A stretch of DNA of 64,000 bases from Gemmatimonadaceae bacterium (GTDB lineage Bacteria > Gemmatimonadota > Gemmatimonadetes > Gemmatimonadales > Gemmatimonadaceae), in contig JBBJNV010000008.1 of assembly GCA_037721215.1 (NCBI GenBank), forward strand, positions 1 through 64,000. Direction: 5' to 3'. Position numbers and translations under genes: made by a program. Positions 1 to 64,000 of the stretch are shown here, piece after piece (position 1 is the stretch's first letter; the number at the start of each line of letters is the position of its first letter). The notes under the pieces were generated by a model. That model saw nothing but the letters and a program-made list of their open reading frames with translations, did not search any database and had not been told where the DNA came from.

Positions 1-932
1 TTCGGGATGGCGACGACGTCAGGCTTCAGTCGAAATCCGGTCAGCCGCTGGAAAGGTATTTTCCGGAGGTGGTCGCGGCGCTTCTGGCACTCGAGGCCCC
101 ACGGTTTGCGCTTGACGGTGAAATCGTCGTGCCCGTCAGGGGCGCACTCTCCTTCGACGATCTGCTGCAGCGCATCCACCCGGCGGCAAGCCGAATTGCA
201 AAGCTCTCGACGGAAACGCCAGCGGTGTATATCGTCTTCGATCTCCTCGTCAGCGAGCGGGGCCTGCCGATGGTTTCGCACCCGCTCATCGAACGCAGGC
301 CCCTGCTCGACTCGTTTGCCTTGAAGTATCTGCAGGACGACAGTGTGCGACTTTCGCCGGCAACCCGGGAAATTGATGTAGTGACGCAGTGGTTTGAAAC
401 CGTCGGCGGAGGACTCGACGGAATCGTTGCCAAGCGTCTCGATCTGCCTTACATGTCTGGCGAGCGATCCGGCATGATCAAGGTCAAGAAACGGAAAACC
501 ATTGACTGCGTGGTCGGGGGCTTCAGATATCTCGAGAAGGCCCCGGTCATCGGCTCGTTGCTGCTGGGATTGTACGATGACGATGGGTTACTCAACCATG
601 TTGGCTTCTCGTCAGCGTTCAGCACCGCGACTCGTGAAGAGCTGGTGCCAAAGCTCGAAGGTCTCATCGAGGCACCGGGATTCACCGGCAAGGCACCTGG
701 CGGTCCCAGCAGGTGGAGCACGAAACGAAGCTCGGAGTGGAAACCCCTGGCGCCCTTACTCGTCGCGGAGGTCGAGTACGACCATTTTACCGGTGGACGC
801 TTTCGGCACGGTACGAAATTTTTGCGCTGGCGGCCGGACAAGGCTCCCGCTCAGTGCACCATAGACCAGCTCACAACTGAATCGAAGTCGCCGCTGCATC
901 TGATTACACCCAGTGTAGCGGATGGTACCTGA
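1..932 (+). CDS. ATP-dependent DNA ligase, 3' part (5' end outside window)
   Basis: The reading frame is open from base 3, so the gene begins upstream of the window. The visible part carries the later nucleotidyltransferase motifs of ATP-dependent DNA ligases: LDGEIV (motif III), VYIVFDLL (IIIa), DGIVAKR (IV) and IKVKKR (V). An OB-fold-like C-terminal region follows, containing FRHGTKFLRWR. The adenylated lysine motif KxDG should lie just before base 1 and cannot be seen. The enzyme seals DNA nicks using ATP. The motif wording resembles the ligase domain of LigD or a stand-alone LigC-like enzyme used in end joining. No Ku, polymerase or phosphoesterase domain is visible, so which of these it is stays open. 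The next gene starts 3 bases after its stop. Confidence 0.9.
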   Translation, partial: RDGDDVRLQSKSGQPLERYFPEVVAALLALEAPRFALDGEIVVPVRGALSFDDLLQRIHPAASRIAKLSTETPAVYIVFDLLVSERGLPMVSHPLIERRPLLDSFALKYLQDDSVRLSPATREIDVVTQWFETVGGGLDGIVAKRLDLPYMSGERSGMIKVKKRKTIDCVVGGFRYLEKAPVIGSLLLGLYDDDGLLNHVGFSSAFSTATREELVPKLEGLIEAPGFTGKAPGGPSRWSTKRSSEWKPLAPLLVAEVEYDHFTGGRFRHGTKFLRWRPDKAPAQCTIDQLTTESKSPLHLITPSVADGT

Positions 933-935
933 CGC

Positions 936-1874
936 ATGCCATACCAATACCATACGGCTGACGTCTTCACCGACGAAGCGTTCGGCGGCAACCAGCTGGC
1001 CGTCCTCCCCAACGCCATCGGGTTGAGTGACGAGCACATGTTGTCCATCACGCGAGAATTCAATTTCTCCGAAACAGTGTTCGTGTTACCGGCGGAGCAT
1101 CCTTCACACACGCGACGGCTCCGGATTTTTACCCCGGGCGGCGAACTCCCTTTCGCAGGGCATCCAACGGTGGGAGCCGCATTTGTGCTGGCCGTCACCG
1201 GCGAGATCGAGTCTGCCGGTGCAGATACACGAATCGTGTTCGAAGAGCTGGCGGGCCCCGTCCGGGTACTGATCCGCACCACCGCGAGCGGCTCCGTTTT
1301 CTGTCAGTTGACGGCACCGCGGCTGCCTGAAAGAAGGGAGAGCGTTCCCGGTGTCGATATACTTGCGTCGATTCTCTCACTCGCGCCCGGCGACATCCAG
1401 AGCGGCGGATCCATGACGGTCGAGGCCGTGTCGGCCGGCGTCCCATTTCTGTTCGTCCCCTTACGGAACCTCGCTGCCCTTGGAAGGGCGCGCGTACGGC
1501 TCGACATCTGGGAGAAAGAGCTCAGCCACACCTGGGCTCCCGAGATCTATCTATTCGTCGAAGACCTCGAATCTGCCGCGCGCGATGGTGTCCAGCGCGG
1601 CGATGGCGTGATCAGGTCGCGCATGTTTGCGCCCACCATGGGGATCACGGAAGATCCGGCCACCGGTGGAGCGGCCGCTGCGCTCGGTGGCTACCTCGCG
1701 TGGCGATCCAACCGGCAGGACGGATTGCTGAAATGGACGATCCATCAAGGTGTCGAGATGGGAAGACCGAGCCGGCTTGAGGTGGAGACTGACATTCGCG
1801 GTAGTGCGATTCAAGCCGTCCGGGTCGGGGGTGCGTCGGTACTCGTGTCGTCAGGGGTGCTGCACGTCCCCTGA
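936..1874 (+). CDS. PhzF family isomerase/epimerase-like protein
   Basis: The 312-residue protein has the normal length and two-lobed layout of the PhzF/diaminopimelate-epimerase-like superfamily. Visible signatures are FGGNQLAVL near residue 16, the FSETVFV segment with Glu46 at the catalytic acid position, TPGGELPFAGHPTVG in the first lobe, and EDPATGGAAAALGGYL in the second. Family members catalyse proton-shift isomerisation or epimerisation of small carboxylated metabolites. There are no phenazine genes nearby, so phenazine synthesis is not suggested and the substrate is unknown. The start ATG lies 3 bases after the ligase stop, so the two genes are probably co-transcribed. The family call is strong and the substrate is unassigned. 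Confidence 0.9.
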   Translation: MPYQYHTADVFTDEAFGGNQLAVLPNAIGLSDEHMLSITREFNFSETVFVLPAEHPSHTRRLRIFTPGGELPFAGHPTVGAAFVLAVTGEIESAGADTRIVFEELAGPVRVLIRTTASGSVFCQLTAPRLPERRESVPGVDILASILSLAPGDIQSGGSMTVEAVSAGVPFLFVPLRNLAALGRARVRLDIWEKELSHTWAPEIYLFVEDLESAARDGVQRGDGVIRSRMFAPTMGITEDPATGGAAAALGGYLAWRSNRQDGLLKWTIHQGVEMGRPSRLEVETDIRGSAIQAVRVGGASVLVSSGVLHVP

Positions 1875-1894
1875 CTGGAACCGACGGTGGCGGT

Positions 1895-2266
1895 TCAGCT
1901 GCGAGCAGTCACACCGCCGGTGCTCTTCCAGTCGGTAAGCATTGCCACGATCAGAATCACGATTCCCACGGCGAGAAAAAAGTTTCGCGCGGAGTTGACC
2001 TGGGCGAAACCGAGGATCCACGGCAGGGCGATGAGTGCAAAGCCCACGACGAGCTCGATGGCGCCGTGAACCTTGAATGGAATCACCTTGATCAGGCCGA
2101 GCGGCATCGCGGTCAGCGCCGTCAGGATGAGATGAACTCCGGCAAGAACCATCGAGATGGTCGCGGGGAGACCGTCGAATCCAAACAGCCTCGGCGCAAG
2201 GAAGAACACCGGGACCATGAGGTAATCGAGCACGCCGTGAATCGTGGGTGAAATCGGTTTCATCAT
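1895..2266 (-). CDS. SPW-repeat small membrane protein
   Basis: This 123-residue protein is almost entirely hydrophobic, with about four predicted membrane helices. It carries two related halves, HGVLDYLMV near the start and HGAIELVVG near residue 67, followed by ALPWILGF, which matches the SPW-repeat (Ser-Pro-Trp-like) membrane family. The function of this family is unknown. The gene is convergent with the PhzF gene, 20 bases apart, and has a good Shine-Dalgarno-like GGAG upstream of its ATG. It would sit in the inner membrane. Confidence 0.75.
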   Translation of the reverse strand: MMKPISPTIHGVLDYLMVPVFFLAPRLFGFDGLPATISMVLAGVHLILTALTAMPLGLIKVIPFKVHGAIELVVGFALIALPWILGFAQVNSARNFFLAVGIVILIVAMLTDWKSTGGVTARS

Positions 2267-2459
2267 TACACTCCTTCGGGTTTGACATGGATCTGCTGCA
2301 ACGCTCGCGGACTTGACGAGTTGAACAATGTAAGGCCGCCGTGCTCGCGAAGCACGTCATTCATTGTTGCACTCCTGCCGTTCCCGGTGGATATTGGGAC
2401 CGCTCCCCCACGGCATTTCCCGAGCGAAGCTGTCTGCCCATACTGGAGAACGTTGCCCT

Positions 2460-5372
2460 ATGACACAAGGCCTTGTCCCACTGCAACCCGTATATCCGAC
2501 GCGCGCGCTTTTCGCCGCGTCGGGTCGGAAGCTGAGTTGCTTCCTGTTTTCTCTTATGCTTTTCGCAACTGGGTCTTCTCTGCAAGCTCAGTCGGGCACC
2601 ATCGCCGGCCGCGTCACCGACGCGAGAAACGCTCAGGCGTTGGGTGACGCGCTCGTATCGGTGGAAGGCACGCTGCAGGCCACGAAAACGCGTGGGGATG
2701 GATCGTACCGGCTCGATCTGGCTGCGGGGCAGTATGTGGTTCGAGTGAATCGCATCGGCTACACGCCGGAGCAGGATACCGTTGTAGTCACATCGGGGGC
2801 GACAGCCACTCAGGATTTTACTCTTTCAAGTGCCCCCACCGGGCTGGATGAAGTTGTTGTCACGGGCACTCGAGCGACCGATCGTACTGTTCTCGAAGCA
2901 CCGGTACCAATCGACGTACTGTCGGCTGCGGAAATCAGGAATACCGGCGCACAGGAAACGAGTCAGGTGATTCAGATGCTCGCGCCGTCGGTGAATTTCC
3001 CGCGGCCGTCGGTGAACGACGGTACGGATCACATCAGGCCGGCGACACTCCGCGGTCTGGGGCCGGACCAGACCCTCGTTCTCGTCAATGGCAAGCGGCG
3101 TCATACCACATCGCTTGTCCACGTCAACCAATCGGTGGGACGCGGCTCTACCAGCGTCGATCTTAACGCGATTCCGGTGGCCTCTATCGAACGCATCGAG
3201 ATTCTGCGCGATGGCGCCGCTGCACAGTACGGATCCGACGCCATCGCGGGCGTCATCAACGTCATTCTGAAATCGGAAGCACAAACGTCGCTGTCCACAA
3301 CTGTTGGCCGGACGTTTTCCACCTTCGAGGGCCTCGGCGGAAGCGCCGATTACTCTGACGGCCAGGTTTTTCAGATCGACGGCAATCTGGGCCGTGCGAT
3401 TCGCGGAGACGGCTTCGTTCATCTGACTGGCGAGTTCAGGAACCGCGACCGTACCAACCGTGCACGCGTGGATACAACCGTTCAGTGTTTCAGCGTTACC
3501 GTCGGCTGCGCTGAGCTGCCTGATGGCACTGCGATCTATGGAAATGAAAATCAGCGGCAGAGCTGGTCGGGTGACTCCGAGTCGCGCGACCTCGGATTTT
3601 TCCTGAACGGTGAGATCCCGCTCGAATCGGGTCTCAGGGTTTATGCGTTTGGCGGCTACGGGATGCGCGATGGTCTTGCGCCCGGATTCTTCCGACGAAG
3701 CTCCGATGACAGAACGATTCGCGGCCTTTATCCGAACGGTTTTCTGCCCCTCATCGGTAGCGACATCAGGGATGGCTCGGCCTCCCTGGGAGTGCGTGGT
3801 AATTTCGGTGAATGGAAGTGGGATCTGAGCGGGGTTTACGGGGCGAATTCATTCGAGTTCAACATCGAGCAGACCGCCAACGTCTCACTGGGACTGGCGT
3901 CGCCGACCGAATTCTATGCTGGTGCGCTGCGGCTGAATCAACTGGTTGGCAATCTTGACTTCGCAAGATTGTTCAGAGGCACAGGGCTCGGACCAGTCAA
4001 CGTCGCTGTCGGCGCGGAAGCGCGGCGCGATGGATACAAGCTGGAGCGCGGTGACGAAAATTCATTCGCGGTTGGAACCCAGCGCATTCTGGACGGACCG
4101 AGAGCGGGAGGCATAGCACCGCCGTTCACGCAGGTGTTTCCCGGATTCAGACCCGTTGACGAAGCGGATGCCTCTCGTACCAACGTCGGCGGATACATCG
4201 ACGTCGAGGCCACGCCGATTCAGCAGCTGCTGCTGGCGGTTGCCGGACGCGTCGAAAACTACAGTGACTTTGGCTCCACCGTCGACGGGAAATTCGCTGC
4301 CCGGCTCGAGATTGTCCCGGGATTGGCGATTCGCGGCGCCGTACAGTCGGGGTTCCGCGCCCCTTCGCTTGGCCAGTCCAATTTTTCCTCGGTTGCGACG
4401 AACTTCGTGAACGTCGGCGGTGTCAACACACCGTTCGAGATTCGGACATTCGCTGTTGGGAGCCCCGGCGCAACCTTGCTCGGCGCAACGGCGCTGACGC
4501 CGGAGCAATCGTTCAACGTAAGCGGCGGCCTGACCTTCCGGCTTCGCAACAACTTCTCGGTCTCGGCTGACTATTACGATGTGAAAATCGACGACCGGAT
4601 CGTGCTCTCCGGCAACTTCATCGACGCCTCGGTACGTAACCTCCTGGCGAACAACGGGATTCCCGGCGTAAGCGGTGCCCGCTATTTCACGAATGCCATC
4701 GATACCCGCACCAAGGGGCTCGACGTAGTCGTCAACTACGGCATCGAGCTCGGTGAGGCGGGACTGCTGAGACTCACCGGAGGCTACAACCAGAATGAGA
4801 CCGACGTGAGGAACGTGAAGGCCACGCCGCCGCAATTGACGGCCGTCAGCACGGCGTTGTTCGACCGTGTTCAGCGCACTCTCATTGAAAGAGGCCAGCC
4901 GAAGAACAGCGTCCGCCTCACAGCAAATCACGTGTTTCGCAACCTGACCACAAATATTCATGCAAGCAGGTTCGGCGAGTTCACGGTATTCCAGGGGGCA
5001 ACAAGTGGAGTTGCCGATCAGACTTTCGGTTCTCAGTGGGTCGCCGACCTTGCCCTGAGTTACAAGTTTGCCAATCGGCTGAATCTGACTGTGGGCGCAA
5101 ACAACGTTCTCGACACCTATCCTGACACGCTCATCACGGCCAATCAGACGCGGGGCATTTATCTCTTCTCGGGGCAGTCACCCGGGGGATTCAATGGCCG
5201 ATATGGCTACGTGAGAGCGGCGATTGACCTTCCAGATCTGGGGAGCCCGCTTCGTCGGGCGACAAAAAGGGCTGTTGCTGAAACCGCGCCGCGTGGTACC
5301 GACGAGCGGTCTGCACCATCCGCCTTCCGTCGTACGGAAAGATTGTCGGCGGTCGACGACCGGCGAAAGTAG
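2460..5372 (+). CDS. TonB-dependent receptor with carboxypeptidase-regulatory-like N-domain
   Basis: I chose the ATG at 2460, preceded by GGAG, over a TTG at 2364. It gives about 970 residues with a signal peptide ending LQA before QSG. A CarboxypepD_reg-like beta-sandwich follows (GTIAGRVTDARNAQALGDA). Next is a plug domain with LRGLGPDQTLVLVNGKRR and ERIEILRDGAAAQYGSDA, then a long 22-strand-type barrel. These receptors take up siderophores, cobalamin, glycans or other ligands across the outer membrane using TonB energy; the ligand here is unknown. Odd point: the usual barrel-closing strand seems to end at YGYVRAAIDL, yet 46 more Arg-rich residues follow before the stop. A G/C palindrome lies 6 bases after that stop, so the 3' end may be disturbed. 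Confidence 0.93.
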   Translation: MTQGLVPLQPVYPTRALFAASGRKLSCFLFSLMLFATGSSLQAQSGTIAGRVTDARNAQALGDALVSVEGTLQATKTRGDGSYRLDLAAGQYVVRVNRIGYTPEQDTVVVTSGATATQDFTLSSAPTGLDEVVVTGTRATDRTVLEAPVPIDVLSAAEIRNTGAQETSQVIQMLAPSVNFPRPSVNDGTDHIRPATLRGLGPDQTLVLVNGKRRHTTSLVHVNQSVGRGSTSVDLNAIPVASIERIEILRDGAAAQYGSDAIAGVINVILKSEAQTSLSTTVGRTFSTFEGLGGSADYSDGQVFQIDGNLGRAIRGDGFVHLTGEFRNRDRTNRARVDTTVQCFSVTVGCAELPDGTAIYGNENQRQSWSGDSESRDLGFFLNGEIPLESGLRVYAFGGYGMRDGLAPGFFRRSSDDRTIRGLYPNGFLPLIGSDIRDGSASLGVRGNFGEWKWDLSGVYGANSFEFNIEQTANVSLGLASPTEFYAGALRLNQLVGNLDFARLFRGTGLGPVNVAVGAEARRDGYKLERGDENSFAVGTQRILDGPRAGGIAPPFTQVFPGFRPVDEADASRTNVGGYIDVEATPIQQLLLAVAGRVENYSDFGSTVDGKFAARLEIVPGLAIRGAVQSGFRAPSLGQSNFSSVATNFVNVGGVNTPFEIRTFAVGSPGATLLGATALTPEQSFNVSGGLTFRLRNNFSVSADYYDVKIDDRIVLSGNFIDASVRNLLANNGIPGVSGARYFTNAIDTRTKGLDVVVNYGIELGEAGLLRLTGGYNQNETDVRNVKATPPQLTAVSTALFDRVQRTLIERGQPKNSVRLTANHVFRNLTTNIHASRFGEFTVFQGATSGVADQTFGSQWVADLALSYKFANRLNLTVGANNVLDTYPDTLITANQTRGIYLFSGQSPGGFNGRYGYVRAAIDLPDLGSPLRRATKRAVAETAPRGTDERSAPSAFRRTERLSAVDDRRK

Positions 5373-5378
5373 AGTCGT

Positions 5379-5415
5379 GGGGGGGGGGGGGGGCGGGCCC
5401 CCCCCCCCCCCCCCC
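5379..5415. repeat. G15-C-G3-C18 palindromic homopolymer tract
   Basis: Fifteen G (5379-5393), one C, three G, then eighteen C (5398-5415) form an almost perfect 18-bp inverted repeat with a single mismatch and no loop. It lies between two convergent genes, 6 bases after the receptor stop and 10 bases before the next stop on the other strand. It could act as a bidirectional terminator-like hairpin, but it lacks the T tract of an intrinsic terminator. Runs of this length are also typical of sequencing or assembly artefacts. Confidence 0.9.
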
Positions 5416-5425
5416 AACGATTGCG

Positions 5426-5782
5426 CTACTGAACGAAGTTATAAAGCCCGTAAAGGCCAACCACGGCTCCGCCTACGGCGAGTAGGAGTCCGGCAGTGCC
5501 GCCTATCACGGCGCCGATTACGAGCGCTGCACCTCCGACAACCATGAGAGCCACGTTCTGGCCCGCCCCCATGTTTCGCTCATCGCGAGCCTGAGGCGCG
5601 GACGCCGCGCTCTTGACGGAAGTGGATGGTCTGATGCCCGCTGTGCTGGCGGCAACGGTCGGACCAGCCAGCCTGCCTGCCTGGGAAGCAGGAGCTTTCG
5701 CCGACTGACCGAAAGCGACACTCAAAGGCGACGCAATGGTGACGGCCCCCGCTGCGACGAACGACATAAGCTTGCGATTCAT
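5426..5782 (-). CDS. Small exported protein with Gly-rich hydrophobic C-terminus
   Basis: The ATG at 5782, preceded by AGGGAG, gives 118 residues; an upstream in-frame start would add an implausible Arg/Pro-rich leader. Residues 1-24 look like a signal peptide ending in AFG before QSA. A Pro/Ala/Ser-rich linker follows. The C-terminal half is a glycine-zipper-like hydrophobic stretch (VVGGAALVIGAVIGG, then LLAVGGAVVGLYGLYNFVQ). Such segments insert into or associate with membranes. No enzymatic motif is visible and I do not recognise a named family. Confidence 0.65.
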   Translation of the reverse strand: MNRKLMSFVAAGAVTIASPLSVAFGQSAKAPASQAGRLAGPTVAASTAGIRPSTSVKSAASAPQARDERNMGAGQNVALMVVGGAALVIGAVIGGTAGLLLAVGGAVVGLYGLYNFVQ

Positions 5783-5858
5783 GTGGAACTCCCTGTTGGG
5801 GTCGGCTACGCGACGCGCTGGATAGGGTTCAACCGCGCCAGCCTGACCAATCGGGCAA

Positions 5859-7514
5859 TTACCGTGCACGCTCCGCGCCATCTTCGACAGTGGCGTGAAA
5901 TGCGGCTGTCAGAATCGCTCCCTGATGCTTCACCTGCACCCATACCCGATAGTTCCCTGGCTTGGGGAATGCATACGGGAACGAGACGATGTTGGACGTG
6001 ACAGAATCGTGGGCCATGTCGGGCATCGCTGCCGCGGCTATTCTCTTGCCAAGGCGGCCCCTGACAGTGTCTCCCGGCTCGCGCATGGCGAACGCCATCT
6101 GGGAAGCCATCGAGATCGTCCCGACCGGATGAAGATGGACGAATACTGAGCCGTCGTCCCGCGCGACGACCGAATGCCCGGGCATCCCCAGATACTGTTC
6201 CAGTTGAGCCGGACCGCCGTCACGGTCAGTTACGGTGAATTGCAACGGGGCCGGCACCCCCGCCAGAATGGGGCCCGGTGGGCGGTTCCATGTCACCGCG
6301 ATACCCCCTGCAAGTGTTGCCGTGGTCGCCTGCTTATCCACCGGGCCGGCGAGCCACGAATCATCCTGACTGGCGCCCGAAGCCGACGCTGCAACTCCCC
6401 CCGCTACCCCGAAAACTCCCGTGGCAGCTGTCTTCGATATGGGTGCGGCCGGGGTCGGAAGATTCAGAGAGCTCACCATCGTCTGGGTAAATCCACTTTC
6501 GTGGACGATATCCGCGAATACCCGGTACTGTCCCGCCGGCAGAGTTGGCAAGTCAGCCAGAAAGCTCACCGAATCGACGGATGACGGATGCAGATGAGCA
6601 AACGCGGAGAGATCGTTGCGAACCAGGAACAGGTGCATGAGCTTGCCGTGGTCCTGCATCAACGGAGTCCACGCGCTGGCCCGATTTCGGCTCAGCCATG
6701 CAGAGTCACCGCGCATCACCCATGGTGAATCGACGATGGCAAGGTGCAGTACGGCTCCGCTGGGGCCAGTCCGAACACTCGCTTGCGATTTGAGCGGCTT
6801 GAACATGCTGTCGACAAACCCTTCATCTTCCGCATTCCACCAGGTCCACCCGCCAAACACCAGTGCGGCAGCGACAACGGTCGTTGCGAGCATGGCATTA
6901 CGGGCGCGTCGATGACTGGCTGTACCCGCTGCTTCACCGGGGGGGAGGGTGCTCTCGCGTACCGCGGCACCCATGATCGTCACGAGTCCGGCAAAGAGGA
7001 GGATGCCCATCGCCGCAAGGCCAATGCCCATTGGAACATCCATCTCCAGCCGGCGCGTTGCCGACGCCACCATTGGAACGACCGCACTACCTCGACCCCT
7101 GGCACCGGTGACCTCGACAGTGACGCTGTTGGATCCACCAGTCATTATCCACAGGTTACCGGCGAACAGTCCGGCTTCGCCCTCTACACGAGGTGCCACC
7201 TCGGGTGGCGGTGCGCCACCAGTTGCGTCGAAACGGTTGGCCTGAACTGTAACGCGCTCGGGCTGATCACCGGCAATGCGTACGAAAACACGGGCCACGC
7301 CCGGAACAACCCCTGCCGGCATAATCTGAACTGTCACCGGGTAGGCACCCGCTTTGCCCTCGAACCACGTGTCAGGACTACCGACATGCGCGGCGGCGAT
7401 CATGTAAAGAAGTGCGACTCCGAAAATCCGGAAAGCTGTCTTCACTCCCGCACCCTCAACGGAAGCGTCAATTCTCGAAACGAAACGCTGAAACATGTAT
7501 GGGAGCCCATACAT
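5859..7514 (-). CDS. Membrane-anchored His/Met-rich protein, unknown family
   Basis: I start the protein at the ATG at 7514, which overlaps the stop of the upstream gene by one base (TAATG), giving 551 residues. A GTG at 7550 is possible but unnecessary. There is an N-terminal membrane segment near residues 25-40, a beta-rich extracytoplasmic domain, two membrane segments near 165-185 and 207-227, and a large C-terminal extracytoplasmic part. The C-terminal part is rich in His and Met: HGKLMHLF, FAHLHP, MPGHSVV, FVHLHP and MPDMAHDS. These patterns resemble YtkA/copper-handling periplasmic modules and suggest metal binding, most likely copper, but that is inference. It is translationally coupled to the polytopic protein encoded just upstream, so the two probably act together. 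Confidence 0.7.
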   Translation of the reverse strand: MYGLPYMFQRFVSRIDASVEGAGVKTAFRIFGVALLYMIAAAHVGSPDTWFEGKAGAYPVTVQIMPAGVVPGVARVFVRIAGDQPERVTVQANRFDATGGAPPPEVAPRVEGEAGLFAGNLWIMTGGSNSVTVEVTGARGRGSAVVPMVASATRRLEMDVPMGIGLAAMGILLFAGLVTIMGAAVRESTLPPGEAAGTASHRRARNAMLATTVVAAALVFGGWTWWNAEDEGFVDSMFKPLKSQASVRTGPSGAVLHLAIVDSPWVMRGDSAWLSRNRASAWTPLMQDHGKLMHLFLVRNDLSAFAHLHPSSVDSVSFLADLPTLPAGQYRVFADIVHESGFTQTMVSSLNLPTPAAPISKTAATGVFGVAGGVAASASGASQDDSWLAGPVDKQATTATLAGGIAVTWNRPPGPILAGVPAPLQFTVTDRDGGPAQLEQYLGMPGHSVVARDDGSVFVHLHPVGTISMASQMAFAMREPGDTVRGRLGKRIAAAAMPDMAHDSVTSNIVSFPYAFPKPGNYRVWVQVKHQGAILTAAFHATVEDGAERAR

Positions 7515-8731
7515 TAGCGCTTGACTCTGGACATGCCCTTGCCCCACCACAGCCCCGCCCGGGAGCCAACGGTAGCGAAGATCGCGGCCATACCCAGACC
7601 TGCAGCGAGCGTTGGAACGCTCAAATTGCCGCGGGCGTCCTTATCGACATTCCAGTATTCGTAACGCCACGGGCCAAGCCGCTCGGTGTAGTCCCACTGA
7701 TCGGCGCCAAATACGAAGTTCCGGGCCGCGGGGGAGAGCATGAACTCAGCCCAGTACCAGTGTATCCCGATCATGACTGCGACGAATGTCACGCCCAGTG
7801 CCGCCGACAGCAGCCAGTCGTGTGTAGCGCCCGCACGGCGCATGAGAATGTCGAATGCGAGGGCGGGAAATACCAGGAGCAGCGGAAACGGGTGTGGCAC
7901 CATGCTCGTGACCGCATTGTAGATCGGAGCGAGCATCGGTTGAGCGGGAAAGAGCTGCAGCGCCCAGATGCTGAGAATGACGATTGCCATGTAGCATGCT
8001 GCGATGCGCGTCGCTGGCCAGCTGAGTCTCGACGATCGCGCGAACGCTACCAGGAACAACGGAAGCACGGCGGCCGTGGCCTTGTAGAAACCAGAGCCGT
8101 GCATCTCATTGGCGAAACCTGCGTCTTCCATGAGCATGATTGTCATCATGACGACGACCACAGCGGCGGAATAGGCGAAAATCATCCCGAGGCGGCTGCG
8201 GTCGCGCTCTGAGGTCGCCCGGTTCTGCGCTGCCAGTGCAAGGAGCATCGCGCCGATTTGAATCCCGAGCATACCCATGAGAAGGATGATGTGCGGCGGG
8301 CTGATAATTTTGACATCCAGCCCGTACGCGTTGTGCCACCAGTTGTCGAACGGCGCCGACGTAATCATCATCACGGTGCCCCAGATGCAGACCCAGATGC
8401 CGAGCGGGGCATGAAAAAACTTCCAGAAACGGACCGACCTGCTCTCCGCTACTCTGTCATTTCCGAAGCTCGTACGGAGCGCGATCCAGGCGCAGCTCAG
8501 TCCTGCAACGACTGCGGCGATCTGCTCGAGCAGGTGGGGGGGCGACCAGAAAGTGTCGCGACCGATGGTGCGGTGCCATGAGATGTCCCAGATCAGTCCA
8601 ACGGCAATGCACGTCGAGGCCGCGACGATGGCGTAGATCGGCCATTCGGCGGCCATCGTCCGGGTTCCCGCGCGGGATGCGGAATCGATTCTGCCCGTAT
8701 GGCCGGGGATTGCGGTGAGCGGCGCTGCCAT
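7514..8731 (-). CDS. Polytopic membrane protein with duplicated WH-G-D-SPPH motif
   Basis: The ATG at 8731, preceded by GGAG, gives 405 residues with roughly nine or ten hydrophobic segments. Two copies of one motif are visible: WDISWHRTIGRDTFWSPPH near residue 48, and DNWWHNAYGLDVKIISPPH near residue 127. The common pattern is D-x2-W-H-x3-G-x-D-x(3,4)-S-P-P-H. The repeated histidines next to membrane segments could bind a metal or haem; this is inference. I do not recognise a named family. It is coupled to the His/Met-rich protein downstream and divergent from the peroxiredoxin gene, with 109 bases between the start codons that must hold both promoters. Confidence 0.75.
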   Translation of the reverse strand: MAAPLTAIPGHTGRIDSASRAGTRTMAAEWPIYAIVAASTCIAVGLIWDISWHRTIGRDTFWSPPHLLEQIAAVVAGLSCAWIALRTSFGNDRVAESRSVRFWKFFHAPLGIWVCIWGTVMMITSAPFDNWWHNAYGLDVKIISPPHIILLMGMLGIQIGAMLLALAAQNRATSERDRSRLGMIFAYSAAVVVVMMTIMLMEDAGFANEMHGSGFYKATAAVLPLFLVAFARSSRLSWPATRIAACYMAIVILSIWALQLFPAQPMLAPIYNAVTSMVPHPFPLLLVFPALAFDILMRRAGATHDWLLSAALGVTFVAVMIGIHWYWAEFMLSPAARNFVFGADQWDYTERLGPWRYEYWNVDKDARGNLSVPTLAAGLGMAAIFATVGSRAGLWWGKGMSRVKR

Positions 8732-8840
8732 CGTTGGAAACTCCGTTGGGTTTGCACTTCGAAAATTCTCGATTGCCCGCTGGCACGAGGCTCGTACCAT
8801 CGGCTATCATACCTTCTCACCCTCCAGCGAACAACGACAA

Positions 8841-9431
8841 ATGATGCATCGGAGTTTCACGATCGGAATGGCGGCCGCCCTTGTCCTGACGGGAATACCG
8901 GCCAGCGCGCAGGCGCCGCGGCAAGTCCCGGCCGCTGCCCTGGTGGTGGGCAGCATGGCTCCCAATTTCTCATTGCCGGGAGCCACGCGATACGGCCTCC
9001 TGCAGAGGCCGTTCATGCTCAGCGACTACCGCGGACAGACTGTAGTGCTGGCATTTTTCTACCAGGCGCGGACAAAGGGCTGAACAGTCCAAATGGAGGC
9101 GTACCGTGATCAGTACGCCACGCTGTTCAACAATGGAAGAAAAGTCGTGGTGGTCGGCATCAGCGTCGACGCAGATACAACTCTCGCATCGTGGGCCCGG
9201 GAGCAGCATTTCCCGATGTTGTTCGCCAGCGACAAGGGGTCGAAGGTGGGCGCGATGTATGATTCGTTCGACGCGAAACGGAACACCGACACGCGGGCTC
9301 TATATGTGATCGATCCGGCCGGAAAGGTTGCTTACGTTACAAAGCCGTTCCGGGTTCTGGCTGCCACCGCCTACACCGAGCTGGGCGCCGTTATCGACAA
9401 GCTGGCACCCGTGCCGGTGGATTCCCTCTAA
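8841..9431 (+). CDS. Exported selenocysteine-containing peroxiredoxin (TGA at 9081 read as Sec81)
   Basis: Read through the TGA at 9081-9083, this is a 196-residue AhpC/BCP-type peroxiredoxin. Two in-frame ATG codons start a signal peptide ending ASA before QAP at about residue 24. The thioredoxin-fold core then follows: VGSMAPNFSLPG, VVLAFFYQARTKG, Sec81, TVQMEAYRDQY, VVVVGISVDAD and TRALYVIDPAGKV. The family motif PxxxTxxC reads YxxxTxxU here, with Thr78 kept and Arg152 at the usual catalytic arginine place. There is no cysteine anywhere, so it would be a one-Sec enzyme reducing hydroperoxides with an external reductant outside the cytoplasm. A hairpin fitting a bacterial SECIS element starts at the TGA. 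It is convergent with a TlpA-like gene, sharing four bases. The alternatives are a nonsense mutation or a sequencing error in a Cys codon. Confidence 0.82.
9081..9129 (+). promoter_or_regulatory. Putative bacterial SECIS element for Sec81
   Basis: The 49 bases from the TGA can fold into two stacked perfect helices. TGAACAG (9081-9087) pairs with CTGTTCA (9123-9129), and GGCGTAC (9098-9104) pairs with GTACGCC (9113-9119). The apical loop is CGTGATCA, with G at its second position followed by T. The loop begins 21 bases after the TGA. Bacterial SECIS elements recognised by SelB are known to sit inside the coding region directly after the UGA, with an apical loop roughly 16-37 bases downstream carrying a G in its first two positions. 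Fold stability was judged by eye and was not computed. Confidence 0.78.
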
Positions 9432-9934
9432 AGCGCTTTTCGAATTGCGGCTTCCAGATTCTGGGAGCCGCCGAGCCCGGTGTAAACGATGTTACCCTTG
9501 CGGTTAACGACGACGACGTACGACGTAGCCGGCACCTCATAAGCGTCAGAAGCGTTGGCGTCGGCATCAAAAAGTATTTCGTGGGTGAGCTTGTTCTTGG
9601 CGACATATGCCTTGAGGCGCGCCGGAGATTGTCGGATCGACACCGCAACACCGATGAACTTGACCTTGCCGGCGTACTTCTTCTGCGCGGCCAGAAGTGC
9701 TGGCTCGAGTTCGTGGCATTGCGGGCACCATGTCGCCCAGAACTCGATAAGCATCGGCGTGCGGCCGACATACGAGCCGAGATCGACCGACTTTCCGTCG
9801 AGAGTTTTGACAATCGCGGCCGGAGCGCGTTTGCCCACCGCGATCCCGATTTCCTGGGCGCTGGCGGAGGTAGTAAAGACAAGAGTCGCCGAAACTGCAA
9901 TCAGGGCGGCGGACATGAGGTTGCTTAGTCGCAT
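9428..9934 (-). CDS. TlpA/ResA-like exported thioredoxin-family protein
   Basis: This 168-residue protein has a signal peptide (residues 1-27, ASA before QEI) and a thioredoxin fold with the CxxC active site FWATWCPQC at Cys70/Cys73. GKRAPAAIVKTLDGKSVDLG precedes it, and the cis-Pro loop EVPATSYVVVVNRKG lies near residue 133. TlpA/ResA-type proteins reduce disulfides or other oxidised thiols outside the cytoplasm, taking electrons from CcdA or DsbD. Its stop shares the four bases CTAA with the stop of the Sec-peroxiredoxin gene on the other strand, and a CcdA-like gene lies 85 bases upstream on the same strand. It is therefore a good candidate electron donor to the peroxiredoxin, which is inference. 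Confidence 0.9.
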   Translation of the reverse strand: MRLSNLMSAALIAVSATLVFTTSASAQEIGIAVGKRAPAAIVKTLDGKSVDLGSYVGRTPMLIEFWATWCPQCHELEPALLAAQKKYAGKVKFIGVAVSIRQSPARLKAYVAKNKLTHEILFDADANASDAYEVPATSYVVVVNRKGNIVYTGLGGSQNLEAAIRKAL

Positions 9935-10019
9935 CGGAGCAATTCCATTGGGGGGAGGGCGGTCATCGGTTGTTATTTACCCGCTGTAACCGGGAAGTGT
10001 TCAGAACGCCTTGGCGCCG

Positions 10020-10739
10020 TCATATCAGGAGCAACCCCATCTGCACCAGATAGTATTCCGCGACTCCAATCATGACGAGTGCGAACCCGCGCTTCACCCA
10101 TACCATCCACGCTCCCGCGCGCGGCAGCCTTGTCACCGTCCCACTGAACAACCCGACAGCAACGAGTAGCGCACACATACCGACCGAAAAGCTGAACAGA
10201 TAGACGAACCCAAGTGCTGCCTGTTTCGTCGTCGTGACCCAGGTGAGGACGGCGGCCATCACGGGCGCACCGCATGGAGCCGCGACCAGGCCCGAAACGG
10301 ACCCCATCACGAACGCCCCCGAGAATCGGCCAGCCGTTCCCGCGCTCGATGCACGCGTGACGAGCGACGCAGGGAGTCGTACGGGTAGAACGTCGAGCAT
10401 CGACAGGGCCGCGATCATCAACAGATTCGCCATCGCAAAATAGAACCACGGGTTGGTGCTTATCGAACCAAACATCGTGCCGGTAAGGCCAGCGACGAGC
10501 CCTAGCGAAGCATATACAAGCGCCAGTCCCATGACATAGGCAAAAGTCAGGAGCGGCGTCCTCCATCGCGGCGGCTTCTCCTCACCTACCGTCTGCCCGC
10601 CGACAATGGCGGCCGTTATCGGAATCATTGGATAGATGCAGGGCGTCAGGCTCGTCAACACGCCCGCAACGAAAAGAATGCCCATCGCAATCAACGGATT
10701 GGATGACAGTTGTGTCGAAATCGAGGAGAAGTCCATCAT
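10020..10739 (-). CDS. CcdA/DsbD-type transmembrane electron carrier
   Basis: The ATG at 10739 gives 239 residues with six or more membrane helices. Both conserved redox cysteines of the CcdA/DsbD membrane domain are present: Cys34 in LTPCIYPMIPITAAIVGG and Cys155 in VAAPCGAPVMAAVL. The first motif reads more like DsbD than short CcdA. Such proteins carry electrons from cytoplasmic thioredoxin through the inner membrane to extracytoplasmic thioredoxin-like partners. The TlpA-like gene follows on the same strand and is the obvious partner. No separate DsbD alpha or gamma domain is fused here. Confidence 0.9.
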   Translation of the reverse strand: MMDFSSISTQLSSNPLIAMGILFVAGVLTSLTPCIYPMIPITAAIVGGQTVGEEKPPRWRTPLLTFAYVMGLALVYASLGLVAGLTGTMFGSISTNPWFYFAMANLLMIAALSMLDVLPVRLPASLVTRASSAGTAGRFSGAFVMGSVSGLVAAPCGAPVMAAVLTWVTTTKQAALGFVYLFSFSVGMCALLVAVGLFSGTVTRLPRAGAWMVWVKRGFALVMIGVAEYYLVQMGLLLI

Positions 10740-10875
10740 GGTAAGGTAGTGAGTAAGGCGGATTATGCGTGCTCGTCGGGTTTTGACGGCCCGGGGACGG
10801 CCCCCGCAAAGGTGTAGATTTGTTCGCTTGAAGCGGGGTGCTCGACCACGGCACCGCAACCTCCTCGAAACAACG

Positions 10876-13104
10876 ATGACAGCAGTCAACTCAAGATCGG
10901 CCGCAACGCTTTCTCATTCAGACACCGGGGCGGGCTACAAGCCCTCTTATGCCGCGGCGGGAATCGCGGCGCTGGCGGTGTTCGTACTCTACTTCATCAC
11001 GATTGCGCCTTCCACGGCGATGTGGGATACCGGCGAATACATGGCCGCCGCGAAGGTGCTCGGATTGCCGCATCCCCCCGGCAACCCCTTTTTCATCTTG
11101 CTGGCGAATGTGTTCGGCCAGCTTCCCCTTCCCGGCAGCTACGCGCAGCAGATCAATACGATGGCCGCGCTTGCCAGCGCCTTGTCCGCTGGATTCTGGT
11201 TTCTCATAACCGAGCGAATTCTTTCAGGATGGATTGGCAACGGGTGGCAACGCCTGCTCGGCGCCGCTCTTGCGACTTTGATCGGCGCAACGGCGTTCAC
11301 CGTCTGGAACCAGAGCGTTGTAAACGAGAAGGTCTACACCATCTCGCTCTTTTTCTTCACTGCCGTCTCGTGGCTGATGATTTCGTGGACCGACGATCCC
11401 GATGGTCCCAAAGCCAACCGCCGGCTCATACTGGTCGCCTTCCTGCTTGGCCTTGGCTATGCCAATCACCCTGCCGGATTTCTTGCGGCACCCGCAGTGG
11501 GCGTGGCTATTCTCGTGCGCCGCTGGCAAACTTTTCTGAACTGGCGTTTACTTACGAAGGGACTGCTGGTGATGGCATTGGGCCTCACGCCGTTCATCTA
11601 CCTGCCGATTCGGTCAGCTTACTTTCCGGCAATCAACGAAGGCGAGACAACGGCCTGCGTCACTGAAATAAGCGCCGCCTGCACGTTCAGTGAGCTCACC
11701 AAAAAACGCGTGATGGATAACATCAACCGCGAGCAGTACGGCAAAAAACTCGAACGCGGCGCCCCGTTTACTGCCCAGGTCGGCATGTGGTGGCTCTATT
11801 TCAAGTGGCAGTGGTTGCGCGATGCGCACGGAGAAAGCGCGGCACTCCAGGCGATACTGGCAGTCGTCTTTCTGTCTCTTGGCTTGATAGGAGGATATGT
11901 CCACTGGACGCACGACCGCCGCACGTTCTGGTATTTCGGGCCGCTGATGTTCACACTGACGCTGGCGCTCATCTACTACATGAACTTCAAGTATGGATGG
12001 TCGCAGTCGCCCGAGCTGGGTGACGACGTTGCTCGCGAGGTGCGAGACCGGGATTACTTCTACATCTGGAGCTACTCGGCGTGGGGCGTGTGGGCTGCGC
12101 TCGGCCTTGTGTATATCTGGCAATCCGTCGCTCAGATACTTGACGGGTCGAGCGGCGCGAAAGCGGATGGCGCCGGTTACGCCAGCCGTCGCGGCTGGCT
12201 GCTCGCCACACCTCTCCTGCTGATCGCGTGCGCGCCTCTCGTCGGCAACTGGAAGGCGGCATCGCACCGCGGTGACACCTTCACGGCAAAGTGGGGAGCA
12301 GATATGCTGAACTCCGTCGAGCCGTACGGCATTCTCATCACCAACGGAGACAACGACACCTTCCCCCTCTGGTATGCGCAGGAAGTGGAAGGCGTGCGCC
12401 AGGACGTACTGGTACTGGTGACTTCATATCTGAACACCGACTGGTTCGTTCGGCAAATGATTCGCCGGCCGGTGCGTGAATATGACGCGGCCAAAGGCCC
12501 AGCAATTTATCGGGACAAGCAATGGCCGAAGCCGACCAGATCGCCGCTGGCAATGAGCTTCGCCGAAGCAGACGCGCTGCCCGAATATCTCGAGCTCCGC
12601 GAACCACAGCTGTTCAAGCAGCGGGATCTCGTCGCAACCATTCAGCCGGGCTATCTGACCCGCGATCAGATCGTCACGCTGCGACTGATCAAGGATTCAT
12701 ACCCCGAGCGAGCGATTTTCTTCTCTACCGGCGGTTACGGCAAAACGCTGGGTCTCGCAAATCATTCATTGCGACAGGGACTCGTCGAGAAGCTCGTCGA
12801 GAAACCAATCGTGCCCGGCCGCGATACGGTGCAGGTTGGCGACGGCTTTCTCGACGTAAACCGCTCCTACGCTCTCTGGACACAGGTCTACAAGGGACCA
12901 CAGGAACTCATTGACGAAGGCGACTGGGTTGACCGTCCATCGTTCGGTATACCGTATACCTATACGGTGACCGGATATCTCGTGGCCGAAGCACTGAGAA
13001 TACAGGGTCGAGAAGCCCTTGGCGTGCCGATCATGAACACCGTCAAGGGCATGGCTCAGGCCGCCAGGATTACCGACGTCCTCGGCGCGCTTTCTGACCG
13101 CTAA
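10876..13104 (+). CDS. DUF2723 (TMEM260-like) membrane glycosyltransferase
   Basis: I use the ATG at 10876; an upstream ATG at 10765 would add a 37-residue Arg-rich leader. The 742-residue protein has about ten N-terminal membrane helices and a soluble C-terminal domain. The first loop contains the GT-C-type acidic motif WDTGEYMAAAKVLGL followed by HPPGNPFF, which is diagnostic of DUF2723. Eukaryotic TMEM260 of this family is a protein O-mannosyltransferase. Bacterial members are common in Bacteroidota and Gemmatimonadota and are thought to glycosylate exported proteins or envelope glycans from a lipid-linked sugar. The C-terminal segment with YGILITNGDNDTFPLWYAQE is also typical. Its stop overlaps the stop of the convergent HEAT-repeat gene by four bases. 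Confidence 0.9.
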   Translation: MTAVNSRSAATLSHSDTGAGYKPSYAAAGIAALAVFVLYFITIAPSTAMWDTGEYMAAAKVLGLPHPPGNPFFILLANVFGQLPLPGSYAQQINTMAALASALSAGFWFLITERILSGWIGNGWQRLLGAALATLIGATAFTVWNQSVVNEKVYTISLFFFTAVSWLMISWTDDPDGPKANRRLILVAFLLGLGYANHPAGFLAAPAVGVAILVRRWQTFLNWRLLTKGLLVMALGLTPFIYLPIRSAYFPAINEGETTACVTEISAACTFSELTKKRVMDNINREQYGKKLERGAPFTAQVGMWWLYFKWQWLRDAHGESAALQAILAVVFLSLGLIGGYVHWTHDRRTFWYFGPLMFTLTLALIYYMNFKYGWSQSPELGDDVAREVRDRDYFYIWSYSAWGVWAALGLVYIWQSVAQILDGSSGAKADGAGYASRRGWLLATPLLLIACAPLVGNWKAASHRGDTFTAKWGADMLNSVEPYGILITNGDNDTFPLWYAQEVEGVRQDVLVLVTSYLNTDWFVRQMIRRPVREYDAAKGPAIYRDKQWPKPTRSPLAMSFAEADALPEYLELREPQLFKQRDLVATIQPGYLTRDQIVTLRLIKDSYPERAIFFSTGGYGKTLGLANHSLRQGLVEKLVEKPIVPGRDTVQVGDGFLDVNRSYALWTQVYKGPQELIDEGDWVDRPSFGIPYTYTVTGYLVAEALRIQGREALGVPIMNTVKGMAQAARITDVLGALSDR

Positions 13105-13916
13105 CGCTGCGTGAGGATTTCCTCGAACAGCGCAAGGGCGCGTGGATCTCTCGACTGGCCCAGCCAGAAAAGCGCGTTCTTTCGGATTTTTGGATCACGG
13201 TTGGTGCGGGCGATCCGGATGAGCGCGGGCACAGCTTCGCCATTTCGTTGCTGAGACAGGGCAAACACCGCAGACTCGCGAATCTCCCGGTCGATATCAT
13301 TCTCACCCGCCAGACTGGCGAGGTTTGCCGTGATTGCGTCTCCTGCGGCCTGCCCAACCCAGAACACTGCCTGTTTGCGGGTTTCTGACGGCCGGGACTC
13401 GTCCCGTGCTACCCGCAGCAGCGCGGGCCAGACCACGACGCTATCCGCGATCGTCGCGGGAAAGATGGCGTCCTTCGCAACCCGATCGTTGCCCGTGGAG
13501 ACGAGGCTCATCAGATAATCGCTCGCGTCCCGCGCGGAGACGATTCCAAGATCAGTGACGGTGCCACTCGCTGGACGCCACCGGCCGCCGACATAGGTGC
13601 GCAGTTTCATGATTCGCCCATTGCCAACATCGGCAACGATGCGAACGGGGCCGACGCTGCACTCCTGATCCCACACAACGTCTGCCGATTCCCTGTAACT
13701 CCACTGCGTATTACCGCTGTTGCTTCGGCTGATATGGTCGCCGTTGCCACACACACCGGGGCGCGCGGCAAAAGCAAAACGTACCCGGCCATCAGGCGCC
13801 GCGGCGATACGGCGAGCAACCGAAGCGCCCTGCGCAGCAGCGTGTCGCGGCACCAGGCTGGCCATCACCACAAGTGACCCGACAATTACAACGAGACCTG
13901 TCTGTCTGGAAATCAT
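13101..13916 (-). CDS. Exported HEAT-repeat protein (short)
   Basis: The protein has 271 residues. A signal peptide ends AAA before QGA near residue 28. A beta-rich segment with a few cysteines follows, then at least three HEAT-type repeats near the C-terminus. Each repeat carries the core R-x-x-A-[VL]-F-x-[LV]-[SG]-Q: RKQAVFWVGQ, RESAVFALSQ and RKNALFWLGQ. HEAT repeats form alpha-solenoids that bind proteins. It is the last gene of a minus-strand operon of sigma factor, anti-sigma-like protein and two HEAT-repeat proteins, starting 12 bases after the longer paralogue. A role in envelope sensing or scaffolding is inferred from context only. Confidence 0.8.
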   Translation of the reverse strand: MISRQTGLVVIVGSLVVMASLVPRHAAAQGASVARRIAAAPDGRVRFAFAARPGVCGNGDHISRSNSGNTQWSYRESADVVWDQECSVGPVRIVADVGNGRIMKLRTYVGGRWRPASGTVTDLGIVSARDASDYLMSLVSTGNDRVAKDAIFPATIADSVVVWPALLRVARDESRPSETRKQAVFWVGQAAGDAITANLASLAGENDIDREIRESAVFALSQQRNGEAVPALIRIARTNRDPKIRKNALFWLGQSRDPRALALFEEILTQR

Positions 13917-13928
13917 TGGACCTGCCCT

Positions 13929-15416
13929 CTACCGGTTGATGAGATCGAGCAAAAACTGCTGAACGCGCGGGTCACGTGACTGGCCGAGCCAGAAAATCGC
14001 CTTCTTTCGGAGCTCGGGATTTGGATCATTCTTCGCGATATCGAGCAGCTTGTCGACAGCGGCGGGCGAGTTGCGCTGTGAAAACACGAAGATCATCTGA
14101 TCCCGCATCTCGGTCTCCTTCATCCTGGAGTAAAACGGAACCAGTCGATCGAGCGACACGCCACCCTGACCTGCCCAGAACAGCGCTTTCTTGCGCAGCT
14201 CGATTGTCTCGGCGGGATTGATCGCAATGTCCATCAGCCACTGGTCGTTTCCGACACCGCGCTGCTGCGAAAGCGAGAAAAGGATCTTGTCCTTGAGCTC
14301 ATCGTTTCTCAGCCGGGAGTAGAGCGACCGAAGGAACTCAGTGTTTTCCGGCGATCTACGCTGTCCCAGCCAGAAAATCGCCTGTCCGCGGAGTTCGTCG
14401 GAGGTGCCATCGCGGGTGGCGAACTCACGCAAAATCGCGGCGCCGCGCCCACTTCGATGCTGCGACAGTGCGAACAGCGCCTTGTTCTGCAACCCCTCCT
14501 CGCGCGAGGTTCGCAGAATCTCCTGCAACATGTCCACGGCGCGTTCGTCCGACACCTGCGAAAGCCAGAACACGGCCTGCTCGCGCACTTCCTGGTCCGG
14601 ATCGTTACGGGCAATCCGCAAAAGGATGTCAGCCGTTTCCGGTGTGCGCTTCTGCGAAACCAGGAACACCGCTTTTCTGCGCAAGCCGGCTGAACATGCA
14701 TCCCGGCGATCAAGTACTTTCGACAGTATTGGAAGTGCCCGCGCGGCATCCATCTGCAGCAGCGCGTTCAGCGCCGCGATGCGTTCGTCATCCTCGTCGT
14801 TTTCGGCCGGACAATTTGCACCCCGGGCAGTGGCCGCCGTTCTGCCTGAAGCGCGTGAGGCCCCCGCGCCGGTTGCACCGAGCGCTCCAAGTGGGGCTTG
14901 CGCTGAGGACAGAGCATTTCCGACAATGCCGCCGACGCTCGCGGCCGCCTCGGAAACCTCCGCGGCGCAGGGCGCGTCACCCTGCCGCGCCAGCTCCCCG
15001 CAAATGCGGGTGCGCAACGTCGCCACGTCGCCCCTGCGCGCAACGTGCGGATATTTCTTCTGCAACCGGGCGAGAAGCGTTCGCGCATCCTTCAACTTCT
15101 CCGTGCCACCGCTTCTGTACATTGCAAACGCCTGATAGTAGAGCGATTCGCCCGCGTACTCAGACTTCGGAAACCGCTCGACGACTCTGCCGAACAGATT
15201 CGCCGCGCGTGCGTACTCGCCCCGGCTCAGTGCCTCGCGCGCTTCGCGATACAGTACGTCCGCGGAATCCCGTGCATATCGCGACGCACGCACCGCTATG
15301 TTAGCTGCGAGATGCATCGCCGGAGCTGCGACCGGCGCTGCCCCGGTCCGCGGCCATTCGTGAGGCGCACCGGAAAACATGGCGGCCGCTACGATCAATC
15401 CTGTCAGTTTCATCAT
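13929..15416 (-). CDS. Exported TPR plus HEAT-repeat protein (long)
   Basis: This 495-residue protein has an N-terminal export-type hydrophobic segment, a TPR-like region (YREAREALSRGEYARAANLF, FPKSEYAGESLYYQAFAMY), an Ala-rich linker and eight tandem HEAT-type repeats of about 36 residues. The repeat cores are RRKAVFLVSQ, REQAVFWLSQ, QNKALFALSQ, RGQAIFWLGQ, KDKILFSLSQ, RKKALFWAGQ, RDQMIFVFSQ and RKKAIFWLGQ. The protein resembles an outer-envelope scaffold in which the TPR part may sense or bind peptides and the HEAT part forms a superhelix. It starts six bases after the anti-sigma-like gene, so it is almost certainly part of that sigma-factor operon. No enzymatic motif is visible. Confidence 0.85.
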   Translation of the reverse strand: MMKLTGLIVAAAMFSGAPHEWPRTGAAPVAAPAMHLAANIAVRASRYARDSADVLYREAREALSRGEYARAANLFGRVVERFPKSEYAGESLYYQAFAMYRSGGTEKLKDARTLLARLQKKYPHVARRGDVATLRTRICGELARQGDAPCAAEVSEAAASVGGIVGNALSSAQAPLGALGATGAGASRASGRTAATARGANCPAENDEDDERIAALNALLQMDAARALPILSKVLDRRDACSAGLRRKAVFLVSQKRTPETADILLRIARNDPDQEVREQAVFWLSQVSDERAVDMLQEILRTSREEGLQNKALFALSQHRSGRGAAILREFATRDGTSDELRGQAIFWLGQRRSPENTEFLRSLYSRLRNDELKDKILFSLSQQRGVGNDQWLMDIAINPAETIELRKKALFWAGQGGVSLDRLVPFYSRMKETEMRDQMIFVFSQRNSPAAVDKLLDIAKNDPNPELRKKAIFWLGQSRDPRVQQFLLDLINR

Positions 15417-15422
15417 GTCTCC

Positions 15423-16424
15423 CTAATATCCTCTCGTCGGCCCCGCGGGAATCGCGGTGCGCAAGCGTGTCATTACTGCTCCGTTTCTGAGACTGCCGTC
15501 GATCAGATCGCGCTCCTGAGCTGCAGAGCGCGGCGATAGCTGGACGATCTGCGCCAGAACCAGCTCGAGATCTTCGAGGAGCTTCGCGCGCCGCGGATCA
15601 TCGCCTGCCGGGGAATCAAGAAGCAGGCGGGTGTTGGACAGCAAACCCTTCGCCCACCCCGCCAGACGCGAATCCGTCTGCTGGTCGCGGGATTCGAGCG
15701 TGAACGACGTCAGCAACGCTTCCGCATCGGTGAGATGTCTGATGGTCGCGACCTGATAGGGCACTACAGACTGCGATCCAGCCGCGGAAGTTTCCCGATC
15801 GTCAGACGCGAATCCGCCAGTCGATGGCGACCTTTGCAGGCTGCGGAGCCCGGTGGCTACTCGTCTGTCTGCCTTCGATGTGACAGGTGATGCCATGGGG
15901 TTTCGGAATGACCCGGAGCGCGGGCGATTCGTCGAAACCGCGCTGGGCTCGGCCACGCGCAGAGGATCCTGAGATTCAGCGGCCAACCCCTCGGCGTAGT
16001 TCGGTAATTCAGCGGCCTGCCCTTCCCCAGGCTCGCCGAGCGATACGATGGCCGGCACTCGCACGCCTGTAGAAGCTGTTTTAACCGGAATGCTTCGCGC
16101 GGGTCCGGCGCTGTTCGTTGTCCACTTCCCTATACCGATGCCAGTAGCCACGAGAAGCACTGCCGCGGCTGCCATGCTCAACCAGCCGAAGCGAGGGCGA
16201 GGGGATATCGTTTCAGGCAAGGACTCGCGAGCGACCGGCCTACCGGTCGCCGAGGCTACCGCCGGTACTACGAACAGTCGCGGAACGTCCGGGACTGTGC
16301 CGTCACGGTTGAACCTCGCCGCGTCGATCGCCGCCCACATCTCCTCGCGCGGTGTCTCCGGCGGAGAATTATGCCCCGCCGCTGCCCTGCGAATCAGATC
16401 ATCCAGCCGGTTATCGTCATTCAT
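15423..16424 (-). CDS. Putative anti-sigma factor, single-pass membrane protein
   Basis: I start at the ATG at 16424, which forms an ATGA overlap with the sigma-factor stop; a GTG at 16433 is possible. The 333-residue product has a short acidic/basic N-terminal region (NRLDDLIRRAAAG, EEMWAAIDAARF) placed as in cytoplasmic anti-sigma domains. One membrane helix lies at about residues 81-99, and a long Ser/Arg-rich extracytoplasmic tail follows. No HCCC zinc motif is visible. Translational coupling directly behind the ECF sigma gene is the main argument for the anti-sigma role. The tail could receive an envelope signal through the two HEAT proteins encoded next. Confidence 0.7.
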   Translation of the reverse strand: MNDDNRLDDLIRRAAAGHNSPPETPREEMWAAIDAARFNRDGTVPDVPRLFVVPAVASATGRPVARESLPETISPRPRFGWLSMAAAAVLLVATGIGIGKWTTNSAGPARSIPVKTASTGVRVPAIVSLGEPGEGQAAELPNYAEGLAAESQDPLRVAEPSAVSTNRPRSGSFRNPMASPVTSKADRRVATGLRSLQRSPSTGGFASDDRETSAAGSQSVVPYQVATIRHLTDAEALLTSFTLESRDQQTDSRLAGWAKGLLSNTRLLLDSPAGDDPRRAKLLEDLELVLAQIVQLSPRSAAQERDLIDGSLRNGAVMTRLRTAIPAGPTRGY

Positions 16425-16999
16425 GATATCCACTCACCATTGAAATCCGCCAGCGCCTCACGGAGTTTTGCACGTCCCTGAAACAGCCTTGTCTTCGATG
16501 TACCCACCGGAATGCCGAGCGTCGATCCAATCTCATCGTGTGTGAACCCTTCGACATCGTGCATCAGAAAAACCGTTCGATACTTCTCGCTCAATGCGTC
16601 AATTGCCGCCGCGAGACGCGTCTTGAGATCCGGCTCGGCCTCCCTGATCGACGTTCCGATACCCGATGCCGCTTCAATCGGCGCTTCACGGTTCTTTGCC
16701 GTCTTCACCTTGCGCAAGCCGTTCAGGGCTATCGAAACACCGATGGCATGGAGCCAGGTTGAGAGTGAGGATTCGTGGCGGAAATCGCCGATTCGCTCAA
16801 ACGCCCGGATGAAGGTGAGTTGCGTGAAATCGCGAGCCAGGTCATCGTCGCCGGCAAGCCGGAAGGCAAGTCTGAATACGCGGTCTACATGAGTGTCGTA
16901 CAATTCACGCTGGGCACTGGGTTCTCCAGCAACGACCCGCGCGATCAGTTGTCTTTCGCTCAAACCGCCTCGTTCCCGGGGAATCGAAAGCGCTATCAT
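16421..16999 (-). CDS. ECF (sigma-70 family) RNA polymerase sigma factor
   Basis: This 192-residue protein has the two ECF domains. The sigma-2 region includes LYDTHVDRVFRLAFRLAGD and DLARDFTQLTFIRAFERI. The sigma-4 region includes ALSEKYRTVFLMHDVEGFTHDEIG and the helix-turn-helix GIPVGTSKTRLFQGRAKLRE; both are shown here across natural breaks in the protein. It directs RNA polymerase to a specific promoter set, probably including its own operon. It heads a minus-strand unit with the anti-sigma-like gene (ATGA overlap) and two HEAT-repeat genes. Long lines of evidence agree on the family; the regulon is unknown. Confidence 0.93.
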   Translation of the reverse strand: MIALSIPRERGGLSERQLIARVVAGEPSAQRELYDTHVDRVFRLAFRLAGDDDLARDFTQLTFIRAFERIGDFRHESSLSTWLHAIGVSIALNGLRKVKTAKNREAPIEAASGIGTSIREAEPDLKTRLAAAIDALSEKYRTVFLMHDVEGFTHDEIGSTLGIPVGTSKTRLFQGRAKLREALADFNGEWIS

Positions 17000-17097
17000 C
17001 GCAACTCTGACACGTGCTTGACGGAAAGGGTTCGGTGGCGGCGGGGACCGTTGCCCGTTGCCCGCTGCCCGTCACCCACCGATGGTGATAGCGCCAG

Positions 17098-20028
17098 TCA
17101 GAAGCTCAAATGGTTCCAGTTGGCGATGGCATTCACCGCCAGCGCAAACGAGCCTTGCGATTCCATCCTCCAGAGCGGGCGGATTCCGAACAGAAGCACA
17201 TGTCCCTTCCCCACCGGCGCGTCCACCACTGCCGCCTTGCCAGCGAGTTCATCTCCAGCGACGAGCAAACCCGAAACGAGCAGCGAGTCAGCCTTTTCGT
17301 GAAACCTCAGGATCACCTTGGCCCGCATTCTTTCCCGCTGGTCCAGAATGCCTGAGTCGATCCCGTCAACGTTGGCCGCGGTATCCCGCGGAGTTACCGC
17401 CATCACCGGCGACTGGTTGAAGTAGACCGGGAACGTGGCTTTATCGTATCCGTACAGAACAGGACTCGCCGTTGACACCGTCTGAGCCCGGAAAATTGCA
17501 CCTCGCGCATTGAGGCGCGTTGTCGCGGTAACGCTCACCGTCGGATTGAATCCCATCTCGATCGGCAACCGGCTCGTACTGCCGGTGGTGAGCAGCAATC
17601 CTCCGCGCTCGACAAATTTCCGAAGTGCAGAAAGCCCGTCGAGACCCATCCCTGGCCGGATGTCGTCGGTCTCGTCCCACTTTCCAAGGTGAGGTGTCGC
17701 TGCCGATTTCTTCCACGGAATCGGCGGTCCCACCATGGGCCGGCCATTGATCAGACTCGACGCGGGTGCACTCACATGCGGATAAACGACGACATCGTAC
17801 TTGTCGAGCGCGGATGCACGCCGGAGCGTCTGTTCCGATATATAGGTGAAAGGCACTCCCATCTGTTCGAGCGCAAACCTGATCCAGCCCTCGTTCTGCG
17901 TTTCAATCCAGGAATGCATCAGCGCGATTCTCGGCAGCGTGACGGCGTGCATCGCCGCCGTTATCCGGCCCCCCGAGGAGACGGCCGCAAGACCGAGCTG
18001 ACTAACAGCATCCCGGCTTCGCTGTGAAGCATTTTCAACAATGAACGTCCCGGCCGGGTAGCTGGCTCCCCCGGCGGTGAATGGCGCGTCGGAGACACTC
18101 AATCGTCCGCCCTGGAGCTTCCACGGCAATACCGCCGAGCGCCAATCGCCGAGGTGCCTTACAAGTAACGTGCTCCCGGTTCCTTCGCTCGTGCCGCGAA
18201 CGACAGCGTCGGCGGTGAGCAGCTGCATTGGCTGCCTGAGTACTGAAGAATCGCTGACCTTGAGGGTCTCGACGTGCCGCAGTGCGTCGAGGGTCCATCC
18301 AGTGTCGTCGTACGGCGGCGGATCATCGGCCTTGTACTTTTGAATCGCCAGCAGGGTACGCACCGTCGCCGAGTATGGCTGATCGAGACGAACAATCCAG
18401 TCGCCTGACAAGACAGTGATGGCAGAGCCTGCGGCCGGCGCGGGGCGGGCAGCGGATGGGACGCGAGGGACTGCATTTGTTGGCGCCACAACGGCGGCAG
18501 GAACGGAAACAACCGCAGTATCTGAAAGGGCCGTCGGCGCGGTAATAGCCGTTGGAACGGAAACAGGCGTCGGAACGGAAGCTGGCGTCGCGGCTGGCGG
18601 TGGCACGCGTCGGAGCTTGAAATCCGATACAGCGACGTGTACCTCCGAGCCCTGGGCACGGAACAGATTCACCAGATCGGCGGCTTCTGCAGCATGCCGC
18701 TGCTTATGCGGAATCACGAACGCATACGGTGCCGAGGTCCGCCCGCGGTCGATCATCCGCTCGGCCTTGGCGACGTAGTTGGTGAGGAACGTCTCGCGAT
18801 GATCCGCGACATAGCGCAGTGCGACAAGGACACCCGATTGCTGGTAATTGATGTTGCTGCGAATGCACCAGCGCACGCCATTGACGGGAGGATTCGTCCG
18901 GTCCCAGCGCCTCTCCGTCGCGCTCGCGGGCAGCCGGACAGTATGGCAATCCGCGCCACGGGAGGTGAACGTCTCGTAGAACCGGCCAATCGAATTGTGA
19001 AGATTGGCAACCGCCAGAATGGTATAGTTAGGAGCCCATCCATCATAGAAGCCGTGCGTCCAGACTCCTGGAAGACCTCGTCTTGTGAGCTCGTTGATCT
19101 CCTGGTATGCAAGTGTGTGCCATTCATTCACGACGATCGGGTCGTACTCATCGTTGTATGGTCCCGTACCGGTGCTGGTGTATAAAAACGGCACAGATTC
19201 GTGCAGGTCGTGGGCGACAACCGGTTTCCATTTGAGAAAAGTGGACATCACACTCTGCGACAGCTTCTGTGACAGGACCATGCCGTCGCGATTGTTGTCG
19301 TGCGCGGTGTACTTGCCCCAGTAAATCAGAGGAACGCCACCGGAGCCCAGCTTCAGCTGACGTGCCAGCTTGTACGCATCCACCATCCGGTCGCGACCAT
19401 CAACTTCGATCACAGGCGTGATAATGGTGATCACGTTCGCGCGAATTACTTTCGTGTTCTCGGAATCGTCGACTGCCAGACGATACGCGAGCTCCATCAG
19501 CATTTCAGGGCTGCCTGTCTCCGTAGAGTGGATCGCGCCGGTGAGCCAGTAGATGGGCTTTGCTTCGCGGATAAGCCGCGCTTTCTCAGCCGGTGCGAGA
19601 CCGCGCGGATCAGCTAGCCGGGCGAGCGACACACGATAGCTCTCCAGGTTCGCAATGGTTGCTTCGTCTGCTACGACGAGCGCGATCATCTCGCGTCCCT
19701 CATCACTCTTGCCAATCGAGAACAGCTTCGTACGGGGGGAGTTGGCGGCTACGGCGGTGAAGTACCGGTTGACGTCGGCTACGTATGACAGTCTGCCTAC
19801 AGTCCCCGGCACGTAGCCAAGGATTTTCAGGGGCGTCGGGACCGTGCTGGAGGCAGGCAGCGTCTCGACCATCTCGGTCGTGAACTTCCAGCGCGCATCG
19901 GTGGGTGTAAGTGCCTTGATCTGAGCAGAATACGCGCTGTCAATCGGCTGCTGTGCTTCGCCGCGGATGGAAAGTAGAGCGATAGCGAGAAGGGCGGGAA
20001 TGACCTTGAGCAGTTTCAAAGTGTGCAC
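17098..20028 (-). CDS. Exported M14-family zinc carboxypeptidase-like protein
   Basis: This 976-residue protein has a signal peptide (GEA before QQP near residue 25) and a zinc-carboxypeptidase fold. The Zn-binding HxxE is visible at His167/Glu170 in GAIHSTETGSPEM, with downstream catalytic-domain segments such as ITPVIEVDGRDRMV and VVAHDLHESVPF supplying further His/Glu. Family members remove C-terminal residues from peptides or act on peptidoglycan peptides. After the catalytic half comes a Val/Pro/Thr/Ala-rich low-complexity linker at about residues 475-535, then a C-terminal half resembling a glutamine-amidotransferase-like or interaction domain. The length is typical of large exported M14 proteins of Gemmatimonadota and Bacteroidota. 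The amino-acid permease upstream on the same strand could import the products. Confidence 0.88.
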   Translation of the reverse strand: MHTLKLLKVIPALLAIALLSIRGEAQQPIDSAYSAQIKALTPTDARWKFTTEMVETLPASSTVPTPLKILGYVPGTVGRLSYVADVNRYFTAVAANSPRTKLFSIGKSDEGREMIALVVADEATIANLESYRVSLARLADPRGLAPAEKARLIREAKPIYWLTGAIHSTETGSPEMLMELAYRLAVDDSENTKVIRANVITIITPVIEVDGRDRMVDAYKLARQLKLGSGGVPLIYWGKYTAHDNNRDGMVLSQKLSQSVMSTFLKWKPVVAHDLHESVPFLYTSTGTGPYNDEYDPIVVNEWHTLAYQEINELTRRGLPGVWTHGFYDGWAPNYTILAVANLHNSIGRFYETFTSRGADCHTVRLPASATERRWDRTNPPVNGVRWCIRSNINYQQSGVLVALRYVADHRETFLTNYVAKAERMIDRGRTSAPYAFVIPHKQRHAAEAADLVNLFRAQGSEVHVAVSDFKLRRVPPPAATPASVPTPVSVPTAITAPTALSDTAVVSVPAAVVAPTNAVPRVPSAARPAPAAGSAITVLSGDWIVRLDQPYSATVRTLLAIQKYKADDPPPYDDTGWTLDALRHVETLKVSDSSVLRQPMQLLTADAVVRGTSEGTGSTLLVRHLGDWRSAVLPWKLQGGRLSVSDAPFTAGGASYPAGTFIVENASQRSRDAVSQLGLAAVSSGGRITAAMHAVTLPRIALMHSWIETQNEGWIRFALEQMGVPFTYISEQTLRRASALDKYDVVVYPHVSAPASSLINGRPMVGPPIPWKKSAATPHLGKWDETDDIRPGMGLDGLSALRKFVERGGLLLTTGSTSRLPIEMGFNPTVSVTATTRLNARGAIFRAQTVSTASPVLYGYDKATFPVYFNQSPVMAVTPRDTAANVDGIDSGILDQRERMRAKVILRFHEKADSLLVSGLLVAGDELAGKAAVVDAPVGKGHVLLFGIRPLWRMESQGSFALAVNAIANWNHLSF

Positions 20029-20086
20029 CGTTGGAAAAAATCAGTGTGCTGAACGGACATGCGTGGTACCTGACTGGAACCGGATC

Positions 20087-21394
20087 TTACGAAGCAGAGG
20101 TTCGTCGCCCTGACATGCGGGTGAGAAAAAAGATGACGCTCGACACGAGCACCATCCAGCCGAGCGCAATGAACTCCGCGCGAGTCGCGCTCGAGATCAG
20201 CCAGATGACAACCGACGAAGCCAGGATGGGTACAACTGGGCCTCCGGGAATTCGGAAGGGGATCCCCTCTCCTGTCCTGATGTCGCGGCGGCGCAGCTCG
20301 AACGCGGCGACGCAGCATGCCAGATAAACCAGAAGTGTCGCAAGCGTCGCGAGAACGAGAAGACCCTCAAACGTTCCGCTGACCGCGAATCCGAAACACG
20401 CAATAGCGTGAATCACAATCGCGACGTCGGGTGTGCGCCGGACCGGATGCACTTTTGCGACTGGCGACGGGAGCAGACCATCCCGCGCCAGCGCATAGAT
20501 GCCGCGTGGCGCGGCGAGCATATCGCCAGCAACGTACCCGAATGTCGAAATAGCTGTGCCAATGATCACCAGCAGCTCACCGCCTCGGCCGATGGAAACG
20601 CGCGCAGCGGCAGCGAGTGGAGCGGCAGTGTTGGTGGCCAGTTCCGGGCCGAGTATTCCCTGCGCGGTCATCTGAATGGCCAGATACAGCAGGGTCACGA
20701 CGCCAAGAGCCAGAAATACGGCGTAGGGTACAGTTCGCGCAGGATCTTTGACTTCTCCGCTCGGCGTAAGCGCGCTCTCAACGCCGAGGAATGCGAAGAT
20801 CAGCATCGCCGACGTGCGGCTGATCTCGCCCATCGACGGCATACCCGGCCATGTGAAGTTCATTGATTGCACTGCAAACACTCCAACCACGACCAGGATG
20901 ATCAGAGGAGCGAGCTTAGCCGCCGCGAATGTCTCTACTACACGAATGCCAATTCTTACTCCTCGCATATTGATGATAGCCAGTCCGGCGTACAGCGCCG
21001 CCAGAATCACAGCCCTGACGATTGGATCGCGTGCCGCGGGCAGGAGCTGACCCAGCGCTCCCACAAAGATGTTGGCGACGCTCGCGCTCGCGAGGATGTT
21101 GGCGCCGAACCACAACATCATCGCGACGAGAAATCCGACGTATGGCCCGAACACCGTACCAGCGTACGCGTAAGCTCCCCCGGAAAGCGACACACGGCTT
21201 CCGGCCTGGGCGAAACACATCACGATGAGAGCCATTGCAATTGCGCAAACGACATACGCCACTACCGCTGCGCCACCGATTCTGGCCGCAACAACGGCGG
21301 GTAACACGAAAATCCCGGCCCCGATGGTGTAATTCACGATACTCGCGGTCAGGCCCCGAACACTCACCGCGCGAATCAGTCCCTCGTCTTTCAT
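20087..21394 (-). CDS. APC-superfamily amino-acid permease
   Basis: The 435-residue protein has about twelve membrane helices and the usual APC start, IVNYTIGAGIFVLPAVVAARIG, whose unwound TM1 region GAGIF binds the substrate backbone. Other typical segments are SLSGGAYAYAGTVFGP and FAFLGVESALTPSGEVKDP. These transporters exchange or import amino acids across the inner membrane. The exact substrate cannot be assigned. Its ATG overlaps the stop of the DUF4403 gene by one base (TGATG), and the M14 peptidase gene follows 58 bases later, so the three may form one transcript. Confidence 0.9.
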   Translation of the reverse strand: MKDEGLIRAVSVRGLTASIVNYTIGAGIFVLPAVVAARIGGAAVVAYVVCAIAMALIVMCFAQAGSRVSLSGGAYAYAGTVFGPYVGFLVAMMLWFGANILASASVANIFVGALGQLLPAARDPIVRAVILAALYAGLAIINMRGVRIGIRVVETFAAAKLAPLIILVVVGVFAVQSMNFTWPGMPSMGEISRTSAMLIFAFLGVESALTPSGEVKDPARTVPYAVFLALGVVTLLYLAIQMTAQGILGPELATNTAAPLAAAARVSIGRGGELLVIIGTAISTFGYVAGDMLAAPRGIYALARDGLLPSPVAKVHPVRRTPDVAIVIHAIACFGFAVSGTFEGLLVLATLATLLVYLACCVAAFELRRRDIRTGEGIPFRIPGGPVVPILASSVVIWLISSATRAEFIALGWMVLVSSVIFFLTRMSGRRTSAS

Positions 21395-22836
21395 CAGCCT
21401 CCCTTCTTCACTGTGAGCTTTGCGGTGGCATCGGCCTGCGCGCGGAGCAGGATTGCGCTTCGCTGTGCGTTGACGGCGAGGCCGTGAACGGCTTTGACGT
21501 CCGCCGTGAGACGCACGCCTGGTGCAAGGTCGCGGTTCAGTCCTTTCGCCAGCTGTTCACGTCCCTTCTGCATAACGCTGCCAACTGACCATCTGGCGCG
21601 CTGGCGAAAGAATTCGCGCACGTCGTTGTGCTTTACCCATTCCAGGCCACTTACCAGCGCATTTACCGATCCGACGTCGTAGTCGAGATCGGGCACGAAC
21701 AGCTCATTCGTGCTCGCGTCGTAGCGAGGGGTGCCCACGAAATAGATCCTGCCTTGCGCGGCGCCCTTGAAGCGAAGCTCGAGAGCGAGCTTGCCCCCGC
21801 CAATGCCGAACAATCGAACGTGACTGACCTCGAGCGTCTGCCCGGCGCGGTCGATTTTTTTCCCTTTGAGTTTGTCCTCGAGCAGGCGCGACGCAATGTC
21901 ATATCCTATCACGCCATCGAGCAGAATGTGCAAGCCGTCGCCGACCGCGGCTGGATACAGCGGCGGCAACGGCGTTTCCAGCGGCGCCGGGCGAGACCCG
22001 GTCACTATCCGGGGAGAGGCCGAGAAGCCCAGCGCAGTAACGAGCGTTCGCCGCGTGCCCACGCTCTCGCCCATTCGCACCGCGGATGGATTGATCTGTA
22101 GCCACACGCTGTCGGTGAGCGGAATGGGACGCTGGAGTAGATGCCACCACTCCTGAAAGCGTGGGCGAATGTCGAGCGCAGCGATTTTCTGGTCGATCAG
22201 CGAGCGCTTGCCGATCACCGCATTTCGCGCGGCTTCGATCACGCGTCCGGTGACATCGATGTTGAATACCGTCACTCGGCACTGGTCGCGGCGCGTATCG
22301 CTGAATGGTGTGACATCTCCCACGCGCGTCCGACCCCGCAGCTTCCACTCGGGCGTAATGCGGAGCGCCGTCGCTATCTGAATCCGCGCTCGTGGTTTCG
22401 GTTGATCGATACCGCAGGACCCGCTTACCTCCGGCGCGAGCGGCGCATCGTACCAGCCCTTGCCTTGATAGTTGATTACCGCGGTCAGGTTGGCGGTCTG
22501 CCCGTCGAGCGAGACCTTGAACGGCTCACGTATTGCCTCGAATGCAACACGCATTCTTTTGTTTGATAACTGTCGTCTGTCATCGATATCACCAAACGTT
22601 TTCGGTACCGCTCTTTCGAGCGCTTCGACCACGGGAGACAGGTCGTAGGTCAGGGGGATATCGAGAGTCGATGTCGGCAACGCCGGGAGGGTATCGATGT
22701 CCGCCGACATCGCCGGGGGCGGAGCGTCGACATCGAGGGAGCCGTCGCATGCACCAATTGCCAGCAGCATGAGAGCAGCTGCCAGCGACATCGCAGCAAC
22801 CGGGCGTGGCCCGGCACCACGAAACACGGAAGTCAT
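21394..22836 (-). CDS. DUF4403 family lipoprotein
   Basis: The ATG at 22836 gives 480 residues; a TTG at 22860 is a weaker alternative. Residues 1-30 are a lipoprotein signal with lipobox LAIGAC (Cys30). The mature protein is beta-rich, with two repeated-looking halves (LSPVVEALERAVPKTFG; DYDVGSVNALVSGLEWV) as in DUF4403 proteins. This family is of unknown function and is common in Bacteroidota and related envelopes. The extended beta structure with amphipathic character suggests lipid handling at a membrane, though I have no direct evidence. It is translationally coupled to the permease downstream. Confidence 0.8.
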   Translation of the reverse strand: MTSVFRGAGPRPVAAMSLAAALMLLAIGACDGSLDVDAPPPAMSADIDTLPALPTSTLDIPLTYDLSPVVEALERAVPKTFGDIDDRRQLSNKRMRVAFEAIREPFKVSLDGQTANLTAVINYQGKGWYDAPLAPEVSGSCGIDQPKPRARIQIATALRITPEWKLRGRTRVGDVTPFSDTRRDQCRVTVFNIDVTGRVIEAARNAVIGKRSLIDQKIAALDIRPRFQEWWHLLQRPIPLTDSVWLQINPSAVRMGESVGTRRTLVTALGFSASPRIVTGSRPAPLETPLPPLYPAAVGDGLHILLDGVIGYDIASRLLEDKLKGKKIDRAGQTLEVSHVRLFGIGGGKLALELRFKGAAQGRIYFVGTPRYDASTNELFVPDLDYDVGSVNALVSGLEWVKHNDVREFFRQRARWSVGSVMQKGREQLAKGLNRDLAPGVRLTADVKAVHGLAVNAQRSAILLRAQADATAKLTVKKGG

Positions 22837-23050
22837 CAAATCCGTAAGAGCTTGTATCAAGCCGAAGTCGCAGTCGGTGGCATCTTGCGAGGTGTGTTCA
22901 GTATGCAGTCAGTTCGTCACACAACCTGCGAGTCTGAAAGGCGTTTATCAATAGCGGTGGCGCGGCTCAACACTATCTTGGTGTGACGCGGCATTCGGCA
23001 ATTCGCCATGCCGGTCGCACTGTGGTCCATATCGCCGTCGGAGGCGTCCC

Positions 23051-23632
23051 ATGATTACCCTGATTATGCTGGCAGTCATCGTGCTGTTCATCTTTTTCGG
23101 GATCAGCGCGTATAACCGTCTCGTCTCGCTCAAGAACCAGGTGGCGAATGGCTGGAAGCAGATCGACGTGCAGCTGAAGCGGCGTCACGATCTGATTCCG
23201 AACCTTGTCAATACAGTGAAGGGAGCGATGAACTTCGAGCGGGAGACCCTCGAGTCCGTCATATCCGCCCGTAACAAGGCGATCACGGCGTCCACCACCG
23301 GCAGTGTAGCTGCCACTGCAGAAGCGGAAACGCAACTGACTGGCGCGCTTGGCCGGTTGCTCGCCGTTGTTGAAGCCTATCCTGACCTGAAGGCGACCGC
23401 CAATGTGGCCCAGCTACAGGAAGAGCTTACAGCCACAGAAAACAAGATTGGCTTTTCCAGGCAGCTTTACAACGACACCGCGACTCAGTACAACACTGCC
23501 CAGCAGACTTTCCCGACGATGCTGTTCGCGGGCATGGCGGGGGCCTTACCCGCGGCACTCTGGGAGATCACGGACGTTGCCGAGCGTGCGGTACCGCAGG
23601 TGGACCTGTCGTTCACTCCGCCGGCAAAATGA
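23051..23632 (+). CDS. lemA: LemA family protein
   Basis: The 193-residue protein has one N-terminal membrane helix (residues 2-18) and the LemA core: SAYNRLVSLKNQVANGWKQI, VQLKRRHDLIPNLVNTVKG, ESVISARNKAI and ENKIGFSRQLYND. LemA proteins are membrane-anchored with a four-helix coiled-coil domain. They are repeatedly found next to HtpX-like M48 proteases, as here, where the M48 gene overlaps by ATGA. Their biochemical role is unknown; membrane-protein quality control or vesicle/lipid homeostasis has been proposed. The product lacks the usual final FP-pair signature but keeps SFTPPAK at the C-terminus. Confidence 0.93.
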   Translation: MITLIMLAVIVLFIFFGISAYNRLVSLKNQVANGWKQIDVQLKRRHDLIPNLVNTVKGAMNFERETLESVISARNKAITASTTGSVAATAEAETQLTGALGRLLAVVEAYPDLKATANVAQLQEELTATENKIGFSRQLYNDTATQYNTAQQTFPTMLFAGMAGALPAALWEITDVAERAVPQVDLSFTPPAK

Positions 23633-24702
23633 CAACAGCGGGAAATCTGTTCGCGCAGCAGGAGGCGAACAGGAAGGCCAGCCGCCGTCTCGTGGCGGGG
23701 TTCGTCATATTTCTCGCGTGGCTCGGCTTCGGTGGAGACTTCATTTGGTATCTGGCGAGCTCACGGGCGGCAGAGGGCGCGGCTTCAGGTGCCGCATCGG
23801 TACACGTCTTCCCGGGCGTGGGCTTGTCCCTTCTGCTCCTTGCCGGGGCAATGGCGTGGTGGGCATACAGATTCGGCGCGACGAGTCTCGTCAAGGCAAC
23901 CGGGGCGCACGAGCTTACCGAAGCTGAAACGGAAGGCCAGCGGCAGTTGATGAACATCGTCGACGAGATGACGATTGCATCCGGTGCTTCCCGTCCCCGC
24001 GTGTGGCTGGTACCGGACGATGCACCCAACGCCTTTGCCACCGGCGTGCATGCGAACGACGCACATCTCGCCGTGACGACGGGGTTGCTCGATGTCTGCA
24101 CGCGGGACGAAGTGCAGGCGGTGGTAGCGCACGAAATGGGGCACATCGTCAACTTCGACGTCAGGCTCATGACGCTTCTGACGTCGCTGGTTGGCGCAGT
24201 CGCCCTCGTGCACAACGTTGCTTCGAATACGATGCGTTTCGGGGGTGGCGGGGGTGGCGGAAGGTCGAAATCGCGCGGCGGTGGCGGTGACAGCAAGGGT
24301 GCCGGCCCGCTCGTCATCGTACTGCTTGTGGTGTGGGTCATCAGCTGGCTGGTGGCGCCGCTGGTTACCCGCTACATGGTCATGAAGGTAGGAAGGTCGC
24401 GGGAGTTTCTGGCCGATGCGATGAGCGCGCAGTTCACGCGCAATCCAGCGGCACTTGCCGACGCGCTGGTGAAGATCGGCGGCTCGGCCGTGAAACCGAC
24501 TGCGATCCCGAAGAGCTCAGCGCAGCTCTGTATCTCCGATCCCTTCCATTCGGCGTGGGATGAGCGGGAGGGAAGAATTGCCAACCTTATGGCGACGCAC
24601 CCACCGCTGCGGGATCGCGTGTCGCGCCTGCGATCGATGGCCTATCAGGAAGCCGGAAGCGGGGAAAGTCTCCAGAGGCCGTTGAGCATGTCCGAAGCGT
24701 AG
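23629..24702 (+). CDS. M48 family (HtpX-like) membrane metalloprotease
   Basis: This 357-residue protein has two N-terminal membrane helices and the zinc-protease motif VVAHEMGHIVNFD (His168, Glu169, His172). A downstream Glu ligand lies in SREFLADAMSAQFT. A Gly-rich low-complexity segment separates the motif from a third membrane region (LVIVLLVVWVISWLVAPL). The family degrades misfolded membrane proteins. The start ATG overlaps the lemA stop by four bases. At its 3' end the coding region runs 58 bases into the convergent LVIVD-repeat gene, so both C-termini are encoded by the same DNA. Confidence 0.93.
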   Translation: MTTAGNLFAQQEANRKASRRLVAGFVIFLAWLGFGGDFIWYLASSRAAEGAASGAASVHVFPGVGLSLLLLAGAMAWWAYRFGATSLVKATGAHELTEAETEGQRQLMNIVDEMTIASGASRPRVWLVPDDAPNAFATGVHANDAHLAVTTGLLDVCTRDEVQAVVAHEMGHIVNFDVRLMTLLTSLVGAVALVHNVASNTMRFGGGGGGGRSKSRGGGGDSKGAGPLVIVLLVVWVISWLVAPLVTRYMVMKVGRSREFLADAMSAQFTRNPAALADALVKIGGSAVKPTAIPKSSAQLCISDPFHSAWDEREGRIANLMATHPPLRDRVSRLRSMAYQEAGSGESLQRPLSMSEA

Positions 24703-25895
24703 AGTCTGCCATCGGTGAACTGCACGCCCCACACATATACCGGCATTCCGGCGTTCAGCAATCCACGTCCGGCTTCCCGGCCCATTTTGCCAAGGTTGCA
24801 CCGGTTATCAGGGCTTCGGTCGGCGGCCGTACAAGTGGAAAGATCGCCACGGATGTTGAGTGCCCTTACGCCGCCATTGTAGAACGCGGAGTACAGAACC
24901 CCGCGCGGCTCATCCGCCGAGAAGTTGTGAGCTCCAGCGCCAGGCGCGTTGAAGAATGCAACTTCGCGGGGGTTCGTCATGTCGCTTACGTCGATGACGT
25001 GAATGTCCCCAATCGACGACGAGCCGATCGAGCCGGGGCCCTCCTCACCGACGAAAGCGTACCGCTTTGAACCCGTGACGGGATCGTGAAACCAGTGAAT
25101 GTTGTGCGCGTTTCCCCCAACGGTCGCAACCGAGCCGAGCCGAATCGGATTTGACGGGCTCCCACCTCGACCGCCTCCGCCAATATCGAAGATGGCGATT
25201 CCGTCGGCCCAGAGGGCTGTCATAAGGATTCCGTCACGCACGAAGACGTCATGTATGAACGGACGCCCCATCTCACGAGAGAGCACCTCCCGCGGGTCGG
25301 CAGGATCGGTGATATCCACTATTACAAGCCGCGACGGAGAACCGCCCGCGATTGACAGGAAAGCATAGGTCCGGCCGTTAACCGCCTGCACTTCGGCGGT
25401 GTGAACGCCGGAGTTTGTATTCACGCTGGTGAATCGCGAGATCAAACGCGGTTTAACCGGGTCCTGCAGATCGTAAATCACGATCGAACCGGGCGCGAGC
25501 TCGGTTGCGACTACGAGATATTTTCCATCGCTGGTAGTCTGTATATCGCCCAGAGTGCTGGCGTTTGACACGATCACCGAATCGATAAGCACGGGTGTGG
25601 CGCCTGCGACGTTCCAGATGTTTATCGCATTACCGATGGATCCCACACCGTTGACGGTTCGTCTGCCCCAGGTTGTGGTGTAGCCAGTATTACCGTGCAC
25701 CCAAAGCTCCGCCGTGAACCTCTCCGGCACTGCGCCCCTGCCGTTGACAGCGAGCAACACAGGCTCGAGCACGCCCGGTGTGGTAATGGGGCCCGGGTCC
25801 GGGTCGGTGACCCTGTCACCGCCGCAGGCTGCAACCACTGCCGTCAGCACGAGAAACGAATATCTGATCATGAACTTCGGCTTCCAGTTCCACAT
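24645..25895 (-). CDS. LVIVD-repeat (choice-of-anchor-like) beta-propeller lipoprotein
   Basis: I choose the ATG at 25895, which has GAGG ten bases upstream; it gives 416 residues with lipobox VVAAC near residue 25. The mature protein contains repeated blocks ending in D-I/V-T/S-D-P: VIYDLQDPVKPRL, LVIVDITDPADPREV and HVIDVSDMTNPREVAF. These are LVIVD repeats, which build a beta-propeller on the cell surface or in the periplasm. Ligands are unknown. It follows the putative outer-membrane protein gene by 10 bases on the same strand. The last 58 bases overlap the 3' end of the M48 gene on the opposite strand. Confidence 0.85.
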   Translation of the reverse strand: MWNWKPKFMIRYSFLVLTAVVAACGGDRVTDPDPGPITTPGVLEPVLLAVNGRGAVPERFTAELWVHGNTGYTTTWGRRTVNGVGSIGNAINIWNVAGATPVLIDSVIVSNASTLGDIQTTSDGKYLVVATELAPGSIVIYDLQDPVKPRLISRFTSVNTNSGVHTAEVQAVNGRTYAFLSIAGGSPSRLVIVDITDPADPREVLSREMGRPFIHDVFVRDGILMTALWADGIAIFDIGGGGRGGSPSNPIRLGSVATVGGNAHNIHWFHDPVTGSKRYAFVGEEGPGSIGSSSIGDIHVIDVSDMTNPREVAFFNAPGAGAHNFSADEPRGVLYSAFYNGGVRALNIRGDLSTCTAADRSPDNRCNLGKMGREAGRGLLNAGMPVYVWGVQFTDGRLYASDMLNGLWRLSPLPAS

Positions 25896-25905
25896 AGTGT
25901 CAACC

Positions 25906-27189
25906 TCAGTGATGCGCGGCCGCAGCGCCGTAACGGCCCATTCGCGCATGAAACATACCTGCTCCCAGCCGCATGCCGGCTGAGAGTGACCACATTCGGT
26001 CCGATCCATAGAACTCGCGCGGAATAAATACGGTGGGTCGGGCTATTATGGACGCATGTTGCCGCGATACTTCCACAAACGGTGCAACGAACCAGGCGGA
26101 CTTCCGAAACAGATTGGCGCTCACGCCGGCGGACACGATGTCCCACCGCGTGCGACCGAGAATGTTGAAATCGGTGTGCGGGCGGGGTGAGCGGAACGGA
26201 TTTTCCAGTCGTTCCTCCTCGGCTCGCTGAGTGCGCTCAGCGCGCAATGCGAATGTCATTGCTCCGCGGGTCATCGCGCCTTCAGCGAGTGCCGAGCTGA
26301 ACGCGAACGCGGTGCGGCCTGCATCGCGGTCCGCGGTTCGCGCCCATTCGACGAGCGCATAGCGGGTGCCGGGGCGCTCGTACCGCAACGAAGCACTGTA
26401 TTTTCTCTGATCGAGGCCGTCCCCCTGCGCAACTTCAGGTGATTTTACTTCTGCCGTGCTGACCTGAAATTCCGCACCGGCGGCGTGCATCAGGCTGGCA
26501 CGCAGTGCCCACGAATCCCAGAGCCGACTGCGATTTGGCAAATCCGAGGGCGACTCAGGCTCGTCGCCATTGAACCGTGCGGCCTCCAGCGCGAGCGGAC
26601 CATATCGCGCCGCACCGGAGATGACGGCTCGTTCCAGAATCTGCGCCAGATGATGGTTCACTGGATACTTGACGAAGGGACGGGACATCGGATCGTCGGT
26701 TCCGAAGGGAACGAAACCTTTTCCAGCGGTCATTGAAAACCGCGACGAGCCACTGCCGAGCAGCGCTGTCAGCGCAAGCTCATGCAGGTAGGTGTGGGGA
26801 TGACGGCGGTCGACATACCCCTCTCCATAGATACCGGCGTTAAGCTCGCCCCGGTCGATGGTCAAACCTTCGAAGTTGAGCATTCCGTCGAGCAGTACTC
26901 GGTTGCCAAACGCAGTCAATGATCCCATCACCATCGGCTGAGTGAGATATCCCTCGCGCGCGGAAGTGCCATTGAAAGCTGGCGTGGCGAGCGTCGCGAT
27001 ACCGATCGCGCGGGCGCCAGCGACGAAACGCGACCCAGCCTCCGCCGCGGGATTGACCGCCGACGAGTCGTGAGTCATTCCCTGGTGAGACCCGGGCGAT
27101 GACTGCGCGGCAGCAACTCCTGTAAACCCTCCATTGCCGACGGCAACCAGCGCCGTTGCGACGTAAAGGAAATTGCTGAAGGCAGGCAT
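25906..27189 (-). CDS. Putative outer-membrane beta-barrel protein, unknown function
   Basis: The ATG at 27189 gives 427 residues; a GTG at 27216 overlapping the ABC-transporter stop is the alternative. A signal peptide ends AAA before QSS near residue 30. The rest shows alternating hydrophobic/polar beta-strand patterns, such as ALRASLMHAAGAEFQVSTAE and KYSASLRYERPGTRYALVEW, and no catalytic motif. A His-rich spot at GHRRHPHTYLHE-like sequence (RRHPHTYLHE) and a terminal AAAAHH are visible. I would call it a hypothetical porin-like barrel. It lies between the ABC exporter and the LVIVD lipoprotein on one strand. Confidence 0.6.
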   Translation of the reverse strand: MPAFSNFLYVATALVAVGNGGFTGVAAAQSSPGSHQGMTHDSSAVNPAAEAGSRFVAGARAIGIATLATPAFNGTSAREGYLTQPMVMGSLTAFGNRVLLDGMLNFEGLTIDRGELNAGIYGEGYVDRRHPHTYLHELALTALLGSGSSRFSMTAGKGFVPFGTDDPMSRPFVKYPVNHHLAQILERAVISGAARYGPLALEAARFNGDEPESPSDLPNRSRLWDSWALRASLMHAAGAEFQVSTAEVKSPEVAQGDGLDQRKYSASLRYERPGTRYALVEWARTADRDAGRTAFAFSSALAEGAMTRGAMTFALRAERTQRAEEERLENPFRSPRPHTDFNILGRTRWDIVSAGVSANLFRKSAWFVAPFVEVSRQHASIIARPTVFIPREFYGSDRMWSLSAGMRLGAGMFHARMGRYGAAAAHH

Positions 27190-27212
27190 GATAAATCTTA
27201 CCCCGGATAGCG

Positions 27213-29054
27213 TCACTCGGCCGCTAGTGACGCCACCGGCAGCTCCTCGACTGCCGATGTGACTTCCGGAGTGAAATCCTCTCCTGGGTTGATGAACCGG
27301 TTTCTTTCGATGCCATACTGCCGGTCGTAGAGCTGCCGGTATCGTCCATTGAGCTCGATCAGCTCGCGATGCGTTCCACGCTCCACGATCTCGCCACCTT
27401 CGAGCACGAGGATCTGATCCGCACTTTCGATCGTCGACAGTCGATGCGCAATCACGAAGGTGGTCCTGCCAGCCCGCAGCGAACGGAGACCGTCGCGGAT
27501 CATTGCCTCGCTCTCGCTGTCGAGACTCGACGTTGCTTCATCGAGAATGAGAATGCGGGGATCGGCCAGTATCGCGCGCGCGATGGCGACGCGCTGACGT
27601 TGACCCCCCGACAGCTTGACTCCTCGCTCGCCGACGATGGTTTCATAGCCCAGCTCGAATCCGTCGATGAACTCGTCGCAGTGCGCAATCCGGCCGGCTT
27701 CGCGCACGTGGCCATCGGTGGCATCGGGCCTGGCGAACGCAATATTCTCGCGGATCGTCCCATCGAACAGGAAATTGTCCTGCAGCACTACCCCGAGCTG
27801 ACTTCGGTAATCGCGCAGCCTCACGCCGAGCAGATCGTTGCCATCGACGAGCACCGCGCCGCTGTCGGGCCGGTTGAACGCCATGACCAGCCCGATCAAA
27901 GTGCTTTTGCCCGATCCACTCGAACCTACCAGCGCTGTAGTAGATCCAGCGGGCGCCAGAAAGCTGACGCCTTTCAGCACGGGCAGTGCCGGCACATAAG
28001 AAAAAGTCACGTCGTTGAACTCGACCCGCCCCTCTATCACCGATAATGACGATCGCGCCGAATCCTCCTGATCTTCCGTTGCGGTTTCGCGGATTTCCCG
28101 AATCCGGTCCAGTCCGGCGAATGCCTCGCTGATCTGCGTACCGACAGATGCGATCTGAACCAGCGGCGCGGCAACCAGCCCGATGAAGAACACGTACATG
28201 ACGAAGCCACCGAGAGTCATGTTGCCATCGAGTATCGCGCCGCCCCCCACAACGATCATGAGCACGCCGATGGCGCCGACAATCAGCGTCGCACCTGTCT
28301 GCACTATCGAACTCCCCGTGATCGTTTTTCGGACATTCTCGAACAGGCGGCCAACTCCCTCTCCGAACAACCGTTCCTCGCGCTTTTCCGCGACGTAGAC
28401 CTTCAGGATTCGGATGCCACCTATCGATTCTGCCAGCCGGCCGGTTACCTCAGCGTTGATTTTGCTGCGATCCCGAAACAACGGCCTTAGACGCGCGAAC
28501 GCGACCGACATGAGACCGCCGAAAGCAATGAGAATCACCAGCATGATCGCCGTCAACGACCAGTTGAGCCAGAAGAGCACGCCAAGCCCGATGATCGCAG
28601 TGACCAGACCGCCGGTGAGCTGGATAAGCCCGGTACCGACGAGGTTTCGAACTCCCTCGGCGTCGGTCATGATGCGTGAAATGAGGATTCCAGTCTTGGT
28701 CGAATCGAAGTACGAAACGGGCAGGTGCATCACGTGAGTCTGAACGTTCTGCCTCATGTCCGCGATCGCGCGTTGAGCAGCGATGCTCACGATCTGGGAC
28801 AGCGAATAAGTCGTAAACGCCTGGACTATGACCGCACCTGCTGCGACCAGCGCGAAGGGTACGAGCAGATCGGAGCGCTGCTTGCCAATCACTTCGTCGA
28901 TCAGATATTTCGAGCTTCCGGGGAGAATCAAACCCGACAGCCGGTTGACAAGCATCAGCGCAAGACCGATCGAGAGCGACCTGCGGTGTCTCCAGATCAG
29001 TTCTCTCGACTCGGCCCAGGCACGTGAGTAGTTGATCGATTTTTTCGGTGGCAC
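27213..29054 (-). CDS. ABC exporter half-transporter (MsbA/BmrA type)
   Basis: A 613-residue single-chain half-transporter with an N-terminal six-helix membrane domain and a C-terminal nucleotide-binding domain. Walker A is LVGSSGSGKST, the signature is KLSGGQRQRVAIARAIL, Walker B is RILILDEATSSLD, and the switch region is FVIAHRLST. It would work as a homodimer exporting lipids or drugs. The start is a GTG with no nearby ATG. The putative outer-membrane protein gene follows at once, so the pair may be co-transcribed, but no periplasmic adaptor is encoded here. The substrate is unknown. Confidence 0.95.
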   Translation of the reverse strand: MPPKKSINYSRAWAESRELIWRHRRSLSIGLALMLVNRLSGLILPGSSKYLIDEVIGKQRSDLLVPFALVAAGAVIVQAFTTYSLSQIVSIAAQRAIADMRQNVQTHVMHLPVSYFDSTKTGILISRIMTDAEGVRNLVGTGLIQLTGGLVTAIIGLGVLFWLNWSLTAIMLVILIAFGGLMSVAFARLRPLFRDRSKINAEVTGRLAESIGGIRILKVYVAEKREERLFGEGVGRLFENVRKTITGSSIVQTGATLIVGAIGVLMIVVGGGAILDGNMTLGGFVMYVFFIGLVAAPLVQIASVGTQISEAFAGLDRIREIRETATEDQEDSARSSLSVIEGRVEFNDVTFSYVPALPVLKGVSFLAPAGSTTALVGSSGSGKSTLIGLVMAFNRPDSGAVLVDGNDLLGVRLRDYRSQLGVVLQDNFLFDGTIRENIAFARPDATDGHVREAGRIAHCDEFIDGFELGYETIVGERGVKLSGGQRQRVAIARAILADPRILILDEATSSLDSESEAMIRDGLRSLRAGRTTFVIAHRLSTIESADQILVLEGGEIVERGTHRELIELNGRYRQLYDRQYGIERNRFINPGEDFTPEVTSAVEELPVASLAAE

Positions 29055-29114
29055 GGAAATGGTGGGACCGGTGGAAGTGCGCCGATACGCGACAGCTTGC
29101 GCTGAATGTAGCGC

Positions 29115-30779
29115 CTAGGCCTGCGCCTTTGCCTTCGCTGGCGCTTGCGGGCGAACCGGCAGCAGCAGCGTGAACGCCGATCCCTTCCCGACTTCACTTG
29201 TGACCGTCAGATCGCCACCCATCGCACGGGCGAGATCCCGACTGATGGACAACCCGAGCCCCGTGCCTTCGTGCTGACTCGTGGTGCCGCGATCGAGTTG
29301 GATAAACGGTTCGAAGATCACGTCCAGCTTGGATTTGGCGATACCAATACCTGTATCGCTTACAAAAATGCCAATACTCTTTTCGGCCGCCTCATAGCCC
29401 ACCGTGATCTTGCCGCCGGCCTCTGTGAACTTGAGTGCGTTCGAAAGGAGATTCAGCAGAATCTGCTGCATCTTGTCAGGATCGGCATACGCACTGCACA
29501 CCGGGTCGTGGCAGCAAAACACGTACTCGATATGCTTCTCGCGAAGCTGCGGAGCGATCAGCGTTTCGAGCTCAGGGAGATGCTCAGCGAGGACGATCGG
29601 CCGGGTTGCGTATTTAACCTTGCCGGCCTCGATCTTGGCGAAATTCAAAATATCGTTGATAAGCGATAGCAGATGACGCTGGCTCCGCTTGATACGCGTT
29701 ACGTCACGTTGCTGCATGGCGGTCAGCTCGCCATGAACCCCCACCTCCAGCAGATCAGCGTACCCGCCAATGGCATTGAGCGGGGTTCGCAACTCATGTG
29801 ACATGGTGGCGAGGAACGCAGACTTCGCCTGGTTGGCACCTTCCGCCTCAGCCCTCGCAATAATCTCCGCCTTGTAGAGCCGGGCGTTGTCGAGAGATAC
29901 CGAGGCCCAGCTTGCCACCGACATCGCAATGCGTTCGTGACGATCGGAGAAGGCACCCGGTTGCGTATGCCCTACAACCAGCCCGCCGAGCGAGTCCCCC
30001 GTTCTCGACACAACCGGCACTGCGAGATAGCTCTTCATTTCCGTACTGGCGGCCGGCAGATCGGAGAACGGGGAGTTCCCGTGAAACCGCGGATCGGAAA
30101 GCACGTTTTCGCTCCGTACTGCCACGCCCGTAAACGTCTCCGACATTGCGCCGAATTCCGCATTCGTCAACTCGACAAGAGCCTGAGCGGCTGTTTTCTC
30201 TATTCGCGAACTATCCAGTTCGGAGGCAAGCGTCGTTCCGAGCCGATGCAGTGATTCGAGTACATGAGTTTCCTCGCGGAACTGTTCGGTGGCACCAGCC
30301 CGTGCGGCTTCGGCTTCGAATTCGGCCATTGTTTCACGTGCTTCGGCCTCGGAGAGTTGGGATTCTTCCCGAGCCACCGCGCGAGCGCGGGCCCGGCGCA
30401 AGTTGTCCGAGAGCTCAGCGATACCAACAGCCGCAATCAAGAACAGTCCCGACGGAACCAGATCGCCGAGAGCCTGCGGAAAGACCAGACCGGGGGGATC
30501 GATGAACAGGTACTGTACGCCGATTACCGACACGATAGCCGACGTGATCCCGGGGCCGGATCCGCCATGCCATGCGCTCAAAGCTACCGCCCCGAAGCAG
30601 ATTACAAAAACAGATTGACTAAGGTCGGCCTGCAGCAGAAAGGTCAGGCCGAGCGCTGCGGCAGCGACCGCGACGGCGAGAAAATAGGCCGCCGCGCCTT
30701 CCGAACGTCCCGGCTGGCCATTCGATGCGATGGGAGCGATTTCCCGAGAATTTTTTTGCTCCGCACGTTGTGCTGTCAT
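29115..30779 (-). CDS. Membrane sensor histidine kinase with DUF4118-like and shortened GAF domains
   Basis: I start at the ATG at 30779 (554 residues). Residues 32-125 hold about four membrane helices resembling the DUF4118 segment of KdpD (IVSVIGVQYLFIDPPG). A coiled-coil linker (130-175) and a GAF-like domain (about 175-305) follow. The HisKA domain has His328 in MSHELRTPLNAIGGY, and the ATPase domain has LLNLLSNALKFTE, DTGIGI and GTGLGLSI. The GAF part appears shortened: TNAEFGA runs almost directly into TFTGVAVRS, where relatives have some 45 more residues between. No response regulator is adjacent, so it is an orphan kinase here. Confidence 0.9.
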   Translation of the reverse strand: MTAQRAEQKNSREIAPIASNGQPGRSEGAAAYFLAVAVAAAALGLTFLLQADLSQSVFVICFGAVALSAWHGGSGPGITSAIVSVIGVQYLFIDPPGLVFPQALGDLVPSGLFLIAAVGIAELSDNLRRARARAVAREESQLSEAEARETMAEFEAEAARAGATEQFREETHVLESLHRLGTTLASELDSSRIEKTAAQALVELTNAEFGAMSETFTGVAVRSENVLSDPRFHGNSPFSDLPAASTEMKSYLAVPVVSRTGDSLGGLVVGHTQPGAFSDRHERIAMSVASWASVSLDNARLYKAEIIARAEAEGANQAKSAFLATMSHELRTPLNAIGGYADLLEVGVHGELTAMQQRDVTRIKRSQRHLLSLINDILNFAKIEAGKVKYATRPIVLAEHLPELETLIAPQLREKHIEYVFCCHDPVCSAYADPDKMQQILLNLLSNALKFTEAGGKITVGYEAAEKSIGIFVSDTGIGIAKSKLDVIFEPFIQLDRGTTSQHEGTGLGLSISRDLARAMGGDLTVTSEVGKGSAFTLLLPVRPQAPAKAKAQA

Positions 30780-30929
30780 GTGTCCGCCTGTGCCCTCAGG
30801 AATGCACGAAGGGGGCCATAAGGACGTCATGCGAAAGCGGACTCGAGGCGACCAACCTCCGCCTGGTTCGCAGCGGGATTGGAGGCCCGGCCACGTGGCG
30901 AAGTGTTACCTCAGTCGGTGCTGCGGCGG

Positions 30930-31973
30930 TCAGTTGGAGGCGGGCAGTCCGCTCGATGAGGGCGACTTTACCGCTGCCACGTTTACGTCGATCGGCAGCT
31001 TGAATCCGTTGTGAGTCTGGACGACATCGAGAACGCCCTGCCAGACTTTTGCGAAGTCATGCCCAACCTCATGCGGTTGCTTGTTTTCCGAGAACCCGCG
31101 GCCGCTCGCAATCCAGAACGGTGGCTGCTCGAGACTGCCTGCATCGAGGAACACGCCCGAAACGTCGTTATAGATGATTTTCGCGTTGTGATTGTGAGCA
31201 TAGTAACCGGGGCGGTACGTGCCGTCGTCGAGAACGCGGGCCGTCCATGCCTTGTAATAGTCGCGCATGGCAGACGGTACTTTTTCCATCCGCTCTATAT
31301 CAAGGAAAATCACCGTACCGCGAACAAAGCCTTCGCCCGCCGCCTTGGCAATTGCATCATTCGCGTCTTTCGTTCCGCGGGCTCCGCTCACAAGATGTGT
31401 CGAGCAGGACTGGCCAGGTTCCGCCCGCGCATAGGTGACGGTCTTGACCGGGACCTTGATGGGAATCCGCTTCTGTACGAAAGACGAAACCCGGCGCGCT
31501 TTCCTGCGCTTGCCCCTGACAATCTTGCCCTTGACGAGGCGGGATACTTTTACGCGCTTCTGGATATACTTGGTGACATACTTCGTGCGCACGATCTTCT
31601 GCCGGGGCGTGCCGCTCCAGACCTGTTGCCCAACGTAAATGACCGCCGTGCCCCAGCCCATGCTGGCAAGGCGTTCGCGCTTGCCCGACCATGATTCTCC
31701 CCTGTGACAGGGCGTCGACGGCAGATAGTAGCCAACCCATTCGTAGGGTGCATCGTTCTGCCGCCACGCGAGCATTGCATCGTCGCCGGGGTAGGCGTAG
31801 GTATCGAAGCCAAGATGCCGGCCTACGCGGAGATTGGTCGCAATGTTGGCTGACGCATTGTCAATCGCGCTGCTCAACTCCGATACCGGGTTCGGCACCG
31901 GTTGAGAAGGATCATAGCTGACGATCAATGGGAGCAGAAGCGCCAGCAAGCCAAGCGTTTTCAGACGGGGCAT
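30930..31973 (-). CDS. DUF1906 (Rv2525c-like) glycoside-hydrolase-like exported protein with basic insertion
   Basis: The 347-residue protein has an N-terminal export signal and a TIM-barrel-like DUF1906 domain: GFDTYAYPGDDAMLAW, WVGYYLPST, GWGTAVIYVGQQ, VIFLDIERM and DGTYRPGYYAHNHN. The Asp/Glu in FLDIE matches the acidic residues of related glycoside-hydrolase-like folds, which are thought to act on cell-wall sugars. Residues 124-177 form an insertion with 22 Lys or Arg in 54 positions (for example KGKIVRGKRRKARR), unusual for the family. This could bind LPS, nucleic acid or peptidoglycan. It is divergent from the M16 peptidase gene. Confidence 0.78.
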   Translation of the reverse strand: MPRLKTLGLLALLLPLIVSYDPSQPVPNPVSELSSAIDNASANIATNLRVGRHLGFDTYAYPGDDAMLAWRQNDAPYEWVGYYLPSTPCHRGESWSGKRERLASMGWGTAVIYVGQQVWSGTPRQKIVRTKYVTKYIQKRVKVSRLVKGKIVRGKRRKARRVSSFVQKRIPIKVPVKTVTYARAEPGQSCSTHLVSGARGTKDANDAIAKAAGEGFVRGTVIFLDIERMEKVPSAMRDYYKAWTARVLDDGTYRPGYYAHNHNAKIIYNDVSGVFLDAGSLEQPPFWIASGRGFSENKQPHEVGHDFAKVWQGVLDVVQTHNGFKLPIDVNVAAVKSPSSSGLPASN

Positions 31974-32038
31974 GCTACCTCATGGGACTGGCCTGTCGAA
32001 TAGATCATACCAGCCGAACCGGGGAAAGTTCATATGTT

Positions 32039-32066
32039 TTGATTGCAAAGCGCAGGCCGTTAGATT
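32039..32066 (+). promoter_or_regulatory. Candidate sigma-70-type promoter of the M16 peptidase gene
   Basis: TTGATT (32039-32044) and TAGATT (32061-32066) are separated by 16 bases in the intergenic region between the divergent DUF1906 and M16 genes. Each box matches four of six consensus positions. Transcription from here would leave a leader of about 65 bases. This is a pattern match only. Confidence 0.3.
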
Positions 32067-32138
32067 CCACGCGCATCAATTCACGGCCATACCGGTTACT
32101 TATCCGTAAACCCTACACCACCGATACCAGGTCTCGCC

Positions 32139-34979
32139 ATGTCGCGCATACGCGCCGTTGCCTCGTCGATGTTCGTGTTGCTCGCCCTTCCGGTCGCGGC
32201 TCAGCAGGCTGGACCACCTCCTCCGCCAGCCCGCGCGGCATCAACTGTTCTGCCGGTAGATCCAAAGGTCCGGATCGGGACACTCTCCAATGGCATCCGA
32301 TACTATATCAGGCAGAACTCGAGGCCCGAAAAGCGCGCGGAGCTGCGGCTTGTCGTGAACGCAGGGTCGATACTGGAGAACGCAAATCAGCAGGGATTCG
32401 CGCACGTCCTCGAGCATACTGCATTCAACGGAACGACTCATTTCGCAAAGAACGATCTCATCAAGTACCTCGAATCCATCGGTGTGAGATTCGGCGCTGA
32501 TCTGAATGCATTCACGAGTTTCGATGAAACCGTGTACATACTGCCCGTTCCGACGGACACGGCCCGTATCGTCGAACAGGCATTCACGATTCTCGAAGAC
32601 TGGGCACATGGACAGATCTTCGATTCAGCTGAAGTCATGAGCGAGCGCGCGATTGTCCGCGAGGAATGGAGAGGCCGGAAAGGCGCGTCCGACAGAATGC
32701 TGCAGCAGTGGCTTCCCATCGCGTTCAAGGGCTCCCGCTATGCCGAGCGCCTCCCCATCGGAACCGAAAAAAGCATCATGTCGGTTACGCCGTCGAAGCT
32801 CAGGGCATACTACAGGGACTGGTATCGTCCTGATCTGATGGCGGTAATCGCGGTCGGTGACTTCGATCCTGCCAGGATCGAGGCGCAGATCAAGACCCAT
32901 TTCAACCGCGTAAAGAAGCCGTCGTCGGCGCCTGCACGCACGATCTACGACGTCCCCCGAAACACTGCGCCACTGGTTGCCGTGGCAACGGACAGAGAGG
33001 CGACGACTTCGAACGTCAACCTCATCTACAAGCTGCCCGCGCACACCACACGTAACGTTGGCGACTACCGGCGCGACCTGACCGAGCGGCTGTACCTGCA
33101 GATGCTCAATGCCCGCTTTGCCGAGATCGCTCAGAAGCCGGATGCCCCGTTCCTTGGCGCTGGCGCATCCAAGGGGAGTTTTTTTGCCCGCACGACGGAA
33201 GCGTTCACGCTTGCGGCGGGGGTGAAGGACGGCGGGGTCGAGAAAGGCCTCGAAGCTCTACTTACGGAAGCGAGACGTGTGGATCAGTTCGGGTTTCTTC
33301 AGTCCGAGCTCGACCGCGCCAAACAGGACCTGCTCCGTGGATACGAGCGAGCGTTTACGGAGCGTGACCGAACCTTGTCCGGAGCATTTGTCGAGGAGTA
33401 CATCGGCCATTACCTCCGAGGTGAGGCGATTCCGGGAATCGACTACGAATACACGCTGGCCAAGGAGCTCGTTCCGGCGATCCCGCTGGCTGGCGTCAAC
33501 CAGCTCGCCCGCAACTGGATCAGCGATGAAAATCGCGTGATTATCGCTCAGACGCCGCTCAAGACCGGTGTTCCCGTGCCTACCGAAAGCGGCCTGCTCT
33601 CTGTATTCGATCGCGCCAGCAAGGTCACTCTGGCCGCATATACCGAAACTCTTTCCGGCGCAGCGCTGCTGGAAAAGCCACCAGCACCGGGAAGTATCGT
33701 TTCGTCACGGGCGATTGCGGGAATCGGAGCGGTCGAGTGGAAGCTCTCGAACGGCGCCCGGGTTATCGTCAAACCGACAGATTTCAAAGCCGACGAAGTG
33801 CTGTTTGGCGCCTACAGTCCGGGTGGATCGTCCCTGGTTGCCGATGCAGACTTCATGTCCGCGCAGCTGGCAGCGCAGGTTGTCCAGCTCGGAGGCACCG
33901 GAAGCTTCAACCAGATCGACCTCGGCAAGAAGCTCAGCGGCAAAGCTGTGAGCGTTACGCCGACGATCGGTGAGACCAGCGAAGGAATAAGCGGGCGCAC
34001 TTCACCGAAGGATATCGAAACAGCGTTCCAGCTCATCTATCTCAATTTCACGGCGCCACGGCTCGATACGGTAGCGTACGCCGCGTTCGGCAATCAGGTG
34101 AGGCCTTTCCTGGCGAACCGCGGCGCTGCGCCTGAGGCGGTGTTCGCGGACACAGTGCAGGTCACGATGTCGCAGAAGTCCTTTCGGGCCCGGCCGTTGT
34201 CCCCGGCGCTTTTTGCGGAGGTGAATCCGCAGCGCGCGGTTGCGATCTACAAGGACCGATTCGCCGACGCAGGCGATTTTACTTTTGCGTTCGTCGGCAA
34301 TGTCGACACCGCATCGCTGAGGCCGAACGTTGAGCGCTACCTTGCATCGCTTCCTGCCACGGGGCGGAAGGAGTCGTTCCGCGACAACGGCAGCGCTCCA
34401 CCGAGAGGCGTCGTACAACGCGTTGTGAGAAAGGGAACGGAAGCAAAGGCAAATACTATCATCGCGTTCACTGGAACGTGTGAATCAACTCCCGGGAACA
34501 GGCTCGCGTTGCGCGCGCTCACAACGCTGTTTCAGACTCGCCTGAACGAAACGCTGCGTGAAAAGCTCGGGGGTGCCTACAGTCCCAACGTCGGTGGAAG
34601 CTGCGTGAAGAAACCGCGTTCGGAGTACGCTGTGCAGGTACGGTTCGCTTCGTCGACCGAGAATGTCGAGGCGCTGTCAAAGACAGTTCTTGCACTGACC
34701 GACACACTCAGGACTCAGGTGCCGACGCAGGCCGATGTCGACAAGGTGCGGGAGCAGATTTCCCGCAGCCGCGAAGTGGAAGTAAAGCAGAATGTCTACT
34801 GGCTCTCAAACATTCTGGCGCGGGACGAGGCAGGCGAAGACCTCAGCGGACTGTCAACCGCATACGATACGTTGGTCCGCGGACTCACTGCTGCGCAGAT
34901 ACAGAGCGCAGCAAAGCTGTATCTCAACCCAGCGAATTATGCGCGCTTCGTGTTGTTGCCGGAGGCAGCGGCGAAGTAG
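32139..34979 (+). CDS. M16 family (insulinase/pitrilysin-like) exported metallopeptidase
   Basis: This 946-residue protein has a signal peptide (VAA before QQA near residue 21), a Pro-rich linker, and two M16 halves. The first half bears the inverted zinc motif His89-x-x-Glu92-His93 in FAHVLEHTAFNGT, with the distal Glu in SERAIVREEW. The second half (from about residue 530) lacks the motif and should be the inactive partner, as in PqqL- and YhjJ-like enzymes. These clamshell proteases cut peptides inside a closed chamber, here probably in the periplasm. It stands alone on the plus strand. It ends 158 bases before the stop of the convergent receptor gene. Confidence 0.95.
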   Translation: MSRIRAVASSMFVLLALPVAAQQAGPPPPPARAASTVLPVDPKVRIGTLSNGIRYYIRQNSRPEKRAELRLVVNAGSILENANQQGFAHVLEHTAFNGTTHFAKNDLIKYLESIGVRFGADLNAFTSFDETVYILPVPTDTARIVEQAFTILEDWAHGQIFDSAEVMSERAIVREEWRGRKGASDRMLQQWLPIAFKGSRYAERLPIGTEKSIMSVTPSKLRAYYRDWYRPDLMAVIAVGDFDPARIEAQIKTHFNRVKKPSSAPARTIYDVPRNTAPLVAVATDREATTSNVNLIYKLPAHTTRNVGDYRRDLTERLYLQMLNARFAEIAQKPDAPFLGAGASKGSFFARTTEAFTLAAGVKDGGVEKGLEALLTEARRVDQFGFLQSELDRAKQDLLRGYERAFTERDRTLSGAFVEEYIGHYLRGEAIPGIDYEYTLAKELVPAIPLAGVNQLARNWISDENRVIIAQTPLKTGVPVPTESGLLSVFDRASKVTLAAYTETLSGAALLEKPPAPGSIVSSRAIAGIGAVEWKLSNGARVIVKPTDFKADEVLFGAYSPGGSSLVADADFMSAQLAAQVVQLGGTGSFNQIDLGKKLSGKAVSVTPTIGETSEGISGRTSPKDIETAFQLIYLNFTAPRLDTVAYAAFGNQVRPFLANRGAAPEAVFADTVQVTMSQKSFRARPLSPALFAEVNPQRAVAIYKDRFADAGDFTFAFVGNVDTASLRPNVERYLASLPATGRKESFRDNGSAPPRGVVQRVVRKGTEAKANTIIAFTGTCESTPGNRLALRALTTLFQTRLNETLREKLGGAYSPNVGGSCVKKPRSEYAVQVRFASSTENVEALSKTVLALTDTLRTQVPTQADVDKVREQISRSREVEVKQNVYWLSNILARDEAGEDLSGLSTAYDTLVRGLTAAQIQSAAKLYLNPANYARFVLLPEAAAK

Positions 34980-35137
34980 TCACGAGTGAGCTTCGATCCA
35001 CGCACGCGGCACTATCTGCCTGCCATCTGCAGTGCACATGCCGCAACGATACGTTCGTGGAATGCGTTGTCACGCTCGAACACATCATCGTAGTCGATCC
35101 TGCGCTTGCGAGCGGCTGTTTCGAAATTGTGAGAAGG

Positions 35138-37582
35138 TCAGAACTCCAATCGAAATCCAACGTTCGCAAGGACCGGCAGCATTGCGTCGGGATCGTTCAG
35201 CGTAATTGGAGCATTCGCCCCATCGACAACGAACTGGATCGATGGCCGCGGATTTTTCCGGTCGTATGCGTTCAGCACGTCCACAAAGATCGCGTAACGA
35301 CCCAGCGCGGTGGTCCAGGAGCGCTGCGCGCGCACGTCGAGCCGATGATACGGCCCAACCCTGTTGCCGTTTGGAGGGCCAAGTGTCCGAACCAGGGATA
35401 TGCTGTCGCCCGTCTCAGAAAACGTCACGGTGTAGATGGGAGTCGTATACGGCGAACCAGTGTGAACCTGCCACGCGGCACCGATATGCCAGCCTTGTCG
35501 CGTTGTGTACGATGCCCGAGCATGCACGCCGTGCGGCCGGTCGTATGGACTAGGTACAGTGTTACTCTCGACTCGATCTCTGCTACGCGACCAGGCGTAA
35601 CTTCCTCCCCAGGACAGCGCTCCTCCCGGGCGGGCGTCGATCGACATTTCGGTACCCACGACCCGCCGGTTCTCGGGCGCGGAGCGGATATTTCCGGCCG
35701 GGTCCAGTTCCGGGAAGGGCGACGGCCCGAGGCCCGAGTCGAGAAATCTGCCACGAACGCGCGAATATGTTCGCCGGTACAACTGGGTTCGCAGGATGTG
35801 TCCGCCGCGAAGGGTGTGCTCGACTTCGACACCCGCGTGAGCAGCACGGTCACCCTTTTCAAACGCCACCTGGCCGTCAGCGACGTCGAGTTCGTAGGGC
35901 CGCTGAAACTGCGCGACCCGGCCAAATGCCGCCCGCAATACGGTGTGCTTCGTTGCGGTGTGGGCGAGAAGAAGACTCGGGCTGAACGCCGCCTCATTGT
36001 TTTCCGGGATCCGTTGCACATCGTGGCGCGCACCTGCCTCAACTATGGTGGACTCGGCAATCCGCCACCGGCCGGTTGCGTACGTTGCCCAGGACCAAGC
36101 CTTCGGGTTCAATGAGACGCGCGGGGCTGGCAGCGAAACGGGGTCCGCGCCAAAGGCGCCGCGAAGGAGTGTGTAACGATACCGGCTCTCCGTTCGTGCG
36201 AGCTCCGCTCCCGCGCTCAGCGCGATGGCTGGCCGGAGGTTGACGCGCCAATCCTGTCTTGCGGCAAACGCCGCAGTATTGCGGTTGTCAGTCACTTGCG
36301 TGGGAGGCGAGAATCCATCGTCGCCAGCACTGACACCGTTGCGGCTGCGGTCAATACCCGCTACTGAAACAGTCTGCCGTACCTCGGCGCGTTCGCCGAT
36401 TCCTTTCCGGCTTGTAGCCCACAGGTACACATTTCCTGCCGACCCGCGGATCTGCGTATCTTCGGCGGGCTGGTAGTACAGTTGATCTCCAGCGACAAGC
36501 GCGTGTAATGCGACTGTGTCAGTGCCACGGGCAAAACGCGCCTTTGCGAGCACGTCGTAGTACCTCGCTCGCAGATCGCCAGTTGCGCCGCCGCGGCTAA
36601 GCGCGTACTCCGGAAATCCATAGCGCCCGACCATTGACCACGCGTTCCCCGTTCCAAGGCGCCCCGCTGCCCAGGCGCCCGCATCCAGAAGACTCGCCGC
36701 CGTCCCGCCGCTGAGATGGCCTGCATCCGGCTCGAGCGAGCGCATGTCGAGAACGCCCGCTATCCGGCCGCCATACTCCGCCCCGCGTACTCCGGTGGAG
36801 AGCCGGAGCGATTCCACTGCCCTCGCGTCGACGATGGAGATTGTTCCGCCAAATTCCTGCAGATGGTACGGTTGGATGAGTTCAACCCCGTCCAGTAGAA
36901 CGAGGATGTCGTCGCCCGTTCCTCCGCGGACCGTGAAGCGCGCGGTGAAATCGTCTGCCGTCACTCCGGGCAAACGTGACACCGCGCGCAACGCATCGTT
37001 GCCGATCTGCGGTGTGCCGAGCAGTTGTTCACGCGTGAAGACCGGGGGACGGCTGTCGCCCTGCAGAGACGAATACCGAGCGGCGACGACGACGACGTCC
37101 CTGAGCGGCACGGGCGCGGGGTTCATCACCAGTGCACCGATGCCACCCTGACTCTGCGTATGCAACGACGTTTCTGCGGCGCGCCGGCGGACGACAAGAC
37201 TCCTTGGCGGGATGAACACCACTTCGAGTCCAGGGGCCGCATTGCTTCGCTCGATCAGCGCGATGATCGCATCGGCGACGGTTATCCGTTTCGCGCGTAA
37301 CGTCACCGGACGGGCGAGCTCTTCGAGTGATGCGTCCCATACGAAGTCGAGCTCCGATCGTGGCACGGCCGCTCGTAATGCCTCGGCCAGTGGCATTGCC
37401 CGGATGTCGGCACTGATGGATAGGCGAAGAGCCGGAACAATCAATGCGGCATCGGCGAGGGACATCGGTGCCGACGGTTTTGCCTGTGCCAGCAGCTCGG
37501 TGCTGGCGAAGAATGCCGGGAACACGGCCGCAAGCAACAACACGCTGCACAAGTTGCCTCGCGTGCTGAGTCGAGTCATCAC
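35138..37582 (-). CDS. TonB-dependent receptor with STN signalling domain (FecA-like)
   Basis: 814 residues. A signal peptide ends LLA before QAK near residue 33. An STN domain follows (residues 50-110, LSISADIRAMPLAEALRAAV), then a plug (REQLLGTPQIGNDALRAVSR, GGTGDDILVLLDGVELI) and a beta-barrel ending in NVGFRLEF, the expected terminal aromatic. STN domains contact a FecR-type anti-sigma factor across the periplasm. The start overlaps the FecR stop by ATGA, and an ECF sigma gene lies further upstream, giving a complete cell-surface signalling trio. The ligand is unknown. Confidence 0.94.
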   Translation of the reverse strand: MMTRLSTRGNLCSVLLLAAVFPAFFASTELLAQAKPSAPMSLADAALIVPALRLSISADIRAMPLAEALRAAVPRSELDFVWDASLEELARPVTLRAKRITVADAIIALIERSNAAPGLEVVFIPPRSLVVRRRAAETSLHTQSQGGIGALVMNPAPVPLRDVVVVAARYSSLQGDSRPPVFTREQLLGTPQIGNDALRAVSRLPGVTADDFTARFTVRGGTGDDILVLLDGVELIQPYHLQEFGGTISIVDARAVESLRLSTGVRGAEYGGRIAGVLDMRSLEPDAGHLSGGTAASLLDAGAWAAGRLGTGNAWSMVGRYGFPEYALSRGGATGDLRARYYDVLAKARFARGTDTVALHALVAGDQLYYQPAEDTQIRGSAGNVYLWATSRKGIGERAEVRQTVSVAGIDRSRNGVSAGDDGFSPPTQVTDNRNTAAFAARQDWRVNLRPAIALSAGAELARTESRYRYTLLRGAFGADPVSLPAPRVSLNPKAWSWATYATGRWRIAESTIVEAGARHDVQRIPENNEAAFSPSLLLAHTATKHTVLRAAFGRVAQFQRPYELDVADGQVAFEKGDRAAHAGVEVEHTLRGGHILRTQLYRRTYSRVRGRFLDSGLGPSPFPELDPAGNIRSAPENRRVVGTEMSIDARPGGALSWGGSYAWSRSRDRVESNTVPSPYDRPHGVHARASYTTRQGWHIGAAWQVHTGSPYTTPIYTVTFSETGDSISLVRTLGPPNGNRVGPYHRLDVRAQRSWTTALGRYAIFVDVLNAYDRKNPRPSIQFVVDGANAPITLNDPDAMLPVLANVGFRLEF

Positions 37583-38667
37583 CGACTGACTGCCGGGCTG
37601 ATGATGACCAGCCGGCCGCGCTGTTCGAACCTGGCGCCGACTGCCTCACATAGTGCGCTGAGAATATCGGGCAGGCGTTGTCGCGCGAACGATGCGGTTA
37701 CCCGCCGGTCTGCGATTGACCGATCCGCGATTTCGATATCAACGTCATACCAGCGCGCGAGTTGTCGCGCGGCATCGCTGAGCGACACGCGCTCGAGCAC
37801 GAGCCGACCTTCAATCCACGCAGTGTGTGCGCTCAGGTCGCCGGAGCGTGTAATGGTGAACGAATCGGACACAACGCGCGCAACATCGCCACCACGGAGG
37901 ATTGCCTGTCGTGGCGGAACGCGCTTCGCGCCCGATCGCGGCGTTGCCGCCTCGAACGACACGCGCCCTTCGATTACTGCGATCTGCACAGATTCATCGT
38001 TGTCGTAGGCGCGGACAGAGAACGACGTGCCAAGCACTTCGGTAACCGTTCTGCCTGCCACGATGCGGAATGGTCGCTCGGCGCGGTGCATAACACGAAA
38101 GTATGCTTCCCCGCTCAGTTCCACCTCGCGAGGTCCGCTCGCGGTCACAAGGGTCGATGAATACTGGAGGCGGCTTGCCGGCCCAAGGATCACCCGGGTG
38201 CCGTCACCAAGCGTGACGCTCGAGCGTTGGCCGGCCAGAGTAACGAGTGTCCGGTCAGGCGCCGCAAACGAGTCGCGTATCGATCGTTGAAGCTGCGGCG
38301 CCACGGCAAAGATCAGCGCCGCTGCTGCCGCCAATCCGATGGACGAAAGCGCCAGTCGTCGGGTGTGCCCCGTGGCAGATTTCGTCCGATTCTTTTGACG
38401 GCCATCCCAGGGAAAACGCAGGCCGCGGCCAACACCGGCAACGGGCTGGCTATCCGGACGATGTTTCACCCGCGTCAGCGCTGCTTCAACATCCCACGCC
38501 GCGGGGTCGGGGGCGTCGGATGCGCTGCCTGACCGCTTCAGCGCAGCAAGGCCGGCCGTGGCGTCGGGCTCGGATTTCATCCAGCGGCTGACCTGGGCCA
38601 CGTCCTCCGCCGAGGCCTCCTCAACCAGGTAAGCATCAAGTTTATTCCAGCGAACCCGGCTATCCAT
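37579..38667 (-). CDS. FecR-family anti-sigma/sigma regulator
   Basis: 362 residues. The N-terminal cytoplasmic part (DAYLVEEASAEDVAQVSRWM) is followed by one membrane helix at about 105-122. A periplasmic FecR domain comes next, with TLAGQRSSVTLGDGTRVILG and TEVLGTSFSVRAYDND, and a C-terminal DUF4974-like domain (LARWYDVDIEIADRSIADRR). The protein holds or activates the ECF sigma factor according to the state of the receptor STN domain. It is coupled to the receptor gene by an ATGA overlap and lies 102 bases downstream of the sigma gene. Confidence 0.94.
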   Translation of the reverse strand: MDSRVRWNKLDAYLVEEASAEDVAQVSRWMKSEPDATAGLAALKRSGSASDAPDPAAWDVEAALTRVKHRPDSQPVAGVGRGLRFPWDGRQKNRTKSATGHTRRLALSSIGLAAAAALIFAVAPQLQRSIRDSFAAPDRTLVTLAGQRSSVTLGDGTRVILGPASRLQYSSTLVTASGPREVELSGEAYFRVMHRAERPFRIVAGRTVTEVLGTSFSVRAYDNDESVQIAVIEGRVSFEAATPRSGAKRVPPRQAILRGGDVARVVSDSFTITRSGDLSAHTAWIEGRLVLERVSLSDAARQLARWYDVDIEIADRSIADRRVTASFARQRLPDILSALCEAVGARFEQRGRLVIISPAVSR

Positions 38668-38769
38668 CCCGACCTCCCTCTGTGTGGTTCAATACCACGG
38701 ATTCGTCATGTGCCGTCGCTGCGTTCACCTGAACGGCTTCTGCGCTTTCAGCAGCGAGCGGCACAACTC

Positions 38770-39330
38770 TCATTCGACGGCGCGCAACCACGAGAGTTCT
38801 CCTCGAAGTTTGTTCCATGCGCGCCCCAGCAGGTGCTCCACTCCCTTCACCGAAATCCCCATTGTTTGAGCGATCTCTGCATAACTCATCTGCTGTTGAT
38901 ACCGCAGTGTGACTGCAAGCCGGCCGCGTTCAGGAAGTGTAGCGACCGCGTCGCGCACCGCGTTTTCGGTCTCAAAGGCATCCAGCAGTGTGTCTGTTGC
39001 GGGCGGATCATCGATTTCAAGCGCTGCTTCGGCGGCCAGGATCGCAGCCCCCCGGTTCTCGAGGATCCCGCGATTTACACCGCGAAGTGCACGGTTTCGA
39101 ACGGCGCCGAACAGGTATGCGCGGACGCTCCCGTCGACCTGCCAGGTGTCACGACGCTGCCACAGCGACGCAAACACATCCTGCACGATTTCCTCCGCGA
39201 GCTCAGTGGAGTGTACGTAGCCGTACGCAAACGTGCAGAGATTCCCGTAGTTCGAGCGGAACAGCGTGTCGAACGTTGCCTCGTCGGCCGACCCGGCCTG
39301 GAGATCCTGCTTTCGCGGGATCTCCAGCAT
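38770..39330 (-). CDS. ECF sigma factor of a FecI-like trio
   Basis: The ATG at 39330 gives 186 residues, a normal ECF length. A GTG at 39360 lies just after the previous gene's stop and is possible. The sigma-2 region contains FRSNYGNLCTFAYGYV and AEEIVQDVFASLWQRRD. The sigma-4 region contains LPERGRLAVTLRYQQQMSYA and EIAQTMGISVKGVEHLLGRA. With FecR and the STN-receptor downstream it forms a surface-signalling system. A 13-bp hairpin begins directly after the ATG and may affect translation. Confidence 0.92.
   Translation of the reverse strand: MLEIPRKQDLQAGSADEATFDTLFRSNYGNLCTFAYGYVHSTELAEEIVQDVFASLWQRRDTWQVDGSVRAYLFGAVRNRALRGVNRGILENRGAAILAAEAALEIDDPPATDTLLDAFETENAVRDAVATLPERGRLAVTLRYQQQMSYAEIAQTMGISVKGVEHLLGRAWNKLRGELSWLRAVE
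39298..39327 (-). promoter_or_regulatory. Hairpin with GAAA tetraloop covering codons 2-11 of the ECF sigma gene
   Basis: On the minus strand CTGGAGATCC pairs perfectly with GGATCTCCAG. The helix continues after one C/A mismatch through GC pairs to a GAAA loop, which belongs to the stable GNRA class. It starts directly after the proposed ATG at 39330-39328, so the RNA structure would sit at the ribosome initiation region. There is no T tract, so it is not an intrinsic terminator. Its regulatory role is inferred. Confidence 0.5.
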
Positions 39331-39364
39331 GGCGGGTGGGAGAGCCGCAGGCTCGCTCACATCG

Positions 39365-40003
39365 TCATCTGGACTCGTTGACCGCAATTCCGCAGAAAGT
39401 ACCGCGAACCTCGTCCCGGCTGGTTGTGATCGAAGTGAGCACCGTAAGATCGAGTGCGCATTCGCCGCTGCGGCCGGCATTCCGCCACGCTACTGTCCCG
39501 CGCATCGACAACTCTACCGGCTCCTGCGGAACGCCGCCAACAAAGCGGAGGGAGGACTTCAGCTGGATGTTCGGCGCGCCGGAAATGTCGAACGTGCCCG
39601 TTGCCCCGGTGTCGATCCTGCAATTGCGGTGCGTAATCAGCGCAGAGATTTCGAGGGAATTGAGCCCCACGTCGTCAAGCAATCCCGTGGCGGTACCAGA
39701 GAGTGACACGCTACCGCTTTGCGAATCGCAGATTTCCGTGGCAGTCAGTGGAATCGCGAACGGTTGGGGTACGGCGCCGGAGCTGGTAGAAGCGACCCGG
39801 GTCATCCGTTGCACCTGTTCACTTGTGACAGGCAGTGAGCCTGCCGCGCCGAGGATCTCGAGCGTTTGCTCTTCGATCGCCTGAAGAAGGGCGATGGACT
39901 CGGCGCGTGTCAATGTATCGACGACGGGAGCGACGGGTTCACTTCCACAGGCGGTTAGAGCGACCGCGGCGAGCACCGATAGTACAGCAATGTTCTTCTT
40001 CAC
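39365..40003 (-). CDS. Hypothetical lipoprotein
   Basis: The 212-residue protein has a clear lipoprotein signal, with positively charged MKKN at the start and lipobox LTAC near residue 19. The mature part is beta-rich (SVSLSGTATGLLDDVGLNSL, TGTFDISGAPNIQLKSSLRF) with four cysteines that could form disulfides. I do not recognise a family. It lies directly upstream of the FecI-like sigma gene on the same strand, ending 34 bases before it, so it may be co-transcribed with the signalling trio. Confidence 0.7.
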   Translation of the reverse strand: MKKNIAVLSVLAAVALTACGSEPVAPVVDTLTRAESIALLQAIEEQTLEILGAAGSLPVTSEQVQRMTRVASTSSGAVPQPFAIPLTATEICDSQSGSVSLSGTATGLLDDVGLNSLEISALITHRNCRIDTGATGTFDISGAPNIQLKSSLRFVGGVPQEPVELSMRGTVAWRNAGRSGECALDLTVLTSITTSRDEVRGTFCGIAVNESR

Positions 40004-40254
40004 TGGAATACTCCGTTTATCAGAAGCGGCTGATGAGTCACAGCTCGCATGAACCGATGCGGGTCACTACATCTATATCTCCCGAGCGGCAGAATACCCC
40101 ACGTCGGGCAGATAGACATAATTGGGGGACACCCCGTGCGGTGCAGACACCCCTGGATGGCGAATAGTAGTGAAGGAGCCAGGAGATATCCTGTTCCGTC
40201 CGATGCGACGTTCAGCCAGGACCGTATGCCTGGAGTGCCGCACCTTTGCGACGG

Positions 40255-40662
40255 TCAGGTAGGCGCTGGGTCCAGTGGGGGCAACCGGAGTTTCGATGCC
40301 TTCCACCGATAGTAGAATGCCAATGACACACCATATACGGTCCCGGTGACAACCGCTCGGACCAGGACGTTCGTCAACCCAAAGCTTTCGGCACGCCAGA
40401 ACAACAACCACATCACCAGTCCCCAGACGACTGCGAACCCTATACCGATGCCGACAGCCAGTGCAGCAAAGGGTTGATACAGAGGCGGACGAACGCGGAG
40501 CCCGGCTCGCCATGCCAGCCGGTACATCGGTGGTGCAGACGTGTAGGTTCTCACACCCTGGACGCGGAGTTCCTCGGTAATGGCCAGCATGCGCTCACGG
40601 TAAGCGTCGGTCAAACGTGCCTCCTGAATGCCCAGCGCGATTGCGTTCTCCTGCGAGGGCAT
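40255..40662 (-). CDS. Small membrane protein, DUF6404-like
   Basis: The ATG at 40662 gives 135 residues. An N-terminal helix-rich region (IQEARLTDAYRERMLAITEE) is followed by MYRLAWRAGLRVRPPLYQP and then two membrane helices separated by a short loop (LAVGIGIGFAVVWGLVMWLL; VVTGTVYGVSLAFYYRWK). The pattern of a cytoplasmic helix, W-R-x-G-x-x-x-P-P and two helices resembles DUF6404 proteins, of unknown function. That assignment is from memory of the motif and should be tested. No operon partner is evident. Confidence 0.6.
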   Translation of the reverse strand: MPSQENAIALGIQEARLTDAYRERMLAITEELRVQGVRTYTSAPPMYRLAWRAGLRVRPPLYQPFAALAVGIGIGFAVVWGLVMWLLFWRAESFGLTNVLVRAVVTGTVYGVSLAFYYRWKASKLRLPPLDPAPT

Positions 40663-41075
40663 CGCACAAAATGCGCGCGCAGCGCCATTCCGAATAGCCC
40701 TCGGCAGCAACGGCCAGTTGGGCTGTCGTTGCCGCGAGAGTCGAACCGGCTACGGCGTTGTTTCCTGCGGCCGGGGAACTCAATGGATCGGTACCAGGCA
40801 TCAGAGTGGGAAGCGAGGCCTGCTCGAAAACATTCACGGAAAATCTTCTTGCTTGTGTTCCGCTTCCGGCAGGCGTAGATAGAAGCACTCCCACCTTATT
40901 GGCAGAAGCGCAGATCGCACACGGAGTTCGCCGAACGCCGAGATCTCACTTAGGCCAGCCTCATAGATGAAAGAGGTCGAAGATGCACGCATGAAGCGGT
41001 GGATCGCTGGAGTGCCGAAACTTTATTCATCCCTTTTATCAGGATCGAAATGCGCTAGGCGCCCGCTGGCGTCTC
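40663..41075. other. Stretch without a supported gene
   Basis: I find no reading frame with convincing protein character on either strand in these 413 bases. A 99-codon minus-strand frame at 40595-40894 overlaps the small membrane protein gene in another frame and has no recognisable features. No tRNA, strong terminator or repeat stands out by eye. Confidence 0.5.
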
Positions 41076-41360
41076 GTGCTCGACCGGCCGGCCCGTGACC
41101 GAACCGCAGACGGACGGATTGTCGAGACATCTGAACGCTACATCAGCCAAGTTCGTGCTACAAACAAGCCCGCCTCCCGCACATGGGTAGCTGAATTGGT
41201 ACAGCCCGCGGAGATTGCAGTCACCTTTGTCCCGCAGGCCCGCGTCGGTGAGCAAATGGCCGATTATCTCGCGCGCCAGAAGGCTGAGATGCGAGTATTG
41301 CGTGCGATCCGCAGGGTTGATGTACCGATCAGTTTTGCCGCTTCGGTAATCGAGCGATGA
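41076..41360 (+). CDS. Possible small protein, unknown
   Basis: This GTG-started frame of 94 codons ends in an ATGA overlap with an ATG of the next frame at 41357. The sequence (RIVETSERYISQVRATNKPA, VGEQMADYLARQKAEMRVLR) looks like a soluble, partly helical protein, and many codons end in C or G as in neighbouring genes. An antisense frame at 41055-41366 competes for the same DNA. No family is recognised, so this is tentative. Confidence 0.3.
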   Translation: MLDRPARDRTADGRIVETSERYISQVRATNKPASRTWVAELVQPAEIAVTFVPQARVGEQMADYLARQKAEMRVLRAIRRVDVPISFAASVIER

Positions 41361-41443
41361 GAACACGATACGGCCTCGCCATGGATGCGCTGTTACTGAG
41401 CACCCGGCCGAAGCCGCCGGGTGTTCGCATAAGGGTTGTCCGC

Positions 41444-41965
41444 ATGTTCGCCGCTACGGCGGGCTCGTTGTGCCTGTTCGCGGGCGTCGCCGTCGCGCAG
41501 GATCATCCATCTTTCGACCCGCTCGGATTGCCGGTTCTACCCACGCCGCTGATGTGTCAGAACTTTCCTGCGGACACTGCCGAGGCCCGCGTCGGCCTCG
41601 CTGTCACGATTGTCATGACGCACGGGGAACCCGGCGTGTTTATTCGCAATATCGCTGCTGGTTACGATTCCGCCGGCCGGCCGTTGGCGCTTCAGGTGGC
41701 GGCGGAAAGGAAGACTCAGGACGACACGTCTTATATTTTTGCGGTTCGCTTCGGCCCGGATTCCAGCGTGCACGGGACCCGGGCGGTTGCTACGAACATG
41801 TTAGGCGATGGCTCCGCCGCGGCAGACAGCGCAGCAGGCGAGCCTCGAATTCTAGTGCCGCCGTCGGCAATTTCTGAGGAAGAAGGCAAGCAAGCACGCC
41901 ACCTCGCCCTTTGGGTGTGGGACAGGCGCTGCAAGGGACAGCCGCCCGTCAAGAAGTCCCAGTAA
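41444..41965 (+). CDS. Hypothetical exported protein
   Basis: I favour the ATG at 41444, preceded by AAGGG, which places a signal peptide (FAATAGSLCLFAGVAVA before QDH) at the N-terminus of a 173-residue protein. An in-frame ATG at 41357 would add 29 residues. The mature part has a beta-rich core (TAEARVGLAVTIVMTHGEPG, PLALQVAAERKTQDDTSYIF) and two cysteines. Its tail is Ser/Ala-rich and ends CKGQPPVKKSQ. No known family is recognised. A frameshifted small membrane-protein gene follows 23 bases later. Confidence 0.6.
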   Translation: MFAATAGSLCLFAGVAVAQDHPSFDPLGLPVLPTPLMCQNFPADTAEARVGLAVTIVMTHGEPGVFIRNIAAGYDSAGRPLALQVAAERKTQDDTSYIFAVRFGPDSSVHGTRAVATNMLGDGSAAADSAAGEPRILVPPSAISEEEGKQARHLALWVWDRRCKGQPPVKKSQ

Positions 41966-41988
41966 CCTACGCGGAGCGTGTCTACGTT

Positions 41989-42446
41989 ATGACGCAGCAC
42001 CATCTGGCCCGGCCACGAATCTTCGGCGCGCTACTCGAGTCGTTTGAACGGGACGAACAGGGGCGGCATCATCCCAGTCCGATGTCGGTGGCTGGCGAGT
42101 TTGTATTGCTCGTTCTGGTGCTTGGCCCGCTAATGCTGTTGACCCTGCCGCTATGGCTGGGCGCCTACTACATGCTGGTCGTAGCGTGCATCTGTGCCTT
42201 TTGGTGGCTGGACCGAGGATTCGTGGTGCGCATTGGCTACGGCGTGGGCCTTTTGGGACACTTTCGCTGTCGGCCTACATTGACCAGTTCCGCCATCCCG
42301 AAGTGCACGTTTCGGAACCGCTACGGATCAAATGGTTTGCTATGCTGGCCACAGCGTCATTTGGTGTCGTGATTGCACGGCGCATACGGCGGATGAGCCG
42401 GGACCGCCGGCCTTTGGGAAGCGATTACGGCGCCCGCCGAAGCTGA
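41989..42446 (+). pseudogene. Small membrane protein gene with apparent frameshift near 42250-42258
   Basis: The first frame starts at the ATG at 41989 and encodes about 90 sensible residues, including two membrane helices (EFVLLVLVLGPLMLLTLPLW; YYMLVVACICAFWWLDRGF). Around the tract CCTTTTGGG (42249-42257) the convincing sequence moves to another frame: LSLSAYIDQFRHPEVHVSEP, then IKWFAMLATASFGVVIARRI and a basic tail ending at 42446. Joined, this gives a protein of about 152 residues with three membrane helices. One missing base in the T or G run would explain it. It may be a sequencing error, a true mutation or, less likely, programmed slippage. Confidence 0.55.
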
Positions 42447-42601
42447 TCCAGAGCGCGCGCGTCGGCGATCATCGATCCGCAGCTTGGAATACGTGGCGGA
42501 CCTGAATGGGGTCGCCTACGTAAACCGCCTTGACGAAGTGAAGGTTGTCAATTGTCATGCACCAAAATGGCCACGTGTGATGTAACTCGAGGGGGCCGCT
42601 C

Positions 42602-43795
42602 CTATTGCACGGCGTTGATCATGTCGAAAATCGGCAGGTACATGGCGACCACCATTCCGCCGACCACGATGCCAAGAAACACGATCATCACCGGCTCGAG
42701 CAGCGACAGCAGATTGCTCACCGCGGCGTCGACTTCCTCGTCGTAGAAATCAGCGATCTTGGCGAGCATCTCGTCGAGCCCGCCCGTTTGCTCACCCACC
42801 GCTATCATCGAGATGACCATTGGTGGGAACACGCCAGATTTCTTGAGCGGCGCCGAGATGGTATCTCCGCCGGCAATCGACGCACGCGACTCCATAATCG
42901 CATCCTGGACCACGCGGTTGCCGGCGGTCTTGGCGGTGATCTCCAGACCGTCGAGGATGCTTACGCCGGAACTGATAAGCGTACCGAGCGTCCGCGTGAA
43001 TCGCGACACCGCAGACTTTCGCAGCACGTCGCCAAGCACGGGAACTCGAAGCAGAAACTTGTCGATCTTGAGCTTGCCGTTCGATGTCGCGCGGTAGCGC
43101 TTGAACATGAACACCGCTGCGGCGACAACCCCAAGCACGACAAACCAGTAACTCTTCAGGAACCGCGACGCTCCCATCACAACCCGCGTCGGCAATGGCA
43201 GTGCAAGACCCGCTGAGCTGAACAGGTTTTCGAATACCGGGATGACGAATATCAGAAGCACCGTGATCGCCATGCCCGCAACCGACATGATCACTCCAGG
43301 ATAAATCATCGCGCTCTTAACCTTTCTGATGAGCGCGTCATTCTTTTCCATGAAGGTCGCGAGACGCATCAGGATGGTGTCGAGAATACCACCGGCCTCG
43401 CCCGCGGCGACCATGTTCACGTAGAGGCCGCTGAACGCCTGAGGATGTTTGCCAAGCGCGTCGGCAACGGTGTTGCCCGACTCCACGTCGAACACAACCT
43501 TGCGGGTGATGTCGGACAACGTTTTATTCTGGCTCTGCTCGGCCAGAATCGTCAATGCCTGGACGAGTGGAAGACCCGCGTTGATCATTGTGCTGAACTG
43601 CCGCGTAAAGATGACGATATCGCGCATCTTGATGTGGCCACGCTTGGGCTTCTTCGGTGTCGCCTCGTCTATCTTCACGACATTGAGCCGCTGCCGCCTG
43701 AGCTGAGCGACCACGTCGTCGCGCGACGCCGCCTCCAGAGTGGCGGTGCGAATGTCGCCCGAAAACGAGCGGGCAGTATATGTAAACGTCGTCAT
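42602..43795 (-). CDS. pilC: PilC/GspF-type inner-membrane platform protein of type IV pili
   Basis: 397 residues with two repeated GspF domains and about three membrane helices. The start FTYTARSFSGDIRTATLEA is typical, followed by IVIFTRQFSTMINAGLPLVQ (first repeat), SRFTRTLGTLISSGVSILDG (second repeat) and the C-terminal LLEPVMIVFLGIVVGGMVVA. The protein anchors the pilus motor ATPases in the inner membrane. It lies 82 bases downstream of pilT on the same strand and has GGAG before its ATG. No pilB, pilus subunit or secretin gene is in the window. Confidence 0.95.
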   Translation of the reverse strand: MTTFTYTARSFSGDIRTATLEAASRDDVVAQLRRQRLNVVKIDEATPKKPKRGHIKMRDIVIFTRQFSTMINAGLPLVQALTILAEQSQNKTLSDITRKVVFDVESGNTVADALGKHPQAFSGLYVNMVAAGEAGGILDTILMRLATFMEKNDALIRKVKSAMIYPGVIMSVAGMAITVLLIFVIPVFENLFSSAGLALPLPTRVVMGASRFLKSYWFVVLGVVAAAVFMFKRYRATSNGKLKIDKFLLRVPVLGDVLRKSAVSRFTRTLGTLISSGVSILDGLEITAKTAGNRVVQDAIMESRASIAGGDTISAPLKKSGVFPPMVISMIAVGEQTGGLDEMLAKIADFYDEEVDAAVSNLLSLLEPVMIVFLGIVVGGMVVAMYLPIFDMINAVQ

Positions 43796-43877
43796 TACCA
43801 GATCTCCATTACGTCAGTATGGCGAACATCCGGTGGCGCGGTCCACGAGAACCCGCCAGCCGGAAATGCGTGCAGCT

Positions 43878-45074
43878 CTATCGTTTGTTGGCCAGTCCAC
43901 CAGTGAGCGGTCGCTGGCTGGGCGGAGCAGTCGAGTCCGGCGTTGGCTCCTTCCCGATCATCCGCAGAAATTCGTCAGGCGAGCTTGTCACCTTGAGCGC
44001 TTCGTCGATTCCGATCTCGCGAGCCATGTAGAGAGCGTAAAGAGCATCGTTCAGGGTCTGCATGCCGAACTTCTTGCCAGCCTGCATCGACGAGTAGATC
44101 TGATGAACCTTGTCGTCCCTGATGAGCGCGCGGATTGCCGGCGTCACCACCAGAATCTCAGCCGCCATGGCGCGCCCGCGGCCGCTGGCCCTGGGCACCA
44201 GCGTCTGCGTTACGATTCCCTCGAGCACGAACGCAAGCTGCGCCCGCACCTGTGACTGCTGATGAGCGGGGAATACATCGATAATGCGGTTGATGGCTTC
44301 TGCAGCCGAGTTGGTATGGAGCGTTGCAAACGCAAGGTGTCCGGTCTCGGCGATGGTGAGAGCCGCCTGGATCGTTTCCAGATCACGCATCTCGCCGATC
44401 AGAATGACGTCGGGATCTTCACGCAGCGCATACTTGAGTGCCGACGCGAACGACTTTGTATCGGTTCCCACCTCGCGCTGATTGATGAGACATCCCTGGT
44501 GATTGTGGATGAACTCGATCGGATCTTCGACGGTGATGATATGGCCTTTCCGCTCGCGGTTGATCTTGTCTATCAGCGCCGCAAGGGTTGTGGACTTTCC
44601 AGACCCCGTCGGACCTGTAACCAGCACCAGGCCGCGCGGCTTCTCCGCCATCTTCGCGATTGCCGCCGAAAGACCGAGATCCTGAAAAGTCCTGATCGAA
44701 AACGGGATCTGGCGGATGACCATCGAGACGCACCCGCGCTGGCGAAAGCAGTTACCGCGGAAGCGGGCGAGACTGGCGATGCCGAACGAAAAGTCCAGCT
44801 CGTCCTCCATCTCGAAGCGCTTCTTCTGATTCTCCGTGAGCACCGAATAGGAAAGCGACAGCGTGTCCTTTGGCGTGAGGATGCCGCCCGTGCGGGCGCT
44901 CGTCATCTGGCCATCGATGCGGAGCTTTGGGCACTCACCGGCGACGATGTGCAGGTCAGAGGCGCCGACCGACACCATCTCCTCCAGCAGCGTACGCAGG
45001 TTGATACCCATCGCCGGCGGCGGCGGTTGAACGGGCGTCTCTGCCGAGGCAATCGCCTGCATTGGTGCGGTCAT
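43878..45074 (-). CDS. pilT: PilT-type pilus retraction ATPase
   Basis: The ATG at 45074, preceded by AGGAGA, gives 398 residues; a TTG at 45122 is less likely. After a Pro-rich leader comes the PilT N-domain (LLEEMVSVGASDLHIVAGEC), then Walker A GPTGSGKST, Asp-box VEDPIEFIH, Walker B DVILIGEMRD and His-box GHLAFATLHTNSA. The C-terminal region AIRALIRDDKVHQIYSSMQ contains the AIRNLIR-like signature of PilT. The hexameric ATPase retracts type IV pili for twitching and DNA uptake. It sits between the helix-hairpin-helix gene and pilC. Confidence 0.97.
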   Translation of the reverse strand: MTAPMQAIASAETPVQPPPPAMGINLRTLLEEMVSVGASDLHIVAGECPKLRIDGQMTSARTGGILTPKDTLSLSYSVLTENQKKRFEMEDELDFSFGIASLARFRGNCFRQRGCVSMVIRQIPFSIRTFQDLGLSAAIAKMAEKPRGLVLVTGPTGSGKSTTLAALIDKINRERKGHIITVEDPIEFIHNHQGCLINQREVGTDTKSFASALKYALREDPDVILIGEMRDLETIQAALTIAETGHLAFATLHTNSAAEAINRIIDVFPAHQQSQVRAQLAFVLEGIVTQTLVPRASGRGRAMAAEILVVTPAIRALIRDDKVHQIYSSMQAGKKFGMQTLNDALYALYMAREIGIDEALKVTSSPDEFLRMIGKEPTPDSTAPPSQRPLTGGLANKR

Positions 45075-45118
45075 CTTTGCTATCTCCTCGCTCCTGACAG
45101 CGATGGCGGTAGGAGCAG

Positions 45119-45631
45119 TCAAAGATTTACATCCCCCGGGCGAGGCTTCCGCCGGCGCTTGGCGGGCGCGGAAGACCTTGAGTATTCTGTGGTTGAAGGA
45201 CGCGGTACGAGAGAAAAGGTTACGGTCGAGTCGAGCTTTGCGGCGAGCGCGGGACCGATGCCGCGAACTCGCTCCAGCTCCTTCAGACTGCCAAACGGGC
45301 CAAGGCTATCGCGATCTGCAACGATGCGGGCGGCGAGCGCGGGGCCGATCCACCGCAGCGTCTCGATCTCTGCAACCGTCGCAACGTCGACGTCGATGAC
45401 AGAGGGAACGGCGGCCACTGGCCTTTTCGCGCGGCGTCCCTTCCCTTTTCGTTTTCCGGTACCCGCACGGCGCACTGAATCGACCGCTGCAATCTGCGCA
45501 TCGATGGCGTGGCGCGCACTTTTGTCCGCGGGCACATCGCCAGTGAAAGCTGTCACGGCGCGGGTACCGGACCCAAGCGCGATTACCACCCCCAGAAACA
45601 TCAGCGCTTTGCGCTCACCCGGCGTAGCCAT
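45119..45631 (-). CDS. ComEA-like helix-hairpin-helix protein
   Basis: The ATG at 45631 gives 170 residues. An N-terminal hydrophobic segment (ALMFLGVVIALGSG) can anchor or export the protein. A basic linker (GKRKGKGRRAKR) follows, then two helix-hairpin-helix motifs: ETLRWIGPALAARIVADRD and LERVRGIGPALAAKLDSTV. This layout matches ComEA-type DNA receptors, which bind incoming DNA after pilus-driven uptake. The neighbouring pilT and pilC genes support a competence role. The C-terminal tail is again Arg/Lys-rich. Confidence 0.8.
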   Translation of the reverse strand: MATPGERKALMFLGVVIALGSGTRAVTAFTGDVPADKSARHAIDAQIAAVDSVRRAGTGKRKGKGRRAKRPVAAVPSVIDVDVATVAEIETLRWIGPALAARIVADRDSLGPFGSLKELERVRGIGPALAAKLDSTVTFSLVPRPSTTEYSRSSAPAKRRRKPRPGDVNL

Positions 45632-45716
45632 GGTGTTGATGGTCGCCTGTTGGCGAATGCAGACCTGCACCGCCCTGCGGCCTGGGTAAACAATTTGCCG
45701 CATTGCCCTCTGTCAG

Positions 45717-46628
45717 CTAGCGCAGCAGCGCCTCCGCGACCTCCCCCACGATAGACAGCGAACGTGCAGAAATCCGCTCGATTGTATCCGTGGGGCGGTG
45801 ATGGAATGGATAATCGAGATCGATCACGTCGATCACGCGCAGTCCCGCCTTCAGCAGAGGCACGTGATCATCCGTCACCGGATAATCGATCGCCACCGGA
45901 AGAAATACGTCGTCGTGTCCAAGTTCCGCCGCTTTCTGCCAGACCCGATCGACGACCTCCGGCGCACCCTGCATCGAGTACGGCTCCTTCTTGATTGCAA
46001 GATCTGCATCTCCGATCATGTCCCACAGCACGCCGAAGATAGGTTTGTACGACGAATCCGGCAGATGCGATGCGAAGTAGGTGGAACCGATCAACACGTC
46101 CTGCATCGTGTTGAAGTTTCCGTAGTCCTCCCCATCCACGAACAGCAGATCGACGCCAATGGATGGCGGCGTCTTCTTCAACGCGTCGGCGAGGGCGACA
46201 AAGAGTCCTACTCCCGATGCTCCATCGTTCGCGCCGGGCACAGGGAGTTGCTGGTCGCCCAGGTTTTCGCTGTTGTCACTGACGGGCCGGGTGTCCCAAT
46301 GCGTCAGGTAAAGAATGCGGGATGTCGCCGCCGGTTGAAACCGCGCGAGAATATTGCGCATCGGAAGTTGCTTGCCGTCGACCGTGGTATGCATCCAGCT
46401 CTGCACGATGACCGTATCCGCGCGCTCTCGCATCTGCTGCAGAATCCAGTCGCCGCCGCGTTGCGCGCCGGGCGTCCCGGGAACGCGAGGGCCAAACGCC
46501 ATCTGCGCCGCGGCATACTTCAGCGCGGCGTCACCGTCGAATTTGCCAGCCTTCGGTCCGCTGTCGCCACTGCAACCGGCGATAGCCGACGCGGTCGCCA
46601 CTGCGAGCCAGGCCAGGCGTCGATTCAC
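45717..46628 (-). CDS. M28-family lipoprotein, glutaminyl-cyclase-like
   Basis: A GTG at 46628 overlaps the SprA stop as GTGA and gives 303 residues with a lipoprotein signal (lipobox AIAGC near residue 18). The longer frame upstream has no signal. M28 signatures are YLTHWDTRPVSDN, PVPGANDGASGVG and LLFVDGEDYGNF, holding the His, Asp and Glu zinc ligands, plus a later DIDYPFHHRPTDTIE-like segment (DLDYPFHHRPTDTIE). This arrangement matches bacterial glutaminyl-peptide cyclotransferases, single-zinc enzymes that turn N-terminal Gln into pyroglutamate. An aminopeptidase role cannot be excluded. Coupling to SprA and the many Gln-starting exported proteins here favour the cyclase view. Confidence 0.8.
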   Translation of the reverse strand: MNRRLAWLAVATASAIAGCSGDSGPKAGKFDGDAALKYAAAQMAFGPRVPGTPGAQRGGDWILQQMRERADTVIVQSWMHTTVDGKQLPMRNILARFQPAATSRILYLTHWDTRPVSDNSENLGDQQLPVPGANDGASGVGLFVALADALKKTPPSIGVDLLFVDGEDYGNFNTMQDVLIGSTYFASHLPDSSYKPIFGVLWDMIGDADLAIKKEPYSMQGAPEVVDRVWQKAAELGHDDVFLPVAIDYPVTDDHVPLLKAGLRVIDVIDLDYPFHHRPTDTIERISARSLSIVGEVAEALLR

Positions 46629-49600
46629 TTGAGATCGCCGGCGAAGAATTGCAGGTGCAGAATTGCGCTCAGCACAGTCTGTGTGAAACGGCGGTTCAGA
46701 TTCTTGTCGAAGCTCTCGACACGAGACACGACAAAACTGGATGAAAGATTCTCTGCAACGTCGGTATCGGCACTGAAGCTCCATGCGCGGCGCCCGTTGT
46801 CGCTCAACCGGCTTTCGCCGTTACTGGCCAGCGGGTTGAGGACGAAGTTATCGCCCTGAGTGTCCTGATAGCTGAGCCTCGTACGCAGATCGCTGCGGAG
46901 TTTCCACTCTGGCGGCACCGCCCACGGCTTCGCGATCTCGACGTTCACGTCCGCACTCGCATTCTTCGCGCTCAGGCCGGGGCGCGTCTCCCTGCGCTGT
47001 GAAATCGTGTATCCGAGCGTGCTGGAAAACGGCCTCGCGCCAGCAAATACCAATGAGAGATTTGCCGGGTAGCTGCGTACCACCGACACTCCCCGGTCCA
47101 TCATAAACGCAGCAGGCTCGCCGTCATCGACTTCATCCTGCCCCCCGAGGCCCGTAACCAGTTCGGGCTGTCGTGCATTTACCTGCCGTGTCTGAACGGC
47201 ACGTGCGCTCCCGCCGATGCTAGAAAACACACCACGCAGGCGGCTGGGCTTCATGCTCCATCTCAGCGACACATCCGGGAAAACTACCTGCGTGCCATCG
47301 GCCACTGCCTGCCGTTCATCGATGCGCCGCGTCCAGTTGCGGGCATTGATGAGCTGATAGCGGTTCGCCAACGTCATACCGAACGGAAGGATCATCGAAT
47401 GATTGGCGGAGAGCTGGCTCAGCATGCCGGCGCTTGTTGCGGGCCTGCCGCCAAGCTCGCGAAACCGTCCCGGCCCGCCAAACGCGAACTGATAGGATAT
47501 CGGTGGATCGTATGGGCTCCCATCGAATACCGAAATGAGACTTCGATTGAAGTTCACATCGAGCGGCTGCATGGCCGTGAGCATTCGACGCACCAGGCCG
47601 CCGCTGTCAGCATACAGTCTCGCTGCACGAGGAAGATCAATCGTCAAACCAGCGGATGTGGTTTGTGCGCTGCCGAGCCTTCGCGGCAGCCGCACTACTG
47701 TGTCTTCAACATTCAGATAGCTCAGGGTGTTCGGATCGCGAAGCATGTTGAACGAGCTGCCGATGTCGATGCGGGGCTTGATCCACGACGATATCGCCGG
47801 GGTAAAGTTGATCCCGGCCTGCATCTCCCGCTCTCTCTCCAATCCTGTGTTCGCACCGAGCAGGCCCGCACGTTCGGTGCTTGCGATTATTCCCAGAGGC
47901 GTGTCGTCGCCATAACCTCGCAGGTCGCGCACAGAGCTGAAATCGAGCCGCCCAGACAATGAGCGGGACGGCCGTAATTGTAATGAAGTTCCGTTCCGCC
48001 ATGTACTTGTGAGGCCGGCGATATCCCGGGGTATGTCGTCGAACGCGGCGGCCGGTTTTGTAAACGCCGACCGCCGGTCCCTGCCCCGGCTATAAACACT
48101 CGTGACATGCAACTCGGCCGGCGACCATCGGGAGAGATTCGGAAGCAACGCCCGCGACAGGTTGTAATCCAGCCCGACAGTGAAGTTGCGAGCACGGCCA
48201 TCTTCGTACTCGCTTCTCGCCGCTGCCGATGTGTACGCACTGGACAACGACAGATTGTTGAGCAGTGGCGCGAACCTCGAGTTTGTAAGCGGCGTGGCAC
48301 GCGCGACAGAAAATGTCACGGACGTGGCAGCCGACCGCGGAGTTCGCAATCCCTCGATTACGTCACCCTGCACATCCGATCGCGAAACGAACAACGGGTC
48401 GATACTGGCCGAGGCGTAGTTGAAGGTGATGGGGATTGAAAGACCCAGCGACCTCGGCAGCAGTTTCTCGAGATGGAAAGCGGAGCTGACGTTCACGCTG
48501 TTGTCGGTTAGGAAGCTCGGTTGCTCGGCAAGCTGCCTGAACTGAGGGTCGCGGCGGCTCACATTCATTCGAATGTCCGCGAAATCGCTCGCAATCACGG
48601 ATAGTCCGATCTGACCGGCGAAGCCCGCTGCATCCACAACGCCGCCGAGTCGGATATCATCGACCCAGAGCTCGAGCGTGTCACCAGGAGCCACCGGCCG
48701 CGATGAACCCATCTCGCCCACTCTGATCATACCTACCGACAGCTCTTGGACTGAAGAGAGGTTCGGGGCACTTACGCCAGGATCGGACGTGTAGGCGATA
48801 TATCCATCAGAACATGCGACGTACCGCACGCCCGAAGGAGGGACGGGCGAGCTGGCGATGAGGGCGGAGTCCGTGCCTGTGCATGACCCTCTCGTCCGTC
48901 CCTGCAGGTATGCGTTCTGAATCTCTGCTCGCAGTGCGAACAGCTTGAGAAAATCAACGCGGATTTCGGGTAGCCACGCACTCCGCCCTGATCCTCCGTT
49001 GAGCGGGGTGCGATAGAGATAGAAATTATTGGGATCACGTCCGATCTTGACGAAGAACTGGAGCTCCCCATTGTCGCCCCAGCCATTGCGGATGCCGCGT
49101 GCCCACAGTCGCAGCTCCTTGTAGGCCATGAAATTCTTTTCGCCGTCAGGAAAACGGAAATAGGCTTCGGCCCGGTCGTATCGGTTGAGATTGCCTGCCG
49201 TCAGCCTGAGCGACCGTTCGTTGATCTGAACGCGGTTCGATTCAAAATTGATGCGTTTACTGTCCGGCTCGTCGACGACGCCGGGCGGAGATTCGTAGTC
49301 GATTCCCCCGGGAAGATTGCGGTCCTGAGTGCCGATGACACCGGCGGTCACAAATCCCCCGCCCGGTTCCTCGGCGGCGACGCCGCGCAAGCCTGTATCA
49401 CGCCGTTTGAGCCAGGGAGCGCCAGTGAGCCGCAAACGCGCGAGCGGCACCCGGATAAATTCTCCATCCGTCACGCGATCGCTGGAAACCATCGTCATCC
49501 GCAGTGCACGAACGCGGCGAAGCAGCGGCAAACCCAGCGAATCGCTCGCCGATCTGAATGGGATGCGAAAGAATACCCAGCACATTCGCTCCGCCTGAAC

Positions 49601-52600
49601 GCCAACTGTCGGCCGCGCCGCCTCACATCGGCCGACGCGGTTGTAGCTGGAACTGTCCGCGAGATCCACTACATAGCGCTTCAACTGCTCTGCATCACGA
49701 TCGACGACGGTGAGGTTAAGGACATCGTCAGAGTCGATGTCCTCTCCATCCAGCCGGTTGTTCAATACTGTGCAGTTGCTGCGAGAGTCGCCGAGGATCT
49801 GCACGAGAGAGTAGCCGCCTCTGCAAGTCGCGACGTTGCCAACCGTCTCCACCCGTGCCGGCCCGCCTGGTACCGTGTCCGTGACGACTACGATTGCGTC
49901 GGCAACGTCGCCTGCAATTCCCCTGTCGTCGACTCCGACGTTGAAGGCGCGCGAGAATGGATCACGTTCGCTGTCGAGGCGGTCGTATCCCTGCAACGAC
50001 TTTCCGGTGTAAGTGCTGTCAGCGGTACCTGCCGTGCTTGGGGCGCCCCTGCGCACTCTGAGAGTATCGGGAGCGAAGGCTACCGTGTTTTCGGACACAT
50101 CTCCAAAATCCAGCACCATCAGCGGATTGCGTGCGCGCCGGCCCGGTGCGATCGGTATCTGCGCCCAGAATTCCACGCTCTCCACTCGCGAAAGATCCGA
50201 GCCGCTAGGTCCGAGCGGAGTACGAATCGATCTCCATCTTCGACCCTGCGGGGCCATGCCGACGGTCCACTGAAAACGATCTCCGGTTCCAGTCACGTTA
50301 CCGCCTTCACGGAGCCCGCCGATGGAAAGCGGGTAGAGCGTCATCCATAAAATCTGCTCGAACCCCGACAGTCCCGCGCCAACAATGTTGGTAAGCGGGT
50401 CGATATCCTCGATCCGGTAGCGAACAGGATTGCCGGCCAGATCGAGACCCTCACTCTGCCACGCCATGGTCGACGCCCGCGCGAGGTCGAAAATATCGGA
50501 GCCGAGCCGCGATGCCACTTCTCGTCCAAGTGCGGGCTGGCTGCTGTAGTACCATTGTGGATCAGCCAGGGACACGGTGATGCCCCCTTCGCCTTCGAAC
50601 GATTCGATGTATGCCTGGCCAGCGGCGTTTGGCTTCGGACGGCTGGCAGCGAACTCTCCTGAAACGCTCACTCTCGATGGCACCCGCGTTTCACCGTGCG
50701 GAAGCATCGACACCAATGACGTCAGCGGTGATGCATTGAAGTCGAACTGGGCCGTAACGCCCGCAACGAGAGAAGCGGCAGGCTCGAAACCAAGGGGCGG
50801 ACGATTGAAAGCCGAATTCTGGGTCTGGGAGATTGCCGTGAAATTCACACTGCCGCTCGAAAGGGGAAACTCTGCCGTAGCTCCGAGGATCGATGTCGGG
50901 GTTTGGGCGAAAATCGGGTTTTCCTCGAACTGAACGCTCACTTGTCGCGGATGACGGAAGAGCGTGTCGGGGCGGGTAAAAGTTACGCGTCCGAGGTCGT
51001 AATCGACCGTGTAGTCGCTGCCCCGAACGAGCGGAGTTCCATCCATGAAGATCCGGTCCGAGTTCGGTCTCACCTGCACTGCACCGAGCATCAGGGTACC
51101 GCCCGTTCCGCTGCCCTCAGCTTGGTAGCGCGCGCGGATATGGTAAACCGACGGCGGACGTTGTGCAGACCGCAAGTACTCGGCGGGGATTGTGTAGATC
51201 GTATCGTTAGAGGGATTGACCCGGCCGGCGAGCCCGTCGCTCGCGAACGGCCGTAACGACGGAAAGACGAGAAACTGATCGCGGATCACGCGGGCCGAGG
51301 ATGGCCCGAGACTCAGCTCGAAGTTCGGATCGGATGGCCGTGGCCATAGCCTGTTCTCTATGTCGAAGGTCGAAGTATTCGTGCGTTGCGCCAATCCGAA
51401 TAGCTGAAGGAACGTATCCGCTCCCCGGAGTGTGGGATCGACCGCCTTCTCCTGGTCATCGCTCGTGCCCGTTACGACTTTTAGGACAACGCTCTGGCGG
51501 ATCACGTCCGGGCCGCCGATTCGGTACACGCTCCTGATTTCCCGGGTGAACGCAGGGTCACCCGGGACTATTTGCGGATCCCATAGCAGGTTCGCGAATT
51601 GCTCCAGTTGGGGACGGAACTCGAGGTCCGGCGTTCCGCCGGTGGTGACGTGGATAGTATCCCTGCCATTCACCCGGACGCGGTAGGCGGCGACAAGCCG
51701 CTCGTTGTTCAGCGAAAGTGGTCGAACGAGGGCAATCCATAGCTGAGATGGATCCACGTAGTAGTCGATCCCTTCGCGGAGCCGTTCGTAAACCTGGCCG
51801 CGGCGCGAGCGGGCATCGCCGATGATGCGGAACTGAGGCCCGCTCGGATTTACCGGCTGCCCACCAATCAGGAGGCGGTAGAGGAACACACGGGTTGGAC
51901 GCAGAGTGTCGGGCAGCGACATCGCCAGCTCGGCCATCCTCCGGCTGTCCAGGATATCGATGTTCGGATAAGCGTTCGTGAGCAGCCGGGGAGGCACGGT
52001 AAAGAAAAACCGGCGAGGTTCGAACTGATGATCCTCAATGCGCCGATCCACGGACGAAAGTGTGTTTGCGCCGACCGTAAACACCCGGTCGCTGACGACA
52101 TTGCCTTTCTGTTGCGCAACTATCGCCTTAAGCCGTGCCGAGCCCACTCTGGCGATCGCCTGGAGCCCGTAGTTGCCACTCGGGATTCCGGCAGTGATGA
52201 AGCGCGATGCCGGCGGCTGAAACGTGACGTTGCCGATTTCAACACGCTGGAGCATTTCGCCGGGCTTTCCGCCGTAACTGATCGAGATGTTGTTGGATGC
52301 ATCAAACTCGCGCTGCGTGTCATAGTCCACATCGACGTGAATTCGGTCGGCAATCACACCACCCGATCGCGCGTTGAACTGAAAATCGAGTATCGGCAGG
52401 AAGCCACTACCGCAGTTGTAGGTGGGGTCGATGAACCCGCCAACGGCGCAGCGGTCATTCTGGTTTCGCTCGCCGCGGAATTCCATGCGGGCGTTGAGCT
52501 GCAGGCCAAGGTCTGAATGGTCGGCGATGATGTCGCTCGCGCGGGCTGCCACGCGGCGATCGGCCTTGTCGATCATCTCCTGGGGGTAATCGGGCGACTT

Positions 52601-52984
52601 TACGGCCGTCGCGAACGAAGAAGCCGCTATCTGGCCCCACACCGCTCGCTCGATGGAGCGCATGTTCTGCTGGAAAGCCGTTGCGCGCGCAGCCTCGATC
52701 TGCTGAACCGCCTCCCGGAAGGTCTCCCGCTCGGCGCGAGATAAAACCGTCGGGAGGCGTAGCGCAACGGAATCGCCGCCTAGCCTGATCCGGACGCCCG
52801 GCCGCACGGACGATGTGTCTCGCGGCGGCCGTAGTATGGTATCGCTGGGAGCTTGCCTCGCGGTGTCGCGGGGTATTTGCTGAGCCATTGCTGAATCCGC
52901 GCTCAGACCGGTCGCCATGAACGTGAGCAGCCATGAGATCAGATGCCCGCGTACAGCCGATCGATCCCCGGGTCGGACTCTCAA
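46625..52984 (-). CDS. sprA: SprA-like giant outer-membrane protein (type IX secretion translocon family)
   Basis: 2119 residues with a signal peptide (AMA before QQI near residue 35). The N-terminal part has SprA features: VDVDYDTQREFDASNNISIS, GKPGEMLQRVEIGNVTF and AIVAQQKGNVVSDRVF. The middle has long beta-rich modules with FEQILWMTLYPLSIGG, SLDFGDVSEN-like text (LMVLDFGDVSEN) and YKELRLWARGIRNGWGDNGE. The last third is beta-barrel with many alternating strands. In Flavobacteria SprA is the 36-strand outer-membrane translocon of type IX secretion. The homologue here is slightly shorter than the usual roughly 2400 residues. No PorV, GldKLMN or other T9SS gene is in this window, so translocation function is inferred. 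Confidence 0.85.
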   Translation of the reverse strand: MRVRPGDRSAVRGHLISWLLTFMATGLSADSAMAQQIPRDTARQAPSDTILRPPRDTSSVRPGVRIRLGGDSVALRLPTVLSRAERETFREAVQQIEAARATAFQQNMRSIERAVWGQIAASSFATAVKSPDYPQEMIDKADRRVAARASDIIADHSDLGLQLNARMEFRGERNQNDRCAVGGFIDPTYNCGSGFLPILDFQFNARSGGVIADRIHVDVDYDTQREFDASNNISISYGGKPGEMLQRVEIGNVTFQPPASRFITAGIPSGNYGLQAIARVGSARLKAIVAQQKGNVVSDRVFTVGANTLSSVDRRIEDHQFEPRRFFFTVPPRLLTNAYPNIDILDSRRMAELAMSLPDTLRPTRVFLYRLLIGGQPVNPSGPQFRIIGDARSRRGQVYERLREGIDYYVDPSQLWIALVRPLSLNNERLVAAYRVRVNGRDTIHVTTGGTPDLEFRPQLEQFANLLWDPQIVPGDPAFTREIRSVYRIGGPDVIRQSVVLKVVTGTSDDQEKAVDPTLRGADTFLQLFGLAQRTNTSTFDIENRLWPRPSDPNFELSLGPSSARVIRDQFLVFPSLRPFASDGLAGRVNPSNDTIYTIPAEYLRSAQRPPSVYHIRARYQAEGSGTGGTLMLGAVQVRPNSDRIFMDGTPLVRGSDYTVDYDLGRVTFTRPDTLFRHPRQVSVQFEENPIFAQTPTSILGATAEFPLSSGSVNFTAISQTQNSAFNRPPLGFEPAASLVAGVTAQFDFNASPLTSLVSMLPHGETRVPSRVSVSGEFAASRPKPNAAGQAYIESFEGEGGITVSLADPQWYYSSQPALGREVASRLGSDIFDLARASTMAWQSEGLDLAGNPVRYRIEDIDPLTNIVGAGLSGFEQILWMTLYPLSIGGLREGGNVTGTGDRFQWTVGMAPQGRRWRSIRTPLGPSGSDLSRVESVEFWAQIPIAPGRRARNPLMVLDFGDVSENTVAFAPDTLRVRRGAPSTAGTADSTYTGKSLQGYDRLDSERDPFSRAFNVGVDDRGIAGDVADAIVVVTDTVPGGPARVETVGNVATCRGGYSLVQILGDSRSNCTVLNNRLDGEDIDSDDVLNLTVVDRDAEQLKRYVVDLADSSSYNRVGRCEAARPTVGVQAERMCWVFFRIPFRSASDSLGLPLLRRVRALRMTMVSSDRVTDGEFIRVPLARLRLTGAPWLKRRDTGLRGVAAEEPGGGFVTAGVIGTQDRNLPGGIDYESPPGVVDEPDSKRINFESNRVQINERSLRLTAGNLNRYDRAEAYFRFPDGEKNFMAYKELRLWARGIRNGWGDNGELQFFVKIGRDPNNFYLYRTPLNGGSGRSAWLPEIRVDFLKLFALRAEIQNAYLQGRTRGSCTGTDSALIASSPVPPSGVRYVACSDGYIAYTSDPGVSAPNLSSVQELSVGMIRVGEMGSSRPVAPGDTLELWVDDIRLGGVVDAAGFAGQIGLSVIASDFADIRMNVSRRDPQFRQLAEQPSFLTDNSVNVSSAFHLEKLLPRSLGLSIPITFNYASASIDPLFVSRSDVQGDVIEGLRTPRSAATSVTFSVARATPLTNSRFAPLLNNLSLSSAYTSAAARSEYEDGRARNFTVGLDYNLSRALLPNLSRWSPAELHVTSVYSRGRDRRSAFTKPAAAFDDIPRDIAGLTSTWRNGTSLQLRPSRSLSGRLDFSSVRDLRGYGDDTPLGIIASTERAGLLGANTGLEREREMQAGINFTPAISSWIKPRIDIGSSFNMLRDPNTLSYLNVEDTVVRLPRRLGSAQTTSAGLTIDLPRAARLYADSGGLVRRMLTAMQPLDVNFNRSLISVFDGSPYDPPISYQFAFGGPGRFRELGGRPATSAGMLSQLSANHSMILPFGMTLANRYQLINARNWTRRIDERQAVADGTQVVFPDVSLRWSMKPSRLRGVFSSIGGSARAVQTRQVNARQPELVTGLGGQDEVDDGEPAAFMMDRGVSVVRSYPANLSLVFAGARPFSSTLGYTISQRRETRPGLSAKNASADVNVEIAKPWAVPPEWKLRSDLRTRLSYQDTQGDNFVLNPLASNGESRLSDNGRRAWSFSADTDVAENLSSSFVVSRVESFDKNLNRRFTQTVLSAILHLQFFAGDLK

Positions 52985-53024
52985 ATGAGGGTCACAGGCA
53001 CAGCGGCCCCGTATATTTCACAGT

Positions 53025-54620
53025 GTGAAGATACTCCACAAATACGTCCTCAAGGAGCATTTCGGCCCCCTCATGTTCGCCATGACGGCGCTCACGGCGC
53101 TGCTGCTGCTGCAATACATCGCCAAGCGGTTCGGCGATCTTGTCGGCAAGGGGTTGCCATTGGAGATAATCGCCGAGTTTCTGGGGCTCTCAATTCCGCT
53201 GACGGTTGCGCTGTCGCTGCCGATGGCTGTCCTGGTATCGACGCTGTATGCGTTCAGCCGGCTAGCCTCGGAAAACGAGATAACCGCAATGAAGGCCAGC
53301 GGTGTCAGCCTGAGGTATGTACTGACGCCCGTACTGTGGGCGGCGCTCGGGGTGACGTTCTTCATGGTCGCGTTCAACGATCAGATTCTCCCGCGTGCAA
53401 ACCACAAGCTGCGCACGCTACAGAGCGATATCGCGCAGAAAAAACCCACTTTCGGGTTGCGCGAGCAGGTCATCAACGAGGTGAGTCCCGGCAAGCTGTA
53501 TCTGCGGGCCGGCCACCTCGAGAAGACGTCCAACATCATGCGCGAAGTGACCATCTACGATGTCGGTGACCCAATCCGGCGGCGTACGATTTACGCGGAC
53601 AGCGGCAATATGGGCATGTCGCCCGACCAGGCAGATCTCCAGTTGACGCTATACAGCGGGACGGTCCAGGATGTTCCGGTAGCCTCCCCCGATCAGCTAC
53701 AGCGTTTGCACTTCGACACGGAGCTGATCCGCATCAAGGGCGTGGGTAACGAATTCCGCAAGACTGCCAACGATGGCTATAAGGGCGAACGGGAAATGTC
53801 GGTGTGCGAAATGGAGCAGAACGCGTCGATCGCGCGCCGGTCGCTGACTGAGGCACAAATGGAGTTTGCTGAAAAAACCGCTCTCGCAAAAAACCGGAAT
53901 GTGAAGCTGGCCAGAGAGGTCTTCGAAACCCGCACCGCCACTCCGATAACGGTAGGACTTGGCGACGCCTATTGCGGGCTGCTGGGGCAGGTGGGAGCCG
54001 GCGGGCTTGGCGCCCAGCAACCGTCGCCCCGCGCCCCGTCGACAGGTAACGCTGGGCCTGGACAGCGGTTTGCGCCCGTTGCCGAAGCTGTCGAACCTGG
54101 TCAGCCGCCTGGACAAACGGACCCGAGCGTTGTCAGGCAGCCTGTTGTCATCCCGGACGGGGTTATTCCGGCCCAGGTCGAGACGGCTCGCCTTCGCCTC
54201 ATGGATGCGCGAAACACGGTGAATCTTTACGAAGTCGAGATCCACAAGAAGTTTGCGCTCGCGGCTGCCTGCTTTGTATTCGTGCTGCTTGGAGCGCCTA
54301 TCGCGCTCCGTTTCCCCCGAGGTGGCGTAGGTCTCACCATCGGGGTGAGTCTTGTAGTGTTTGCGCTGTATTATGTCGGCCTGATCGCCGGTGAGTCGCT
54401 CGCTCGGCGCGGCCTGGTTCCGCCGTTCATGTCGATGTGGGGCGCCAATCTCGTATTTGGCGCGCTGGCGCTGGTGATGCTGGCAAAGGTCGGCAACAGA
54501 ACCGGATCTTCCCGCGGTGGAGACTCGCGGGAGATCATCGACGCCATCCGCGGTCGATTCGGACGCACGCCACCCCACGGGACAGGGGCAGTGACTGGTT
54601 CTGGTTCGCATCGCGCGTGA
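53025..54620 (+). CDS. lptF: LptF-type permease of the LPS export system, with large insertion
   Basis: 531 residues with six membrane helices in the LptF/G order: three before and three after a periplasmic beta-jellyroll. Typical segments are KILHKYVLKEHFGPLMFAM, ASENEITAMKASGVSLRYVL and the C-terminal KKFALAAACFVFVLLGAPIA. LptF with LptG and the ATPase LptB extracts LPS from the inner membrane. Relative to a usual length near 370-400, about 145 residues are inserted at 255-400. They consist of a coiled-coil-like helix and a Gly/Pro/Gln-rich stretch between the jellyroll and TM4. The lptG start overlaps its stop as GTGA. The gene is divergent from sprA with only 40 bases between. Confidence 0.92.
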   Translation: MKILHKYVLKEHFGPLMFAMTALTALLLLQYIAKRFGDLVGKGLPLEIIAEFLGLSIPLTVALSLPMAVLVSTLYAFSRLASENEITAMKASGVSLRYVLTPVLWAALGVTFFMVAFNDQILPRANHKLRTLQSDIAQKKPTFGLREQVINEVSPGKLYLRAGHLEKTSNIMREVTIYDVGDPIRRRTIYADSGNMGMSPDQADLQLTLYSGTVQDVPVASPDQLQRLHFDTELIRIKGVGNEFRKTANDGYKGEREMSVCEMEQNASIARRSLTEAQMEFAEKTALAKNRNVKLAREVFETRTATPITVGLGDAYCGLLGQVGAGGLGAQQPSPRAPSTGNAGPGQRFAPVAEAVEPGQPPGQTDPSVVRQPVVIPDGVIPAQVETARLRLMDARNTVNLYEVEIHKKFALAAACFVFVLLGAPIALRFPRGGVGLTIGVSLVVFALYYVGLIAGESLARRGLVPPFMSMWGANLVFGALALVMLAKVGNRTGSSRGGDSREIIDAIRGRFGRTPPHGTGAVTGSGSHRA

Positions 54621-55702
54621 GTCTCGTTCGTCCGCTGGACAGATACGTCTTCTCCGAATTCTGGAAGATATTCACAGCAACCGCATTCGGGTTTCCGCTG
54701 CTGCTGATTGTCTTCGACGTCACCGACAATCTCGACAAGTATCTGGCAAAACAACTTCCGATCCGGAACATCGCGCTCAGCTACGTCTACGGTTTGCCGG
54801 AGTCGATGTTTCTGATCCTTCCGGCGGCAGTGCTGTTCGCCACCGTTTTTTCGATTGGCAGCTTTACCCGGCATTCGGAGATGACGGCCGCCAAAGCGTC
54901 GGGAATAAGTTTCTATCGTTTCATCGCTCCAATTTTTCTGGGCGCTATACTGGCGAGCGGCATGGGGTTGGTGATTGGTGAGATTGCACCGCAGTCCAAC
55001 TCGCGGAAGCTCGAGCTGCTCGAAAATCAGACGTTCACTTCCATGAGTGAGCGCTACAACTTCGCTTACGCAGCGGATGCTGGCCGCGTCTACAAGGTGC
55101 AGACGCTGCATGTCGAAAGCCGCGTTATCGATGGCATGACGGTCGAGCGAAGAGGCAGAGGCCCCAGCTACCCTTCTTATATTGTAGCGGCAAGCAATGC
55201 GAAGTATTGGGGGCCTCGCAAAGGCTGGAACATCGGCCAGGGGGTGATGCACGTGATCTCCGACTCGCTTTACAACATTTCATACAAATTCGATTCACTG
55301 GTCGACCGCAGATTCGTCGAGCGGCCTCAGGACCTGATGCTCACTCCAAAGGCGCCTACTGACATGGCATTCCGGGATCTGGGGAACTTCATCAACGCGA
55401 TGGAGCGTTCGGGCGCGGACGTCGACCAGCTGCGCGTGGAGCGGATGCTGAAGATCGTCATTCCGGTAACGAGCGTCATTATTTTGCTGTTTGCGGCAGC
55501 TCTGGCGACGAGCACCCAACGCGGGGGTGCAGCATACGGTGTCGGGGTATCCCTCGGCACTACGCTCATTTTCATGTTCATGATCCAGCTCATGAAGGGG
55601 CTTGGCGGTAACGGCCTCGTTCCGCCCGAGTTCGCGGCCTGGGTGCCCAGCATTCTCTTCGGTGTTGTTGGCGCCGTACTTTTTGCACGCGTGAAGACTT
55701 GA
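54617..55702 (+). CDS. lptG: LptG-type permease of the LPS export system
   Basis: Starting at the GTG overlapping the lptF stop, the protein has 361 residues, the normal LptG length. The N-terminus RPLDRYVFSEFWKIFTAT, the middle TRHSEMTAAKASGISFYRFI and the three C-terminal helices (IVIPVTSVIILLFAAALATS-like and later) are typical, with a periplasmic jellyroll between. It pairs with LptF around an LptB dimer that is encoded elsewhere. The mlaE gene follows immediately. Coupling of LPS export and Mla-type lipid transport genes in one operon suggests a joint outer-membrane lipid programme. Confidence 0.92.
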   Translation: MSLVRPLDRYVFSEFWKIFTATAFGFPLLLIVFDVTDNLDKYLAKQLPIRNIALSYVYGLPESMFLILPAAVLFATVFSIGSFTRHSEMTAAKASGISFYRFIAPIFLGAILASGMGLVIGEIAPQSNSRKLELLENQTFTSMSERYNFAYAADAGRVYKVQTLHVESRVIDGMTVERRGRGPSYPSYIVAASNAKYWGPRKGWNIGQGVMHVISDSLYNISYKFDSLVDRRFVERPQDLMLTPKAPTDMAFRDLGNFINAMERSGADVDQLRVERMLKIVIPVTSVIILLFAAALATSTQRGGAAYGVGVSLGTTLIFMFMIQLMKGLGGNGLVPPEFAAWVPSILFGVVGAVLFARVKT

Positions 55703-55719
55703 TCGCTGCGGTTTCGGGC

Positions 55720-56463
55720 ATGTTCGCACGGGTCGGCGAACGTGGATATTTCATGCGCGATATCGGCCGGGGGTTGAAGGATCCCGCTACATACGGCTCC
55801 GAGACGATAAGGCAGATGCGCAATATCGGAGTCGATTCCCTCCCGCTTACGGCAATCGTGGCGGCGTTCATCGGCGCTGTGACCGCGTTCCAGACCCGCT
55901 ATCAGCTGTTTGGCGGAGTGCAGCTGTCGGTCGTGGGGCTGATATCCCGGCAATCGATCGTTCTGGAACTTGGCCCACTGCTCACGGGCCTGGTTCTGAC
56001 CGGCCGGGTGGGCGCGCGCATCACTGCCGAAATCGGAACCATGCGCGTGACCGAGCAGATCGACGCACTCGAGACGCTCGCCTACGATCCCATCGCCTAT
56101 CTGGTTGTCCCCCGTCTGCTCGCTGCGCTGATAATGGTGCCGATGTTGACGATCATGGCCAATGCAATCGGAGTTGGAACCGCATTCTTTACCGCCGTGG
56201 TTGCCACGGATGTGACAGGCGCGGCTTTTTCGGAAGGGCTGCGGCTGGCATTCGCGCCGTTCCAGATAGTCTACAGTATCATTAAGTCGATTCTGTTTGG
56301 CGGAGCGATCGCCTTTTTCTGCTCCTATGAAGGCTACAACACCACCGCTGGCGCTGAGGGGGTGGGTCGCAGTACCGCGCAAGCGGTGGTAATCACATCC
56401 GTGGCCATACTTGTTCTCGACGCGCTGACTGCGCTTTTGCTCGCACCCTACTTACAGGCATGA
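55720..56463 (+). CDS. mlaE: MlaE-type phospholipid ABC transporter permease
   Basis: The ATG at 55720 gives 247 residues; a TTG at 55699 overlapping the lptG stop is an alternative. MlaE signatures are PLTAIVAAFIGAVTAFQTRY, ELGPLLTGLVLTGRVGARIT, AEIGTMRVTEQIDALE and FCSYEGYNTTAGAEGVGRST. The MlaFEDB complex moves phospholipids between the membranes of didermic bacteria. It is followed at once by the MCE protein MlaD (ATGA overlap). The ATPase MlaF, normally the neighbour, is missing between them and anywhere else in the window. Confidence 0.95.
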   Translation: MFARVGERGYFMRDIGRGLKDPATYGSETIRQMRNIGVDSLPLTAIVAAFIGAVTAFQTRYQLFGGVQLSVVGLISRQSIVLELGPLLTGLVLTGRVGARITAEIGTMRVTEQIDALETLAYDPIAYLVVPRLLAALIMVPMLTIMANAIGVGTAFFTAVVATDVTGAAFSEGLRLAFAPFQIVYSIIKSILFGGAIAFFCSYEGYNTTAGAEGVGRSTAQAVVITSVAILVLDALTALLLAPYLQA

Positions 56464-57362
56464 AAAAACGCGACGACGTACTCGTTGGAATAGTGATGGC
56501 CATTGCGATACTGATCGCTATCGTGGGTTCACTCTGGCTGGCGCGGGGCGGCCTGTCGAAGGGTTATGCGCTGTACGCGAAGTTCCCGTGGTCGTCCGGA
56601 CTGAAGCAGGGGCAGCCGGTGTTGCTGGCAGGTGTCAACGTGGGATACGTCGACGAAGTGCAGCTCCGGCAGGACGGAACTGTGCTGACCACCTTCCGTC
56701 TTGGCGACGAATACAAGGTTCCGCGGGGAACGGTGGCGACTGTAGTGCCGAACGGCATTTTTGGCGACATGGCTATCGCGCTGACACCAGTGGGCCCGAA
56801 CTCACGCTCGATTCCCGCTGAGGATACGGTTCCTGTCGGGCCATCCTCCCCTGGTATTGCGGGACTCACCGGAAAGGCCGATTCCATTGCGACCTCAGTG
56901 AATGCAATTACGACCTCGTTGCAGAAAGAGCTCATCGCTGCGGGAGGGGTTGCCGATCTCCGCAAGAGCCTGGCGTCGTCGAATGAGCTGGTGCTGAACA
57001 TGAACCGGCTGGTATCGCAGTTCAGCGTCATTGCCGCCGAGCAAAACCGCCAGCTGATCGCGACCCAGGCGTCATTGCGGCGGGCTACTTCCGGCATCGA
57101 CTCGTCCAAGATCGATTCCACGCTCAGCAACGTCAGGCAGACGTCCGCGAACATGACGGCTCTGACGGCGGATTTCAAGGCAACAAGTGCGAAACTCGAT
57201 TCGCTGGTGTCGAAGGCGAACTCCGGCCCGGGGACTGTTGGCCTGGCACTGAATGATCCTGGCGCCTACAACGACGTAAGGAAGTTGATCCAGCGGATGG
57301 ATTCGCTGCTCGCCGACGTCAAGAACAACCCGCGGCGTTACATCAACCTGAAGATTTTCTAA
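56460..57362 (+). CDS. mlaD: MCE-domain protein (MlaD-like)
   Basis: 300 residues. There is one N-terminal membrane helix (VLVGIVMAIAILIAIVGSLW) and an MCE domain at about 38-120 (YALYAKFPWSSGLKQGQPVL, AGVNVGYVDEV, GTVATVVPNGIFGDMAIAL). A long C-terminal helical region follows, with repeated leucines and serines (SLQKELIAAGGVADLRKSLA, TSANMTALTADFKATSAKLD). The MCE ring and helical tail form the lipid conduit of Mla-type transporters. The gene overlaps mlaE by ATGA. Its stop shares CTAA with the stop of the convergent plug-domain gene. Confidence 0.95.
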   Translation: MKKRDDVLVGIVMAIAILIAIVGSLWLARGGLSKGYALYAKFPWSSGLKQGQPVLLAGVNVGYVDEVQLRQDGTVLTTFRLGDEYKVPRGTVATVVPNGIFGDMAIALTPVGPNSRSIPAEDTVPVGPSSPGIAGLTGKADSIATSVNAITTSLQKELIAAGGVADLRKSLASSNELVLNMNRLVSQFSVIAAEQNRQLIATQASLRRATSGIDSSKIDSTLSNVRQTSANMTALTADFKATSAKLDSLVSKANSGPGTVGLALNDPGAYNDVRKLIQRMDSLLADVKNNPRRYINLKIF

Positions 57363-58150
57363 TTCCCACCGTGCCATCTCGTCCAGACGACGACTGCGGC
57401 GCAGTCGTTAGGGCGGGGGCTGAACTCCGGCGGGACGCTTGCCATGCCGTGATAGACTTCCATTGCTTCGATATCGAGTGGACTCAGCGCGAAATACCCC
57501 ACGTAGCCATCGTGTGACCTGAATCCGTCAATGTAGACTGCGACGCTCCCGCACCGCAGAAACTGGATCGACGGGACCATGCCGCGATAGCGGATTCTGA
57601 CTCCAGTGACCATGCGGAGCAGGTCTTCGGATCTCGATGCAGCTCGTGCGTCGACGTCTTCACGGGTAAGAAAAGTTCCGAGGCCCTGCGCACGGCGCGC
57701 GTAGAACGCGTCGAACTTTCCGGTTCGCGCATATCGGTCGGGCTTGAGCATCCTCGATTTCACTACGACCTTTTTCAAATCGAGCGCGACCGGCAGGAGC
57801 ATCGCACGCGTGTCGGGAGTGGAACCAGGAATGACCGAGATCGGGATTGTTTTCTCAGCGAATCCAAGGCGCCGTACTCGCAGGACGGCTGCGCCAGATG
57901 GCACCGCCAGCAACGCAACCCGGCCTTCCTCGTCGGTGTTTCCGCGGAGTGAAGTCCCCACCACCTGCACTTCGGCTCCCGCTACCGGGCGCCCGACACT
58001 GTCAGTGATGAACGCGATGACGATCGATGTCTGGGCCTGAAGCTCCTGGGACAATGCCGGGCGCGAGTCAAACGCAGCAAGCCCTAATGCCGCGACCATG
58101 GCTACGCACCCGCGGAACCCGCGGGGTGGACTATTCTTGAAAGGCCCCAT
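57359..58150 (-). CDS. Orphan CarboxypepD-regulatory plus TonB plug-like protein without barrel
   Basis: 263 residues. A signal peptide ends ALS before QEL near residue 35. A CarboxypepD_reg-like domain (FITDSVGRPVAGAEVQVVGT, TDEEGRVALLAVPSG) is followed by a plug-like domain (LTREDVDARAASRSEDLLRM, VAVYIDGFRS, LSPLDIEAMEVYHGMASVPP). It then stops at VVVWTRWHGGN with no beta-barrel. Such stand-alone plug proteins are frequent in Gemmatimonadota, but what they bind is unknown. Two cysteines (FLRCGSV and RPNDCAAV) are positioned to form a disulfide. It follows a full receptor gene on the same strand. Confidence 0.8.
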   Translation of the reverse strand: MGPFKNSPPRGFRGCVAMVAALGLAAFDSRPALSQELQAQTSIVIAFITDSVGRPVAGAEVQVVGTSLRGNTDEEGRVALLAVPSGAAVLRVRRLGFAEKTIPISVIPGSTPDTRAMLLPVALDLKKVVVKSRMLKPDRYARTGKFDAFYARRAQGLGTFLTREDVDARAASRSEDLLRMVTGVRIRYRGMVPSIQFLRCGSVAVYIDGFRSHDGYVGYFALSPLDIEAMEVYHGMASVPPEFSPRPNDCAAVVVWTRWHGGN

Positions 58151-58260
58151 ATGTGACTGCGACCGTGTTGAAATCCCTTTCCTAAGCTATTTGCGGGGAA
58201 GCAAAGTGCAACACCGGATCGATATAGGTGCCTCAGCCTTTGGCGCGCCAGGAGCCCCTG

Positions 58261-60414
58261 CTACGGCCGCAGCGTTTCGAGCGATAGCGAAACAAGGAGA
58301 CTTCGGGGCGTTCCCGGCTCGAATGCAACCGCCGCTCCGTTGACGATATCGGGGTTGACGAAGGCAGAGCCAGTGAAGGAGCGGTTCGCAATGTTTTCCA
58401 GCGTTATGAAGCCGCGGACACCGATTCGTCCAATGCTCAGAGGCCGGGTGGACGCCAATGTCGCGCTTACCGTTTGATAACCGGGTACTTCGGCCGCGTT
58501 GGCGTCATCGAGGAAATACTTTCCTACGCCACGGAGGGCCAGCTCGACGCGCGCCGGCAAGCCCGGCCCAATACCCTTCGCTACGCTCGCGCTGAAGTAG
58601 AAGCCTGGCACTCCGGCTACGTGATTCCCTGCGTAACTCGCGATTGCCCCGGGCCGTCCGTAGTGGACCGAATCGATGGTATACCGCACGTAACGGTTGC
58701 GGGAAAAAGTCGCGGCGCCTCGAAACTCGGCTGCTCCCGAACCGGTTATTGTAGTGCCGAATTCAGCGCCTCTTCTCTGAACCTGGCCGGCGCTGAAGTA
58801 AAACCGACCACCACGGTATGGGACGATTTCATTGGCGACATCGGTGACGTAAAGCGCGGCATCGTAAGACACTGATCTTACGAGCTGTGTCTCGCTGCGC
58901 ATCACCAGACGCCGGGCGCCGATTTCGAAGGTGGTCGACCGGATTGGTTCAAGCAGGGGATTGATCGCTGTGACGGTGTCCTGGCCAAACGTGGAAGCGG
59001 GATCTGTTTCGTTCCCGGCTGGGGCTTCCACACCGCCGCCAAGGTTCAGGTAGATGCTGTTCGCAGGCGAGAAACGATAGCTCAGTCCGAGCTTTGGCGT
59101 GACTCGGGCGAAAGATTTTCCAGCATCGGTTGCCGGATCGATCAGGTTCCTGTAGTCGTAGCGAACGTTGTCGTAGCGTACGCCGAGGTCGAGATTCAGC
59201 CTGTCGTTGAAGACGAGGCCCTGCTGAACGAAGATGCCCGTATTGGATGCGCCTTCGCGCTTGTTGTCGCGAATCTGCGAGCCCCGGCCACCCGACGGCG
59301 TGAGAGTATGGAAGATAATTTTTCCATCTTGGGACGCTCGATCGCCCCCTGCCAAGGTGGATGCGCGGATGCCGGTGGCGACGTTGAAGATCGTTTGAAA
59401 CACGAGGTTGCCACCGACATGGTGTCTGTCGAAATCGCGAAAGGTGTTGCGTTCCGACCGCTGCAGGATTTTCGGATTGGTGAACACCATTCCGGAGATC
59501 GAGCGCGAGCCAGACAAAGCGTGGTCCAGTGTGACACCGATTCGAGCCACTTTGTTGTATCGTCGCTCCTCGCGCGAGGCGTAAGTGGCGTTGGCGGCCC
59601 TGGGATTTGCGATCGCCTCTGCGCGGGTCAACGGTCCGGGAATATGAAACAGGCTGTTGGCGGCGGTCACGAAAACTTTTACATCCGTGTCGTCACCGAG
59701 AGGCGCGTCGAGAGAAGAATTCACCAGAAAACGACGGCTATCGGAGTGCTGTCGCCAGCCCCGCTGACTGGTATTCGTGAAGGTGAACGACAGCGACGAT
59801 GCGCCGAATTTCGTTCCCCCCTGGGCAACCGTACGTAGAAGGCCAAAGCTGCCTGTCATCTGCTGCAGCTTCGCGAAAGGTGCATCGAACTCCGGCACAG
59901 TGGAGATACTTACCACTCCGCCAGCGGCGTTGCCCCAGAGAGCCGACGCGTTCGATCGCACGATCTCGATGCGGTTTGCCGCGTGCAGGTCGATCAGATC
60001 GAATGAAGTACGACCATCCGGTTCGGTTTCCGGAATGCCGTCGAGGAGAATCCTTATGCCGCGGGACGTGCCGGCGTTCGATCGGTCTCCTGCTCCACGT
60101 GCGCCGAAACCGCGGAGGGTGAGGCGGACATCGCTTCCGCCATAGCGTGACTGGGCAAGCACGCCGGGAATCCCATTCAATGCTTCGTCGAGGGCTACGC
60201 CTCGCTTGTCGTCGAGTTGCACGCGCGTAACCAGCGACACCGCGAGCGGCACGTCGGACAAAGATCGAGTCTGGCGAGTGGCGGTAATTGTAACGGGTGC
60301 CAGCCGAATGCGGGCGGAATCGGCGGAATCGACTGGTGCCGCCTGTCCCTGTATTTTCGCGGGCACCATCAACAGTCCGGCAACGACGAGTGCACAATGG
60401 ACGTTTGCCGACAT
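58261..60414 (-). CDS. TonB-dependent receptor (siderophore/vitamin-type)
   Basis: The ATG at 60414 gives 717 residues. A signal peptide ends IQG before QAA near residue 24. The TonB-box-like APVTITATRQ starts the plug, which has DVPLAVSLVTRVQLDDKRGV, LRGFGARGAGDRSN and NRIEIVRSNASALWGNAAGG. The barrel ends in VSLSLETLRP after a conserved LGLSYRFSPANSIYLNLGGG. The size and absence of a regulatory-like N-domain fit FepA/FecA- or Fiu-type receptors. The ligand is unknown. It lies between the larger receptor upstream and the orphan plug gene downstream. Confidence 0.93.
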   Translation of the reverse strand: MSANVHCALVVAGLLMVPAKIQGQAAPVDSADSARIRLAPVTITATRQTRSLSDVPLAVSLVTRVQLDDKRGVALDEALNGIPGVLAQSRYGGSDVRLTLRGFGARGAGDRSNAGTSRGIRILLDGIPETEPDGRTSFDLIDLHAANRIEIVRSNASALWGNAAGGVVSISTVPEFDAPFAKLQQMTGSFGLLRTVAQGGTKFGASSLSFTFTNTSQRGWRQHSDSRRFLVNSSLDAPLGDDTDVKVFVTAANSLFHIPGPLTRAEAIANPRAANATYASREERRYNKVARIGVTLDHALSGSRSISGMVFTNPKILQRSERNTFRDFDRHHVGGNLVFQTIFNVATGIRASTLAGGDRASQDGKIIFHTLTPSGGRGSQIRDNKREGASNTGIFVQQGLVFNDRLNLDLGVRYDNVRYDYRNLIDPATDAGKSFARVTPKLGLSYRFSPANSIYLNLGGGVEAPAGNETDPASTFGQDTVTAINPLLEPIRSTTFEIGARRLVMRSETQLVRSVSYDAALYVTDVANEIVPYRGGRFYFSAGQVQRRGAEFGTTITGSGAAEFRGAATFSRNRYVRYTIDSVHYGRPGAIASYAGNHVAGVPGFYFSASVAKGIGPGLPARVELALRGVGKYFLDDANAAEVPGYQTVSATLASTRPLSIGRIGVRGFITLENIANRSFTGSAFVNPDIVNGAAVAFEPGTPRSLLVSLSLETLRP

Positions 60415-60486
60415 GAGAACAGGGTAATACCAAGCGGGCACGAACGTTAGTCCGTGCCCGCCTGATGCTGAATCAGAACGCCAGGA

Positions 60487-63400
60487 CTAGAAGCTCACTC
60501 GGGCCGAGAGCTGCATTCTCCAGTAATTCGAGGTGAAGTTTCCAACCCGGTAGGGGTCGATCGTGCCGGTTTTGTCCGGGTCAAGCGTACGGTAATTGAA
60601 CGTCACTGTCGGAACAGCCGTTGCGGGAACGGCAGTGCTGCTGGCCGTGTGGGTGAGCAGCGAGATATTGTTGAAGCCACTGATCGGACTTACCCGCTGC
60701 TGTCCCCAATCCTTGTTCAGGAGATTACCGAAGTTGAAGATATCGAGCTGCACGGCTACCCGCTGTGCTGACGATACCAGCGGAATGTTCTGACGGAACG
60801 TGAGATCGACACTGTGCGAGAACGGCAGGCGGCAGGTATTGCGATTCAGGATGCTGCCACGCGCGTCGCTGAGGCATTGACTGCTCTCGATGAGCTGATT
60901 GAACGCCGACGCCTGATCAGCCGCACTGAGAGTCTCTCCCGACACGGTGAGAGGGGCGAACCGGATCTGATTCAGATTGTTCACGTCCGAGGGAACGTAG
61001 ATGAGGTCATTCCCCGAGACTCCATCTGCATTCAGGTCGCCGCGGCCGCTGGCACCGCCATAGACGTAGTCGTGGGGCGACCCGGAAACTCCGGAGTACG
61101 TGAGCGTGACATCCGTCCCGAGTCCCTCCGCCCAGCTGCTCTTGATCAACCGTCCCCAACCGAAGGTTTTCGTCAGGAAACCAGAAACCTTATGGGGCTG
61201 ATCGAATAATGAAACGGTGGGCTCACCCGGAACCTCCTGCACCCCGGACAGGGTCCGACCGAACGACCAGTTAGAGATGTGGGTGCTCGATGTGAAGCTC
61301 TGGACATCATATGCGTGTCCATAGTTGTAGCCAAGCAAGGCTTCCCAGCCATTTGAATAACGTTTTCTCAGCTGAGTGGTGATGCTGTACGCGTAATCCT
61401 TGTTCTGATTCTCGATGTCGATCGCGGTGCTGAATCGAGCAGTTCCGCCGTTGGCGATGACCTGAGCCGGCCGTGCCGGGATCGCAGTGCCAGCCGCCGC
61501 GACTACGCCGTAAAGAGTGCGACCGAACTGGTCCGTCGCCACCGGGCCTGCGAGATTGCGGTTTACGAAGAACAACTGATTGAGGGTCTTCGAATACAAC
61601 CCCTCGACCGTGGCGATGAGATTGAATGGAAGCACGCGGTCGTAGGCCAGGTTGGCGCGCATCGGTTGCGGGAACTTAATGTCCTTATCGAGAAAGCTCA
61701 CATCGCCAATCGGCTTGGCGCCCTGCCCGTTGGCGCAGGTGTTGTAGACCGTTGGATCGGTGTTGAATGCTGGAGCTGGATTCGCGGCGTTGCCGAAGCC
61801 TGCACCGCATTGCAGAAACGTTATGACTTTGCCGTTCTGCGCATAGGCGTTTTCGAGCCACACATACGGCGGCGTGCCCACGAACAGGCCGATACCACCA
61901 CGGAGCTGGTTTCTCTGGTCGCCAGTGACGTCCATGTTGAAGCCAAACCGCGGCGAAAACTGGAAAGCTCCGGTTGGTGTCTCGTGCGCACCGTACGCCG
62001 AATCGATGGCAGAGGCATAGCTGTTGTCGGTAAGGAAACGGCTTATGTCGCCGCGAACTCCGAGCGTAAGGGTGAGCTTCGGATTCACGGTCCAGATGTC
62101 TTGAGCGTAAAACGCGCTCTGCATCGCGTCGAAGTACACGTTGGGATCTTCGCCAAGTACGATCCCCCGTCGGAAACCGTTCGCCGTATTCGACTGGAAA
62201 TCAGCGATGCTGTTGAAGGTCCAGACTCCAAAGGAGCTCTGACTGAACAGATTGCGAATCTTTACCAGTTCGTTTCGGGTGCCGACCACGAAGCTATGAT
62301 CGCCGCGGGGAATGGTCAGGTTGTTGGTGAATTCGTAAGTGTCGGCATCAAGCTCGTTTCCCTGCGAGAACTGGTCTGTCCCGGCAATGATCTGACGGCC
62401 ACCGGTGTAGTTGACAGTAACCTGGGGAAAGACGGTGGCCGACGTGCGACGGTCTTCAACGAAGGTCGCGCCGACAAAGGCTTCGTTGCTCCAGCCATTG
62501 CTGAAATTCGAGAAAAGCTGGACGACAGGAGCCTTCTTGATGCTGTTAATCGCGTGGAAATTGGAAGAGTAGATTGCACGCGTGGCAGTACGCGCATTCT
62601 GACGGCGATTGTTATTGACAGCGTCGGTGTAGTTCATCCGCGCGACGAACCGATGGCTGTTGTTGATCTGCCAATCCAGTCGGCCGAACAGATTATTCAT
62701 CGGCGTCGGCGAATTGATGATGCCAGCAGCACCCGGTTCTGGGGCTCCGGTTTTTGCGCGGTAGGCGGCTTCAAATGCGGTGATGTCGGCATCTACGAAG
62801 GGGAACGCCGTAGTCGCGTCGCTCGGCTGACCGAAGAACGGTCCGCTTACGGGCGTCGATTCTCTCGTCCATTCGTTCGCCGTGAAGAAATGCAGCTTGT
62901 CCTTGATGATCGGCCCGCCAAGGGTGAAACCAGTCTGGCGGCGGCTGAAGTCGGTAGCGCGCAGCGTCGGAACGTCCCGGCCGTAATCCTGGTTGCGAAA
63001 ATACTGGAATAACGACCCGTGTAATTCATTGGTTCCACTCTTCGTGACGGCATTGAGAAGAAGCCCGCCGAAATTGCCCTGGCGCACATCGTACGGCGCG
63101 AGCAGAATCTGGTATTCCTTAACCGCGTCGATCGAGATTGCCTTGGCGTTGATCTGTCCACCTGGCTGACCAGTGGAGCCGAGCCCGAATACGTCCCGCT
63201 CGGTCGCTCCGTCGATCTGGACGTTGTTCATGCGGTTCGACATTCCACCGCCGGAGAACCCGGGGCCGGAGCTGGAGACCTGGGGGGCGAGCCTCGTAAA
63301 ATCGGTGAGGTTGCGGCTGGTGGTAGCAGCGCGCTGCAGGAGTTGCTCGGAGATAGTTGTTTTTGTACCGGTGCTGGTAGGCGCGATGATCTCGCCCGTA

Positions 63401-63795
63401 GAACCCGCGGCGCGAATCTCGACTTCGGCAAGCTGTGCCGCCTGCGATGTCATCCGGAGATCGAGACGGCTGGTCTGGCTCAGCTGGATCTGGATGTTCT
63501 CCCGGGTCTGCGGCGAGAATCCAATCCGGCGCGCTTCCAGCGTGTACGGGCCACCTACTTCCAGCGAGGGAAGGTTGAACCGCCCGCCTTCGCGGCTGAT
63601 GGTGCGCTGGGTGAAACCAGTGGCGCGGTTGGTGATTGAAACCTGTACGCCTTCCAGTCCTGCACCGGTGCTGTCGGTGACCACGCCGCTAACGGCGCCG
63701 GTCGTGACTCCCTGTGCATGTGCGTGAGTTGAAACGAACGCCGCCAGGAATGAACCCAGAATGGCGACCGTGATGGTCAAACGTCGTGTGTGCAT
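60487..63795 (-). CDS. Large TonB-dependent receptor-like (Oar-type) protein
   Basis: The ATG at 63795 gives 1102 residues. A signal peptide ends AHA before QGV near residue 28. A CarboxypepD_reg domain follows (GAVSGVVTDSTGAGLEGVQV, GGPYTLEARRIGFSP), then a plug with RNLTDFTRLAPQVSSSGPGF, NRMNNVQIDGATERDVFGLG and GNFGGLLLNAVTKSGTNELH, and a long barrel ending in MQLSARVSF. This is the Oar/OmpA-like receptor class seen in Myxococcota, Acidobacteriota and Gemmatimonadota, with roles in uptake or surface development. The C-terminal aromatic is present, so the barrel is complete. No further gene is visible between 63796 and the end of the window. Confidence 0.94.
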   Translation of the reverse strand: MHTRRLTITVAILGSFLAAFVSTHAHAQGVTTGAVSGVVTDSTGAGLEGVQVSITNRATGFTQRTISREGGRFNLPSLEVGGPYTLEARRIGFSPQTRENIQIQLSQTSRLDLRMTSQAAQLAEVEIRAAGSTGEIIAPTSTGTKTTISEQLLQRAATTSRNLTDFTRLAPQVSSSGPGFSGGGMSNRMNNVQIDGATERDVFGLGSTGQPGGQINAKAISIDAVKEYQILLAPYDVRQGNFGGLLLNAVTKSGTNELHGSLFQYFRNQDYGRDVPTLRATDFSRRQTGFTLGGPIIKDKLHFFTANEWTRESTPVSGPFFGQPSDATTAFPFVDADITAFEAAYRAKTGAPEPGAAGIINSPTPMNNLFGRLDWQINNSHRFVARMNYTDAVNNNRRQNARTATRAIYSSNFHAINSIKKAPVVQLFSNFSNGWSNEAFVGATFVEDRRTSATVFPQVTVNYTGGRQIIAGTDQFSQGNELDADTYEFTNNLTIPRGDHSFVVGTRNELVKIRNLFSQSSFGVWTFNSIADFQSNTANGFRRGIVLGEDPNVYFDAMQSAFYAQDIWTVNPKLTLTLGVRGDISRFLTDNSYASAIDSAYGAHETPTGAFQFSPRFGFNMDVTGDQRNQLRGGIGLFVGTPPYVWLENAYAQNGKVITFLQCGAGFGNAANPAPAFNTDPTVYNTCANGQGAKPIGDVSFLDKDIKFPQPMRANLAYDRVLPFNLIATVEGLYSKTLNQLFFVNRNLAGPVATDQFGRTLYGVVAAAGTAIPARPAQVIANGGTARFSTAIDIENQNKDYAYSITTQLRKRYSNGWEALLGYNYGHAYDVQSFTSSTHISNWSFGRTLSGVQEVPGEPTVSLFDQPHKVSGFLTKTFGWGRLIKSSWAEGLGTDVTLTYSGVSGSPHDYVYGGASGRGDLNADGVSGNDLIYVPSDVNNLNQIRFAPLTVSGETLSAADQASAFNQLIESSQCLSDARGSILNRNTCRLPFSHSVDLTFRQNIPLVSSAQRVAVQLDIFNFGNLLNKDWGQQRVSPISGFNNISLLTHTASSTAVPATAVPTVTFNYRTLDPDKTGTIDPYRVGNFTSNYWRMQLSARVSF

Positions 63796-64000
63796 AGTGC
63801 AGGCCTTGGTAAAAAGTGGAGACGACAACCTGAAACGGAGCGGCACCCGGCGGCCATGAGCTGGCCGAAGAGGACACCCAGGTGGCAACATACGTCGTGA
63901 TGCGACCATCGCCAGCGAACCGGAAGGCAACCGCCGGCCCGAGCCCTGGTCAGTGGAAATTACCCGCCGTTACATTCGCCTGCAAGCAATTCCGGCGGAC

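Follow-up and report, generated by a model that had tools for sequence, protein, structure and literature searches.

A putative exported, cysteine-free selenocysteine peroxiredoxin conserved across Gemmatimonadota

The locus and the predicted gene product

The window considered here, i.e., the whole analyzed stretch of 64,000 nucleotides from a Gemmatimonadaceae bacterium, harbors a single forward-strand frame of 196 codons broken only by one in-frame TGA. Downstream, a ResA-like and a CcdA-like gene are arranged tail-to-tail with it (Table 1). A first-pass annotation, made from the letters alone, had delimited the frame, the TGA and an RNA hairpin next to it, and all of them were found at the same coordinates. 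Its description of a product lacking Cys, with selenocysteine (Sec) 81 as the only redox residue, was likewise borne out by the translation: the read-through product comprises 196 residues with zero Cys and Sec at position 81.

Table 1. Features of the Sec-peroxiredoxin locus (positions in the window)
Feature	Position	Strand	Remarks
Predicted Sec-peroxiredoxin gene	8841–9431	+	Stop TAA 9429–9431; start ATG at 8841 or 8844
Predicted signal peptide MMHRSFTIGMAAALVLTGIPASA	8841–8909	+	Likely cleavage after ASA (then QA); read from sequence
TGA, predicted Sec81, peroxidatic position	9081–9083	+	Same-column TGA in 98 distinct homologs, Cys in 27
Conserved SECIS apical hairpin	9098–9119	+	Stem 9098–9104/9113–9119; loop 9105–9112
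Lower helix	9081–9129	+	9081–9087/9123–9129; possible in this sequence, not conserved
ResA/TlpA-like exported thioredoxin (WCPQC)	9428–9934	-	Candidate reductant; neighbor in 51/110 loci
CcdA-like membrane electron transporter (DsbD_TM, PF02683)	10020–10889	-	Candidate electron source; neighbor in 50/110 loci

Judging by its N-terminus, the peroxiredoxin is probably exported. Export-like N-termini recur in the Sec homologs, with a hydrophobic run in 89 and an AxA-like motif in 96 of the 98 according to a heuristic reading.

Searches of 60 relatives and of GTDB contigs returned many matches carrying the TGA in the same column; the best 80 loci of the GTDB contig scan were nearly all titled Gemmatimonadota. 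The resulting set of 127 distinct homologous stretches included 98 with TGA and 27 with TGC or TGT, so that the column is Sec or Cys throughout, bar two distant paralogs with GCC and GAC. Homologs at E ≤ 1e-25 were present in 235 of the 298 Gemmatimonadota genomes surveyed; the top-scoring matches listed for this survey read, for the most part, through one TGA. Additional TAG, TAA or second TGA codons in some of these matches turned out to be ordinary terminal stops, as read in four genomes. A plasmid search gave distant homologs only (at most 41.5% identity among the matches listed). Overall, many relatives throughout Gemmatimonadota have retained the gene together with its internal TGA and its RNA signal. 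The homolog tree requires at least five exchanges between Sec and Cys; many of its deep forks are weak.

Peroxiredoxin fold and active site

The translation matches the AhpC-TSA profile (PF00578) over residues 36–165 (E = 6e-26; 91 bits vs. a cut-off of 26), as do all 42 aligned family members. This match and the one to the Redoxin profile (PF08534; E = 7e-16) both extend across the TGA. The initial reading of an export signal followed by a complete peroxiredoxin within a single frame stands. So does the claim of coding similarity beyond the TGA, which is corroborated by the Pfam matches and by dN/dS of 0.07–0.15 in the downstream part where estimable. The AlphaFold2 model built with 42 homologs reached a pLDDT of 89, and its best fold matches in the PDB were peroxiredoxins, Bcp4 (3hjp) being the first.

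The annotated position of the TGA at the peroxidatic site, in the form YxxxTxxU, agrees with the alignment: the TGA aligns with the peroxidatic Cys of solved peroxiredoxins, e.g., 2ywn and 2cx3, and the same column holds Sec or Cys in the homologs. From the motif comprising PxxxT(S)xxC/U and a catalytic Arg, the protein possesses Thr, Sec and Arg152, with Tyr instead of Pro. The Thr at position −3 from Sec is found in 95 of the 98 Sec forms (Ser in the remaining 3), and Arg152 shows no variation among the aligned sequences. Cys is entirely absent from 88 of the 98 Sec proteins. Within the aligned region the PxxxT/SxxC motif is complete in the Cys homologs, with Pro at position −7 in 27/27; the Sec forms have another residue there, mostly Phe or Tyr, in 74 cases out of 98 (here Tyr74, window positions 9060–9062). 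The replacement of Pro in most Sec forms is a departure, because the PxxxTxxU motif was described as highly conserved in Sec peroxiredoxins in a review (PMC13188914).

The replaced Pro (Tyr here, non-Pro in three-quarters of the Sec forms), together with the lack of a resolving Cys and the presence of ResA and CcdA next door, would also fit a Sec redox protein that adopts the peroxiredoxin fold but is not a peroxidase, being engaged, e.g., in envelope thiol–disulfide or methionine sulfoxide chemistry. However, Thr is retained at −3, Arg152 does not vary, the Cys homologs keep the full motif and the fold itself matches peroxiredoxins, and a function of this kind is regarded as unlikely. The preferred assignment is a peroxidase, as suggested by the neighborhood and by precedent.

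Decoding of the internal TGA

The RNA segment 9075–9135 folds at −20.8 kcal/mol, and only 3 of 200 dinucleotide shuffles folded as well (z −2.63). Its apical part is a conserved element: the offset from the TGA is identical in the 98 Sec stretches, the inner six stem pairs are possible in 98/98 of them and the outermost pair in 84/98 (it is A–A in 13). The outermost pair consists of two wobble positions and occurs as G–C, C–G, T–A and A–T; it forms in 58 of 72 distinct sequences vs. 29.5 expected, a number reached in 0 of 5000 shuffles, which ignore relatedness. The 8-nt loop with G in the second place, CGUGAUCA, had been pointed out previously and recurs across the 98 distinct Sec homologs; six of its eight positions are invariant and the remaining two are T in 96/98. 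Of the two helices proposed for the SECIS, the apical one thus held up, whereas the lower one, though it can form here, is not a conserved element, since no more than 5 of the 98 homologs could form all seven of its pairs.

Constraint on this segment is also evident in codon usage. The synonymous choice is nearly frozen at codons 87–92 (GCG TAC CGT GAT CAG TAC; normalized entropy 0.00–0.14), and the normalized codon entropy of codons 85–92 is 0.15 vs. a mean of 0.69 elsewhere, where conserved residues vary in their codons. In the Cys homologs, the codons differ and the stem is poorly preserved.

The genome, a draft assembly of 45 contigs (96.6% complete), encodes the products of selA, selB, selC and selD, the four genes whose search had been suggested: SelA (527 bits), SelB (341 bits, cut-off 242), a tRNA-Sec (70.5 bits, anticodon TCA, ARAGORN) and SelD (362 bits). 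The latter has its own in-frame TGA in the stretch CAGUASKMGPGD, which is the active site of SelD. SelD (L017:1336–2832, G000:C32) therefore appears to be a selenoprotein itself; its gene sits directly upstream of the tRNA-Sec gene.

A read-through frame alone is silent on which residue goes in, and a near-cognate tRNA or a changed code might, without selenium, decode the UGA as Cys or Trp. General recoding is contradicted by the fact that TGA is the ordinary stop of 16 of the 35 long open reading frames in the window, which rules out a changed genetic code. Insertion of another amino acid is further opposed by the specificity of the SECIS-like hairpin to the TGA genes and by the distribution of the Sec form, which is confined to genomes where a tRNA-Sec or SelB was found. 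In a panel of 61 genomes, all 39 with the Sec form possess at least one of these markers (tRNA-Sec in 36, SelB above the cut-off in 34); a tRNA-Sec went undetected in three and no SelB scored above the cut-off in five, but in none of them are both missing. Among the 14 genomes with only non-Sec forms, six have a tRNA-Sec or SelB and eight have neither (39/39 vs. 6/14; Fisher p = 3e-6, relatedness not corrected). The ten panel genomes with neither marker comprise these eight, all of which carry Cys in the homolog, and two without a close homolog. Decoding as Cys or Trp is therefore considered very improbable.

The idea of a pseudogene with a disabling TGA, or of a misread TGC or TGT, draws on the draft state of the assembly and on the single stop in an otherwise intact frame, but its probability is negligible: the TGA recurs in 98 distinct homologous stretches, the sequence beyond it is under purifying selection, the SECIS codons are frozen and the genome has a complete Sec machinery; in place of random stops without a hairpin, many sister genomes conserve both the TGA and the hairpin, which effectively excludes sequencing error or decay.

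Overall, Sec coding, the SECIS element, the peroxiredoxin fold and the absence of a resolving Cys are well supported by the sequence evidence. On these grounds, it is highly probable that the gene encodes an exported Sec peroxiredoxin, and its product is almost certainly an exported antioxidant enzyme with Sec as the sole reactive residue. When the window was scanned for further frames read through a single TGA, no second convincing candidate emerged: two such frames, at 22154 (+) and 53383 (−), passed a crude GC3 filter, and their hairpins looked unconvincing.

Relation to known systems and a possible reductant

Peroxiredoxins containing Sec are known, e.g., PrxU of Eubacterium acidaminophilum (Sohling et al. 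2001, as cited in PMC13188914), and have been recorded in 78 organisms (PMC5029168). The protein described here shares with the PrxU family (NF040737) the AhpC/TSA fold and Sec replacing the peroxidatic Cys in TxxU; unlike that family, it features a predicted signal peptide, no Cys and Tyr for the motif Pro. With 53 bits against a cut-off of 270, it falls outside the PrxU equivalog; the other NCBIfam models returned likewise score below their respective cut-offs. The closest solved folds and sequences are those of Bcp/PrxQ-type peroxiredoxins (Bcp4 3hjp; 2ywn; 2cx3), from which it differs in having Sec instead of Cys and in its predicted export, with ca. 21–27% identity among the fold matches listed. 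Thus, it is classified as a peroxiredoxin by fold and profile and as a selenoprotein by sequence tests, and not as a PrxU equivalog. Few openly accessible papers on selenocysteine or selenoproteins in Gemmatimonadota were found and, judging from titles and abstracts, none of them describes Sec peroxiredoxins of this phylum, the present family included. What is new is an apparently exported form devoid of Cys that is spread throughout Gemmatimonadota, has lost the motif Pro and repeatedly lies near ccdA and resA; Sec peroxiredoxins are thereby extended to this phylum. Since standard gene callers stop at TGA, a widespread envelope antioxidant of the phylum is probably annotated as fragments.

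The ResA-like and CcdA-like genes recur in the same order and orientation in 51 and 50 of the 110 loci, respectively, some of which are the same genomes taken from two collections; in the other half or so, some loci being short, these neighbors were not found. Being convergent with the peroxiredoxin gene, they do not form one operon with it, yet their presence in about half of the loci suggests a candidate envelope reductant route. A precedent is the Caulobacter relay in which the membrane transporter ScsB passes electrons to a TlpA-like thioredoxin and on to the envelope peroxiredoxin PprX (Cho et al. 2012, as summarized in PMC5403849). What the two systems share is a peroxiredoxin of the envelope (putatively so here) next to a TlpA-like thioredoxin and a membrane transporter of the DsbD family, seen in the present case as a conserved neighborhood; the differences are CcdA-like instead of ScsB and Sec instead of Cys.

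A mechanism consistent with these data would start with SelB carrying Sec-tRNA-Sec and binding the hairpin just past the UGA, so that Sec is inserted at residue 81. The peroxiredoxin would then be exported via the general secretory pathway, and in the envelope its selenolate may attack H2O2 or an organic peroxide to yield a selenenic acid. Because the protein has no Cys to form a disulfide, the oxidized Sec enzyme would have to be reset by an external thiol, for which the neighboring relay from CcdA to the ResA/TlpA-like protein is the best candidate; the chance that this relay recycles the Sec enzyme is deemed about even. Tentatively, and with somewhat less than even probability, the family as a whole can be envisaged as a phylum-wide exported selenoperoxidase of Gemmatimonadota, fed by CcdA and ResA/TlpA, with an active site remodeled around Sec (Pro to Phe/Tyr at −7) and serving envelope defense without a resolving Cys.

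Upstream of the peroxiredoxin gene, two long proteins are encoded at 7514–8800 (−) and 5859–7550 (−) of the window; Pfam gave no hit for either at E 0.001, and their homologs lie near the peroxiredoxin gene in only a few relatives.

Natural Sec/Cys pairs, some adjoining in one genome, offer a test of why Sec has been kept, and also of whether the change of Pro to an aromatic residue is an adaptation to Sec. Sec and Cys paralogs adjoin or lie near each other in one genome at locus L133 (G036:C19:41500–43800) and, further, at L084, L094, L100, L101, L102 and L109; two Cys copies occur at L122 and L125.
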